This document shows, piece after piece, positions 1-47,057 of a DNA stretch of 47,057 nt. The notes beneath the pieces were generated by a model. It made no database searches and was not told where the DNA came from. It saw nothing but the letters and a program-made list of their open reading frames with translations. Source of the DNA: a virus; IMG/VR virus record IMGVR_UViG_3300037584_001070, positions 1 to 47,057 of that record. One strand, given 5' to 3'. The stretch's first letter is position 1; every line of letters starts with the position of its first letter. The translations under genes and the position numbers were made by a program.

Positions 1-88
1 CGCCTTCATACTTTTCGTACTCTAATCCGAATAATGCGTTAAGACCTGGTAGTAGCTCTTTGAGGAGCTGTGCGCGTGATATAGCCAT
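1..88 (-). CDS. Probable major capsid protein, N-terminal 29 codons only
   Basis: An open reading frame starts at an ATG complementing bases 86-88 and runs off the left edge. The visible protein begins MAISRAQLLKELLPGLNALF and continues to LEYEKYEG. From memory this start resembles major capsid proteins of marine tailed phages, which would form the HK97-type shell. A good ribosome-binding site (AAGGAG) lies a few bases upstream. Its place after the scaffold and two small structural genes on the same strand is where a capsid gene is expected. Only the start is present, so the identification rests on recalled resemblance and gene order. Confidence 0.6.
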   Translation of the reverse strand, partial: MAISRAQLLKELLPGLNALFGLEYEKYEG

Positions 89-100
89 CGTCTAAACTCC

Positions 101-712
101 TTATAAGCCAACATTATTTGTCATTTGGTGAGCACCTGGATTGAACTTAACAAGAACATCTGGGAATGCATCACCTGGATCTGACACATGAGAAACGATG
201 CGGAACGCTGCCGCAGCCGTTTTTACAGTAGCATCCAATGCAGATGTAGAGTTACCTGTCGAGGTAGAACCTGTCGAGGTAGACTGTGCTGCCGCAAAGA
301 ATGTGTTTGTGCCAATGATTGTTTGAGCGCCTGTACCATCAAGCTGTGCTTGAAATAGTACATTTGGATCATCAATAACATAGGCTTTAATCGCATCACC
401 ATTGGATGTACCAGATGGATAATGCTGATCCTGTATCAGTTGACCTGAAGAGTTAACGTATTCACAACCAACGAAAACGCCTATTGCGCCAACGCCTGAA
501 GTGCCTGATATGCTATTGGAGGTTAGGTCTGCACCTGAACCTGTAGCCAACGCAATGTACCCATCTGCCCCGATGATGACGGCTTGACCATAAAATAGGT
601 TTGTACCTTCACCTGCGGGATCGATGAGATATTGGTTCGTAGAACCTGCATACGGCATTCCGTCTGATCGTCTGATCGGACGTAGACCGTAGGGAGCTGC
701 TGTAGTAGCCAT
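101..712 (-). CDS. Putative head decoration or capsid-associated structural protein (203 aa)
   Basis: The protein starts MATTAAPYGLRPIRRSDG, followed by a Gly, Ser and Thr-rich beta-type sequence (residues about 20-170) with no membrane segment. It resembles small structural proteins next to capsid genes in uncultured marine phages, but I cannot name a specific family. The start has a clear AGGAG site (CTTTTAGGAG before ATG). It lies 12 bases upstream of the capsid gene and downstream of the scaffold, which suggests a role in the head, perhaps shell decoration. The function is inferred from position and composition only. Confidence 0.55.
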   Translation of the reverse strand: MATTAAPYGLRPIRRSDGMPYAGSTNQYLIDPAGEGTNLFYGQAVIIGADGYIALATGSGADLTSNSISGTSGVGAIGVFVGCEYVNSSGQLIQDQHYPSGTSNGDAIKAYVIDDPNVLFQAQLDGTGAQTIIGTNTFFAAAQSTSTGSTSTGNSTSALDATVKTAAAAFRIVSHVSDPGDAFPDVLVKFNPGAHQMTNNVGL

Positions 713-760
713 GTCTCATACTCCTAAAAGTTTAAAATTACGACAAGCTACCCTTTCGAG

Positions 761-1204
761 TCACTTGCCAAACGAAGATCGTGTGCTTCGCTCTGGATTT
801 AGAACGGGCATACGAGGGTCTGAGTTACGCAAGTAGCTATTATCCACAGCATCCATTTGGCCTTCGGCCTGTCTTTGCTGTGCATCACGTCTAGCTTGCA
901 CATTTTCGGCATCATTCTGACATAGCAGCAATCCACCGACCTCAATATTGTCTGTAAATCGAGAATCGATATCAGACACAACTTGAAGGTTTGGGTGATC
1001 ATCTTTACGAACAGGTGTCCATCCCTCACGAAATCTAGAAGAAACATTCGTATTGTCACTATTCCCAAGTGTTGATGTGCGAACCCATCGGTATTCAATA
1101 CCGTTTCTAGGTTCGGGGATTGGTAACGCCGAAGGTCTTTCCCATGTCACCTTACGTTTTGACTCGTCACGAGTCTCTGTGTTGCGTGAGTTTCGGTTCG
1201 TCAT
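761..1204 (-). CDS. Hypothetical head-region protein (147 aa)
   Basis: A hydrophilic, charged protein with no membrane segment. The N-terminal 20 residues are basic and polar (MTNRNSRNTETRDESKRK), the middle holds IEYRWVRTSTLGNSDN, and the C-terminal half is Gln, Arg and Asp-rich (ARRDAQQRQAEGQMDAV). Its start codon overlaps the end of the scaffold gene by four bases (ATGA), so the two are probably translationally coupled. The place between scaffold and capsid-associated genes argues for a morphogenesis role. I do not recognise the family. Confidence 0.6.
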   Translation of the reverse strand: MTNRNSRNTETRDESKRKVTWERPSALPIPEPRNGIEYRWVRTSTLGNSDNTNVSSRFREGWTPVRKDDHPNLQVVSDIDSRFTDNIEVGGLLLCQNDAENVQARRDAQQRQAEGQMDAVDNSYLRNSDPRMPVLNPERSTRSSFGK

Positions 1205-2175
1205 CTTTTCACTTCCTTCATTAATTGCGCCGCATATTGTTCATTTGTCAGACCAAGTCTCTTGGCGAGAGAAACCTGCGTTGAGGTCAGTTGCACTTTG
1301 CGTGGTTTTTTACCGCTTCTAGCGGCAGGGGCAACCACGTTGCCTGTCTGACGTTGAGGTGCTAATTCCTCAAAAGGCTCATCGTCAAACTCATCTGGGA
1401 AGACACGACGCATCGCATCATCAATTTCATTATAGTACTCTTCAGTGTCTGGCGCAATACCACTTTTTACAAGTTTTTCATGAACGCCAAATGCATACCC
1501 TGTCATTTCAGGATCGTAGTCTTTGCTCCACTCCCCAAACCAAGGGTTGTCTTCTGACCACTCCACACCCATTTGACTGGGTTTTCGAGGCTGCATATTC
1601 TGCTGTTGGTACTGTGGTTCTGGCGCAGGCTTAGGCGCAGGTCTAGGCTTGTATGAATCATACTTATCCTTTTCTACACTAAGCTTTGCTATTGCTTCTT
1701 GAGCTTCGATAAGAGCATCAGAGTCACCAGTTTCATACGCTGACTTGTAAGCAGTCCTAGCCTTCTCTAGCTGTGCGTCTACCCGACCTTTGGCTTGATT
1801 GACTAGAACTACCTCACCATCATTGATGGTTCTCTTGAGCTTATCGTTCTCCTGTTTGATTTGCTCTGCATAACGCAAAGCCTCATCCTGAAGACGACCT
1901 GCTTCTTCTTTTGCTCTTCGTTCCTCATGATACTCAAACTTTAATTGTTTAATGCGTTTCTGAACATTCTCATTATAGTTTTCTATTTCATCATCATCAG
2001 GAATCTGTGGCTCACTACCATCAGATCTTCTGGGTTTTCCTCTGTCTTGCTCTGGAGTATCGTCAACAACTTCTATTTCAAAGCCATCATCCTCCTGATC
2101 AACTTGATCTTCCTGAACATTTTGATCTTCAGTAAAATCATCTTCATACTCTTCTTGTTGCGCTCGATTATTCAT
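1201..2175 (-). CDS. Probable capsid scaffolding protein (324 aa)
   Basis: The protein is very acidic at the N-terminus (runs of E and D through residue 70, e.g. EEYEDDFTEDQNVQEDQVDQ). It then has a long charged helical region (about residues 70-170) typical of a coiled coil, a Pro and Gln-rich linker (PRPAPKPAPEPQ), and a basic C-terminus (SGKKPRKVQLTSTQVSLAKRLG). An acidic helical body with a basic C-terminal tail is the usual build of phage scaffolding proteins, which hold capsid subunits during prohead assembly. It lies between portal/GroES and capsid genes and overlaps both neighbours by four bases. The call rests on composition and position. Confidence 0.7.
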   Translation of the reverse strand: MNNRAQQEEYEDDFTEDQNVQEDQVDQEDDGFEIEVVDDTPEQDRGKPRRSDGSEPQIPDDDEIENYNENVQKRIKQLKFEYHEERRAKEEAGRLQDEALRYAEQIKQENDKLKRTINDGEVVLVNQAKGRVDAQLEKARTAYKSAYETGDSDALIEAQEAIAKLSVEKDKYDSYKPRPAPKPAPEPQYQQQNMQPRKPSQMGVEWSEDNPWFGEWSKDYDPEMTGYAFGVHEKLVKSGIAPDTEEYYNEIDDAMRRVFPDEFDDEPFEELAPQRQTGNVVAPAARSGKKPRKVQLTSTQVSLAKRLGLTNEQYAAQLMKEVKR

Positions 2176-2540
2176 GCTCTTGAATACCCCCTTGGATCTT
2201 CCACAACTGCTTCCACAGTGTCATCGTTAATAAGACGAAACTCTTTCCCATGTACTTTAAATCGAGTGCCTGAGTAAGATCGAAAGATTACGAAGTCTCC
2301 CTTCTTGCAGTACGATCCATGTGGAAATTTTTCTTTATCAGCGTAGGCATCTGCGCCTAGCTCCATAACAAAACCAATAATAGAAGCAGTCTCTTCTGAT
2401 GCTTTAAGGCCATCAGGCATAAACACCCCACCGTCTGTCTTGTCGCTGATTTCTGGTACGCCAATAAGAATCTTGTATCCTTTTGGCTGTGGCAGTTTAG
2501 TAGCTACCTTTTCTTCTGTAGTCGTATTTCCTGTATACAT
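2172..2540 (-). CDS. GroES-like co-chaperonin (122 aa)
   Basis: The reading frame matches the GroES/Cpn10 fold: a first strand with PQPKGYKILIGVPEI, a mobile-loop-like region with SDKTDGGVFMPDGLKASEE, then IIGFVMELGADAY, GDFVIFRSYSGTRFKVHGKEF and the final strand LINDDTVEAVVED. The family caps the host GroEL ring and helps fold capsid proteins. Phage versions such as T4 gp31 replace host GroES for the capsid protein. At 122 residues it is longer than bacterial GroES (about 97), with extra residues at both ends. It sits between the portal and scaffold genes, which fits a capsid-folding role. No GroEL gene is seen in the window. Confidence 0.85.
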   Translation of the reverse strand: MYTGNTTTEEKVATKLPQPKGYKILIGVPEISDKTDGGVFMPDGLKASEETASIIGFVMELGADAYADKEKFPHGSYCKKGDFVIFRSYSGTRFKVHGKEFRLINDDTVEAVVEDPRGYSRA

Positions 2541-2630
2541 TTCAATACCTTGCAGTGATTTAAAGGTTCACAGTCACCTTGCGTGGACATCCACGAATAC
2601 TCCCTGATTTGGACAATAGTAAAAAAATTT
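2541..2630 (-). other. Leader upstream of the GroES-like gene, with small hairpin
   Basis: These 90 bases between the 62-residue protein and the GroES gene hold a small inverted repeat (CGTGG, four-base loop, CCACG, 2582-2595) and an A/T run (2620-2632). A weak ribosome-binding site (GCAAGG) precedes the GroES start. It is the largest gap within the head operon, so it may hold a promoter or processing site. No clear promoter boxes are visible. Confidence 0.3.
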
Positions 2631-2819
2631 TTAACTTTCAATATATCTTTTTTCTATATCCTCTAAATCTTGTCGTATAATTTTTACTAGATCACATCTA
2701 CCGACCAAACGATTATACGAACCAAGATCTTCTGCCTGACCAGATGCAAGATATGTCTTAATATCTTCTTCATACTCGTCAAGCTTTCGCCCTAACAGCG
2801 AAAACACACTATCACTCAT
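2631..2819 (-). CDS. Small acidic hypothetical protein (62 aa)
   Basis: A short, charged and probably helical protein beginning MSDSVFSLLGRKLDEYEED and ending DLEDIEKRYIES. It overlaps the end of the portal gene by eight bases and has a purine-rich AAGGGAG site within the portal's last codons, so it is probably translated from the portal message. Small genes after the portal gene are common in marine podoviruses. The function is unknown. Confidence 0.65.
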   Translation of the reverse strand: MSDSVFSLLGRKLDEYEEDIKTYLASGQAEDLGSYNRLVGRCDLVKIIRQDLEDIEKRYIES

Positions 2820-5256
2820 CTCCCTTTACAAGCTCCTTAGCTATTTCAATACCTAGTTTTGCGCCCTCTTTCTGGTCTTCACGTTGTGATTTATCCAGAT
2901 CGGTGGCTAGTTTTACGCCAAGACGTGCACCCTCACGTTGGTTCTCAGCGGAAATACGTTCTTGTTGAATTTGTGCATTTGAACTTTTTGCCATCGCATC
3001 AAGCTGCAACTTCTGCGTATCCATTTGGATCTTGTGCTCTAGTTCTTTTTGCTTAATTTGAAGTTCTGCTTGTTGCATTTGTACAACAGGATCTTGTTGT
3101 TGTTGTTGCATTTGCTGTTGTTGAGCTTCTGCTTGACCTTTTTGCAACAGTTTCTCTGCTGCTTCTTTTGCAAGCCTTGAGATCTCCACCTCTACATCTT
3201 CTGGTAGTGGCTGATCTTCGTTTGGCAACTCGACACCAAGCATCTTTTCCATCTCACGTCTATACTGGAACGCAACATGTTCTGTAACATGCGCTGCCAT
3301 AGCCGCACCAATAGCTTGTGCAAACGGTGACTGCCCTACAAGCTCTCGCATCTTAGGATCTTCTATAGCGCCCATGTGAACTGCTATGTGTGCTTCATGA
3401 TCTTGATACTTGAATGCCTTAGTTGGCTCTTGCTTGAGCATCATCATGTTTTCTGTAACAGGATCAGCAGGTTTAATATCATCAGGTAGTTTAACAATAT
3501 CGCTTGCATCCTGTATCCCCAACACTTCTAGCATCTGACGGTGCAACTTGCCCATGTCGTATAGCTGAGGCGCTTGTTGAGATAGCTGCAAAGCTGCCTG
3601 ATACTGCATGATTCTTTGAGCCATTGTTGCAGCGTTAGGATCTGAAACAGGTATAACATCTACTCGTGCATCAAAGTCTTTTTGTCTGTCAAAGTCACCA
3701 TCCATTTCATAAGCATATTCTGATGGCATGTAATCGCGTATGATCTTTGACAGCAGGCGTAGTTCGTTCTTCATGGCTGCATGCATACGAGCTTGCACAC
3801 CAGACATAACTTTCATGCTGCGTTCCATTAGAGCGAGCGTTGTGCCTACAGGTGCTTGAGCATTTGTGTCTCCAACCTGTATATCAGCAACTGAACCTAT
3901 CCTACGTCCTTCTTCGACAATGTTGCCAAGTAACGAGTATAGAACGCCTGATGGCTCTTTGTAAGGGATGAACGTAATTGAATCCCGTATCGCACCACCT
4001 GGAACATCCACGTCCCTGAACTCACCTGGCATAAGCGGAGTGTCATCACCTTTAATGCGGAGACCGCGAGCTTTAAGACCCGCAGGCAAATTAGATAATG
4101 TACCCGCATCAATAAGTTGGCGAAGGATCGAAGTCGCTGACTTAGCCAATCCACCAATGAGATGGATAAGACCTGTGCCGTAGAAACCCAATCCAGGTAG
4201 GTATTTGTAATGTACGAAATGTAATCTTTTCTTTTTCTTTTCATCTTCCTGATACCAGTTTTTTCTTATCGCCAATACTTCTTTTGAAGACTTATCAATC
4301 GTTACAACGTAAGGTCTGGCTATTCCATCTGGATCATCGAACTCATCTGGCATGTTCATGGTAACATGCATCTCTAGAATTGTATGACGATCATCATCTT
4401 CTATTACTGCGCTCTCACCATCAAGCTCATCATATTTTTCCTGTATGTCTGAAAAGTCTGGCTCTGGATCAGGAATGTCTACTTTCTTGTAAAACCCTGC
4501 AACCTGTAACTCTAGGATTTCGTTAGCCGTCTTCTTCATGATGTGTGTATATCTAGGACAAGAAGCCAGATCTGATGCACCATAGGAAGCAACAAAGTCT
4601 TCTGCGGGAACAAACATAGCTACAGGTCTATCTTCTAACGGATCATAGTAAACCTTTTTGAAAGCAGACCCTGCAAGCGGTAGCTTAAAGAGCATTTGCT
4701 CTGTCTCATCACGGTATTCCGTCATCTCTTCAGTCAGAAGATAGTTCATTTCTGTCTCTATTCTGTCTGCCTGATCTGTCTTTTCTGGGGTTAATTTACC
4801 CATAATCTTGGTTCTTACTGGCCCAGACGCAGGGAATAACTCACCCATTGCCTGTGCCTGAAACCTCACAACGGCCTCTGTAAGAACTGGATGGAACACA
4901 CCAGATGCCCCTTGCCACGGTTGGCTACGTTCTTCTATCTTCATCCCAAGAAGATCTAATCCTTTAACGTAGGCTCTTGCCCAGTCTTTTCTAGACTCAC
5001 GATCAGAATTAAATTCTCCTACAAGTTCAGATGCCAATGATTGTAATTCAGATTCATCGATAAACTCAGCTAGGTTTGCGTCATGATCTGGGCCTGTAAT
5101 GCTTTCGCTTATGTCCCCTTCAAAGTCTATGATCACACCACCGTCACCAGTATCTATCGATACAGCATCAGGATTTATAATCTCTACTTCAATATTTTCA
5201 GCATCCGTTTCTTCGATTTCTAGATCCGAAGGTTCCATTTGCTTTTCAATAGCCAT
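2812..5256 (-). CDS. Portal protein (814 aa)
   Basis: The portal is the dodecameric ring at the capsid vertex through which DNA is packaged and released. Length and position fit the large portal proteins of podoviruses. Visible features are an acidic N-terminus, a core with the segments SRKDWARAYVKGLDLLGMK, QPWQGASGVFHPVLTEAVVRFQAQA and KLPLAGSAFKKVYYDPLEDR, and a long C-terminal coiled coil rich in Gln (about residues 690-760, with QQQQMQQQQQ) and repeated GAKLG units. It lies nine bases downstream of TerL, the usual order. The Gln-rich C-terminal helix may be the barrel that extends into the head; that is inference. Confidence 0.85.
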   Translation of the reverse strand: MAIEKQMEPSDLEIEETDAENIEVEIINPDAVSIDTGDGGVIIDFEGDISESITGPDHDANLAEFIDESELQSLASELVGEFNSDRESRKDWARAYVKGLDLLGMKIEERSQPWQGASGVFHPVLTEAVVRFQAQAMGELFPASGPVRTKIMGKLTPEKTDQADRIETEMNYLLTEEMTEYRDETEQMLFKLPLAGSAFKKVYYDPLEDRPVAMFVPAEDFVASYGASDLASCPRYTHIMKKTANEILELQVAGFYKKVDIPDPEPDFSDIQEKYDELDGESAVIEDDDRHTILEMHVTMNMPDEFDDPDGIARPYVVTIDKSSKEVLAIRKNWYQEDEKKKKRLHFVHYKYLPGLGFYGTGLIHLIGGLAKSATSILRQLIDAGTLSNLPAGLKARGLRIKGDDTPLMPGEFRDVDVPGGAIRDSITFIPYKEPSGVLYSLLGNIVEEGRRIGSVADIQVGDTNAQAPVGTTLALMERSMKVMSGVQARMHAAMKNELRLLSKIIRDYMPSEYAYEMDGDFDRQKDFDARVDVIPVSDPNAATMAQRIMQYQAALQLSQQAPQLYDMGKLHRQMLEVLGIQDASDIVKLPDDIKPADPVTENMMMLKQEPTKAFKYQDHEAHIAVHMGAIEDPKMRELVGQSPFAQAIGAAMAAHVTEHVAFQYRREMEKMLGVELPNEDQPLPEDVEVEISRLAKEAAEKLLQKGQAEAQQQQMQQQQQDPVVQMQQAELQIKQKELEHKIQMDTQKLQLDAMAKSSNAQIQQERISAENQREGARLGVKLATDLDKSQREDQKEGAKLGIEIAKELVKGDE

Positions 5257-5265
5257 GACTATCTC

Positions 5266-6759
5266 CTAGTAATACTCGACTGGTCTTTGATATTTTGGCT
5301 CGTCATCCCAGTCATCCATTTCGGCTCTCACCCAACCGCCTTGCCTGAACCTTAGCAGAGCTTGTGTGGTGGAGTCCACTAAATCATCATGATCCCCAGA
5401 AGGAAATGATGCACACTCTTCAATCACTTCTTCCGACCATCTAGTAGGAAGATACCATATTGAGCCGCTTGCGAATAGGTCTGTTACTGCATTTACTCTA
5501 GCAATCTTATCTTGTCCACGCGAAGGTGTAAACTCTGTTACTGGAATACCCATAGCTCTAAGCTCAAATATCAGGGGTGCACCAGAGGCTTTCTTCTCCA
5601 CAATCATCTGATCAGGTTCAAACTCTTGGTACTTATCGTATGCTGCGCGTTTCAATTCAGGGAACTCTAGCTTTTCTTTGTAGGCATCAAGCAAAATTAC
5701 ATTAGGCTGACCCTCAATGTAGAACACACCCCATGTTGTACAGGCACTGTAGTCTGATCTTTGGGTTTTAAGAAACGCTGTATCCCAAGATTGTATGATA
5801 GCCTCACACGGTGGCGGTCTATCGTTCTCCCATTCCTGCCACCACTCTCGTTTGATGAGAGCACCTTCCTCAGATGTGGGGTCTTGTTGATACTGGGCTG
5901 ACCATTTCGATACAGGAAGTTCTGCTTTTAGTGCATCTAGTTCATCTTGAGACCAGAACTCAGGCCATAACGGCTTGCCTGATGGCATGATCGCAGGAAA
6001 CTCTATCACTTCCCAGTCATCCATTCCCTGTCTGTCTGATGTTGATTGTAGAATCTGACCAGTGAGATCCTTCTTAGACCATCTGGTCATCACAACAATG
6101 ATAGCTCCTCCTGGCTGTAGACGCTGCCGTGGGCCTGATGTGTACCATTCGTATACTCTGTCGTAGACATCAGCGTTAAACTGCCCTTGTTGCGCGTCCT
6201 GTTCGCTGTGAGGGTCATCTATGATCAAAAGATCTGCACCTTTACCTGTAACCGCACCGCCAACACCAATCGCAAAGTAATCACCGCGCTTGTTTGTGTT
6301 CCACCTGCCCGCAGCTTTGGAGTCTGATGACAGGGTAATGCCACTAAAAACTTTCTGGAAGTCTTCTGATTGTATCAGGTTTCTAACCTTACGACCAAAT
6401 CCCACCGCAAGTTCTGCTGTGTGTGCCGTTTGAATAACTTTCTTTTCTGGATACTTTCCAAGAAACCATGCAGGCAAAAGATAAGAAGCAAACTCTGACT
6501 TGGTATGTCGGGGTGGCATGTTGATGATTAAACGCTTTAGTTCACCCTTGGCTACTCTCTCGAAAGCATCAGCCATCTTTTGATGGTGAGTGCCTGATAT
6601 AAAACTAGGCCACATCATTCTTACGAAGCTGATGAAGTCATCTTTGGAAGCAGATTTGTTTTCTACTTCCTCTAGTTCTGCCAGAAGATCCAGTAGTTCT
6701 ACCTGCTGCTCTACAGGTAACTGGGATATCTTATCTTTCATTGCAGCAAGTTTCTGCAT
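5266..6759 (-). CDS. terL: Terminase large subunit (497 aa)
   Basis: The packaging motor that cuts concatemeric DNA and drives it into proheads. The N-terminal ATPase has the Walker A-like motif PPRHTKS (residues 82-88) after LIINM, and a Walker B motif LLIIDDPHSEQD (about 176-187). The C-terminal RNase H-like nuclease shows IIQSWDTAFLKT and a late acidic HDDLVDSTTQALL segment. The length is typical of the family. The start has a good CGGAGAAAAG site. It is the first gene of the leftward head operon. Unusually, the small subunit lies about 1.8 kb upstream, across an oppositely oriented cassette. Confidence 0.93.
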   Translation of the reverse strand: MQKLAAMKDKISQLPVEQQVELLDLLAELEEVENKSASKDDFISFVRMMWPSFISGTHHQKMADAFERVAKGELKRLIINMPPRHTKSEFASYLLPAWFLGKYPEKKVIQTAHTAELAVGFGRKVRNLIQSEDFQKVFSGITLSSDSKAAGRWNTNKRGDYFAIGVGGAVTGKGADLLIIDDPHSEQDAQQGQFNADVYDRVYEWYTSGPRQRLQPGGAIIVVMTRWSKKDLTGQILQSTSDRQGMDDWEVIEFPAIMPSGKPLWPEFWSQDELDALKAELPVSKWSAQYQQDPTSEEGALIKREWWQEWENDRPPPCEAIIQSWDTAFLKTQRSDYSACTTWGVFYIEGQPNVILLDAYKEKLEFPELKRAAYDKYQEFEPDQMIVEKKASGAPLIFELRAMGIPVTEFTPSRGQDKIARVNAVTDLFASGSIWYLPTRWSEEVIEECASFPSGDHDDLVDSTTQALLRFRQGGWVRAEMDDWDDEPKYQRPVEYY

Positions 6760-6776
6760 CTTTTCTCCGTTTGTAA

Positions 6777-6811
6777 GGTAGGCAGGCTAAGGGTGGGGTT
6801 GCCCACCTACC
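6777..6811. repeat. Nested inverted repeat in the TerL leader
   Basis: GGTAGG at 6777-6782 pairs with CCTACC at 6806-6811. Inside it GGTGGG and CCCACC can also pair around a GTTG loop. The structure lies about 20 bases upstream of the TerL start, so on the minus strand it would sit in the 5' leader of the terL message. There is no T-run on either side, so it is not a standard intrinsic terminator. It may be a leader structure or a protein-binding site. Confidence 0.4.
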
Positions 6812-6844
6812 AAGAGACAGATAAGGGAGAATTTCTATCTCAAA

Positions 6845-6930
6845 ATATAGTATATACTAATATATATATTTTAAGTATATATATATATTAATATTATATA
6901 TATATTATATTATATATATTATATATATTA
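6845..6930. repeat. TA-rich tract between divergent operons, including a 35-bp repeat
   Basis: Almost pure A/T for about 85 bases, mostly TA steps. Bases 6878-6912 are identical to 19303-19337. The tract separates the leftward terL operon from the rightward gene at 6942, with a CAGGAGG ribosome-binding site directly after it. It should melt easily, so it could hold divergent promoters, an unwinding element or both. No single -35/-10 pair stands out in such a sequence. Confidence 0.6.
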
Positions 6931-6941
6931 CAGGAGGCACA

Positions 6942-7253
6942 ATGACAGAATCTAATAAAGCAGATGTTGTTAAGTTAAAACGCAACACGTTACTTGCAGA
7001 ATCCGATTGGAAACAGGCAAACGATAGTTCATTAACAGATGCTGAAAAAAATGATTGGTCTGTTTACAGTGATGCTTTGCGTAACCTGATGGTACATGAG
7101 AACTGGCCTAATCTAAAAGATGCTGACTGGCCTGCGGAACCTAAGTCTACAGGTAAACCTAAACGAGCAAGAAATTCTAAAGGGCAACTTATCGGGGATA
7201 ATCCTGACACGCCTGATATAAATGAAGCATGGGAAGGTGGGAAAGCACCATAA
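6942..7253 (+). CDS. Tail-assembly-chaperone-like protein (Phage_tail_APC type, 103 aa)
   Basis: Residues about 14-55 read RNTLLAESDWKQANDSSLTD and continue to WSVYSDALRNL. This is the signature of the Phage_tail_APC family: a short helix pair with SDW and a YR/YS-ALR motif, found at the C-terminus of tail or fibre assembly helpers. The rest is a basic linker (KSTGKPKRARNSKG) and an acidic end. A second copy of the domain ends the protein encoded at 43151-43669. The start has a strong CAGGAGG site. It heads a rightward cassette placed between TerL and TerS. The exact role is unknown. Confidence 0.65.
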   Translation: MTESNKADVVKLKRNTLLAESDWKQANDSSLTDAEKNDWSVYSDALRNLMVHENWPNLKDADWPAEPKSTGKPKRARNSKGQLIGDNPDTPDINEAWEGGKAP

Positions 7254-7483
7254 TGGAACTTTCAATACCTATGATATGGAATATCATCGTTGCTTTAGTT
7301 GTAGTGCCTATGGGGTGGTGGATTAGTCAGATGAGTAGTGAGGTAAAAAGACTCAACATCTTGCTAAACATGACTCGTGAGAGCTATATTAAACGAGAAG
7401 ATCATCAATCAGAACTGTCTAGGGTGGTAGACCATCTGGTTAGATTAGAAGGAAAGATAGATAAACTAGCAGAAAAGGTCTGA
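7253..7483 (+). CDS. Membrane-anchored coiled-coil protein (76 aa)
   Basis: The ATG overlaps the preceding stop codon (TAATG), which fits translational coupling and selects this start over an in-frame ATG 24 bases earlier. The N-terminus is one membrane segment (IPMIWNIIVALVVVPMGWWI, residues about 5-24), followed by a charged helix ending VVDHLVRLEGKIDKLAEKV that probably forms a coiled coil. Similar short proteins are found beside terL in marine phages. It could act in lysis or at the membrane during infection, but I cannot assign a role. Confidence 0.6.
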   Translation: MELSIPMIWNIIVALVVVPMGWWISQMSSEVKRLNILLNMTRESYIKREDHQSELSRVVDHLVRLEGKIDKLAEKV

Positions 7484-7537
7484 AGACGGGAGATATTCGG
7501 TTAGGGTGCAGGCATCGATCCGATTAGTTGTGTCGCA

Positions 7538-7990
7538 ATGGCAACAGGTGCTTTTAAAGGTCTCAAAGCAGCCATTGGTGCGGGAAAAGATTTACAGGAT
7601 ATGACAGGACAGCTTGCTAATTGGGGCAAAGCTTTCTCTGACTTTACAAATATAGAAGAACGAGAGAAGAATCCTCCGTTCTGGAAGAAGACATTCAAAG
7701 GATCTGATGAAGAGACAGCCCTACAGATCTTTGCTCAAAAGAAAAAGATGGAGCAAATGAGGGCAGAGATAAAAGATCACATATCTTGGACATATGGCCC
7801 AAGTGCCTGGAAAGAAGTGCTGTCCATAGAGGCGAGAATGCGTAAACAACGCAAGGATGAGCTGTATCGCAAGCAAGAACAGGTAGATGCCATGATAAAT
7901 TTCGCTATTGGTGCTACAATATTCCTAATAGGTGGGGGTATATTGTTTGTTTCCTTCTATCTTCTAGGCCAATGGCAAGGTAGGTGGTGA
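7538..7990 (+). CDS. Hypothetical protein with C-terminal membrane segment (150 aa)
   Basis: The protein has a small Ala/Gly-rich N-terminal part (MATGAFKGLKAAIGAGKDLQ), a charged helical middle (KNPPFWKKTFKG, AQKKKMEQMRAEIKDHI, WTYGPSAWKEVL, MRKQRKDELYRKQEQ) and a C-terminal hydrophobic segment (INFAIGATIFLIGGGILFVSF). It resembles a family I recall from marine phages whose members begin MDPIS. Here the codons just upstream, in frame, read IDPISCVA and begin with ATC at 7514, so the true start may be a non-standard codon. No good ribosome-binding site precedes the ATG at 7538. The function is unknown; a membrane role is likely. Confidence 0.6.
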   Translation: MATGAFKGLKAAIGAGKDLQDMTGQLANWGKAFSDFTNIEEREKNPPFWKKTFKGSDEETALQIFAQKKKMEQMRAEIKDHISWTYGPSAWKEVLSIEARMRKQRKDELYRKQEQVDAMINFAIGATIFLIGGGILFVSFYLLGQWQGRW

Positions 7991-8019
7991 TAATCATGCA
8001 CAATAAGGATTGTTTATAG

Positions 8020-8181
8020 ATGTGGGTACTATTATGGCTACAGTTAGTGAGTGGAACCTTTGATCATTACCATGTTGGTAGCTATTCTAACGAAGAATCC
8101 TGCAAAGAAGCTAAGGCAAAAGCAAAAGTTCTAGTCACCAACACCAGTTCTAAAGTCGTATGCATCAAAATTGAGAAGTGA
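8020..8181 (+). CDS. Small exported-type protein (53 aa)
   Basis: A short frame starting MWVLLWLQLVSGTFDHYHVG with a hydrophobic N-terminus like a signal peptide or short anchor, then SYSNEESCKEAKAKAK and a final VVCIKIEK. Two cysteines (in ESCKEA and VVCIK) could form a disulfide. The layout matches the protein at 15508-15720, so they may be distant relatives. The next gene's GTG overlaps its stop codon. There is no strong ribosome-binding site. Confidence 0.5.
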   Translation: MWVLLWLQLVSGTFDHYHVGSYSNEESCKEAKAKAKVLVTNTSSKVVCIKIEK

Positions 8182-8339
8182 AATTAGTTCAATTGAACAA
8201 ATACAAGTGGGCGGCACTAGATGATGACGGCACTATCCTAATCATCAGCAGTAATTCCAATATAGTTAGAACCAATGCACCAATAATAAAAAAAGCTCGC
8301 TATAAAAAGAAATATAACAGGCGAGCAAAGTCTAAGTGA
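8178..8339 (+). CDS. Small basic hypothetical protein (53 aa)
   Basis: The frame starts with GTG overlapping the preceding stop codon (GTGA), and encodes a protein with a mixed N-terminus (KLVQLNKYKWAALDDDGTI) and a very basic C-terminal third (KKARYKKKYNRRAKSK). The early codons contain one copy of the GTTCAATTGAAC palindrome. The basic tail suggests nucleic-acid binding. The call rests on the overlap and an uninterrupted frame. Confidence 0.4.
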   Translation: MKLVQLNKYKWAALDDDGTILIISSNSNIVRTNAPIIKKARYKKKYNRRAKSK

Positions 8340-8547
8340 TTAACATATTTCGTTTTTTGAATGTATATTATAGAGGGGGTGTAGGATTCCTAGGGGTTTG
8401 TAATCGTTTGTGTGGAACATCATGTATACGTACGAGCGTGGGCGTCACGCAGACAGGGGGGTCGGGGGTAGGTGGGGTAAGCTAACTCATTATAAATTTA
8501 TACACGCACGGCTCGACCCAAAACACACACTAAAAAGTTCAATAGAA
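8340..8547. other. Convergent intergenic region with G-rich tract
   Basis: This gap lies between the rightward cassette and the 3' end of TerS. It holds an inverted repeat TAGGATTCCTA (8380-8390), a GTATACGTAC segment (8424-8433) and a strongly G-rich stretch at 8455-8478 (runs of six, five and four G). No coding frame is convincing. Position beside terS makes it a candidate for a packaging or terminase-binding site, or simply the converging 3' ends of two transcripts. No intrinsic terminator is obvious. Confidence 0.4.
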
Positions 8548-8549
8548 CT
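8536..8549. repeat. Palindrome AGTTCAATAGAACT at the TerS 3' end
   Basis: One copy of the dispersed 14-bp palindrome, overlapping the TerS stop codon. On the minus strand it is followed by TTTTT, so it could also act as a very weak terminator hairpin. See the finding on the dispersed palindrome. Confidence 0.6.
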
Positions 8550-9054
8550 ATCCTAACAGCCTATTCAGTCTAGCTTCTAACTCAGCCTTAATCGTCTCAG
8601 GGTCTCGCTCTGTCTTATCTTCCGTTTCTACCTTGTCCGTAAATAGTGCAACTGATTTACCTAGAAGTTCTAATGCTCTTACTCTTGCACCATCTGAGTT
8701 ATCCTGATTGGTTGCCTCATCTGTAAGCTGTTTCAAAACGAAATCACTTCGAGAGAGGCTCAACATGCGCTGCTGCTTAACCCTATCAGCATTTAAGACC
8801 TCTAACCTTTCGGAGACCTTTGGGTTCTGTACTAGTAGACAAGCCTCTGTATGAATACATGCTGCACTCATGTTTGAGGCATCGTATGCTATCCTGTATG
8901 CTTCACTAAAGTTATTACCCTCGAACACTGCTAAAGCAAATGCCTCTTGCTTATCTGTTAACCCTGTTCTCTTACTGGTGGCACTCTTCTTCCTAGTGCC
9001 ATTATTCTTCTTATTACCCTGTACTACTCTTAACTTAGGTTTCTTATTACTCAC
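8548..9054 (-). CDS. terS: Terminase small subunit (168 aa)
   Basis: TerS recognises phage DNA and loads TerL. After a basic N-terminus (NKKPKLRVVQGNKKNNGTRK), residues about 35-100 contain GLTDKQEAFALAVFEGNNFS, EAYRIAYDASNM and NPKVSERLEVL. This matches the helix-turn-helix domain of terminase small subunits (tkkqeaFa..y...n...AyriAY). The middle is helical and the C-terminus acidic (DKTERDPETIKAELEARLNRLLG). I chose the GTG at 9054 because an AGAAGGA site lies at the right distance; another GTG at 9111 would add 19 residues. It is separated from terL by an opposite-strand cassette. Confidence 0.82.
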   Translation of the reverse strand: MSNKKPKLRVVQGNKKNNGTRKKSATSKRTGLTDKQEAFALAVFEGNNFSEAYRIAYDASNMSAACIHTEACLLVQNPKVSERLEVLNADRVKQQRMLSLSRSDFVLKQLTDEATNQDNSDGARVRALELLGKSVALFTDKVETEDKTERDPETIKAELEARLNRLLG

Positions 9055-9154
9055 TATGGCAATCCTTCTAACGCTGCGCTTGCTTACGGGATTTTGGGCA
9101 AAACAAATCACCCTGATATTTTCACTTAATCTGGGGCAAACGATACTCAGAAAA

Positions 9155-9168
9155 AGTGCAATAGAACT
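9155..9168. repeat. Palindrome variant AGTGCAATAGAACT
   Basis: A copy of the dispersed repeat with one G replacing T in the left arm, flanked by A5 on the left and T7 on the right. It lies about 100 bases upstream of the TerS start. Confidence 0.55.
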
Positions 9169-9230
9169 TTTTTTATCCTAACATCTAAATTTTTTTTTGT
9201 CACGATATCCCTTTATTTATTGGCTAATAC

Positions 9231-9270
9231 TGATAATAAGAGAATAAAAGAGAATAAAAGGGAATATAAG
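9231..9270. repeat. Four tandem 10-bp A-rich units
   Basis: TGATAATAAG, AGAATAAAAG, AGAATAAAAG and GGAATATAAG follow each other without gaps. The middle two are identical, and the outer two differ at two or three positions. The 10-bp spacing matches one helical turn, which can bend DNA or place a protein on one face. The setting (a long non-coding region at a strand switch) fits an iteron-like or promoter-upstream element. Confidence 0.5.
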
Positions 9271-9302
9271 GGTTTACATAGGTATCTAGATATGCGAGAA
9301 GA

Positions 9303-9455
9303 ATGACAGACGCAGGGAAGCAACGAGGTTTTAACCCTCACAATCCCTCCGAACATAGGCTCACAAGCCCTGCCAATAGGCTCACCAAAGCACCTCGCCG
9401 CGAGGCACACGCCACCAGATATACTGGACGGTCTGTAAAAGAGAGATGCAAGTAG
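9303..9455 (+). CDS. Doubtful small basic protein (50 aa)
   Basis: A frame from ATG reading MTDAGKQRGFNPHNPSEHRL, then a very basic remainder ending GRSVKERCK. It has GAGAAG just upstream but no strong site, and the region around it is otherwise non-coding. It could be real or chance; I see no relative. Confidence 0.2.
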   Translation: MTDAGKQRGFNPHNPSEHRLTSPANRLTKAPRREAHATRYTGRSVKERCK

Positions 9456-9675
9456 GACTGACCGACAATGCATGTGTAAATTTAGTGCATAAAAATTTCT
9501 GCTTAATGTAAACGCTGCGAGTGCCGCCACTGAGAATAGGGTCAGTGAGGTGGTTGAATGTAGAGAATAACAGCTTTCAGTAGTAGTGACGCAGAGATAG
9601 CACAGAGTGAAACAATAGAGAGCGGCAGCAATCAGTTGCCGTTGTCATGGTTTCATTTAACGGAGGTAAACCACA

Positions 9676-9990
9676 ATGGCATCAATCAATACTGAAATTA
9701 CTTCATTCTCAGCTTATGGAACTGAGACAACGACTACAATAGTTGCCGATACTGGAAGAACAGCATGGCTAAAAATTAGATCAGGCGGTGTTAGATGTGC
9801 ATTTAAATACAGCTACACTGACTTCGATGGTGATCGTTATGTAGTACGCACCAATAGTTGGCTGCATGAGACAGAGGGTCACGAGTACTCTCATGAGGAA
9901 TTTGATCCTGATAACCTTTATCACCTTGCTTTTCTTACCGCTAAGGTAAAGCAGATAGGCAAGCGTTTCCCTGCACCAATCGCAGCGTAA
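9676..9990 (+). CDS. Hypothetical protein (104 aa)
   Basis: A soluble protein beginning MASINTEITSFSAYGTETTT, with beta-type segments (GRTAWLKIRSGGVRCAFKYS, DGDRYVVRTNSWL) and a His/Glu-rich patch (HETEGHEYSHEEFDPDNLYH). It has a strong CGGAGG site. It shares layout with the next protein (a beta-rich core, then an acidic EYS segment), so the two may be distantly related. It is the first gene of the rightward block and so probably early. The function is unknown. Confidence 0.65.
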   Translation: MASINTEITSFSAYGTETTTTIVADTGRTAWLKIRSGGVRCAFKYSYTDFDGDRYVVRTNSWLHETEGHEYSHEEFDPDNLYHLAFLTAKVKQIGKRFPAPIAA

Positions 9991-9998
9991 GATTAACA

Positions 9999-10020
9999 GT
10001 GCAGCCTACGGGCTGCATCA
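9999..10020. other. GCAGCC/GGCTGC hairpin between small genes
   Basis: GCAGCC (10001-10006), loop TACG, GGCTGC (10011-10016), followed by an A/T-rich stretch without a pure T-run. It could be a weak terminator or an mRNA-stabilising hairpin. Related CAGCC/GGCTG hairpins occur at 10593 and 11459. Confidence 0.5.
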
Positions 10021-10043
10021 TTAATTTTATGAAGGAGCAAACA

Positions 10044-10319
10044 ATGGTTAAAATTAAAGTTGATTACGCCCAAGTGACTATGGATTTTAATGATCGTTGG
10101 GTGGTCATGGTTAGCGATGAGCAAGGCCGTGAGTATTCGAGGTCAGACGTTAACTTCATTGAGCATGATAATGCTGTAGCGTTTAGGGATCGGATAACAG
10201 AACGTGGCTACCTCAACGCAGAGCTTTGGGATTGTCGCATCCCTTACGGCACTGAGGCTTGGCTCTCAGATGGCATGGAGCAACGCACAATTGAGGATGA
10301 GCGTCACGGTTTCATATAA
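10044..10319 (+). CDS. Hypothetical protein (91 aa)
   Basis: I place the start at the ATG after GAAGGAG rather than at an earlier in-frame codon that would begin inside the hairpin. The sequence VKIKVDYAQVTMDFNDRWVV is beta-rich, followed by SDEQGREYSRSDVNFIEHDN and a charged C-terminus. It has no membrane segment and no recognised domain. It resembles its upstream neighbour in layout. Probably an early gene of unknown function. Confidence 0.6.
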   Translation: MVKIKVDYAQVTMDFNDRWVVMVSDEQGREYSRSDVNFIEHDNAVAFRDRITERGYLNAELWDCRIPYGTEAWLSDGMEQRTIEDERHGFI

Positions 10320-10349
10320 CCGTTCAAAATAATCAGAGAGGAGAAGACA

Positions 10350-10574
10350 ATGACACAGCAAGAGTTGGCTAGAAAAGTAAAAGAATATGCAGCCATAAAT
10401 TATGAAACGCATGGATGGGATATCATTGTGGAATGTTACAACGAGGCAATGATCCTTGCCATGCTAGAAGAGGCAAACATTATGACCCTTCACGCTGCAA
10501 TAAAAACAGTCAGAGATGTCGCTAAGATGCGAGATGAAAGACGATCAGAAATTCAATCAACAGGAGAATGGTAA
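10350..10574 (+). CDS. Hypothetical helical protein (74 aa)
   Basis: Preceded by a good AGAGAGGAG site. The protein is mostly helical: MTQQELARKVKEYAAINYET, then WDIIVECYNEAMILAMLEEA, ending in a charged RDERRSEIQSTGEW. I recognise no family; an anti-host or regulatory early protein is possible but unsupported. Confidence 0.6.
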   Translation: MTQQELARKVKEYAAINYETHGWDIIVECYNEAMILAMLEEANIMTLHAAIKTVRDVAKMRDERRSEIQSTGEW

Positions 10575-10590
10575 ATCATGAGACCATGAG

Positions 10591-10628
10591 TGCAGCCTCT
10601 AGGGGCTGTAGTCGCGGCATCATGCCGA
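10591..10628. other. Two adjacent hairpins upstream of the 228-residue protein
   Basis: CAGCC (10593-10597) can pair with GGCTG (10604-10608), and CGGCAT (10616-10621) with ATGCCG (10623-10628). Neither is followed by a T-run. They sit in the only sizeable gap between the genes at 10350 and 10663 and may control read-through or mRNA stability. Confidence 0.4.
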
Positions 10629-10662
10629 TAACAGAAACTTGTCAGCCAAAAAGGATGAACAG

Positions 10663-11349
10663 ATGACAAATTCAAAAACTTTTACCGTATCCGATACCGC
10701 AATCAACAACGTCTACAACGCGGAGCAAGAGATCGCCTCTCTCAAGGGTGTAAACAAAGAAAACAATGCCGCTGCTAACAGCGCAAAAATGGGAGCTTAT
10801 GGCGAGGTTATCGCTGCCATCGCTCAGGTCAAACTAGTCAAGGGCAACCTACCACGCGCCAACTCTAAGATCCTCAAAGGCTCATTAGTTGAACAGGCAG
10901 GTGTAAAAGAGGCTACTGCCAAACGCTACCTTGAAAATTCTGTAGGTGCTATCGTATTGCTCAAGGATCATTTTGGTGAAATACCAACCCAGTACACACC
11001 TGATGCTATCGTCAAGGATCTTGCAACGCTAGAGATCGACAGCGAGAACAAGCTTGCCAAAGCGGTCAAAGGTGAGAGCGACAAATCAAAAGCGCAGCGC
11101 CTCGCAGAGCAAGTGGTCGGCAAGTTCTCAAACAAAAAAGATGAGAACGGCAAGAGAGTGCAAGGTGATGTATTCAAAGATGGCCTGACTGATGAAGAGC
11201 TTGATGAGTTCGAGAACGCCATGCGTGAGCTTAAAGCTGCTCGTACAGCATACCGCAACTCAGAGGCTGCTAAGGCTGCTGAGGCTGAGGCTGCTGAGGA
11301 AAATGTAGCAGTTGATAGCACAGTTGCTGAGTTCACTGACGCAGCATGA
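10663..11349 (+). CDS. Hypothetical protein, possible DNA-associated (228 aa)
   Basis: Start chosen at the ATG of MTNSKTFTVSDTAINNVYNA with AAGGA upstream; a TTG 24 bases earlier is in frame. The protein is soluble, Ala and Lys-rich, with segments NNAAANSAKMGAYGEVIAAI, EQAGVKEATAKRYLENSVGA and an Ala/Glu-rich C-terminus (AAKAAEAEAAEENVAV). EQAGVKEATAKRYLENS resembles a helix-turn-helix, suggesting DNA binding. Similar proteins of unknown role occur in phage early regions. Its codon use is GC-richer than its small neighbours. Confidence 0.65.
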   Translation: MTNSKTFTVSDTAINNVYNAEQEIASLKGVNKENNAAANSAKMGAYGEVIAAIAQVKLVKGNLPRANSKILKGSLVEQAGVKEATAKRYLENSVGAIVLLKDHFGEIPTQYTPDAIVKDLATLEIDSENKLAKAVKGESDKSKAQRLAEQVVGKFSNKKDENGKRVQGDVFKDGLTDEELDEFENAMRELKAARTAYRNSEAAKAAEAEAAEENVAVDSTVAEFTDAA

Positions 11350-11456
11350 GACTGAGCAAGCGCGAAAAGCGCATCATCTTTGTTGAGGGCGTTGCTTCTG
11401 GCATCGCCTTCACTGCCTTAACAGTGGGCATACTCATAGTAGTACTTGCATTTTAA
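11346..11456 (+). CDS. Small single-pass membrane protein (36 aa)
   Basis: The ATG overlaps the previous stop codon by four bases (ATGA). A basic start (MRLSKREKRIIFVEGVASGI) is followed by one membrane segment (AFTALTVGILIVVLAF) that runs to the C-terminus. A terminator hairpin follows at once, so it is the last gene of this unit. The function is unknown. Confidence 0.5.
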   Translation: MRLSKREKRIIFVEGVASGIAFTALTVGILIVVLAF

Positions 11457-11458
11457 TC

Positions 11459-11485
11459 TCAGCCCTTTCGGGGGCTGAATTTTTA
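11459..11485 (+). terminator. Intrinsic terminator after the 36-residue membrane protein
   Basis: TCAGCCC (11459-11465) pairs with GGGCTGA (11472-11478) around a six-base loop, followed by ATTTTT. It lies three bases after the stop codon and ends the unit that starts at 9676. Confidence 0.75.
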
Positions 11486-11499
11486 AGTGCAATAGAACT
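11486..11499. promoter_or_regulatory. Palindrome AGTGCAATAGAACT between terminator and next gene
   Basis: It lies directly after a terminator and 20 bases before the start codon at 11520, next to the AGAGAGAGAGG ribosome-binding region. This arrangement suggests an operator or promoter element for the next unit. It is one of several similar copies in the window. Confidence 0.55.
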
Positions 11500-11519
11500 T
11501 TTTAGAGAGAGAGGTAAAC

Positions 11520-11804
11520 ATGAAAAAAAATCAAGATCCTAATGAATATTTTGGAAGTTTCTTTAATGAGGAAATTGGAAAATCGCTCAATGTAGATAGC
11601 ACAAAGCTAGTATACTCAGATCCCCCACTTTCAATAACAGATTATGACATGAAAGAAAAAGTAAGAGAAGCTTTCAACATGGCAAAAAAGGCATTGATAA
11701 ATGACTACATGTACATGGGAACTTGTTCGTTAGATGGGTTTGAATACCTGATGTTCAAGCATATCGAAACCAGAGAATACATAAAGATACCTAAGAGGGG
11801 GTAA
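11520..11804 (+). CDS. Hypothetical protein (94 aa)
   Basis: The protein begins MKKNQDPNEYFGSFFNEEIG and contains a helix (VREAFNMAKKALINDYMY) and a final beta-type segment (GFEYLMFKHIETREYIKIPK). A purine-rich site precedes the start and a palindrome copy lies just upstream. It is the first gene of the unit that also holds the MoxR-like ATPase. I recognise no family. Confidence 0.6.
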   Translation: MKKNQDPNEYFGSFFNEEIGKSLNVDSTKLVYSDPPLSITDYDMKEKVREAFNMAKKALINDYMYMGTCSLDGFEYLMFKHIETREYIKIPKRG

Positions 11805-11809
11805 TCACA

Positions 11810-12061
11810 ATGGAACTAGAAGACACCTACAGTATGAACATAGTTGAGGCATACAAAAAATTCAGTGTGCAAGAACTAAACGACATGCTTGTCAAAGCAA
11901 ATGAGGATTTTGACAATGCTGTAAAAGAAGAAAAAGAGAGCGGTCTACGCTCCAAACGAGACAGAGTAGAGACATGCTCTGTAAAAATCGAATGTCTAAA
12001 TTTTGTAATTGCAATCAGAAAAGCAGACGAACTGCTTTCAGAAATAGAGGGAAAATCCTAA
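11810..12061 (+). CDS. Hypothetical helical protein (83 aa)
   Basis: An acidic, probably coiled-coil protein: VEAYKKFSVQELNDMLVKAN, DFDNAVKEEKESGLRSKRDR, then FVIAIRKADELLSEIEGKS. It has a GAGGGGG site and a TAATG overlap with the ATPase gene, implying coupled translation. It may be a partner of the ATPase, but this rests on linkage only. Confidence 0.6.
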   Translation: MELEDTYSMNIVEAYKKFSVQELNDMLVKANEDFDNAVKEEKESGLRSKRDRVETCSVKIECLNFVIAIRKADELLSEIEGKS

Positions 12062-13074
12062 TGAAACTATCACAAGCAAAGGCCATCGCTAAGGCCGCTA
12101 TTACAGTCAAGACTGACACATTAGATTGTGTGCCGTACCTTGTATCAGGTGCAGGGATTGGCAAGACTTCCATTGTCCATGAGATCGCCAAGGAATTAAG
12201 CATTGGTTGTCAGATATTATCACTGGCTCAGTATGATGCAGGTGAGCTTGCAGGTTGGGTACTACCCAATGCTGATGGCGAGACGATGGATCGCAGATGT
12301 CCTGACTGGATGCCACGAGATGGCAAGGGTATCTTATTCCTTGATGAGCTACCACAAGCACCAGTGTCTAACCAAAACATTGCTGCACAGTTGGTCAATG
12401 AGAGACGCATAGGCAAACATCACCTTCCAGAGGGTTGGCATATCATTGCGGCAGGTAACCGCATGTCTGACCGCGCAGGTACAAACAACATGCCTTCTCA
12501 CCTCAAAGATCGCTTGATGTTCCTAGACATTGAGGCTGACCTAGAAGATACGATTGGCTACTACTACAGCAAGCGTATTGATGAGCGTATTGCTGCATTC
12601 TTGCGCTTCCGTCCTGAGTGGTTGCACAAGTTCAATCGTGATGAGAATGCTTGCCCATCTCCTAGATCATGGGAGCGTGTCGCTACTATCCTCAAATGGT
12701 CTCTTGATCCAGTCAATCAGATTGAAGCTATCGCAGGTCAGGTTGGACGTGCGGCTACGGCTGAGTTCAATGGCTTCCTCAAGGTGTATGATGTTGTACC
12801 TGACATCGATAAGCTGATTGCTAATCCTGCAAGTGCAGATATTCCTGATGCACCTGATGTTCAGTATGCTGTATGCGCTGCATTGTCATCCAAGATGACT
12901 GGCAAGAACGCCAAGAACATCGTGACATATCTAAAGCGGCTACCTCAGCAGGAGTTCGCTGCCTTTGTGATCAAGGATGCAATGAACCGCACTGATGATC
13001 TCAAGCGAGACCTCAAGGCTGATGCATCGATCAGAGAATGGATCATGTCAGTAGGCAAGAACCTTATTCTTTAA
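12061..13074 (+). CDS. MoxR-type AAA+ ATPase (337 aa)
   Basis: A AAA+ ATPase with Walker A LVSGAGIGKTS (G30 to K35), Walker B ILFLDE (residues 91-96), a sensor-1 asparagine in IIAAGNRMSD (N133), and an LKDRLMFLDIE segment (149-157) where the arginine finger is expected. MoxR-family ATPases act as chaperone-like remodelers and are typically encoded beside a von Willebrand factor A (VWA) domain protein, as here. I chose the ATG overlapping the upstream stop codon; an earlier in-frame ATG would run through the previous gene. The client in this phage is unknown. Confidence 0.85.
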   Translation: MKLSQAKAIAKAAITVKTDTLDCVPYLVSGAGIGKTSIVHEIAKELSIGCQILSLAQYDAGELAGWVLPNADGETMDRRCPDWMPRDGKGILFLDELPQAPVSNQNIAAQLVNERRIGKHHLPEGWHIIAAGNRMSDRAGTNNMPSHLKDRLMFLDIEADLEDTIGYYYSKRIDERIAAFLRFRPEWLHKFNRDENACPSPRSWERVATILKWSLDPVNQIEAIAGQVGRAATAEFNGFLKVYDVVPDIDKLIANPASADIPDAPDVQYAVCAALSSKMTGKNAKNIVTYLKRLPQQEFAAFVIKDAMNRTDDLKRDLKADASIREWIMSVGKNLIL

Positions 13075-13082
13075 TCACAGTA

Positions 13083-13112
13083 AAGCAGGCGTACACGTCA
13101 ATATGCCTGCTT
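13083..13112. other. Long-stem hairpin between the ATPase and VWA genes
   Basis: AAGCAGGC (13083-13090) pairs perfectly with GCCTGCTT (13105-13112) around a 14-base loop, about nine bases after the ATPase stop codon. No T-run follows, so it may attenuate transcription or protect mRNA rather than terminate. Confidence 0.5.
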
Positions 13113-13127
13113 ACCATTTCAGCTTTT

Positions 13128-13141
13128 AGTTCTATTGAACT
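13128..13141. promoter_or_regulatory. Palindrome AGTTCTATTGAACT upstream of the VWA gene
   Basis: Perfect 14-bp inverted repeat apart from the two central bases, followed by TTTTT. It ends 16 bases before the start codon and abuts the AGGAG site. Same layout as at 11486, 16007, 36484 and 41944. Confidence 0.6.
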
Positions 13142-13157
13142 TTTTTAGGAGAAAATT

Positions 13158-14285
13158 ATGGACGCACAAATGAAAGTGTCTCGCGCTGTTACGCGCCTAG
13201 TTGTCAAGCATCCCTTCTTTGGGTCAATGTGCCTATCAATCAACGTCAAGTCAGAGGATGACATCCCGACTATGTGTACTGATGGCAAGGCTATCTTATG
13301 GTCACCATCATTCGTTGATACAATGGATCAAGAAGAGACCGTAGGTGTCATGGCTCATGAGGTTTTGCACATTGTATTCAAGCATCACCTCAGACGTGGT
13401 GTGCGTGACCCTGAGCTTTGGAATATTGCGACTGACTTTGCAATCAATCAAGTGCTTGTGGACAATGGCTTTACTCTCCCAGAGGGTGGGCTGATTGATC
13501 CAGAGTACAAGGGTCTCAGTGCAGAAGCTATCTTTGATCGACTACCTGATGATGCCAAGAAAAAGTATGCTCAAGGCGCTGCTATGGGTGAGGTCAAGGA
13601 TGCCAAGAAGGATGATGGCGGTGACATGTCAGAGGCTGAGGTCAAGCAGATGGAAGCAGACATTGATACCAAGGTAATGATGGCTGCATCTGGGGCTAAG
13701 GCAATTGGTAAGCTACCCTCTGCTATCAAGTCTTTGATTGAGGAGATGGAGCGCAGTCAAGTTGACTGGCGTGACGTGATGCGTAGGTTTGTTGGTGGTG
13801 ATCAGCCAGATGACTACAGCTTTCGCAAGCCTCAGAAAAAGATGTATCACATGACTGGTATCATCTCGCCGTCTATCGAAAAGATTGGTGCAGGTGATGT
13901 GGTTGTCGGCATCGATACAAGTGGGTCTGTATCTAAGCGAGAGCTAAAGTTCTTCCTTGGTGAGATCAATGCTATCAGTGAAGACATCAAGCCACGATCA
14001 ATCACGGTGATAACTTGTGATGCTCAGATACAAACGGTCAGACGTTACGAGCAAGGTGAGGAGATCGATAAGATTGAGATCAATGGGCGTGGTGGTACGA
14101 GAGTGAAGCCAGTGTTCGACTACATTGAAGAGCACCAGTTGCCAGTAGACAACATGGTCTACCTCAGTGATCTGGAGATCTGGGATTACCCAGAGAACCC
14201 ACCACACTACCCAACACTGTGGGTCTCGTCATATCTAAGGTCTAAGGAAGCACCTTGGGGAGACACCACCTACCTGACAACGTAG
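13158..14285 (+). CDS. Metallopeptidase-like/VWA-domain protein, partner of the MoxR ATPase (375 aa)
   Basis: The N-terminal part has a zinc-peptidase motif HEVLH (residues 67-71) with a further His pair (H76, H77) and WNIATDFAINQVL, as in the DUF2201 metallopeptidase-like domain. The C-terminal part is a VWA-like domain whose metal-binding motif is VVGIDTSGSVS (D253-S257), followed by ITVITCDAQIQ and RGGTRVKPVFDY. This fusion is known beside MoxR ATPases in bacteria. A charged linker (about 145-170) joins the domains. The pair probably remodels or cleaves a protein target; the phage target is unknown. The start has a TTAGGAG site. Confidence 0.8.
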   Translation: MDAQMKVSRAVTRLVVKHPFFGSMCLSINVKSEDDIPTMCTDGKAILWSPSFVDTMDQEETVGVMAHEVLHIVFKHHLRRGVRDPELWNIATDFAINQVLVDNGFTLPEGGLIDPEYKGLSAEAIFDRLPDDAKKKYAQGAAMGEVKDAKKDDGGDMSEAEVKQMEADIDTKVMMAASGAKAIGKLPSAIKSLIEEMERSQVDWRDVMRRFVGGDQPDDYSFRKPQKKMYHMTGIISPSIEKIGAGDVVVGIDTSGSVSKRELKFFLGEINAISEDIKPRSITVITCDAQIQTVRRYEQGEEIDKIEINGRGGTRVKPVFDYIEEHQLPVDNMVYLSDLEIWDYPENPPHYPTLWVSSYLRSKEAPWGDTTYLTT

Positions 14286-14293
14286 GTGACCTC

Positions 14294-14371
14294 ATGATTT
14301 ATAGTGTGGCAACAATAACAATCTGCATCCTCTGGTCAGTGGGTGCAGCATTAGGATGGTGGAACATATGA
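14294..14371 (+). CDS. Very small membrane peptide (25 aa)
   Basis: A 25-codon frame reading MIYSVATITICILWSVGAAL with one hydrophobic segment, eight bases after the VWA gene. It has only a weak site (TAGGTGACC). Tiny membrane proteins are common in phage early regions, but a frame this short could be chance. Confidence 0.35.
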   Translation: MIYSVATITICILWSVGAALGWWNI

Positions 14372-14389
14372 AAATTAAAGGAGTGAGAA

Positions 14390-14650
14390 ATGCCTAAATA
14401 TACAACAGTAGTACGAGCGGACTTTGATGCAGATGAGAGCTTTAAGAAAGCATATAAAATGATGATGAAGTATCTCAAGAAGAATGAAGCTGATGGCAAG
14501 ATGGCGATGGTCAGTTTGGCGAGAGCATTGGGCGGTGTGCTCATGCTTACGACAGAAGAAAAGCAAAGAGACATGGCACTTGCTACGGTTATAACTCAGA
14601 TGTGTCAGACCTTTGCTGACTTCTTGCAAGCGGAGGATCAAGATGAGTGA
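14390..14650 (+). CDS. Hypothetical protein (86 aa)
   Basis: It follows an AAAGGAG site. The protein starts with a beta-like MPKYTTVVRADFDADE, then is helical (FKKAYKMMMKYLKKNEADGK, then LARALGGVLMLTTEEKQRDM), ending acidic. The next gene starts inside its last codons. I recognise no family. Confidence 0.6.
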   Translation: MPKYTTVVRADFDADESFKKAYKMMMKYLKKNEADGKMAMVSLARALGGVLMLTTEEKQRDMALATVITQMCQTFADFLQAEDQDE

Positions 14651-14768
14651 TGAACTAAAACAAATGGTTTTGCGATACTTGGCAGACATGGCAGATCGCG
14701 GAGATTACGAAGCAAAAAAATTATTTGATATGATTTCAAAGGAGTACGAAAATGAACTTCCAGATTGA
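14643..14768 (+). CDS. Small helical protein (41 aa)
   Basis: Starts eight bases before the previous stop codon, with GGAGG in that gene's last codons as the ribosome-binding site. The sequence MSDELKQMVLRYLADMADRG and the acidic end ISKEYENELPD suggest a short helical protein. The next gene overlaps its end by 17 bases. Confidence 0.5.
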   Translation: MSDELKQMVLRYLADMADRGDYEAKKLFDMISKEYENELPD

Positions 14769-14901
14769 AAACATGGAAGGGTTTTTACAATGGGTAAAGA
14801 CCTGCCCTTATGCATACAGCATTAGCTCAATGTCTGGTGGATTTATCCATGTCAAAATTTTAATTCCAGTAGACAAAAAAATAGAGGCTTCTAGTGACTG
14901 A
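14752..14901 (+). CDS. Small hypothetical protein (49 aa)
   Basis: The start has a clear AAAGGAG site inside the preceding gene. The protein starts MNFQIENMEGFLQWVKTCPY and has a beta-type segment GGFIHVKILIPV. It overlaps both neighbours, the compact style of this stretch. Function unknown. Confidence 0.5.
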   Translation: MNFQIENMEGFLQWVKTCPYAYSISSMSGGFIHVKILIPVDKKIEASSD

Positions 14902-15100
14902 TGAGTGCAAGGACTGTGGCGATAGCGTTGCGTGGGGCAGCGGTAAGTTCGTCAACCGACTACCTGCGGAGAGTGGGTTTTTTATATGCGCTGATTGTCA
15001 GTGTGTCGAGTGCGACAAGTGCCATCAAGATGTTATCGAATGGGGTCACCCACCTCATGATGACTGTGAGATATGGTGCTTTGATTGCTTACCAGAGTGA
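14894..15100 (+). CDS. Cysteine-rich zinc-ribbon protein (68 aa)
   Basis: Starts with GTG inside the previous gene's end. Four close cysteine pairs appear: CKDC near residue 5, CADC at 32-35, CVEC then CHQD at 37-43, and a C-terminal CEIWCFDC. Such sets would bind two zinc ions, a treble-clef or LIM-like arrangement. It may bind nucleic acid or a host protein. No specific family is recognised. Confidence 0.6.
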   Translation: MTDECKDCGDSVAWGSGKFVNRLPAESGFFICADCQCVECDKCHQDVIEWGHPPHDDCEIWCFDCLPE

Positions 15101-15163
15101 AGTCGTGGGGCAGCGGAGGACTGCCCCTCAATCAATTTAATAACAAAAGAAAGTGAGTTCAAT

Positions 15164-15508
15164 ATGAATATCGATATATCTATTAAAGATGCAATGCCAG
15201 AAGCTATTGAGGAGATGATGGAAATTGCCGTTAAGTACAGGAATAGATCCGAAGAATGTACAATTCTTAATCGTAGAATTACTGATGACTTTGATCTTCA
15301 ATCAATTATAAATGAAGTAGCAAGACACTATATCATCAGAGTTCTTGAAGAAAATAGATGGAGAGTCGAAGATTCTTACAGGGTGCTTGGTTTTAACACT
15401 TATCAAACATGTAGTAACTGGATGAGAAAACTAAACATAACTAAAGAATATGTTAAAAAACATAAAAAAGAAAAATTAAATGCAAATTGTTTAAGGGGAG
15501 TAGTTTAA
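15164..15508 (+). CDS. Fis-like helix-turn-helix DNA-binding protein (114 aa)
   Basis: Residues about 44-92 (FDLQSIINEVARHYIIRVLE, then ENRWRVEDSYRVLGFNTYQT) match the C-terminal HTH of Fis and NtrC-type regulators, where the pattern is ...ER.yI..aLe...gn...AA..LGI.r.TL...l. The remaining N-terminus is acidic and helical. The C-terminus is basic (KEYVKKHKKEKLN). It is a candidate phage transcription factor and might bind the dispersed palindromes, though nothing in the sequence proves this. It overlaps the next gene by one base. Confidence 0.65.
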   Translation: MNIDISIKDAMPEAIEEMMEIAVKYRNRSEECTILNRRITDDFDLQSIINEVARHYIIRVLEENRWRVEDSYRVLGFNTYQTCSNWMRKLNITKEYVKKHKKEKLNANCLRGVV

Positions 15509-15720
15509 TGATTAAATATTTTACGTTCATGGTGTTAAGTTACTTTGTTCAAGGCGAACAGGTAACACACAACATACTATTTAAAAGCTATGATGATTGT
15601 AGTTATAGCAAAGAGGCCATGTATTTTATGATGGAAAGCCAACATGATGCAGTAACGATACACTGCAAGGGCACTGAGGTTGCATCTAACAAACTGGTCA
15701 AGCCAAAGGTGAGACCATAA
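15508..15720 (+). CDS. Small exported-type protein with two cysteines (70 aa)
   Basis: I place the start at the ATG overlapping the preceding stop codon (TAATG), with AAGGGGAG upstream. MIKYFTFMVLSYFVQG is a signal-peptide-like N-terminus, followed by SYDDCSYSKEAMYFMMESQH and VTIHCKG. The spacing of the two cysteines resembles the small protein at 8020-8181, so they may share a fold. A role at the cell envelope is inferred. Confidence 0.55.
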   Translation: MIKYFTFMVLSYFVQGEQVTHNILFKSYDDCSYSKEAMYFMMESQHDAVTIHCKGTEVASNKLVKPKVRP

Positions 15721-15908
15721 TGGGAGATGAAGCACTAAGCCCTGCTCAAAAGTTTGAGTATCGTTTCTTAAAGCAGCAAGTAAATAGGCTAGAAGAAGAG
15801 CGGTATCGGTTCGATGCTAGTCCTAACGTACAACAAGATTTGTTTCATGCGCGTGAGGATCTAAAGTCGTTTGTCTCAAAGCTAAGAGTTAATGGTGTAA
15901 AGATATGA
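15720..15908 (+). CDS. Small coiled-coil protein (62 aa)
   Basis: Overlaps the previous stop by one base (TAATG). Mostly charged and helical: SPAQKFEYRFLKQQVNRLEE, then DLFHAREDLKSFVSKLRVNG. No domain recognised; probably a small interaction protein of the early region. Confidence 0.55.
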   Translation: MGDEALSPAQKFEYRFLKQQVNRLEEERYRFDASPNVQQDLFHAREDLKSFVSKLRVNGVKI

Positions 15909-16096
15909 AGCGTTTCACAACAGCAGAAAAAGAATGGTTAGGTTACAAACGTAAGCTTGCCAATAATAATATGAAGGTGTCGTTATCAAAAGCACCTTGG
16001 GAAAAAAGTTCAATAGAACTAAAAACAGAGAGTGAGAAAAATGGAATACAAGAACAATCTAAAAGTAATAGAACACGCAAGGGAAGAACTAAGTAG
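15905..16096 (+). CDS. Small basic protein (63 aa)
   Basis: Overlaps the previous gene by four bases (ATGA). MKRFTTAEKEWLGYKRKLAN and a Lys/Arg/Ser-rich end (SNRTRKGRTK) make it strongly basic, so nucleic-acid binding is possible. Its last third overlaps the next gene by 56 bases, and it contains a palindrome copy, so its C-terminal end may be a by-product of the overlap. Confidence 0.45.
   Translation: MKRFTTAEKEWLGYKRKLANNNMKVSLSKAPWEKSSIELKTESEKNGIQEQSKSNRTRKGRTK
16007..16020. promoter_or_regulatory. Palindrome AGTTCAATAGAACT before the 250-residue protein
   Basis: A full-match copy preceded by AAAAA and ending 20 bases before the ATG at 16041. It lies inside the end of the preceding small gene, so it would control only the downstream gene if it acts as an operator. 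Confidence 0.55.
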
Positions 16097-16793
16097 GTTC
16101 TTCAAAACGTATGGTTTTTCTGGTGATGAGATCAAAGAGTTTTGTCAAGATGCCAGTTCATACAACTGGAAAAACTTTGATTATGATGGAGCGCCTACAG
16201 TTCTCAAGCTAATGAGCGACAGCATAGGCAGAGACAACATCAGGAATGTGGTTCTATATGCTCATAGTTTTCTAAAGTTGATCAAGGGTCACAGAAGTAA
16301 AGCTAAGTATGTAGAAGATAAAAGCGTTATCAAGAAAGCCATCGAAAGCAATGTTGTTTGGGCAGCAAGTGAACTCAATGAAGCCTTTCCATCTAGGGGT
16401 TGGGAGGTCAGATGTGAAAGAGGCAGTAAACCTTACGTTGAAGAACAAACAGGTAGATACGGCAGCAACTTCAATGTCGATGTACCTCTTGGTTGGGGTA
16501 AGACTGTATACGCAGAGGGTATTGCCACTGTCAAAGCAGGTGATGGCGAAAGATTTATCATGAATGCCTATAAGAAAAACCTTGGCAGACTAGTCAAGGA
16601 TGGTGTCGTTGCTTACGAATGTGATGTTCTTAAAGTTTACCGTGATAATGCTACCATAGAAAAAGGTTGGGTATTCAAGTACGAAACGTATGACGATACT
16701 ATACTTGCTACACATCAAGAGTTCTCTCGTGCAGAGAGCTTGCTTAAAAGAAGGATCAAGGATACCGTTGTGAAGGAACTTGTGGACTTCTAA
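16041..16793 (+). CDS. Hypothetical protein (250 aa)
   Basis: The ATG follows an AGAGAGTGAG site; a GTG nine bases earlier is also in frame. Beginning MEYKNNLKVIEHAREELSRF, the protein has an N-terminal helical region (1-110) and a C-terminal mixed region containing GWEVRCERGSKPYVEEQTGR, DVPLGWGKTVYAEGIAT and GWVFKYETYDDTI. GWGKT is not a Walker motif in this context. No family recognised. A GC-rich hairpin follows, so it ends a unit. Confidence 0.6.
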   Translation: MEYKNNLKVIEHAREELSRFFKTYGFSGDEIKEFCQDASSYNWKNFDYDGAPTVLKLMSDSIGRDNIRNVVLYAHSFLKLIKGHRSKAKYVEDKSVIKKAIESNVVWAASELNEAFPSRGWEVRCERGSKPYVEEQTGRYGSNFNVDVPLGWGKTVYAEGIATVKAGDGERFIMNAYKKNLGRLVKDGVVAYECDVLKVYRDNATIEKGWVFKYETYDDTILATHQEFSRAESLLKRRIKDTVVKELVDF

Positions 16794-16798
16794 AAGAG

Positions 16799-16816
16799 GG
16801 GCGGCAAGAGCCGCCC
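16799..16816. terminator. GC-rich hairpin after the 250-residue protein
   Basis: GGGCGGC (16799-16805) pairs with GCCGCCC (16810-16816) around AAGA. It is a strong stem but is not followed by a T-run, so it is either a Rho-assisted or partial terminator, or an mRNA-stabilising end. Confidence 0.5.
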
Positions 16817-16830
16817 TAGTTGGAGCAAAA

Positions 16831-16857
16831 ATGAAAAACAATTATAGGGTAACATAA
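16831..16857 (+). other. Eight-codon mini-ORF upstream of the 68-residue gene
   Basis: GGAG is followed by ATG, then seven codons (MKNNYRVT) and TAA, nine bases before the next gene's ATG, which itself has no clear ribosome-binding site. It may be a coupling leader peptide, or chance. Confidence 0.25.
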
Positions 16858-16865
16858 AAAATAAA

Positions 16866-17072
16866 ATGTACAAAGAATTAAATCAAGAAGCTCTCATTGA
16901 TCTTGTTAGTCAGTTACCACCCAAGGCAACTGGCGAACAAGTTATAAATCTTATCGTAAATATTATGGAAGTATACGGTATGGGAGAAAATTGGTTTCAT
17001 ATTGCGGTCAGCATTGGTCATGTTCTTGAGCAGCTTAATGACGAAAACATAGAGAATGTGACCATACACTGA
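16866..17072 (+). CDS. Small hypothetical protein (68 aa)
   Basis: MYKELNQEALIDLVSQLPPK, then a mainly helical body (GEQVINLIVNIMEVYGMGEN) and HIAVSIGHVLEQLNDENIEN. Acidic and soluble. Its ribosome-binding site is weak (see the preceding mini-ORF). It is the last rightward gene before the two opposing terminators. Confidence 0.5.
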   Translation: MYKELNQEALIDLVSQLPPKATGEQVINLIVNIMEVYGMGENWFHIAVSIGHVLEQLNDENIENVTIH

Positions 17073-17119
17073 CGATAGTATAGAAACCTCTCATCAGGTT
17101 CGCCTCAATTTACTATCGT
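17072..17119. other. Hairpin with nine-bp stem after the 68-residue gene
   Basis: ACGATAGTA (17072-17080) pairs with TACTATCGT (17111-17119). Within the 30-base loop AACC and GGTT can also pair. The stem starts on the stop codon and ends just before the terminator. It could be a small structured RNA element. It is too short for a tRNA. Confidence 0.4.
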
Positions 17120-17127
17120 TAAACTAG

Positions 17128-17168
17128 CGCAGGTTGAGAACGCTGCTCTTCTCCCTGCGTATTTTTTT
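17128..17168 (+). terminator. Intrinsic terminator of the rightward block
   Basis: CGCAGG (17128-17133) pairs with CCTGCG (17154-17159), with GAGAA and TTCTC able to pair inside. It is followed by TATTTTTTT. It closes the 9676-17072 block. Confidence 0.75.
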
Positions 17169-17196
17169 AAAAAAAAGGAACGCCCGAAGGCGTCCC
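17169..17196 (-). terminator. Intrinsic terminator of the leftward primase-helicase unit
   Basis: On the minus strand GGGACGCC and GGCGTTCC form an eight-pair stem (one G-U) closed by a UUCG tetraloop, followed by eight T. It stops transcription from the primase-helicase side and meets the rightward terminator back to back. Confidence 0.85.
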
Positions 17197-17274
17197 AGTA
17201 TCAGAGTGGAGAAATCCAGATGTATGTCTGAACCAATATCCTGACGCAACATCTAGCACTCCGATATAAGAACG

Positions 17275-17442
17275 TCAAATACTTTCAATCATCTTATCAC
17301 ACAAGTTGCTGACGAGCCTCAGTGTTTCATGATGCGTAAGCTCAAGCACTGCCACCTCTTTACCGTCTACATAGACATGAATGACTGGTGCTTCTTCTCC
17401 CTCACGAACAATCAAAAACTTTTTAGAATGGGAGGGGATCAT
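17275..17442 (-). CDS. Small hypothetical protein (55 aa) overlapping the primase-helicase end
   Basis: A minus-strand ATG inside the last codons of the primase-helicase gene opens a 55-codon frame: MIPSHSKKFLIVREGEEAPV, then IHVYVDGKEVAVLELTHHET, ending LRLVSNLCDKMIESI. Alternating hydrophobic residues suggest a small beta-strand fold followed by a helix. Coupled overlap with the upstream gene and a proper terminator downstream support it as a real gene. Function unknown. Confidence 0.6.
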   Translation of the reverse strand: MIPSHSKKFLIVREGEEAPVIHVYVDGKEVAVLELTHHETLRLVSNLCDKMIESI

Positions 17443-19201
17443 CATCATTATCTACATCGTTATAATCATTTGGCACATCAAGGAACTCATCAGGTACATG
17501 CTTCCTGTAGGTTGATGTCGGAACATCGAAGTCAAGTTCGGTCTCTCCTTGCTTACCAACCCATGAGAAGCGGCACTTCCATATGTGTATCTCTGATACA
17601 GGAGATCCAGATGGGTGTGGTCTATGCACAGTAAGACCAACGTCAGCCTTAGCAAACCATGCTGCACTACCAGATATATCATATCCTTTTGGTGCAGGTA
17701 CTTTGCCGTCTGTTCCTCGCATCATCTTTGTTGGATGAGCTACGAACCACAAGTGTATGCCATGAGCCTGAGCAAATACTCTGAGCTTTGTCAGTATGTC
17801 TGACACCCACTCAGTCTCACTTACATCTCTTCCCTTTTGAATGTAATTGTATGGATCTATGATAGCACCTCTAACACCATGTCTAAGCACTGCTATCTTT
17901 AGTCTCTCGATGATGCTATCAATTGAAGACATTGATCCATCAGCTTGATACAAAAAAGAAAAGTGCGATTGAACAAATTCTTTTCCGTCTGATAATTCTT
18001 TATGGCTAAGTCTTTTCATTGAGCCTTGGAAGAAAGGCTTACGAATGTACTTACTGATTAGCTTTGCTATGTGAATCCTTGGCTCGTTTTCAAAGGAACA
18101 TATTGCAAACTTCCAACCCTTCTCTTGTGCCATGTTCATCATGATCTGATCTACAAACTCTGACTTGCCAGAAGATGGGTGACCAGTAACAACCGTGAGC
18201 TGTCCTGCTACTATCGTGTACAATTCATCTACGTTGTCGTAGCCAGTGCTCTCACCTCTGCCCATACCGTTCTCGTAAATTTCATCAAGTTGTTCATAGA
18301 AATGAGAAGCGTCATACAATCCCGCGACAGGCCAAGGTTTACAATCAACTACAACTTTATCGATACCATCCTTGCCATGCTTGAGAAGCACATCGTTGGC
18401 ATCCTTGCATCCCTCTGGGAACTCTATCTTGAAGCATCGATCCTTGCCGATACGTCTGGCTATCTCTTCCGCCATTGCCTGACCTGCACTGTCTGCATCA
18501 GTGGCGATTATGATACGAGCAGCCGCATCTATTTTCTTCTTTGCTGCCCATAAGAACTTGAATTTATTATCTTCTTTAGGATCTATCTGCCCATCGACAA
18601 CCTTCATGACCGCACCATTTGGCACTGACACAACGCTGTCGTAACCTGTTTCGATAAACGCAAGGGCATCCATCTCGCCCTCACAAATAATCATATCATC
18701 GTTACGTTCTACACCTTGCATATTAAAAAATGTTTGAGGTGCACCGCTACATGCGAAGCCTTTACCTTCTATCGATCTAATCTTGTACGCATAATCTTGA
18801 CCCTCATTGGTGTACGGAAACATGATGCATTCAGTTTCTTTTCCTAGTGCCTGTATCCAATGATGCGTTGAAACCAATCCAACTTTAGTAGCGGTTTCTT
18901 TACTTATCCCTCGTTCTTGCAGCCAAACCAGGGAGCTTTCCGTTAATTCTTTTCTTTGAACTTTTTTTGCAATGGACATTGTTTTTTCTCTCTTTATCTC
19001 TGGTAACTCCTCTCGCATAGGAACAATACCTTGCTGACCACAGTGCCAACACTGATATAAAGTTTTGTCTTGTTCTATGCGGAGAGAAAGTGTCTTATCG
19101 TTTTTCTTTTTGCGGCTGTGACTACAGCTTGGGCATTTGATTTTATGCTGACCTTCACCCAATCTATAAGCCTCGCCACGAACTTCTTGTTCGATGTGCA
19201 C
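17423..19201 (-). CDS. Primase-helicase (T7 gp4-like TOPRIM plus RecA-type helicase, 592 aa)
   Basis: One protein with three modules: an N-terminal zinc ribbon (cysteines 23, 26, 51 and 54; CPSC and CWHC), a TOPRIM primase core (ICEGEMDALAF with EGE at 174-176, and IIATDADSAGQ with Asp 235 and 237), and a RecA/DnaB-type helicase with Walker A VVTGHPSSGKSE (about 340-347). It unwinds the fork and lays primers. The C-terminal tail is acidic and ends DDDPLPF, like phage replication proteins that contact SSB or polymerase. I chose GTG at 19201 because AGGAG precedes it; a TTG at 19258 would add 19 residues. No polymerase gene is nearby. Confidence 0.88.
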   Translation of the reverse strand: MHIEQEVRGEAYRLGEGQHKIKCPSCSHSRKKKNDKTLSLRIEQDKTLYQCWHCGQQGIVPMREELPEIKREKTMSIAKKVQRKELTESSLVWLQERGISKETATKVGLVSTHHWIQALGKETECIMFPYTNEGQDYAYKIRSIEGKGFACSGAPQTFFNMQGVERNDDMIICEGEMDALAFIETGYDSVVSVPNGAVMKVVDGQIDPKEDNKFKFLWAAKKKIDAAARIIIATDADSAGQAMAEEIARRIGKDRCFKIEFPEGCKDANDVLLKHGKDGIDKVVVDCKPWPVAGLYDASHFYEQLDEIYENGMGRGESTGYDNVDELYTIVAGQLTVVTGHPSSGKSEFVDQIMMNMAQEKGWKFAICSFENEPRIHIAKLISKYIRKPFFQGSMKRLSHKELSDGKEFVQSHFSFLYQADGSMSSIDSIIERLKIAVLRHGVRGAIIDPYNYIQKGRDVSETEWVSDILTKLRVFAQAHGIHLWFVAHPTKMMRGTDGKVPAPKGYDISGSAAWFAKADVGLTVHRPHPSGSPVSEIHIWKCRFSWVGKQGETELDFDVPTSTYRKHVPDEFLDVPNDYNDVDNDDDPLPF

Positions 19202-19271
19202 GACTTGTTCTCCTACTCTGATCCGACGAACATAGAGGAAGGAATGCCGATGCGTCAAGCAAGAATTTTTC

Positions 19272-19340
19272 GAGAGTATTTATATATATGTTATATATAT
19301 ATTATATATATATTAATATTATATATATATTATATTAACT
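19272..19340. repeat. TA-rich tract between RusA and primase-helicase, second copy of the 35-bp repeat
   Basis: Nearly pure A/T sequence in the gap upstream of the primase-helicase. Bases 19303-19337 are identical to 6878-6912, ending on the RusA stop codon. It could hold the primase-helicase promoter or an unwinding element. Confidence 0.6.
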
Positions 19341-19751
19341 ATATTTCTTTATTAGAATAGTATCATAAGATAAATAGAAAGGGATTTTATCTACGTCACA
19401 AGACCTAACCCTGATGATTGATCTTGGATTTTCTTTATCCAAACCCCAGTAAATAATTTTTTGTTTCACCTGCCTATCATTTTTGTAGATACGGTTCTGC
19501 ATACAGTCGAGGATAAGGCTCTCGTCTAGGTCAGGTCTACGGCTTGCGTAATAGATCATCATCTCAACCACAACATCATCTGTCGTTGGCACTTCCATTA
19601 CAGGACATTGCTGCTCGAACATCTTGACGTAGCCTCTAGCCTTTGTTGATTTGATTAGGGCAGGTTTGCCTCTAATCACTACCATCTTTCGTGAGTTAGC
19701 TTTCGAGGCAGGTTCACCATATATTGTGAAGGTCTTGTCAAAGTTATCCAT
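19335..19751 (-). CDS. rusA: RusA-like Holliday junction resolvase (138 aa)
   Basis: RusA dimers cut Holliday junctions and branched DNA during recombination and packaging. The N-terminal GEPASKANSRKMV, the motif RRPDLDE (Asp 74 and 76) and the later YKNDRQVKQK (Asp 92) match the catalytic aspartates of the family. Length (138) is close to the usual 120-140. The C-terminal 25 residues look degenerate. The start has an AAGGG site. It reads leftward in the same direction as the primase-helicase, with the AT tract between. Confidence 0.8.
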   Translation of the reverse strand: MDNFDKTFTIYGEPASKANSRKMVVIRGKPALIKSTKARGYVKMFEQQCPVMEVPTTDDVVVEMMIYYASRRPDLDESLILDCMQNRIYKNDRQVKQKIIYWGLDKENPRSIIRVRSCDVDKIPFYLSYDTILIKKYS

Positions 19752-19773
19752 ATGTACCCTTAAAATATCTTAT

Positions 19774-19802
19774 TTGACATTATGTTCCTTATATGATTTA
19801 AC
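19774..19802 (+). promoter_or_regulatory. Possible sigma-70 promoter for the recombination genes
   Basis: A perfect TTGACA at 19774-19779 lies 45 bases before the exonuclease start. With a 16-17 base spacer the -10 would be ATTTAA or TTTAAC, a poor match, though the area is A/T-rich. It lies in the divergent gap between RusA and the exonuclease. The -35 match is the main support. Confidence 0.35.
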
Positions 19803-19823
19803 CATAAGAGAGTGGAGAATACA

Positions 19824-20714
19824 ATGAAAATAACCAACGAGCATCAGTTGCCTGATGCCTTTCTTAATTTTGCGAGAGACGATAAGTACTCCAAGGGCAA
19901 GTCCGACATCAGTGTAACCACGCTGATCGACTCTCCTCGTGTTCGATTATTACGCGAGAAGAACAAGAGCGAGATGTCAAAGGATGTTGTCGATATGATC
20001 TGGCCTTTGCTTGGTACAGCGGTTCATCATATTCTCGAAAGCGCAGATGATCCTGAGAACGTGGTAAAAGAAGAAAGACTTTACGCCAAGGTACTGGACT
20101 GGGTTCTGTCAGGCGCATTAGATCATCAAGAGGTTTTGCCAGACGGCACTGTGCAGATTACAGACTACAAGGTTACGTCTGCATGGTCTGTTATTTTGGG
20201 TAAGAAAGATTGGGAGAGGCAGCAGAACTGCTACGCTTGGCTCATAGAAAATTCAGAGGATGGCAAAAATAAACTTAGGAAGGTCAGCAACATTCGTATC
20301 TGTGCAGTGCTTAGAGATTGGCAGAGACGTAAGGCTGAGTTTGATAAGGACTATCCCCAATCACCCATAGTTGTAATTGATCTGCCCCTTTGGAGTGAGG
20401 CAGAGCGAGAAGAATATATTTATGGAAAGATGCATGAGCACCAAGAGGCTCAAGCTAACTACGATCTGTTCGACAAGGAGCAACTATGCACACCAGAAGA
20501 ACAGTGGGCGAAGCCCGATACATGGGCTGTAAAAAAGAAGAGCGTGAAGAGAGCACTGCGTGTCTACGAGACAGAGCAAGAGGCTATCGATCATATAAAC
20601 AAGGAGGAAATCAGTTTAATAATAGAGCATCGTAAGGGTGAACTAACCAGATGCCAAGGTAATTACTGCGGAGTGTCAGAGTTCTGCGAACAATTTAACG
20701 GATGGAGAAATTAA
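19824..20714 (+). CDS. PD-(D/E)XK exonuclease with possible Fe-S cluster, Cas4/AddB-like (296 aa)
   Basis: The sequence has the nuclease core of RecB-type exonucleases: an LLGTAVHHILE helix (H68, H69), GALD (D100), ITDYKVTS (D114, K116) and a later QQNCYAW segment. The C-terminus has C277, C282 and C288 (RCQGNYCGVSEFC) and an earlier C222, a set resembling the four-cysteine Fe-S cluster of Cas4 and AddB. It probably makes 3' single-stranded ends for the annealing protein encoded next. The ATG was chosen over a GTG 12 bases earlier because GGAG precedes it. The cluster is inferred from spacing only. Confidence 0.75.
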   Translation: MKITNEHQLPDAFLNFARDDKYSKGKSDISVTTLIDSPRVRLLREKNKSEMSKDVVDMIWPLLGTAVHHILESADDPENVVKEERLYAKVLDWVLSGALDHQEVLPDGTVQITDYKVTSAWSVILGKKDWERQQNCYAWLIENSEDGKNKLRKVSNIRICAVLRDWQRRKAEFDKDYPQSPIVVIDLPLWSEAEREEYIYGKMHEHQEAQANYDLFDKEQLCTPEEQWAKPDTWAVKKKSVKRALRVYETEQEAIDHINKEEISLIIEHRKGELTRCQGNYCGVSEFCEQFNGWRN

Positions 20715-21442
20715 TGAGTAAAGAAAAGAAATCAGTGTGGGAAACACTGTCGGCCATCGATGTCAACGATAAGACCGAAAAGAAAAACGGCATGACATAT
20801 CTTTCTTGGGCTTGGGCTTGGGGTAAGCTGAAAGAACATTATCCAGAAGCAACATTTTCCAAGCACCTTCATGATGGCATGGCTTATATAAAAGATGAAA
20901 GCGGATATGCTTTCGTTGAGGTCACTGTGACTGTCGAGGGAATTAGTGCAACTGAACTTTTTCCTGTTCTTAACTACAAGAACAAATCGATACAAAACCC
21001 AGATGCTTTTGAGGTTAACACCGCACTTCAGCGTGGTTTAGCCAAGGCGATAGCTTATCATGGTCTAGGTCATTACATATATGCAGGTGAAGATCTACCT
21101 CAGAGCGACGGAGAGGAGCGGCAGAGTAAGGGAAAGGTTAAAGAGGTTGTTGACCCTATACAAGAGACTACCCCCACTCCACCGCCCCCTGAGAGCACTA
21201 CACCAGATGTACTAAGTGCTAAGGATGATACGGTTGAGAAGACTAACGGTTGGGATATGGTAACCGATGCCTTCACTGAGCTTATGAAGGTACACAATAC
21301 TTATGAAAGTCTTGGTAAGCTTTGGAAGAAAAACAAATCAACTTTGAACTTGCTAGAAACCAATAGACCAAGCGACTACGAAGAACTTCTAACTAATTTT
21401 AAGAAACGTGCAAAAGAACTAAAGGAGAAAGCTAATGGCTGA
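20714..21442 (+). CDS. DUF1071-type single-strand annealing protein (242 aa)
   Basis: The N-terminal segment KKNGMTYLSWAWAWGKLKEH is the hallmark of DUF1071, a Rad52-related phage annealing protein family; it continues with AFEVNTALQRGLAKAIAYHGLGHY. The second half is a Pro-rich linker (TTPTPPPPESTTP) and a Lys-rich helical end. It anneals complementary single strands in phage recombination, using the ends made by the preceding exonuclease. I chose the ATG overlapping the stop codon (TAATG); an ATG 12 bases earlier is also in frame. Confidence 0.8.
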   Translation: MSKEKKSVWETLSAIDVNDKTEKKNGMTYLSWAWAWGKLKEHYPEATFSKHLHDGMAYIKDESGYAFVEVTVTVEGISATELFPVLNYKNKSIQNPDAFEVNTALQRGLAKAIAYHGLGHYIYAGEDLPQSDGEERQSKGKVKEVVDPIQETTPTPPPPESTTPDVLSAKDDTVEKTNGWDMVTDAFTELMKVHNTYESLGKLWKKNKSTLNLLETNRPSDYEELLTNFKKRAKELKEKANG

Positions 21443-21752
21443 TTATGATAAAGCATCAGGTGCACTGTTTAAGAACAGAAAGAAACAAAATGAAAGACAA
21501 CCTGACTACACTGGCAACATTGAGGTTGATGGTGATGTCGTTAGAGACTTGATGGCTCAGTTGAATGAGGGTGTTAAGCATCCAAAGGCAGATCTATCTG
21601 CTTGGATCAGACAATCTAAGTCAGGTATGAACTTTCTATCTTTAAACTCTAGTGTTTTTTACGAGCGCAACGGTGGTCACAATAGATCTTCTAACAACAG
21701 TAACACACAAGGATCTGTATCAAATGATATGGATGATGAGATCCCATTTTAA
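21435..21752 (+). CDS. SSB-like OB-fold protein with acidic C-terminal tip (105 aa)
   Basis: The N-terminal SGALFKNRKKQNERQPDYTG and later DLSAWIRQSKSGMNFLSLNS resemble small phage OB-fold single-stranded DNA-binding proteins of the DUF736 kind. A Ser/Asn-rich linker (about residues 80-95) ends in MDDEIPF, the classic SSB interaction tip. It sits next to the annealing protein and exonuclease and overlaps the former by eight bases. It probably coats single strands during replication. Similarity is recalled, not aligned. Confidence 0.65.
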   Translation: MADYDKASGALFKNRKKQNERQPDYTGNIEVDGDVVRDLMAQLNEGVKHPKADLSAWIRQSKSGMNFLSLNSSVFYERNGGHNRSSNNSNTQGSVSNDMDDEIPF

Positions 21753-21755
21753 ATT

Positions 21756-22046
21756 ATGCTTATTCCGAAACACAAAAACATTCGGGATGAGAAGTATCTG
21801 AATACTTTGCGAGGATCTCCTTGCTTAGTGTGCAGACGCGGTGCAGAGGCACACCACCTACAACATGTTGGGGAACGTGGAATAGGCATGAAGTCGGGAG
21901 ATAACTTCGCTGTACCTCTGTGCCGCACCTGCCATACAGAACTACACCGTTTTGGTAGTGAAAGAACATGGTGGGATTTAACTGGGATTGACTCAATAGG
22001 ATGGGCAAAAAGAAACTGGGAGAGATTCAATGGTGACAGTAACTAA
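21756..22046 (+). CDS. HNH-type endonuclease (Ref/DUF968-like, 96 aa)
   Basis: CLVC (residues 23-26), AEAHHLQHVGERGIGMK and NFAVPLCRTCHTELHRFG form a zinc-bound beta-beta-alpha-metal nuclease with two CxxC pairs and the HH catalytic pair; the last histidine of CHTELH is the metal ligand. This is the pattern of the phage Ref and DUF968 recombination nucleases. It lies in the recombination cluster and probably acts on branched or single-strand DNA. Confidence 0.75.
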   Translation: MLIPKHKNIRDEKYLNTLRGSPCLVCRRGAEAHHLQHVGERGIGMKSGDNFAVPLCRTCHTELHRFGSERTWWDLTGIDSIGWAKRNWERFNGDSN

Positions 22047-22236
22047 AGCAATGGTTCAGCAGGTAGAATGTCCTGCATGTGGAGCACAGTCTGGTCAGTC
22101 TTGCGGTCACAAGAAAGATAAAACAAAGAGCCATGTAGATAGGCTTCATGCTGCTCAGTTTCATTTCAACAGTGATGATGTACCACCTGACAAAAGATAT
22201 ACTGGAAAGAAAGTTTTTCATAGGAGTGAGAGATGA
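22030..22236 (+). CDS. Zinc-finger protein (68 aa)
   Basis: The motif CPACGAQSGQSCGHKKDK is followed by SHVDRLHAAQF: two cysteines, a third Cys with His, and a final His pair, as in the phage DNA-binding zinc-finger family (CPxCxA...C...H..R...H). It overlaps the end of the HNH gene by 17 bases, with GGAGAG as its site. It may bind DNA or RNA. Confidence 0.65.
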   Translation: MVTVTKAMVQQVECPACGAQSGQSCGHKKDKTKSHVDRLHAAQFHFNSDDVPPDKRYTGKKVFHRSER

Positions 22237-22679
22237 GCGAGATTAGAGATGCAGCCATGAACTTTGAGGCGGTAAAGGTATCGATGTCGCAGGACAGAAA
22301 CGGTATCATACTGCGTCTTAACGTACACCCTAATGATTGCCCACAAGAACTACACACTGACTGGGTAGGCACAAGATATGTTGTGGCAATGGTTAGACTG
22401 AATGATCAGGACGAACCAGAGACAAGAGAAGAGCATCAGTACATTGAAAGGCTGATAGCATCAGCAGGTTTACTTTGCCGTAATATAGATTTTGGAAAGT
22501 ATATGAATGATGCAGGTCACATAGATGAACATGATCCAGTAAAGGTTGAAGAGGCAGTTACGAACAGCATAAGGAAGTACTGCAATATAAAATCTAGAAC
22601 AGAGTTCAGGAGTGACCCAGAAGCTCGTAAGAAATTTGAACAACTTAGAGAGGACTTTAAGACATGGAAGAAAAACTAA
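22233..22679 (+). CDS. Conserved phage protein of unknown function (148 aa)
   Basis: A soluble mixed protein: FEAVKVSMSQDRNGIILRLN, then HPNDCPQELHTDWVGTRYVV and VRLNDQD. It has an acidic, helical C-terminus ending REDFKTWKKN. The segment HPNDxPxxLxTDxVGTRYxVAxVRL is one I recall from other phage recombination clusters, without a known function. ATGA overlap with the previous gene. Confidence 0.6.
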   Translation: MSEIRDAAMNFEAVKVSMSQDRNGIILRLNVHPNDCPQELHTDWVGTRYVVAMVRLNDQDEPETREEHQYIERLIASAGLLCRNIDFGKYMNDAGHIDEHDPVKVEEAVTNSIRKYCNIKSRTEFRSDPEARKKFEQLREDFKTWKKN

Positions 22680-22852
22680 TTGATTTGAATGAGGTTGCTC
22701 GAATGATGTCGATGCACCCCAAGTCTGCAAGAAAGATAATTAAGAAAGAAGATAACTTCCCAGACCCGATAGTGTTTAGTGAGAGGGTCAAGCGATGGAA
22801 GTACTCATCAGTAATTAAGTGGATAGAAAGTAAAGATGAAGCCAACGTATGA
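22664..22852 (+). CDS. AlpA/excisionase-like helix-turn-helix protein (62 aa)
   Basis: MEEKLIDLNEVARMMSMHPK, SARKIIKKEDNFPDPIVFSE, then RVKRWKYSSVIKWIESK match the AlpA-type winged helix-turn-helix (l.evaxxxgvs..tvyr.....fP.pi....r..rw....i..wi). It probably regulates phage genes or helps DNA-binding; no integrase is seen, so an excisionase role is unlikely. It overlaps both neighbours by 16-17 bases. Confidence 0.7.
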   Translation: MEEKLIDLNEVARMMSMHPKSARKIIKKEDNFPDPIVFSERVKRWKYSSVIKWIESKDEANV

Positions 22853-23258
22853 AAACTCTGGTGATGAGGTCAACGAAAGACAGCTTGCCTCATTGCTAGA
22901 GAGGAAGTGGCAATGTCAGATGCAGCGACAGATGAAGTACGCACAGTTTGATTACGTTGCGCTGCGAGGGAAAAAGATACAGGCGTTTGTAGAGATGCGT
23001 CACCGTGGTGTGGAGCATAACAAATACCCTACATGTTTTATATCTTTAACTAAATTACTTATGGCACAGAACTTAAAGAATGTTTGTAATGTGCCGTGTT
23101 TGTTTGTCGTTCAGTGGACTGATGCCACTGGGTACTGCAACCTAGATATGCAATGCGAGATTGAGTATAGCAGTGAAGGTTGGAACAGGCGGAACGATCC
23201 ATCAGATATAGAGGCAATCGGACTGATACCAATAAACAGATTTAAAATGTTCAATTGA
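22836..23258 (+). CDS. Possible PD-(D/E)XK nuclease (140 aa)
   Basis: The layout ERQLASLLERKWQ (E14 region), FDYVALRGKKIQAFVEMRHR and later FISLTKLLMAQNL, FVVQWTDATG resembles small phage nucleases with E, D and ExK catalytic residues. Here the ExK position reads EMR, so lysine is replaced by arginine; activity may be altered. It ends on a palindrome copy at the convergent junction with the giant gene. Confidence 0.5.
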   Translation: MKPTYENSGDEVNERQLASLLERKWQCQMQRQMKYAQFDYVALRGKKIQAFVEMRHRGVEHNKYPTCFISLTKLLMAQNLKNVCNVPCLFVVQWTDATGYCNLDMQCEIEYSSEGWNRRNDPSDIEAIGLIPINRFKMFN

Positions 23259-23260
23259 AC
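23249..23260. repeat. Perfect palindrome GTTCAATTGAAC at the convergent junction
   Basis: A 12-bp perfect palindrome covering the stop codon of the rightward nuclease gene and reaching the end of the leftward giant gene (stop at 23260-23262). Same motif as the dispersed repeat. Whether it has any termination role is unclear. Confidence 0.6.
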
Positions 23261-26200
23261 TATCTGTAATCTTTCATGAACTCATTACCACGAGAGTAAA
23301 GCATTTGCTTCTTTTCATCTAACCTATCTAAGATCAATTGTTTTTGTGCATCTGGCATATTTACATTATCACGAACAGCATTTTGTTGGCGCGATATTTT
23401 TTTGATAGCATTGTTTATTGCTTTAATACGAGGGATTAATCTAAACTCTTCTGAGTATTTTTCTCTAGCTCTTATAAGCCTGTCTCTATCCCCTGCATCT
23501 TGTGCTGCTTTTATCTCTGCTGCAACGCGAAGAACCTTATCTCTTTTTTCCACAAAGATACCAATGTTTTCTCTGTCAGAAACAGTGCCGTATAACTTCC
23601 TTGCAAAGGGAATTTCTCTTGCTAGGTCTTGAGAAAATCCTTCAGCGTAAGCTGTGGTAGGAACGTCCACAAATGTTCTCTTTGTAAATCTCCCAATACC
23701 ACCAGTTAAAAACTCAAACCAGTAATCCATAATCTCTGGATTCCAATCCACAAAACCAGAGATCTCGCTCGTACCACCAGTTAAAGAGTTTAAGTTTTCT
23801 GCAATCCATTTAGACGATGGGCTGACATTATTAAAATATCTTTGACTATCAGGAGAGTCATCACCAGGGTACGCCTGTTTATATACTGGCACACCTGCGT
23901 AATTTTCATTCCTCATGATCTCTACAAAAGGATCGAATGCAGTTGGCACAGCAAAGTTAAATAGATTTTCTGTTCCACCTATTGGATTAAGAGCATCCAC
24001 CGCAGTCATCACCATGCTAAGACCGCCCTCTGATGCAGAGTATTCACCTCTCATAGTTCTACCCAATGATCGACCTGCATTGACCGCTGCGTTTAATCCA
24101 TAGGGCATGGGTATTGCTAGGTAATCTCTACCTGCACCAAGATCACCTAGTGGTAAAACTAAATTATGTTCTAGAATATAATCTGGTATTTTATCATATA
24201 TTAATATGCCATCTTCATCTTCTTCTGAAACAAGAGAGTTAATAAAGTCTTGAAATAAACCTGCGCCTACAAGACCAACCCATATGGCTTGTACTTTTTT
24301 AGATCTTAGTAGCGCATTGAAAAGTGCAAATGAACCTTGGATAGACGCGTTGTAAAACAGATACCAAGAGTTCATGAATGTCTTTGCTTCACCACCCTTA
24401 CCAAAGTTTACCGTTACATTCCTAGCCGCTTGAGCTGCTCGCGCCCCTGAGAAACCTTGCTTCTTTAAATTGTGATATGTGGTAACACGAATAGCGTTCT
24501 CGATTACAGTGTTGTAATTCTCTAATAAAGTTAGGATTGAACCTGCACCCTTACCGACAAAACTATTCTTTACCTTGTTGAACTTACCTCGAACACCATC
24601 CTCTTGGATGTCTCCTAATATTTTATTAATGCTTTCAACTTGATCAGCGATACTGGTCATGGGGTTTGCAGAGTTCTGACCACCGTCACGAACAAATTCT
24701 CTGTAGATCTGAGACCACTCACTGCTCTCATCTCCGTTCACAATGGCACGTTTAATTCCTACGAATGCTTTCCTGTAGTCCTTAGACATAGCTCCAACCA
24801 TGCCTTTAGCATCAAACTGTTGGACATTCACACCTGCTGTTTGCAAGTCACGAACCAAGTTAGTTATCATAAACTCTGGGTTGTAAGATGTGTTTATGTT
24901 TGACAGGTATCTATTTAACTTACCCATCGCACGATTGATTGTGTCAAGACTACTAGATCCAGTGCCGTCTGAACCTTTCAGTGATCTACCTAATCTTTTA
25001 TCTGCTAACTCAACATAAACATCTTTGCCGTTTACCTTAGCCACAAATATATTATCATTATCTGCTGCAAATCTATCTACAATTTCAACTACATTTCCAG
25101 AAGAATCCAACGCTCTTGTTGTCGGCATCTTATCAAGGATACGTCCATACCCACGAGTCTCGTTTGGTTTGCTTTCCAGTAATCCAATGAAAGCTTGACC
25201 CACTTTGTTTCTCTCACCTCTGATAACTGCGTTCTGATTTTGATTTAACACAGTTGCAAGTATATCGGTTGCATAATCATATCTACCAAGAGCACGTCTA
25301 TCTTCTCTGCCCCTAACACCAAAAGGACTTCCGCTTTTAGGTCTGGTAAAACTCATATCATTATCTGTTGGGTCTTCCTTGCCACGCAGAGGAACATAGT
25401 TATCAAAGTTTTTATCTTGCCGTAAGTCTTCGGCAATTAACCCGTAGTCTGCGCGGGAATCGTTCGTGTTTTTTATTATGTCTCTTATTCCAGATTGCAT
25501 TCTTTGTAATCTTGCAGCGTTATCTGGATCAATGGTTGCAACCCAAGCTAGTATAGCATCAGCCTCTGCATCAGACATTCCAGAACCTGAGTCATTACTT
25601 GGGTCTCTTGTTCTTATAAACGCATTTCTTTCTTTAGCGTGAGTGGCATAAATAACTGCGTCACCTACAGCCTGTTTCTTACTTCCATAAGATGAGAGTG
25701 CTTGCTTTACAAATCCGTTTCCATTTTCAGATGCCGCATCAGATAAACCCTCAAGCCTATCAATACTATCTTGGGATATACTTAATTCTTTTATGGCATC
25801 AACTGGAGCGGCATATAGATCTTCTCTTGCCCTTAACTCTTCGGGAACTTTACCATGATAAAGCTCCTCTGCTAAATAAGCATCAAAAGCATCTGGTATT
25901 TCTACATTATTTTGCTGAAGTTCTTGATACATACGACCCACAGAAATAAAATCATCTTGAAATTTATTTATAATTTTATCAGCTATGTCTTGGGACTTAG
26001 TTTGTGGAATAAAATATCCTAATTTTCTTGCTATGAAGTCAGAAGCTTTGGCATAGCTTAGGTCATATTTTTTTTGCTCTATCTGAACAGGAAGAGAACT
26101 AAGCATTGTAGATTTTCTGTATGGATGTGTATTAGCTACAGTCTTACGAGCTTTCTTTTCCATTATAGGGAAGAATGTTTTTACATAATAAAAATTTGGT

Positions 26201-29200
26201 TGAAGAGTTGATACTTCTTTGCCTCGTGTTGAAACATTGCTGCCTCTTTCCAACACAAGCCTAAGAGGTGGACTTCCGTTAGTAATATTCTTGCGCCACT
26301 CAAGGACAAGCTTGTTCTGATTTTGATATGAGATTACATCTTCGCCATCTTGAAAGTCTTGTCTTCTCCATCTATCCATTAAATCTCTTATCGCTTCTTC
26401 AACCCTGCCGTACTTAGAGTTCATGAAAAGATCTTTGTCATGGCTTCTTTGCTGTATATGAACTAAACCGTGACCATCTTGGATGCCGTTAGCGTGATTG
26501 TTTTGAAGCCCTGTTGGGAGAACAACAAGACGTTCTGTTCCGCCCTCAAGCACCTTACCGTAAACAGGACTAGGGGCTTGACCTCTATCAGATTTTTTTA
26601 CTGGAACTCTTTCGAGCATATAGCTTTTTCTATAATCCTCAGCAGTTGGCTCAACCTCTGGATCAAAGACAGCAAATCTAGAGGGGTATCTTTGTGGTGG
26701 CAATTGAGGATTTATTTCTACTGAGTTAAGCTCTGCTTTTTCTTCTGGTGTTATCTGTCCTTGAATTGATTGAGAGTAGTCTTCTAATTCTAGCTCTCTT
26801 GGCGAGAAGAAGTTTCGCTCTCCTGTTGTTTCTTGTATTGTATCAATCTCTTTGCCAATTTCTGAATCTCTTTCGAGTTCAAGTTTGACAGTACTGAGCC
26901 GTCCTCGCTCTGCCTTGGGGAGTGTGGCTTCGATTTTGCCATCTGAAATACCTTTCTTTTTTAGGATAGCTATAGCACCGTCAGCGTAATCGTTGTCATC
27001 ACCACGACCTTTACGGACACCACCTGCTGCAAAAATTCTTTTCTCTGCGTACCACATCAATGCTTGAAAATCTGCGTTAGAAATATCCACACCAAGCTGA
27101 TTACTCTGTTTTAATATTTCACGAGCACGATTAGCGGTTGCTCTCATAGCCGCTCTGTCTGCCGCACTTCTTGGATCTTCTTGTAGCGACTCGACTAATT
27201 TGTTTGCTAAGTTTTTACCTGCTTTTGCTAGGGGAGTTGACTCAGGTCTAGCATCTTGAGCTATCTTCTTTACTGTCGCGGCATCTTTGCCAGTGATAGT
27301 AGCCCCAGAAATATTAAAATCATACTGATCTGACAAATCATTTAGCTTGTCGTTGTATGCTTTGTTGTAAAAACTTTTATCCCATGTGCTCATTATCTGT
27401 GGAGCTAAAAGTTCAATATCACTTTTTTCTAAAGTAGTTACTCCAAGATCATCGAGAACAGTAGCCAATAGATCTTGATCCATTTCAGATAACTGCTCTG
27501 GATTTGATACTAAATTCCAAAGAGTGTCCTTGTTTTTCTGAACTAACTCTTCGTTGTACTGAACTATTGGTTTGCCAGTAATTCTATTTGCAAATCGCAT
27601 CCACCAACGATCCATAGTTAAAGGATCAAAGTTCCCGCGCAAGTTCTGGTAAAAACCGTTGCCTATCTTAGGCCCGATCACATAAGCAACACCAACCATT
27701 TGATCTGCTTGTTCTTTGCCATCAATTTTAAATGGTAGATCTTTTACTCTATCAACACCAAAGACTTCGGTCATCAGAGATGCAAGTTCTCCCTTTGGTA
27801 ATTGAGTAGTAAGCAATTCATTAATTTGATTTGAGTCATATCCTAAATTAGTGAGAGCGTTCCAGAACTCCCACGCTTTGATCATGGATTGACCCTGTTT
27901 GCCAGAGGAAGACAATGGGAACTTTCCGTCTTGGCTGTTCTTCCATGCATCATACTGACGAGCAGCAAGTAGATAGTTATCTATAACTGATAAGCCGTTT
28001 GATGTGACGGCAGTAGCATAATCAAATGCATGTTCTGATGCAGGGCTATAAAGAGGGTTGTCTGTACCATCAGGACGTGTGGGTGAAACCTCTGGGTAAA
28101 CTGGGAACAAGGTTTGTTTTGCAAGCTTGAGCGTTGTGTCATACCAACCAAGGGCATCACTGCTTGATAGTAAAGCTGCCTCCGCTTCAGCAGCCATGAT
28201 ACGAGCCACGGATTCACGATCTTCTGCTGAGTTTATGAGGTCATATTCAGGAGCGCCTCGAAGTTCGAGTAGTTTATTAGCAAAGCTGACTAATGTTTCT
28301 GAGCCTTCTTTGCTTTTAAACTTAGGCTCTCCAGTATTAGGATCTAAATAGTCCAAGATACTTGCGGCACGTTGTTCTAGTGAGAGGGGAAGAGTTAAAC
28401 GAGACTGTCTAAATCCTTCTACTCCTCCAGTAAGCTGTTCTTTTTCGAGGGCGTTACGTTTATTCCTTGCTTCTTCAAAGCGGCTACCAACCTCTGCAAG
28501 GTTTCTTTGGTATCCGATTGCGGCGTCACTTCTGTAAGCACCACTTTGCTTGAGTCCTTCGATTCCTTCATTTGTTCTAATCTCCTCAAAGTTATTCAAA
28601 TTAAATATAGCTAGTTGATCCGCTGCTTCAGCTATATACAAAGCCTCTTCTGCGGTAGGAACAATCAAAGTATTATCTAAAAAGTATTGCTTTGACTCTC
28701 CATCGAACCACCCACCAAGATACACTGGTCTATTTATTGCCCTAGATATATCCTTATTGTCCTCTATATAACCTAATAGTACTTCCTCTGGCAAGGTCTC
28801 TCCGACAATTATTTCTGCCTGTTTCAATGGTGCAACAACAAACCCACCTGACACAGGTTCTAACGTGATTGGATCTACGGTAAATCCATCTGGATTGTCT
28901 TTAATAAATCCCTGCAAAGATGGCACTGAGGATGAGCGAGATAGGCGTGATGCTTTGGCAGGTGTCTCTACTGCATCAGCATCCTTGTCTACTTTAATTG
29001 ACTCCTCTGGTAGAGGTGTTCTTTCTCTGCTTCCAATCTCACCTAGATTTATATCATCGAATATGGTGGCGGCGTCTGTGAATCCGTTCTCTAGGTTTCC
29101 ACCAATGATAGATTTAAAGAAGTTCTTGATTTTATCTAGGATAGTTCTTGGCTTACCAGTAATCTTCAAACGACCTGCATTGTAATCACGAAACATTTCC

Positions 29201-31410
29201 GCCACAGCTTCTTCGATCTGTATCTCTGGAGACTGATCGGCGTACATCTTCTTTGCTCTATCTAGATAGGTATACTTTCTTAGCTCTGGCCTACCCTTCT
29301 TGCTTTTTACATACTTTGCTTTTGCTGCTGCGCTTGTAAGAGTGTTCCACTCCTTGTCTTTTATGACGTTCATATTCTTTAGGGCGTGTGTTGTCTCGTG
29401 ATCAAGAACCTCACCAACTCTTTCAAAGAGCTGCTTCTCAGATAGCTTAGGATCATAGACACCCATAGACAGACTTATCATTCTATTGGTAGGGTTGTAC
29501 TCAAAGCTTCCCTCAATACCCTCACCTGCTTCGTCTCTTACTAACTGCTCACCACTAAGCTTAACATCTTTCAGTCCATACTTGTTCAGCCTCTTGCGAA
29601 TATCCTTAAATACTTTCTCTTGTTTTTGTGTAAGAGCAGGAGTGTATACAGGTTTGTTCGATTGAACTTTTTCTTGAACAGAGTCAGCTATCCTTCTTGC
29701 TTTGGCTGCTGCTATTTTTGTTTCAAGCTTCTGAGATTTGTTAAACTCAGGTGTTACTTTCGGAACATATGGAAGGTTGCCAAGCCTGTTAAGTGCTGAC
29801 TGAGATTCGTTGATAACAGTTGAGTACTGTTTGTTTCTTTCGTTAAGCCTATCAATCTCATACTGAATAGCTTTCTCACTGGTTCTTCTGCCCTGTAGAT
29901 CTCTGCCGTACTGACGCACAGAATCAAGATCAAGCTTCAGGTCTTTAATAATATTGTTGTTCTTTTCTGTAGCTTCACTAGCTATATCGATCTGTCTTCT
30001 GTAAGAAACATCTGGAGTTTTAAGCTGAGGCTGTATGTTGGTTGTTGGCGTAAACCTTCGACCAACCCTATTAACATATCCACGACCTACCAGTTCATTC
30101 ATTACATCTGTTACTTGAGGCACAGTAGTTTTACCTACGTCTTTGCTAACCTGCTGTTGAATAGAAGATAGGTTTAAAGTTTTTTCTCTTGCAGTATCAG
30201 ATTTAACTTGCTGTAGAACCCTATCGTACTGAGCTTTGGTGAATGTCTTGTTCTTAAACTCTTCATCTGTTGTGACCTCTGCAACCGCAAGAGGATCTAC
30301 AGGTCTTTGTTCTTTTACAGGAGGCTGCTCCGCAGCTATTGCTTGATCGTTTTGTTTTTCTGCCTCAGTTGTAAGCTCTTGTGATATTACGCTTGCGTAA
30401 CCAAGTCTCTCTCTTGTGTCAGTCGTAAGTTCTTTTAGATCAGCTATAAGCTGCTCGTCTTTTTCTGCCTCTTTCTTTAACCGCTCCTGTTCTTTTTTAT
30501 CTTTTTCTTTCTGTGCTTCTCTTTCTCTTATAGATTTACTGGTCAATCTTTTGTTTGTGGCAATATCTATTGGAGCACCAACCACACCTGCTGCACCTGC
30601 ACCAAGCAAACCTTCACCCAAAGCCTCTTTAAAACTTAGATCAAGACCCTTGTCAGTTAGTGCTGTCTCACCTGTCTGTTGAATTAGACTTTGCAGTGAC
30701 TCTGTGCCGCCCTCTAAAATTGTTCTCTTTAAAAAGCCAGACATACCTGGGGCTATGGCATTTAATGCACCGCTTGCTGTTGAGCTAGTGATTGAACCAA
30801 GCCAATCCTCTGAGTTAGGAACTTCTCTTCCATTGTTTCTGGCTCTTTCATTTGCAATCGGGCCAAGCAACTGAACTGCTTCAAAAAGTGCAGGGCCAGT
30901 AAGTCCACCTGCTATAGCACCAGGAGCACCTGCTACTAAGCCACCGCCAACAACACCCACACCTCTTGCCGCCATAGATCCTACGAATTGACCTGCTTGC
31001 TCTGCTATGGCTCTTGGGGCATAACGAAAATCAAATCCAAATCCATCTGGATTTAAAAACTTACCTGCTGCACTTTCATAGTTTTCTGGCCCCTCAACTA
31101 AGTCACTAAAGAAATCACCAGTACCTTCATATCCAAGAGACCTTGCTGTCTCTGCTATGTTTTCAAGAGGTTGATCAAGGGCAAACTTAAAAGCACTAGA
31201 TACAGATCTGTCAGGCTCAGGGGCTTCTTCTCTTGCGAGAGACCTAATGCCACCACCATATTGTTGTTCAAAGGCTTTCCTAAAAGGGGCTTCTTGTTGC
31301 TCTAATATTTGAGATATACGATTTGTTTCTTCTGGTGTGGGTGTACTACCTGCTATTGTAAAGCTATATGGTTCACCAGAAAACTGACCTAGTTGTTGAA
31401 TAACACCCAA
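23260..31410 (-). CDS. Giant polyvalent internal virion protein (2716 aa)
   Basis: The largest gene of the window. Visible parts: hydrophobic Ala/Gly-rich membrane-like region (about 150-190 and 270-285); a zinc-peptidase motif DHETTHALK (near residue 670); a short LPD-like segment GGWFDGESKQY; a BECR-like nuclease region from GHGLVHIQQRSHDKDL to YYVKTFFPI (about 1640-1750); and a C-terminal LPD38-like domain (about 2130-2580) with LNRYLSNINTSYNPEFMITN and a second hydrophobic segment (AIWVGLVGAGLFQDFINSLV). Such proteins are packaged and probably enter the cell with the DNA. Domain names follow recalled family patterns and need a profile search. Confidence 0.75.
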   Translation of the reverse strand: MGVIQQLGQFSGEPYSFTIAGSTPTPEETNRISQILEQQEAPFRKAFEQQYGGGIRSLAREEAPEPDRSVSSAFKFALDQPLENIAETARSLGYEGTGDFFSDLVEGPENYESAAGKFLNPDGFGFDFRYAPRAIAEQAGQFVGSMAARGVGVVGGGLVAGAPGAIAGGLTGPALFEAVQLLGPIANERARNNGREVPNSEDWLGSITSSTASGALNAIAPGMSGFLKRTILEGGTESLQSLIQQTGETALTDKGLDLSFKEALGEGLLGAGAAGVVGAPIDIATNKRLTSKSIREREAQKEKDKKEQERLKKEAEKDEQLIADLKELTTDTRERLGYASVISQELTTEAEKQNDQAIAAEQPPVKEQRPVDPLAVAEVTTDEEFKNKTFTKAQYDRVLQQVKSDTAREKTLNLSSIQQQVSKDVGKTTVPQVTDVMNELVGRGYVNRVGRRFTPTTNIQPQLKTPDVSYRRQIDIASEATEKNNNIIKDLKLDLDSVRQYGRDLQGRRTSEKAIQYEIDRLNERNKQYSTVINESQSALNRLGNLPYVPKVTPEFNKSQKLETKIAAAKARRIADSVQEKVQSNKPVYTPALTQKQEKVFKDIRKRLNKYGLKDVKLSGEQLVRDEAGEGIEGSFEYNPTNRMISLSMGVYDPKLSEKQLFERVGEVLDHETTHALKNMNVIKDKEWNTLTSAAAKAKYVKSKKGRPELRKYTYLDRAKKMYADQSPEIQIEEAVAEMFRDYNAGRLKITGKPRTILDKIKNFFKSIIGGNLENGFTDAATIFDDINLGEIGSRERTPLPEESIKVDKDADAVETPAKASRLSRSSSVPSLQGFIKDNPDGFTVDPITLEPVSGGFVVAPLKQAEIIVGETLPEEVLLGYIEDNKDISRAINRPVYLGGWFDGESKQYFLDNTLIVPTAEEALYIAEAADQLAIFNLNNFEEIRTNEGIEGLKQSGAYRSDAAIGYQRNLAEVGSRFEEARNKRNALEKEQLTGGVEGFRQSRLTLPLSLEQRAASILDYLDPNTGEPKFKSKEGSETLVSFANKLLELRGAPEYDLINSAEDRESVARIMAAEAEAALLSSSDALGWYDTTLKLAKQTLFPVYPEVSPTRPDGTDNPLYSPASEHAFDYATAVTSNGLSVIDNYLLAARQYDAWKNSQDGKFPLSSSGKQGQSMIKAWEFWNALTNLGYDSNQINELLTTQLPKGELASLMTEVFGVDRVKDLPFKIDGKEQADQMVGVAYVIGPKIGNGFYQNLRGNFDPLTMDRWWMRFANRITGKPIVQYNEELVQKNKDTLWNLVSNPEQLSEMDQDLLATVLDDLGVTTLEKSDIELLAPQIMSTWDKSFYNKAYNDKLNDLSDQYDFNISGATITGKDAATVKKIAQDARPESTPLAKAGKNLANKLVESLQEDPRSAADRAAMRATANRAREILKQSNQLGVDISNADFQALMWYAEKRIFAAGGVRKGRGDDNDYADGAIAILKKKGISDGKIEATLPKAERGRLSTVKLELERDSEIGKEIDTIQETTGERNFFSPRELELEDYSQSIQGQITPEEKAELNSVEINPQLPPQRYPSRFAVFDPEVEPTAEDYRKSYMLERVPVKKSDRGQAPSPVYGKVLEGGTERLVVLPTGLQNNHANGIQDGHGLVHIQQRSHDKDLFMNSKYGRVEEAIRDLMDRWRRQDFQDGEDVISYQNQNKLVLEWRKNITNGSPPLRLVLERGSNVSTRGKEVSTLQPNFYYVKTFFPIMEKKARKTVANTHPYRKSTMLSSLPVQIEQKKYDLSYAKASDFIARKLGYFIPQTKSQDIADKIINKFQDDFISVGRMYQELQQNNVEIPDAFDAYLAEELYHGKVPEELRAREDLYAAPVDAIKELSISQDSIDRLEGLSDAASENGNGFVKQALSSYGSKKQAVGDAVIYATHAKERNAFIRTRDPSNDSGSGMSDAEADAILAWVATIDPDNAARLQRMQSGIRDIIKNTNDSRADYGLIAEDLRQDKNFDNYVPLRGKEDPTDNDMSFTRPKSGSPFGVRGREDRRALGRYDYATDILATVLNQNQNAVIRGERNKVGQAFIGLLESKPNETRGYGRILDKMPTTRALDSSGNVVEIVDRFAADNDNIFVAKVNGKDVYVELADKRLGRSLKGSDGTGSSSLDTINRAMGKLNRYLSNINTSYNPEFMITNLVRDLQTAGVNVQQFDAKGMVGAMSKDYRKAFVGIKRAIVNGDESSEWSQIYREFVRDGGQNSANPMTSIADQVESINKILGDIQEDGVRGKFNKVKNSFVGKGAGSILTLLENYNTVIENAIRVTTYHNLKKQGFSGARAAQAARNVTVNFGKGGEAKTFMNSWYLFYNASIQGSFALFNALLRSKKVQAIWVGLVGAGLFQDFINSLVSEEDEDGILIYDKIPDYILEHNLVLPLGDLGAGRDYLAIPMPYGLNAAVNAGRSLGRTMRGEYSASEGGLSMVMTAVDALNPIGGTENLFNFAVPTAFDPFVEIMRNENYAGVPVYKQAYPGDDSPDSQRYFNNVSPSSKWIAENLNSLTGGTSEISGFVDWNPEIMDYWFEFLTGGIGRFTKRTFVDVPTTAYAEGFSQDLAREIPFARKLYGTVSDRENIGIFVEKRDKVLRVAAEIKAAQDAGDRDRLIRAREKYSEEFRLIPRIKAINNAIKKISRQQNAVRDNVNMPDAQKQLILDRLDEKKQMLYSRGNEFMKDYR

Positions 31411-31424
31411 TAGTCATCTCCTCG

Positions 31425-33641
31425 TTATGCAGAAATTGGTGTGCCTAAGTCTAGACCACTTTGAGTTTGAGATCCACCAGTAACATCAAAAGAATTACCT
31501 GCTTGTTGAACGCCACCACCAATACCTAAAGATTTTCTTAACTGACTTAATTGTAAGTTTGTTCTAAACATTTCTTGCTGTATACTTAATCTTCTTTGAT
31601 TTTTTAACTCTTCTTCCATCATGTTATCAAATCTATCAAGATCGTCTAGCTGTGCTTGAAGGTCACCTTTGTAATCGCGAAGATCATCTAACGCACTAAT
31701 TATGTTACTAGGAGTTAATCCACTTGTGGTGCTTTCTTGATCAAGTACGTCTAGCTTATACTGCATGTTCATAAGATTTAAAATGTCATCATCATATTGC
31801 TGTCTAGCCTCACTAAGAGATCTCAGACCCATAATACCTGCCTCACCTATAGCACCTGCTAATGTTGGGTTGTCAGATGCCATCAATGCCATGCCAGTCT
31901 GTGCTAATGCTAACCACTTGTCTGACTCTAAACCCTTTTCTCTTTCGTCAAGCATTCTCTGTATTCTTGATCGTAAAGGATCGCTGTATCCAGTCCCAGA
32001 ATCACCGCCTGTTGCGGAAGCTGTCGTTGTTTTAACAACCTTACTACCAAGAGGTGACGTTGATGTGTCTACGTTAGGATCAAAGTCAAACTCTGTAGAT
32101 AAGGTCTCACCGCCTGCTGAACCACCGCCCAAAGAGATGTTATCCAGTGCGCTTGATTGTGTATCGTCTGCTGACGGTGCATCACCTGCTATTTGTGGTG
32201 TTGTATCTTGAGCAGATCCGTCAGGCAGCATGGAAGAAAATTTATCAATAGTGTCATCTATTGCGCCACCTACTATCTCTCCACCAGAAACAATAGCATC
32301 TCCTAATCGTGACCCAATACTATTTGGATCAGGATTTTGTGAACCCATGTCCTCTATGTTTTGTTTTATTCTATCAAGATTAAATATATCTCCTAAACCA
32401 ATATTAGAATTGGCATCACCAATACCACTAAACAATCCTCCGCTTGGAAGTGGATCTACTTCGTTACTTGTGAATAGTGGAGTTTGATCTGGCTGTTCGA
32501 GGCTACCTTCTCTATTCATTTCTGAGATCATGTTTGCCATGTAATCATCAGCAGCCTGAGCCTGAGCTTGATCTTGAGCAACACGATCAGCAGCTTGTTG
32601 AGCAGTTTCACTTGCATTTAAATTAGATACAGAATCAGAACTTTCTGGATATGCTAGTAAGGGCGATTGAAAATAGTCATCAAATTCTGGTGTGGTTACC
32701 TCACTAATTTGAGAAGGCATTGTCCCCACTGGAGACATATCACCATCAAAACCACCCACCATGCTAGACGGCACTCCATCAGAAGCGATAAAATCTAAAC
32801 TAGAAGGAGTAGACATCTTTCTCGCCTGTATTATTGACTCTGGCAGATCAAAAAAACCACCTCCAAGAGGCTCTGAAAAACCACCGCTTGGATCTAACAT
32901 AGGATCGTTAATATACTTCTGAGCTTGTAATGATGAGCTACCATCTTCTGGTGCACTAGCTCTAAGGTTAGATAAGGAAGCGGCTCTATCTTCTAGCTCT
33001 CTAGCTTCTTGACCCTGATCTATCTTTGTCTGATTTGCCATAGCCTGAAGCGAAGGGATTGGATTAAACTTCTCTAAAAAACTAGGCTCTCTTTCTAGTC
33101 CTTCTAATCCAGTTTGCTCTGGCTCAGTTGGCATGATTCCTGAGTTGTGTAAATAGTAAAGAGCCACTCGCTCTAGTGCGCGAGGATTTTCTTTATACTT
33201 ATTATACTGATCAGGTCTTTGAAATCTTAAAAGCTCAACAGCACTCATGGTGTTTCGATCAAGATTATATGTACCAAGCGGCCCACCATTAGCCATACTG
33301 ACAAGACCACCCTCTGCCATCATCTGTGGCATACGAGTAGGTTCTCTCTGAACTGCCATGTCTGCACTTGTGTTTTGTGCAATTGAACTATTTGGAGCCA
33401 TGTTCCTTGCGATTGCAGTCAAGCCTTCTTGTGGTGCACCTGCTGCTGTCATCACTTCTTCTGCCACCGTAGGCATGTTCGCTGCTTCTTGACGCTTGTA
33501 ATCATCACGCATACGTTTGCGTCTAGTAAGCTCACTAAGAACCAAAAACTGAGGCATGTTACCTGATGGTGACTGCATCTCTTTCATCAATACATTGTCA
33601 GAAAAATCTTTAAGGTTGTCTTGAAGCTCTATTATATTCAT
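31425..33641 (-). CDS. Internal virion or structural protein (738 aa)
   Basis: A long, acidic, Ser/Asp/Gln-rich protein with an N-terminal helix (MNIIELQDNLKDFSDNVLMK), the segment AEGGLVSMANGG near residue 110 (a motif seen in several marine-phage virion proteins), a disordered middle (residues about 170-540), and a helical C-terminus (LEQAR-like, with ALAQTGMALMASDNPTLAGA). It follows the 381-residue protein with a four-base overlap and precedes the giant gene. It probably belongs to the same ejected protein complex; the role is inferred. Confidence 0.55.
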   Translation of the reverse strand: MNIIELQDNLKDFSDNVLMKEMQSPSGNMPQFLVLSELTRRKRMRDDYKRQEAANMPTVAEEVMTAAGAPQEGLTAIARNMAPNSSIAQNTSADMAVQREPTRMPQMMAEGGLVSMANGGPLGTYNLDRNTMSAVELLRFQRPDQYNKYKENPRALERVALYYLHNSGIMPTEPEQTGLEGLEREPSFLEKFNPIPSLQAMANQTKIDQGQEARELEDRAASLSNLRASAPEDGSSSLQAQKYINDPMLDPSGGFSEPLGGGFFDLPESIIQARKMSTPSSLDFIASDGVPSSMVGGFDGDMSPVGTMPSQISEVTTPEFDDYFQSPLLAYPESSDSVSNLNASETAQQAADRVAQDQAQAQAADDYMANMISEMNREGSLEQPDQTPLFTSNEVDPLPSGGLFSGIGDANSNIGLGDIFNLDRIKQNIEDMGSQNPDPNSIGSRLGDAIVSGGEIVGGAIDDTIDKFSSMLPDGSAQDTTPQIAGDAPSADDTQSSALDNISLGGGSAGGETLSTEFDFDPNVDTSTSPLGSKVVKTTTASATGGDSGTGYSDPLRSRIQRMLDEREKGLESDKWLALAQTGMALMASDNPTLAGAIGEAGIMGLRSLSEARQQYDDDILNLMNMQYKLDVLDQESTTSGLTPSNIISALDDLRDYKGDLQAQLDDLDRFDNMMEEELKNQRRLSIQQEMFRTNLQLSQLRKSLGIGGGVQQAGNSFDVTGGSQTQSGLDLGTPISA

Positions 33642-34783
33642 CCCATTAGACCTTTATATAGACCTAGCGCAGATATACCTGCACCAAGCGCATCTTGTAC
33701 GGGGTTTCTACGTTGTAATTGCTGTATATTTTCATTAACTCCTGCGGGAAGACCCCTGAGTATTCCTGCTATACGCTCATACTGCTGTTGTGGATACTCA
33801 CGCTGACGAATGAAATCTTCATAAGATAAGTCAAGCCGACCTTGATCTTCAGCCCTAACATCACGACCAATAGTATCAAGTAGCTGTGCACCCTGTATGT
33901 CGGCAGCACGTTGACGCTCACCTAATGTGGCTAAACCTGCTCCCATATTAGCAAACTGTTGACCCATGCCGCCTAGTTGCTGCGCTGCGCCCAATGCTGC
34001 TTGCTCACCTGCAAGAGATTGCCCTGCACCAAATTGTCTAGACTGCTCAAATCCCTGCTGAACTCTTGCAAGCTCTGCTGATCTTCTAGCCTCATCATTC
34101 ATTCTAGCTGCACGATCAGCCTCAAACTGCTGTGATGCTTGTTGAAATGCTTGTTGTTGACCTGTAGCCTGTATATCACCAAGCTGTTTCTGCAATCCTT
34201 CTTGTGCCAACGCATCAACAATACCTCTGCGCGAACCACCAAACGCACCTGCGCTTACAGCTTGTGCATCTCTTCCTGCTTGAGATCTATCAAAGTCTGT
34301 TCTTGCTTGTTGCTTCTGAACGTCTACGGCATTCTGCATATATGGAGACATGTACTGACTTATTGAATTACCAGTAAACATATCGGGCTGACTAAATCTA
34401 TACTGATTAAAGGCCATAGGGTTATATTGACCTGCTCCCCTAAGTCTATTTACTGATTGATCTGTGTAACCAATACCACGACCAGTAGCAGCCATACCTC
34501 TTCTACCTGCTTGCATAGCTTCTGGCATACCTGCAATACCAGTCTGAGCAATGCCTCGTGTCATAGCGCGAGATGCACCTATGTCTCCATACATAGATGA
34601 TTCAGCTACTCTTTCTCCACCATAAGGAGTATATGTAGATCGCCCAGTATATGGATCAAAGGGCAGCATTGCATCTTCAGCGCCCTGAAGCATTCTACGA
34701 TAGTACGGATCTGAAAACTCAGGCATACTCACTGTGCGTGTAGTGGTATCCGTAGGTATATTTTGACCGCCGCCTTTGCCCAT
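33638..34783 (-). CDS. Gln-rich internal virion protein (381 aa)
   Basis: Rich in Gly, Gln and Ala, with a long helical region (about residues 150-330; FQQASQQFEADRAARMN and repeated AQQLGGMGQQ) and a final helical GLYKGLMG. It starts MGKGGGQNIPTDTTTRTVSM. Similar Gln-rich proteins lie beside the ejected proteins of marine podoviruses. A clear start lies one base beyond the next gene's stop. Function inferred from position. Confidence 0.55.
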   Translation of the reverse strand: MGKGGGQNIPTDTTTRTVSMPEFSDPYYRRMLQGAEDAMLPFDPYTGRSTYTPYGGERVAESSMYGDIGASRAMTRGIAQTGIAGMPEAMQAGRRGMAATGRGIGYTDQSVNRLRGAGQYNPMAFNQYRFSQPDMFTGNSISQYMSPYMQNAVDVQKQQARTDFDRSQAGRDAQAVSAGAFGGSRRGIVDALAQEGLQKQLGDIQATGQQQAFQQASQQFEADRAARMNDEARRSAELARVQQGFEQSRQFGAGQSLAGEQAALGAAQQLGGMGQQFANMGAGLATLGERQRAADIQGAQLLDTIGRDVRAEDQGRLDLSYEDFIRQREYPQQQYERIAGILRGLPAGVNENIQQLQRRNPVQDALGAGISALGLYKGLMG

Positions 34784-34784
34784 T

Positions 34785-35198
34785 TTATAACTCCATTCGG
34801 TAAGCTATGTATTCAGGATAAAATCCATATTTTTTCAATGCTCTACCCCAACCTTTTCTTCCGTAGCCCTCTAAATGACTACATCCTAACTCATTTCCGT
34901 AACGCTTCATAGTGTCAATCAATTGATCTTCCCACTCTTTCATCTGCGTTCCGCCTACCCAATCTAATGCCAGTGCTCTACGTCTAGGATATTGTATTAG
35001 TCTTGTGGTAAATGCAGCTATAACTTTATCATCTTCATTCATCACAACCCAAAGAGCGTACATGTCTTCGTAAACCCCAGTTAATATATCTATTACTTCT
35101 GATTTATCTTTGACTGTATCTACTGCTCTTTTTAATATCTCATCAACGTCCTTCCATACACTGCCAACTGCCTCTTTAGGCACTAAGCTAACTCTCAA
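34785..35198 (-). CDS. GNAT-like phage protein (137 aa)
   Basis: The order MRVSLVPKEAVGSVWKDVDE, YALWVVMNEDDKVIAAFTT, ALALDWVGGTQMKEWEDQL, MKRYGNELGCSHLEGYGRKG and WGRALKKYGF follows a small GNAT-like fold found among phage virion genes (..W.....G...W...l..yar..GC...e..GR.GW). The acetyl-CoA loop is not obvious, so enzymatic activity is uncertain. It lies between virion protein genes, both abutting. Confidence 0.6.
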   Translation of the reverse strand: MRVSLVPKEAVGSVWKDVDEILKRAVDTVKDKSEVIDILTGVYEDMYALWVVMNEDDKVIAAFTTRLIQYPRRRALALDWVGGTQMKEWEDQLIDTMKRYGNELGCSHLEGYGRKGWGRALKKYGFYPEYIAYRMEL

Positions 35199-36470
35199 TT
35201 ATCCCACCATTTGTTCAAGTTTCTCAGGAGCATCCTCTTCAGCACGATTAATAACATCAAGGAAGCCACCACCATATGCTTTCTCCAGAGCATCAGTAGT
35301 ATTCTTCCTCAGCACAAACTCCCCATCAGACAAGAGAACATCTTGTTCTCCTTCAAGTGTTGCAGGAACCATGTCATCAACTCCAGAACCATCGCCTGGG
35401 CCTCTAACCATTCCTTTATCACCTTCTTCAAAACGAGCTACAGTATCGTCTAACTCACCCGACTGTACTCGCCCGACAAGATCGCGTAATGCTTCCTCGC
35501 CGTACTTCTGAACAAACATAGCTAAGGCTATTTCTGGTTGATCAGACATTTCTTTAATAGCTTTTACTGCTTCGACAATAACATCTTTCTCGTTCATGCC
35601 ATTGTCTTCCATCATCTCATCTACTTCTGCTTCTCCACCTTCAGCAAAGCCTAAGACTCCTCTAGCTCCCTCTACAATAGCATCCATTGGAACCTGTGGC
35701 ATAGATCTAGATAAGTTTCCAATAAACTCCATAGCTTTATCAAAAGGAACTTCTTTGCCTGACTTACCTCCCTCAGCTAAAGATATTATGCCACCATCTG
35801 CATAAGTGTATGGGTACTTAGGCTTGCTGCCATCTGCTCTAGGTCTTCTTTGATACTGAAAGTAGAGACCTTCCCCAGGACTTCCCCCGTAAGGATTAGG
35901 GTTATAACTTCTTACCATTGGATTTGGCATAGGCGGTCTTGTTTCTTTGTCATCGTCTTCACCGTCATCTGCTGCACGATTCTCAATCATCTGCATATCT
36001 GCCATAGATTGACCAAGCATTGCAGGCATGAAAGCTTGTTGCCCTGCTGTAAATGCACCGCCTTTAGTGCCAGTACCAAACGGCATAGCTGCATTTGCAG
36101 TCTGTGTTCCAAGAACTTTAGTCGCTAAGTCTGATGCACCACCACTGACAATAGATGAAGCAGATGGACTTGGTGCTGTAATTCCCTGTAAAAAACCACC
36201 TTGAGTTGGAGGTGCAACTGCTGCACCTGTGCCTGCTGATACCGCCGCTCCACTTGTAGACCCAGACAAACCACCAAGTATCTTACCGCCAAGAAAAGAT
36301 GTCATACCTGTCTGTATGCCTTTGCCTATATCTCCTGTCTGTACAAATGATCCTAACCCTGCCCCTATCCCTGCTAATGCAGGCACTGACATAGCTCCAA
36401 GAGTAGCCCCAAGCGCACCTGAACCTGCTAATGCAGGTAGTCCTAAGCTAAATAGTAGAGGAAGAACCAT
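35199..36470 (-). CDS. Structural protein with hydrophobic N-terminus (423 aa)
   Basis: Hydrophobic Gly/Ala-rich N-terminus (LFSLGLPALAGSGALGATLG onward, about residues 5-40), a Ser/Gly/Ala-rich stretch, AEGG segments (ADGGIISLAEGGKSG; GFAEGGEAEVDEMM), and a C-terminal GPGDGSGVDDMVPATLEGEQ then LSDGEFVLRK. The last motif recurs in marine phage virion proteins. The start follows GGAG and a palindrome copy. Probably an ejection or tail-tip protein, by position. Confidence 0.55.
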   Translation of the reverse strand: MVLPLLFSLGLPALAGSGALGATLGAMSVPALAGIGAGLGSFVQTGDIGKGIQTGMTSFLGGKILGGLSGSTSGAAVSAGTGAAVAPPTQGGFLQGITAPSPSASSIVSGGASDLATKVLGTQTANAAMPFGTGTKGGAFTAGQQAFMPAMLGQSMADMQMIENRAADDGEDDDKETRPPMPNPMVRSYNPNPYGGSPGEGLYFQYQRRPRADGSKPKYPYTYADGGIISLAEGGKSGKEVPFDKAMEFIGNLSRSMPQVPMDAIVEGARGVLGFAEGGEAEVDEMMEDNGMNEKDVIVEAVKAIKEMSDQPEIALAMFVQKYGEEALRDLVGRVQSGELDDTVARFEEGDKGMVRGPGDGSGVDDMVPATLEGEQDVLLSDGEFVLRKNTTDALEKAYGGGFLDVINRAEEDAPEKLEQMVG

Positions 36471-36483
36471 TTAAATCTCCAAA

Positions 36484-36497
36484 AGTTCTATTGAACT
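36484..36497. promoter_or_regulatory. Palindrome AGTTCTATTGAACT before the 423-residue protein
   Basis: It lies 13 bases upstream of the ATG at 36470 (minus strand), directly followed there by TTTTGGAG. A half-site (AAGTTCAA) lies at 36508. Same spacing as the rightward copies, on the opposite strand. Confidence 0.6.
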
Positions 36498-36523
36498 TTA
36501 ACACCAAAAGTTCAAACTATCAA

Positions 36524-37132
36524 TTACGTTAACCATTCATATATCTTTTTAGTCTCTTCTTTACGATGCTTTAACCCATTATACCCACCGTTAATACGTT
36601 TTGTCAGGCGTTTAATTGTGTCATCGTTTACACCTTCATCGCAAATATCCCACAGTTTATTTCTTTTAAAGAACCAAATTGCGCTTTCCATTGGGTACTT
36701 TGTCGCTACAAGATCTGGGTCTGTCATTACTTCAGACAAGTCCATATCATCTGCAAACTGAGAATAGTTATTTTTGCCAGTGCATTGTAAAAATCCTCGA
36801 CCACGCCACAGATAGCCTTGTCCATCATTGCCCATCCTGTCACCGTACACACGATCAGCAAGAGCTTGTGGGTTTCGAGCACAGCTTTCGGCATCACTCT
36901 CTGTTTTAAAGTATTTGCCAAACACTGCCAGTATAGATTCTTTACTATAGTTTAAGTTCTCTTGTGTGTAACGAAACGTACCACTCTCGTGTACAAGCTG
37001 ACCAAGAAAATGTGCCCCCCGCTCTGGATTTAAAACGTAGTGGTCACAGATTTTCTTTGCAGTGTTAGGGCCAAATGAACCATCAGGTGTAGATCCAATC
37101 TTTTCCTGTAATGTCTTTAGTGCTTCACTCAT
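36524..37132 (-). CDS. GH19-type endolysin (202 aa)
   Basis: A peptidoglycan-degrading enzyme of the GH19 (chitinase-like) lysozyme group. An N-terminal peptidoglycan-binding-like stretch (LQEKIGSTPDGSFGPNTAKK) is followed by the catalytic segment HFLGQLVHESGTFRYTQENL, in which E49 and E58 are the expected acids, then NYSKESILAVFGKY, YLWRGRGFLQCTGKNNY and an RINGGYNG segment. No signal peptide, so a holin should release it. It lies at the head of the lysis-region genes just downstream of small membrane-protein genes. Confidence 0.85.
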   Translation of the reverse strand: MSEALKTLQEKIGSTPDGSFGPNTAKKICDHYVLNPERGAHFLGQLVHESGTFRYTQENLNYSKESILAVFGKYFKTESDAESCARNPQALADRVYGDRMGNDGQGYLWRGRGFLQCTGKNNYSQFADDMDLSEVMTDPDLVATKYPMESAIWFFKRNKLWDICDEGVNDDTIKRLTKRINGGYNGLKHRKEETKKIYEWLT

Positions 37133-37394
37133 CTATAAACTCCTTCGTGCCACAGACACGTTCATAGACCATGTCAGAGGTATAACTCTCTGCCCATTTG
37201 TTTTCAGTAAAAGTGCAGAACTCCCACAAATCATTTACATCTGAGCTGATTAGCCCAATAATGTCTTGTTGTGCAGACACTGTCCCCTCAAGATGTTCGA
37301 TGTCGTGAACCATTCCACTTATATACCATACAAGAGCTACCAACTGCACAGCCATAGCAAAGACTAAAGCAACAGGTATCTTCATGTCAGACAT
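37125..37394 (-). CDS. Small membrane protein of the lysis region (89 aa)
   Basis: I start at the ATG with AGAGG upstream; an in-frame earlier start would add 14 residues. One membrane segment (ALVFAMAVQLVALVWYIS) follows a short N-terminus, then an acidic, probably coiled region (HDIEHLEGTVSAQQDIIGLI) and two cysteines. Overlaps the endolysin by eight bases. An inner-membrane spanin-like role is possible; equally an antiholin-like part. Confidence 0.6.
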   Translation of the reverse strand: MSDMKIPVALVFAMAVQLVALVWYISGMVHDIEHLEGTVSAQQDIIGLISSDVNDLWEFCTFTENKWAESYTSDMVYERVCGTKEFIDE

Positions 37395-37398
37395 ATCG

Positions 37399-37779
37399 CT
37401 ACCTCTTAAAGAACTTCTGTACGCCACGCACACCAAATGACGCTGATATGGCGATACCTAAACTATAAAAATACCAGTCAGGTGCTTTGGAAAGCTGTTC
37501 AAAGCCTTTATCCACCCAACCATCAGTGCCTGGAACAAACGCCAAAACAAGCGGAATAGACAGAACAATTACAAACCACTCGTCTTTCCAACTTGATTGA
37601 GAGCCTTGCGCCATGATGCGCTCCCAGTCTGCGACTGAGGTCTCTTTTGAGAGCATGATCTTGGCTTTCGCTTCCGCCTCTGTTAGCTTGAGTTTTGCAC
37701 TTGCAGCTTGCGCTTGTGACTTCGCATCAAACCAACTTCCTGCTAAATTAGCTATTGGCCCTATCAGTTGAGCAATCAT
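37399..37779 (-). CDS. Putative holin (126 aa)
   Basis: A charged Ala/Lys-rich helix (FDAKSQAQAASAKLKLTEAE) lies between a short hydrophobic start and two C-terminal membrane segments (FVIVLSIPLVLAFVPG; YFYSLGIAISASFGV). Such proteins often precede the endolysin in marine phages. Overlaps the next gene by four bases. Holin status is inferred from topology and neighbours. Confidence 0.6.
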   Translation of the reverse strand: MIAQLIGPIANLAGSWFDAKSQAQAASAKLKLTEAEAKAKIMLSKETSVADWERIMAQGSQSSWKDEWFVIVLSIPLVLAFVPGTDGWVDKGFEQLSKAPDWYFYSLGIAISASFGVRGVQKFFKR

Positions 37780-38009
37780 AGCAATTCCTCCTCAACAACT
37801 TTTTTCTTTGCAGACGTGGATTCTTTGCCCATCCATATGCCAAAGCAACCAGTAAGAGCACCCATGCAAACAGATACGAGGCCACTCTGTGCAACAGATG
37901 GATCAGGTAAACCCATAAACCAATGTACTGCCTGATATGTAAGAATCGTAACAGCCAACATCATAAGACGTGGTAGAATTTTCCAATCGTCTAGAACAGT
38001 AGCAGGCAT
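37776..38009 (-). CDS. Putative small membrane protein or holin (77 aa)
   Basis: Two membrane segments (MMLAVTILTYQAVHWFMG; GLVSVCMGALTGCFGIWMG) and a charged end (KESTSAKKKVVEEELL), a holin-like topology. TAATG overlap with the upstream gene. Together with the two following genes it forms the lysis cassette. Confidence 0.6.
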   Translation of the reverse strand: MPATVLDDWKILPRLMMLAVTILTYQAVHWFMGLPDPSVAQSGLVSVCMGALTGCFGIWMGKESTSAKKKVVEEELL

Positions 38010-39499
38010 TAGAACATTCCACCCATGCCGCCCATTGCCCCCATAAATGAACCAAGTCCACCTGACATAGCCCTAGCCATACCTTGAGGCATAGGTCTTC
38101 CTGCGCCTTTACCGCCGCCGCCGCCAACCATGTTGCTAAAATAATCAAACTGATTCTGAGGAGACGGCTGATAATAAGGTGAGTTATAATTAGGTGTATT
38201 AAAGTTACTTCCCATATTCATGATTTCAGCACGTTCTCTTGCGCTCATCATTTCTATTGGCCTCGCTCTAGTTCTTTGCATACCACCAAGTATATCATAG
38301 TTCCTAGCAGCATGCATAAATGCAGGACTCATGTTTGGATTCATAGAATTTCTAGCTGCTGCCATATAATATGGAACCTGACCTGCGCCTTGTTGTGATT
38401 CATACCTCATGAGGTTAGGACTGTAGCCAAAACCACCACCCATCATTCCTCCACCTGGGTATCCTCCGCCTGGGTATCCTCCACCTGGGTATTCAGGGAT
38501 AGTTATTGGAGGTTCCATTGGAGGTTGCATTGGAGGTTGAACTGGAGGTTGAACTGGAGGAGAGCGATCTGGATCTCCATGTATGTCTGGCTTTGGAGGC
38601 GGTAAACGTGTGCTTGGACCGTCTGTAGTGATTGGCTTTGCTGTTATTGGATTGTCTCCTGGCAGACCTTCACCTCTAAGGGTGTTGCGAAAACCACTCA
38701 TAATCTGTTGGAGTATAGTGCTCTTGTTCGGATCACCTGAAAGATTTCTTTGTCCTGCTCCAAGAATTGACGCAGCCGCCTGCTGATTAGCCGCTGCTGT
38801 AGACGCACTGGTTCTTTGCGGGCCTGAAGGTGTAGTTGGTCGAGGCACAGGTCGCCTTCTAATGTCTGCGGGGCGAAGGCCACGAGTAGGTGTTCCTGTA
38901 AGATCCCTTATACCTGCTGATCTCATTGACTGAGCAGCTTGTTGATTAGCTGCTGCATTAGCATTTCTAGCTGCCACCACACTTGGCCTTAACGCATCAC
39001 GTCTTGCTGCTGCTGCGGAAGTAGCCCTTGACCTTACTACACTTGGCCTTGCAGCATCTCTTCTTGCTGCTGCCAATCTTGCGCTTGAGGCTCTTGCTGC
39101 TGCTCTTGCTTTATCTAATGCGCTTTGTCCTGAAGATTTTCTTTGGGCGCGTCTTGTTGCAACATCTGAAGTTGATCTTGTTTGCACACCTGATCTAGAA
39201 GATCGTGCGGCTGATGCTGCACTTTTTTGCGCTGCTGCCCTTTGCACACTTGGTCTTGCAGCATCTCTTCTCGCTGCTGCTGTTGATGCAGCTTTTGCCT
39301 TTACTACGCTTGGTCTAGCTGCGTCTCTTCTTGCTGCTGCTGCCTTTGCAGATGCTGCTTTTCTTCTTCTCTCTGAAGCTCTAGACCTTGCTCTTTTAGC
39401 AGCAGAACTAGACTTTATACTTTTTCCTGCTTTTTTTCTAGCAGCTTGTGCACGTCTACCAGATGCTTTTCTTGCTGCTCTTCTGCTTGCTACTGACAT
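38009..39499 (-). CDS. Histone-like basic repeat protein with Gly-rich C-terminus (496 aa)
   Basis: The N-terminal ~190 residues are almost only Ala, Arg, Lys and Ser, with four copies of AARRDAxRPSV (the third base x is A or L) and linker runs like AKAAASARSS. This resembles histone H1-type tails. A Pro-rich middle (VQPPVQPPMQPPMEPP) is followed by a Gly/Tyr repeat (EYPGGGYPGGGYPGGG) and a Met/Gly-rich C-terminus. The basic part should bind DNA or the head interior. Whether it is in the virion is unproven. Confidence 0.6.
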   Translation of the reverse strand: MSVASRRAARKASGRRAQAARKKAGKSIKSSSAAKRARSRASERRRKAASAKAAAARRDAARPSVVKAKAASTAAARRDAARPSVQRAAAQKSAASAARSSRSGVQTRSTSDVATRRAQRKSSGQSALDKARAAARASSARLAAARRDAARPSVVRSRATSAAAARRDALRPSVVAARNANAAANQQAAQSMRSAGIRDLTGTPTRGLRPADIRRRPVPRPTTPSGPQRTSASTAAANQQAAASILGAGQRNLSGDPNKSTILQQIMSGFRNTLRGEGLPGDNPITAKPITTDGPSTRLPPPKPDIHGDPDRSPPVQPPVQPPMQPPMEPPITIPEYPGGGYPGGGYPGGGMMGGGFGYSPNLMRYESQQGAGQVPYYMAAARNSMNPNMSPAFMHAARNYDILGGMQRTRARPIEMMSARERAEIMNMGSNFNTPNYNSPYYQPSPQNQFDYFSNMVGGGGGKGAGRPMPQGMARAMSGGLGSFMGAMGGMGGMF

Positions 39500-39726
39500 T
39501 ATGCTTCTCCTGATATAGCTTCGGGGGCGGTCACGGTGATAGCCGTGTGCCGTTTAGTTTCTGCTGTCCAAGACTCTCCGCAGTCAGGACAATTTCCATC
39601 TGGGTATGTAGCAACTTCTTCTGGTGTGTCTACTAAATTATCACAACTGTGGCACTGTATTGTATCCACAGATGTTGACGGTCTCCACTTAGAACCGTTG
39701 CTCATAGTAAGAATTGTATCACTCAT
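39499..39726 (-). CDS. Zinc-ribbon protein (75 aa)
   Basis: CHSC (about residues 25-28) and CPDC (46-49) flank a short beta region (VDTPEEVATYPDGNCPDCGE), a classic small zinc ribbon. It lies among tail genes, with one-base overlap to its neighbour. Its role is unknown. Confidence 0.6.
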   Translation of the reverse strand: MSDTILTMSNGSKWRPSTSVDTIQCHSCDNLVDTPEEVATYPDGNCPDCGESWTAETKRHTAITVTAPEAISGEA

Positions 39727-40019
39727 GTCGTTGTCACCGTTACTGTTCCTACCGCACCTGTTGCCCCAGAGCCACGGACATGCGGTGTATTGATTAATGC
39801 TATCTTAACAAATCCTTGTTGTTGAAACAATGCTCCATTTTCTAAACCTGAATCATCAGTCTGTAAGTCTGTTAACGTAAGCTTTGTAGCCCTTTCCTCG
39901 CCTGGGTTCTGCTGCTGTTCCATATATACAGCAAAACTTCTTGTCAGGTTAGCAAAATATTGCTGTTCATACTGTGTTGGTGGTACAGCAAAGAAGGGTA
40001 GAATAAGATTTCTGGACAC
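39723..40019 (-). CDS. Hypothetical tail-region protein (98 aa)
   Basis: Starts MSRNLILPFFAVPPTQYEQQ, then YFANLTRSFAVYMEQQQNPG and a Thr/Gly-rich beta-type end. It sits between two virion genes and overlaps the next by one base. Probably structural. Confidence 0.55.
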   Translation of the reverse strand: MSRNLILPFFAVPPTQYEQQYFANLTRSFAVYMEQQQNPGEERATKLTLTDLQTDDSGLENGALFQQQGFVKIALINTPHVRGSGATGAVGTVTVTTT

Positions 40020-41929
40020 TACCTCCTCCCATCAGGGCGTATATCAAGCCTTGGAGATCCTAACCTCCAACCAACTCCAGAAGCTGTAGACTCAATACGC
40101 ATTGCAAAGCTACGTCCACGCAGCCTTAGATGAACTTGATCTGTAAACTGTTCTACAGGCACAGATGCCGTCTTAGCTATTGCGCTAGATGTTGTTTGTA
40201 AGTAGTTGCCCCCAGGAAAGTTTCTGGTTTTAACTGTTAGATTAGCAGATGGGCTACCCGCTGTAGATCCTCGAAAGGTAAGATCAGGTATCATGCGTTT
40301 GATAAAAGCAAACTGATCTCCGTCACCTATGTCCATTTGGCTTGATTCAATATATGCAGTAATTGCAGCCCCATCGTCATCAAATCCAGACTCTTGAGTG
40401 TAGAGGTAATTGTTTGGCCCTGCTGCAATTGGGTTGTCGAAGATACCACGATCCATCCAAAAGCTTCTAGCAAGTGCTCCATAATACCAAACCTGTTGCT
40501 CGTAATTGTAAACTACATACCTATCGTTATCATTGCTGCTTGCAGATGGATAAAACCACCATATCTCAGAGAAAGCTGTATTGGTTGCGGCTACAACTTT
40601 TTCTCTTTGTAATAAGTTAAAGTCATCAAACACAAAGTCTCTTACAGTACAGGGTAGTCTTTGCACCGTACCACCATAAGAGTAGAACTCTTTTAGACCC
40701 ATCCAGAATACGTTGTCCTCTACAGCCACGGCAGATAACGGCCCCATTATTGTAGTGTTTTCTGACACAAGGTTTACGCCAAACGTAAATGGTGGCCCTA
40801 AAAATTGCATAGCGTAAAGAGACTCGTCTGTGTACACAAGTATCTGCTGTCTTGTTTCTACTGCCGCAACAATCTCAGAACCAGAACCTATTTTAAGTTC
40901 TCCTGCTGTATTGTCTGGTCTCGTTGCCCAGTCAGTCAAAGACTCTTGAGATGAAAAACGTATCAACAAAGGATCTTGCACCCCAGGATTTATTTCTGAA
41001 TCACAACCAAATGCTATAATATGCCTGTCTCTATCTGAGACCATAATCTGTTTTGCTATGGTGGGTGCGCTAGATGATCCTACGAGAGAACCAAGATTCA
41101 CGGCTCTCGCAGCAAATCCGTTTGTTTTATCCCAGTAATATATACCGCCGTTACGCACGTTGATAAGCAGATCCTCACCAAAGTTATCATGTGACCAGAT
41201 ACGCAAGGTGTTCGTAACAATAGGTGTAGTAGCCGCATTTCCCCAACCATTACGACCCCACGTTCCTACACCCCAACCTGCACCTGTTGCAGTTGTATCC
41301 AAGCCAACACTTACTTGATAAGCACCTACTATAGATCCACCACCATTACCTGTGTCAGAGGAGTTGGCGTTTACCAAACTAGGAACCAAAGCTCCGTCTA
41401 CGGTTATTTGTGTTATGGTCGTACCTGCTGCACGAGCAGAAATTTTGTAACTGTTGTCATTGATTATTTCAGTGATGTTATACTCTTGATTTAATACGGC
41501 TGCGGTTATGTTGCCACCAAGAGAAGCTGCACCGCTAAAGGTTACAAAGTCATTTACCACCGCCCCGTGAGACGCATCTGTTACAGTGATTACAGATGAT
41601 CCATTACTTGCAGCAAAGGTTACATCCCCTGCTGCTGTCGTATTACGAACAGGAGTTATATCGTTAAAAGCACCACCATCTTGGTTGATATAATATTTAA
41701 GAGATGTGCCAATGCCTATTAATCGGCTGTTATCTAAACCAACCCAAGGGTGCATAGCTCTTGCTGTACCTAAATATGATGCTGTGGTGAACTTTAACCA
41801 ACCACCAATCTTCTCAGGCATACCAAAGCGAAAGCGCACCTTGTCTATATCAAACCAACCACCTTCATTTGTGTAAGAAGTTGTCTCTCTGTTTACACCT
41901 GGACGGAACTGAAGTTTTTGTAGTGGCAT
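40019..41929 (-). CDS. Large tail/connector beta-structure protein (636 aa)
   Basis: Begins MPLQKLQFRPGVNRETTSYT and FDIDKVRFRFGMPEKIGGWL, a start recalled from a large structural family in marine podoviruses. The body is beta-rich with many Gly/Asn turns and no membrane segment. It probably forms part of the tail tube or nozzle. A palindrome copy and AGGA site precede it. Tail role inferred from position and recalled family. Confidence 0.65.
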   Translation of the reverse strand: MPLQKLQFRPGVNRETTSYTNEGGWFDIDKVRFRFGMPEKIGGWLKFTTASYLGTARAMHPWVGLDNSRLIGIGTSLKYYINQDGGAFNDITPVRNTTAAGDVTFAASNGSSVITVTDASHGAVVNDFVTFSGAASLGGNITAAVLNQEYNITEIINDNSYKISARAAGTTITQITVDGALVPSLVNANSSDTGNGGGSIVGAYQVSVGLDTTATGAGWGVGTWGRNGWGNAATTPIVTNTLRIWSHDNFGEDLLINVRNGGIYYWDKTNGFAARAVNLGSLVGSSSAPTIAKQIMVSDRDRHIIAFGCDSEINPGVQDPLLIRFSSQESLTDWATRPDNTAGELKIGSGSEIVAAVETRQQILVYTDESLYAMQFLGPPFTFGVNLVSENTTIMGPLSAVAVEDNVFWMGLKEFYSYGGTVQRLPCTVRDFVFDDFNLLQREKVVAATNTAFSEIWWFYPSASSNDNDRYVVYNYEQQVWYYGALARSFWMDRGIFDNPIAAGPNNYLYTQESGFDDDGAAITAYIESSQMDIGDGDQFAFIKRMIPDLTFRGSTAGSPSANLTVKTRNFPGGNYLQTTSSAIAKTASVPVEQFTDQVHLRLRGRSFAMRIESTASGVGWRLGSPRLDIRPDGRR

Positions 41930-41943
41930 CTGTTGTCCTAATT

Positions 41944-41957
41944 AGTTCAATTGAACT
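41944..41957. promoter_or_regulatory. Palindrome AGTTCAATTGAACT upstream of the 636-residue protein
   Basis: A perfect 14-bp palindrome that also overlaps the stop codon of the upstream gene, 14 bases before the next start and in front of a TTAGGA site (minus strand). Confidence 0.65.
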
Positions 41958-42310
41958 TATCCATTAAGTGCGTCTAAATCATCCCAAACACGTTGAGCGT
42001 GTGCAGCCGCATCAAAAGTGGTTGTTGCACCTGGATCTTCCTCTGTTGGTGCAGGGTCTGTCCAACTGTTTGCTGATGCTTGTGCAGTAAGGTAAGTCTG
42101 TAGATTATCTTTAGATGTTATTTCCTCAATTGCACCAGAAGTATCTGAACCATCAGCCGATATGCCGATCATAATCCAATCTTGTGGACTAGCTGTGCCA
42201 CTATCTGCAACTGGATACATACCACCTGTTGATTGCGATACACCAAACTTTAACCAAGTTGGTATAGTCCCATCACTTTCTAGTCTGTACTTTACTACTT
42301 TGTGTGCCAT
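41957..42310 (-). CDS. Hypothetical virion protein (117 aa)
   Basis: Beta-type N-terminus (MAHKVVKYRLESDGTIPTWL), a Ser/Thr-rich middle and an acidic end (TEEDPGATTTFD, AQRVWDDLDALNG). AGAGGA site before the start, which lies inside the preceding gene's last codons (38-base overlap). Function unknown. Confidence 0.55.
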   Translation of the reverse strand: MAHKVVKYRLESDGTIPTWLKFGVSQSTGGMYPVADSGTASPQDWIMIGISADGSDTSGAIEEITSKDNLQTYLTAQASANSWTDPAPTEEDPGATTTFDAAAHAQRVWDDLDALNG

Positions 42311-43151
42311 TTTTCTTATCCTCTAGCTGTGGAGTGTTAGTCAGAGATGTTCTGTCCATGATATCAAAACCACGGCTGTTTGCAAAGTCTCCAGGGCAAT
42401 CTGCCCATTTTTCTGCACAAGCCTCTAACCACTGAACCGTGTGGTGATGCTCTGGTGCCTTACCTTGTTTGATGATTTCGTTTTCCCACTGCAAATAAGA
42501 AAAGACTTCAGCCTGTGCCTGCGCTGCATTGATCCCTAGATCAAACACATAAATAAGATTACCTTCATCTATTTGACCATTACGACTTCTAGCTGCATTC
42601 AAGGCTTGTTTCATGCAGGTCATAATGTGGTACTTAACTTCTTCGCGCTCATAGTCTTCTTCGGTAAGCTCGTCCTTGCCGATCTTCTTCATCAGGTTGT
42701 CATACTGATTAGTAAAGAAGTTTAGCTTACGAACCGCAGCTTCTACATATCCACGAGAGCTTGCCGCCTGTGCCTGCTTTTCGTTAATCTTAATCTCAAG
42801 CATCTCACGTTCAAGATCATCATCTTCTTCTAGGAGCTTACGCTCTAGCTTCTTGAGCTTTACTTCTTCCTTCTTCATCTTGAAGTAGCCCTCTTGCAAA
42901 GCTGCTTTTGTCTTTTCTATCTCAGCAAGACTGTGCTTTACGGACCGTATAGGTGTGATCGCAGTTACATCTAATGTAACACTCATCATCTGTGAATGAG
43001 ACTTATAGAAGTTGCTAGATGCCTGTGCGATTGCAGGAGCTTTTTCTGCAATGTTTGCCAACATAGATTTGTATTCAGGCTTCGCTTGTGGAAGCTGAAT
43101 CTTAATGTCAGGCGTTGTTAACGCGATTTCATTTGTGGTATCTTTTGGCAT
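42273..43151 (-). CDS. Coiled-coil structural protein (292 aa)
   Basis: I start at the ATG overlapping the upstream stop (TAATG), not at an in-frame ATG 39 bases earlier. The middle is a long charged coiled coil (KTKAALQEGYFKMKKEEVK-like; LKKLERKLLEEDDDLERE), followed by CMKQALNAARSRNGQIDEGN and a Trp-rich C-terminus. Fibre-helper or tail-assembly role is possible. Confidence 0.6.
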   Translation of the reverse strand: MPKDTTNEIALTTPDIKIQLPQAKPEYKSMLANIAEKAPAIAQASSNFYKSHSQMMSVTLDVTAITPIRSVKHSLAEIEKTKAALQEGYFKMKKEEVKLKKLERKLLEEDDDLEREMLEIKINEKQAQAASSRGYVEAAVRKLNFFTNQYDNLMKKIGKDELTEEDYEREEVKYHIMTCMKQALNAARSRNGQIDEGNLIYVFDLGINAAQAQAEVFSYLQWENEIIKQGKAPEHHHTVQWLEACAEKWADCPGDFANSRGFDIMDRTSLTNTPQLEDKKNGTQSSKVQTRK

Positions 43152-43669
43152 TATGATGGTTTCGTTGGCATGGTGTGAGTATGAGGCCATCCTGATGCAG
43201 TTGGCAAGTCTCTAAGTGCTTTGCGATATGTAACCCACTCAGCTTTTTTTTCTGTGCTCAAAGCGGTGTCAGCCATCTGTGTCCAATCAGATTCAGAAAG
43301 TAACGACGTTCGAGTAGACCTTTGGGCTTCAGCCGCATCAGCGTCAATACGAGCGCGGTACGCTGTGGTTTGTGCGTCAACCGTTTGCACCTTACCATCA
43401 TCGTCTGTGTATTCTGTAAACACTGGCCCAACAGAATTGACTGTCATCCAATTGCCTTCAGAATCTTTTGCTACACCAGACCTAAAACTATATTCATATG
43501 GCGCTGTTGTGTCGGCTTGAGCACTTTCCATAACTGGATCTGCACCAAGACCATCTAGGCGTTCCGCCGTAAGCGTTGGCTCTAGAACAGGTCGAGTTTT
43601 CTTGTGCATCGTGCGAAAAGTTATTTCCGTTACCACCTCTTCCGTGTCTCTTATTCTTATTAGTCCCAT
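43151..43669 (-). CDS. Tail-assembly-chaperone-like protein (172 aa)
   Basis: The C-terminal 60 residues contain RTSLLSESDWTQMADTALST and WVTYRKALRDLP, the Phage_tail_APC domain. The N-terminal part is beta-type (IRIRDTEEVVTEITFRTMHK, then YSFRSGVAKDSEGNWMTV). It lies downstream of the DUF7483 protein, where fibre-assembly helpers are usually found. See the related gene at 6942. Confidence 0.75.
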   Translation of the reverse strand: MGLIRIRDTEEVVTEITFRTMHKKTRPVLEPTLTAERLDGLGADPVMESAQADTTAPYEYSFRSGVAKDSEGNWMTVNSVGPVFTEYTDDDGKVQTVDAQTTAYRARIDADAAEAQRSTRTSLLSESDWTQMADTALSTEKKAEWVTYRKALRDLPTASGWPHTHTMPTKPS

Positions 43670-43681
43670 GACTAAACTCCT

Positions 43682-45766
43682 TTATGTTGCAATAGCGTAG
43701 AAGATGTAAGTTGAACCGTTGGTATTAAGACCCCCTAAAGCTGTTGTGACAGTAAAACCTGCGTTATATGGGTCGATAGCATCATAAGATGTAAACTCAG
43801 CTTGCTGATCGTTTAAGTATAGGAAAGGATCATTACCCGCCACAATTCCACGTTTACTATCAAATGTAAACCAACTATCTCCAGATGCACTTGACCTCTT
43901 AATCAGTATAAATCGGGCTCCTGACGTAAACCCACAATCTACATTTACAGCACTGCTTGAACCTGTGTAACTTCCAACTTTACTTACCCCTGCTACTGTA
44001 GCGAACAAGTAAGCTATGTAGGTTGTATTATTAGCGTTTGTGCCTCCGTTTGTGCCTACAGTAAATACAGAGCTAGAAGGGGCGGTATCATTCCATATAC
44101 TAGCATTGTCAATTTCGTCATCTGTTCTGTTTAGTTGTAAATAATAATCTTCTGGAGAAGAACCACCGTTCATCCCTTTATGATATACATGCCAACTATC
44201 ACTCGTGCTTCTTACCTTTACCCACATCATCTCAGGCACTACACCAAGGTTATGGCTAACAGTTCTATTGCTTCCCGACCCCGTGTAACAAACAACGTCA
44301 AAATAGCCTCTGGCTCTTTTCCACATCCATCCATAATAAGCAGTATTACTTCCAGTTGAATTATAAACGCCATTCATAAAGTCATACTTCAAATTGCTAT
44401 CAGATGCTTCACCACTTGTAGCATTAGTTTGCATATATTTTGGGCCTGTTAAACGGCTTGAAATGTACCCTGGTGATCCTCCTGTAGACTTTTCAAAATA
44501 CATATCCACTGGAAAAGTTGATCTATAGGCAGGTGCTTTACTGTCTCCTGCTTCACCATTTGTAGATATAGCAAACACCTGACTCGCATCAGTTGGTGCA
44601 GCTTGAGGTCTGCGTATTGCCATGTAGATGTAGTTAGCAGAGGCTGATAGTTGTCCATCAAACTCAAATCCTGTAGATGTAGGAAACCCTCTAGTAGCTG
44701 CAAATCCACTTTCTGCATTGTCTGTATCAGCATATAAAGGGTTCCAAAATCTATCGTTGTAACCCCTCATAATATCCATTAATGTCCAATTAGACGTTCC
44801 ATCATAACGCTTTATCATCAACCATTGCGGCTCAAATCCAAGAGTAACGCTTGCATCACCACTGCTATCCGTAGAAAAACTCCCACACTTGATAATATCT
44901 TCATCTTGATCTGGGCCGAACTCACCGTCATTGTTGTTGTGTGAGAAAAAATAAGCTACATATGTATCTCCAGATTTATTTGCATCTACGCCTGTTCCTG
45001 TTGCTGATACTTGTAGCCGATAATCGCCTGACGATTCTACATATGCTCGTCCATTAGTTTCGTTTGATGATTGAGATTGATTAGTATTATTTAAATTCAA
45101 ATTATACGCTGAACTATCCATTAAGGGATACCACACTAACCAATTAGAACTTGCACTGGTATTTTTTACAAAGACCATTCCAGGCCTCTGCCCTAAATTA
45201 TGCGAGACTTTTTTTGAAAAATCACTAGAACCATCCCCCGTATACGTCACAACGTCAAAAAATTTAGTCTGCTTCCGAAATGTAAAACTGACGTACTCAG
45301 TTCCATAACTCGCATTAGTTCCATTTTCAAAAAGGTTTGCTCCTAGTGTAAAACCATTAGAGTTAAAAGATTGTAACCCATCAGACTGAGTAGATGCTCC
45401 GTTAGTACTGGCAGTGCCTGCAAAAATACGACCTCCATTTGGGCCTGTTCCACGTGCTGTATCATAAATAGTGTGGAACGCACTAGAGCTTCCATCTCTA
45501 GATTTTAACCAGACCAAACCACCTTCTGTAAGGTCAATGCCGTTATTAATTGCCTGGTTAGCACCAGTTCCGTCATATAAGAATGTTGAAAAAACATTTT
45601 CCGCATTAGTAATAACATTCCCAACCGTAGGCCATTTTTCTTTCTTCTGTAGCTCTACAACTTCGTCTATTGACCACACCCCTGGAGCAGAAGTTGTCTG
45701 TAGGTTATTAGCAGGCTCAACAGCCGTGGCTCTTATTATATTCGCCTCGTATCGTTTATCTGACAT
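43682..45766 (-). CDS. DUF7483-type tail fibre or spike protein (694 aa)
   Basis: Beta-rich, Gly/Ser/Asn-rich protein with two or more repeats of a jelly-roll-like unit whose landmarks are FDVVTYTGDGS, VSHNLGQRPGMVFVKN and later FDVVCYTGSGS, VSHNLGVVPEMMWVKV. This is the DUF7483 pattern found in marine phage fibres and probably binds a host receptor. It starts TAATG-coupled to the preceding kelch-like fibre gene. Confidence 0.75.
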   Translation of the reverse strand: MSDKRYEANIIRATAVEPANNLQTTSAPGVWSIDEVVELQKKEKWPTVGNVITNAENVFSTFLYDGTGANQAINNGIDLTEGGLVWLKSRDGSSSAFHTIYDTARGTGPNGGRIFAGTASTNGASTQSDGLQSFNSNGFTLGANLFENGTNASYGTEYVSFTFRKQTKFFDVVTYTGDGSSDFSKKVSHNLGQRPGMVFVKNTSASSNWLVWYPLMDSSAYNLNLNNTNQSQSSNETNGRAYVESSGDYRLQVSATGTGVDANKSGDTYVAYFFSHNNNDGEFGPDQDEDIIKCGSFSTDSSGDASVTLGFEPQWLMIKRYDGTSNWTLMDIMRGYNDRFWNPLYADTDNAESGFAATRGFPTSTGFEFDGQLSASANYIYMAIRRPQAAPTDASQVFAISTNGEAGDSKAPAYRSTFPVDMYFEKSTGGSPGYISSRLTGPKYMQTNATSGEASDSNLKYDFMNGVYNSTGSNTAYYGWMWKRARGYFDVVCYTGSGSNRTVSHNLGVVPEMMWVKVRSTSDSWHVYHKGMNGGSSPEDYYLQLNRTDDEIDNASIWNDTAPSSSVFTVGTNGGTNANNTTYIAYLFATVAGVSKVGSYTGSSSAVNVDCGFTSGARFILIKRSSASGDSWFTFDSKRGIVAGNDPFLYLNDQQAEFTSYDAIDPYNAGFTVTTALGGLNTNGSTYIFYAIAT

Positions 45767-46722
45767 TATGCTGCTCCTGACGCTGTTGCTGATCCAACTG
45801 CCCCAAGACCTTTTCTAGCTGTAGTTAAATCGCCAAAATCAGTTGCATTACCAGTTGAAGCTATAGTTACATAGTCTATTACGTTTGAGGTAGCACCGCT
45901 TCTCTCACCGCCACCAAATACTGCTCTTGTAGCATTTGAGGTAGCACCCTCTCTACTACTGATGCTAGTTAAATCACCAAAATCAGTTGCATTACCAGTT
46001 GAGCTTATAGTAACATAATCTATTATATCTCTTTGATTCGTACCAACTGCATTGTCATTATAGCCACCACCAAATAAAGCCCTTGTTGCAGATGCACACC
46101 CTGCTAGAAAACTTCTAGCTAAAGTAAGATTACCAAAATCACTAGCATTGCCTGTAGAACCTATGGTGATATAATCTATAGTATCATAAAATGTTGCTCC
46201 TCCACCCCATCCCCCTGCAAAAAGCCCTCTTGTTGCAGATGATGCGCCTGTTATTCTAGCACGAGCCTGAGATAAGTTACCAAAATCTGTTCCGTTTCCA
46301 AGAGAAGCCATTGTAACATATTCTATTATGTTATCACTTGTAGCCCCACCCCCTGCAAACACACCTCTTGTATTGTTTCCACAACCACCACTATATTGAA
46401 AAGCAGTAGCAGTATCTCCAAAATCTGCTGCATTTCCTGTAGAAGCAAACTCTACATAATCAATAGTTGTTGTACCGCCAGTTCCACCATAGTTAGTAAT
46501 CCCTCTTGTAGAATTACCATTACCTTGACTATCAGCTTTTGCTGCTGTTGGATCGCCAAAATCGGTAGCGTTGCCTGTTGATGATATAGTAATAAAATCT
46601 AGAACAGCACTAGCTGTAGCTGAAGTAAACAAACCTAGATCACCACTTGGAAATGGAACAGGCCAAGCACTAGCATTCTGCATCTGCGTTGTGAGCGACC
46701 ATACACCTTGATAATTTGGCAT
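45766..46722 (-). CDS. Tandem-repeat (kelch-like) fibre protein (318 aa)
   Basis: Six imperfect repeats of about 50 residues, each with a core like IDYVTIxSTGNATDFGDLT followed by AxxxxxGxSxATRGLFxGGG. The layout suggests a beta-propeller of kelch type, a surface for receptor binding. It overlaps the neighbouring partial gene with the same repeats (TAATG). Confidence 0.7.
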   Translation of the reverse strand: MPNYQGVWSLTTQMQNASAWPVPFPSGDLGLFTSATASAVLDFITISSTGNATDFGDPTAAKADSQGNGNSTRGITNYGGTGGTTTIDYVEFASTGNAADFGDTATAFQYSGGCGNNTRGVFAGGGATSDNIIEYVTMASLGNGTDFGNLSQARARITGASSATRGLFAGGWGGGATFYDTIDYITIGSTGNASDFGNLTLARSFLAGCASATRALFGGGYNDNAVGTNQRDIIDYVTISSTGNATDFGDLTSISSREGATSNATRAVFGGGERSGATSNVIDYVTIASTGNATDFGDLTTARKGLGAVGSATASGAA

Positions 46723-47057
46723 TATGCAATCCCTCCGTGACCGTTTGAATTTGCCATAAGAGCATCACTTGTTGTTCCAGTTAAATCAGCAAAATCTGTA
46801 GCGTTGCCTGTTGAGGCTATTGTTACTGATACAATGCCAACAGTGCTATCAATAAAAGTACCAACAGTGTGTGAAGACGCTGCACGAACATTAAGCCCTA
46901 AGACTGAGGATATTAAATCTCCAAAATCTATAGCGTTTCCAGTAGATGCAATAGTGACGTAATCAATTGAGTTTGTGTTATCAGACCCTGTAAATCCACC
47001 TCCAGTAAGGCCTCTTGTGGGTGACGAACATCCTCCTTGCCCACGCCTATTTAAGGT
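46722..47057 (-). CDS. Partial tandem-repeat fibre protein (3' end only)
   Basis: The frame enters at the right edge and stops at 46722. The 111 visible residues contain a full repeat core (IDYVTIASTGNAIDFGDL) and a shorter one (VTIASTGNATDFADLT), then ALMANSNGHGGIA. It is therefore a sister of the preceding fibre gene. Its N-terminus lies outside the window. Confidence 0.65.
   Translation of the reverse strand, partial: TLNRRGQGGCSSPTRGLTGGGFTGSDNTNSIDYVTIASTGNAIDFGDLISSVLGLNVRAASSHTVGTFIDSTVGIVSVTIASTGNATDFADLTGTTSDALMANSNGHGGIA

Follow-up and report, generated by a model that had tools for sequence, protein, structure and literature searches.

N4-like phages have few core genes, and gene pairs of the N4 gp24/gp25 type belong to them; jumbo phages carry such pairs too. 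In N4 itself both genes are middle transcripts, the pair is core across N4-like phages, and the virion protein list of phage RPP1 does not contain it (PMC4193335); the LIT1 virion protein list likewise lacks a pair of this type (PMC3715699). Iyer et al. 2021 (PMC7824862) described a MoxR-vWA/metallopeptidase chaperone pair in group 2.2 jumbo phages, and the known MoxR-VWA pairs listed in PMC7159879 speak for remodelling in which the VWA protein is the partner. In the literature searched, no paper was found that tests the function of N4 gp24/gp25-type pairs, and none on MoxR with DUF2201, on DUF3150, or on phage CobS/CobT with MoxR.

Here, such a pair was analysed in the window, the whole 47,057-nucleotide stretch of viral DNA (IMG/VR record IMGVR_UViG_3300037584_001070), for which no near-identical cultured phage was found. 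The MoxR ATPase/DUF2201 pair is a genuine, intact and selected two-gene system. It belongs to a known kind, the N4 gp24/gp25 type, and is no stand-alone oddity; the kind now also includes a marine phage lineage whose packaging genes are different. Two details are new: a DUF3150 gene, usually lying between the two genes in bacteria and some phages but absent from the window, and a recurrent operator-like palindrome with one copy just 5' of the VWA gene.

The locus and its two proteins

The positions of all features of the locus are given in Table 1. Both genes were present where the initial annotation had placed them (12061-13074 and 13158-14285; ORFs checked). It had also described a small upstream gene as coupled to the ATPase gene, which held: the ATG at 12061 of the ATPase gene, whose stop is at 13074, lies within a TAATG shared with the TAA of the 83-aa ORF, so the overlap is real. 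A small upstream ORF was start-codon-coupled in 13 of 27 relatives' loci with a placeable start. Identity of the 83-aa protein was 89-98% in close relatives and 33-38% where the VWA protein was still at ~73%; since its conservation is confined to close relatives, it does not count as a core component.

Table 1. Positions in the window of the pair, its neighbours and the associated nucleotide elements.
Feature	Position	Strand	Basis
MoxR-type AAA+ ATPase, 337 aa (N4 gp24-like, phrog_1297)	12061..13074	+	profiles, alignment, model
DUF2201 protein, 375 aa (N4 gp25-like, phrog_1314): predicted N-terminal zincin-like metallopeptidase domain (HEVLHxxxxH), C-terminal VWA, complete MIDAS	13158..14285	+	
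83-aa protein gene overlapping ATPase start, fast-diverging, accessory	11810..12061	+	
RNA hairpin in the gap between ATPase and VWA genes, 3' of the ATPase stop codon	13080..13114	+	
14-bp operator-like palindrome AGTTCTATTGAACT, just 5' of the VWA start codon	13128..13141	.	
p253, ~250-aa protein of unknown family, candidate extra component	16041..16793	+	
r236, 236-aa protein of unknown family	10639..11349	+	
Palindrome AGTKCWATWGMACT, exact copies	8536, 9155, 11486, 13128, 16007, 36484, 41944		
Palindrome AGTKCWATWGMACT, one-mismatch copies	8186, 20945, 23248, 27410, 33376		

In the PHROGs profile search the ATPase matched phrog_1297 over nearly its full length (1.5e-75, residues 2-333), and it scored above the cut-off of Pfam AAA (1.1e-4; 23.1 bits against 21.2). 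Pfam AAA_5 stayed below its cut-off (16.9 against 22 bits). By sequence the protein matched midasin, and it was grouped with the NorQ/CbbQ/midasin (MoxR) type of AAA+ proteins on this ground and on that of its top structural matches. For the AlphaFold model (mean pLDDT 87) these were NorQ (Z 14.4; 3.9 A over 218 residues), whose structure was solved together with the NorD VWA domain, and CbbQ (Z 13.8), with ClpA/Hsp104 domains less than one Z unit away and the C-terminal part of the model barely covered by the search. The model has a helix-2 insert, a beta-hairpin (strands 67-69 and 76-78) between helix 60-64 and the Walker B strand 90-95, as expected for the helix-2-insert clade. Gly32, Gly34, Lys35, Asp95 and Glu96 were invariant in the alignment, and together with N133, R151, P201 and R202 they make up the near-invariant residues across about two dozen diverged members. 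The earlier description of a 'Walker-complete MoxR-type ATPase' was thus right about the catalytic residues, but Walker A reads SGAGIGKT, with Ser29 replacing the first glycine, and the MoxR-type Pfam model, AAA_3, stayed below its cut-off (16.5 against 27 bits); 'MoxR-type' is used here for a likeness without formal Pfam membership.

The partner scored above the curated cut-offs of Pfam DUF2201_N (6.9e-48; 164 bits against 23.2) and DUF2201 (1.9e-25; 89.8 bits against 26.4) and matched phrog_1314 over nearly its full length (2.3e-104, residues 2-373). The families proposed for both proteins are supported, and NCBIfam gave no match for the pair or its neighbours. The HEVLH and the VWA metal motif DTSGS noticed at first reading were located at residues 67-71 and 253-257. 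Near-invariant positions were H67, E68, H71, H76, R79, N89, D93 and N97, among them a further histidine five residues past the HExxH, and D253, S255, S257, T314 and D338, which form a complete MIDAS. In both proteins the catalytic residues were near-invariant down to ~22% identity among the two dozen or so diverged members, and these residues show which point mutants to make. The C-terminal part of the partner's AlphaFold model (mean pLDDT 84) matched VWA domains; these filled the match list, and the metallopeptidase half was left without an established fold match. By sequence, the HExxH region matched M48 peptidases only, and weakly (1e-3), and the N-terminal domain is a predicted zincin-like metallopeptidase. 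The PHROGs label 'HNH endonuclease' for phrog_1314 was rejected, the protein being DUF2201. The same label is carried by the DUF2201 metallopeptidase-VWA proteins of many phage records and looks like an annotation error.

NorQ and CbbQ are the closest solved structures to the ATPase model, as they would be if the pair were to insert metal into, or mature, one phage enzyme in the manner of NorQ/NorD or CbbQ/CbbO. We consider this very unlikely: no common client metalloenzyme was seen beside the pair in the phages looked at, and NorD, ViaA and CbbO have no known equivalent of the partner's metallopeptidase domain.

Conservation, pairing and neighbouring elements

The pair is under strong purifying selection, with pairwise dN/dS of 0.05-0.18. 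Among 50,697 phage records, tblastn matched the VWA protein in 748 and the ATPase in 793; N4-like, rV5-like and jumbo phages, cyanophage S-TIM5 and Thermus phage phiFa are included. Outside phages, matches to the VWA protein were found in 116 plasmid records and, in a pattern-limited genome scan, at 55 bacterial genome loci. On Synechocystis pSYSA the VWA gene is paired with an ATPase gene, and on other plasmids ATP-binding/AAA genes lie upstream of it.

Pairing and order of the two genes are fixed. Wherever a viral locus had enough flank (3.5 kb or more upstream of the VWA gene; 76 loci), the ATPase gene was present, and the pairing that had been claimed is upheld by this count. In 105 viral pairs the strand was always shared and the ATPase gene lay upstream in 104 and downstream in one, at distances from overlap to >1 kb. 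The ATPase gene was present at 48 of the 55 cellular loci; six of the other seven were short of upstream flank, and the seventh (L125) has a DUF3150 gene and no detected ATPase gene. The distance matrices of the phage ATPase and VWA proteins were correlated at 0.93 (largest permuted value 0.37), a value that also reflects shared descent.

The 14-bp palindrome AGTKCWATWGMACT occurs in the window in 7 exact and 5 one-mismatch copies against 0.27 expected, and its copies precede both non-structural and structural genes. Those 5' of the VWA gene, of p253 and of a 94-aa gene at 11520 stand ~17-21 nt before the start codons. Of 48 non-redundant viral loci, 19 have it, nine of them within the gap of the pair when position is tested strictly; it is in none of the cellular loci or cultured phages checked. 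The palindrome is likely a phage regulator or promoter site of operator-like form; variants with imperfectly pairing arms point to a putative protein-binding site rather than an RNA stem. The 86-nt gap between the two genes folds as RNA at -24 kcal/mol (z -4.6 for the whole gap), with the hairpin standing 5' of the palindrome and no U-tract directly after its stem.

Among the 48 non-redundant viral relatives, r236 lay upstream of the pair in 39 and p253, whose start codon is closely preceded by the same palindrome as that of the VWA gene, lay downstream in 31. At 26 loci (21 cellular and 5 viral) a protein of one family was present, usually between the ATPase and VWA genes. Pfam identified it as DUF3150, above the cut-off for L084 and just below it for L115, and a DUF3150 protein between or beside the two genes was seen at L071, L073-L076, L084-L099 and others. 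MoxR-DUF2201 gene sets of bacteria and of some phages probably have DUF3150 as a third component. A protein matching Nmad5 (tested on L060) lies in the gap of the pair in phages L059-L061. The window has neither a DUF3150 nor an Nmad5-like gene between the pair, and the DUF3150 profile matched nowhere in it; r236 and p253 were rejected as diverged DUF3150 proteins (hhalign probability <1%).

Possible third subunits, such as DUF3150 in bacteria, could reveal the target of the pair. The pair may be the constant motor of a modular machine whose target is set by an exchangeable third subunit. Bacteria and some phages would use DUF3150 for this, other phages an Nmad5-like protein, and the lineage of the window p253 and/or r236; in this lineage, a phage regulator at the palindrome would control the VWA gene and p253 separately from the ATPase gene. 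This extended model is speculative, and we hold it to be rather unlikely as a whole.

Genome context and proposed function

The pair sits in a + strand block, with genes for a primase-helicase, a RusA-like resolvase, an exonuclease and a Sak annealing protein further downstream, and most structural genes lie on the - strand elsewhere in the window. Gene annotation supports a place among non-structural genes, outside the structural block; its 'early' location is a reading of gene order in a 47-kb linear fragment. Tail fibre assembly families were matched in two separate genes, at 6942-7253 (+) and 43151-43669 (-). Eight imperfect 60-nt repeats, spaced ~132-233 nt apart, lie near the window end at 45822-46969, partly inside an ORF at 45766-46722 (-).

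The terminase of the window was closest to those of 023Pt_psg01 (59%) and pelagiphage HTVC027P (58%); with DSL-LC04 and HTVC023P these relatives span 52-59% identity, and CRP-902 stands at 36%. Neither gene of the pair was found in any of these five phages (65-96% of each genome searched), so a particle of the window's type can probably be built without it and the pair looks accessory to the packaging module.

The mechanism that we infer comprises ring formation, docking, proteolysis, timing and target. The ATPase would assemble into a ring and use ATP to pull on or remodel a protein; its VWA partner would dock the target, as well as the ring, at the MIDAS metal site; and the partner's N-terminal zincin domain would clip or hold the target. 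The earlier reading as a remodelling pair stands, and we regard ring-and-docking remodelling, with no target specified, as probable. The pair would most likely work inside the infected cell in the early or middle phase, acting on a complex of replication or transcription or on a host complex, and not as a virion part. An intracellular role is favoured by the non-structural location, by the terminase relatives lacking the pair in the parts searched and by the LIT1 and RPP1 virion lists, and the early/middle phase is supported by the middle transcripts of N4 gp24/gp25. For the whole statement, mechanism and intracellular early/middle-phase target together, we judge the chances to be evenly balanced.

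The virion list of phAPEC6 counts against this intracellular explanation. It contains gp265c, of 49.5 kDa (49.52 listed), with 6 peptides (PMC7247149), which we take from its mass and gene order relative to phage Sharanji (orthologue 49.51 kDa) to be the ATPase orthologue, though thymidylate synthase is in the list too (35.51 kDa listed, 35.51 kDa in Sharanji) and nothing listed at the expected place has the mass of the VWA partner (54.06 kDa). The pair might then be a machine of virion assembly or maturation that helps a tail or head protein to fold and processes it by proteolysis, as Iyer et al. 2021 proposed for jumbo phages by analogy to a MoxR-VWA pair reported for Acidianus two-tailed virus (PMC7824862), and in the jumbo-phage genus of phAPEC6 the pair has close by it genes that encode further proteins of that virion list. 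This role is somewhat unlikely, given a pair outside the structural block in the window, its absence from the LIT1 and RPP1 lists and from the searched parts of the terminase-related phages, and its occurrence in bacteria and on plasmids.

The target first suggested, a host defence or transcription protein, is one candidate. Unfolding or cleavage of such a protein, as counter-defence or host takeover, would accord with the location among non-structural genes, the variable accessory neighbours and the metallopeptidase domain (Pfam match). However, PADLOC gave no match for the pair or its neighbours, and bacteria and plasmids also have homologous pairs. Anti-defence genes tend to be patchily distributed. 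The pair, by contrast, is part of the conserved core of N4-like phages (PMC4193335), and we consider such a role distinctly unlikely.

Comparison with described systems

The N4 gp24/gp25 type has the same two families in the same order as the window, with near full-length similarity to the LUZ7 gp24-like (29.6%) and RPP1 gp25-like (24.9%) proteins. The window nevertheless appears to belong to another lineage than the N4-like phages, its terminase being closest to 023Pt_psg01 and pelagiphages, and no match to a giant virion RNA polymerase was found in this fragment. A giant 2716-aa protein at 23260-31410 (-) has a C-terminal LPD38 domain (Pfam 1.4e-36) and otherwise matches only phrogs of unknown function. 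The closest cultured ATPase found was that of Roseobacter phage CRP-7 (gp07/gp15), at 44-46%, with 34% for the VWA protein and a weak p253-like gene 3' of the VWA gene (E 7e-4); in contrast to the window, seven annotated genes separate the CRP-7 pair, and the stretch searched has no r236-like gene.

The pair of group 2.2 jumbo phages has the same domain architecture, whereas the phage of the window is smaller and its pair lies outside the structural block. Bacterial and plasmid MoxR-DUF3150-DUF2201 sets share the ATPase and VWA families with the window, mostly in the same order, but the window is without the DUF3150 gene. NorQ/NorD and CbbQ/CbbO likewise combine a MoxR-type ATPase with a VWA partner; their sequence families differ from those of the window, whose partner has in addition a metallopeptidase domain.
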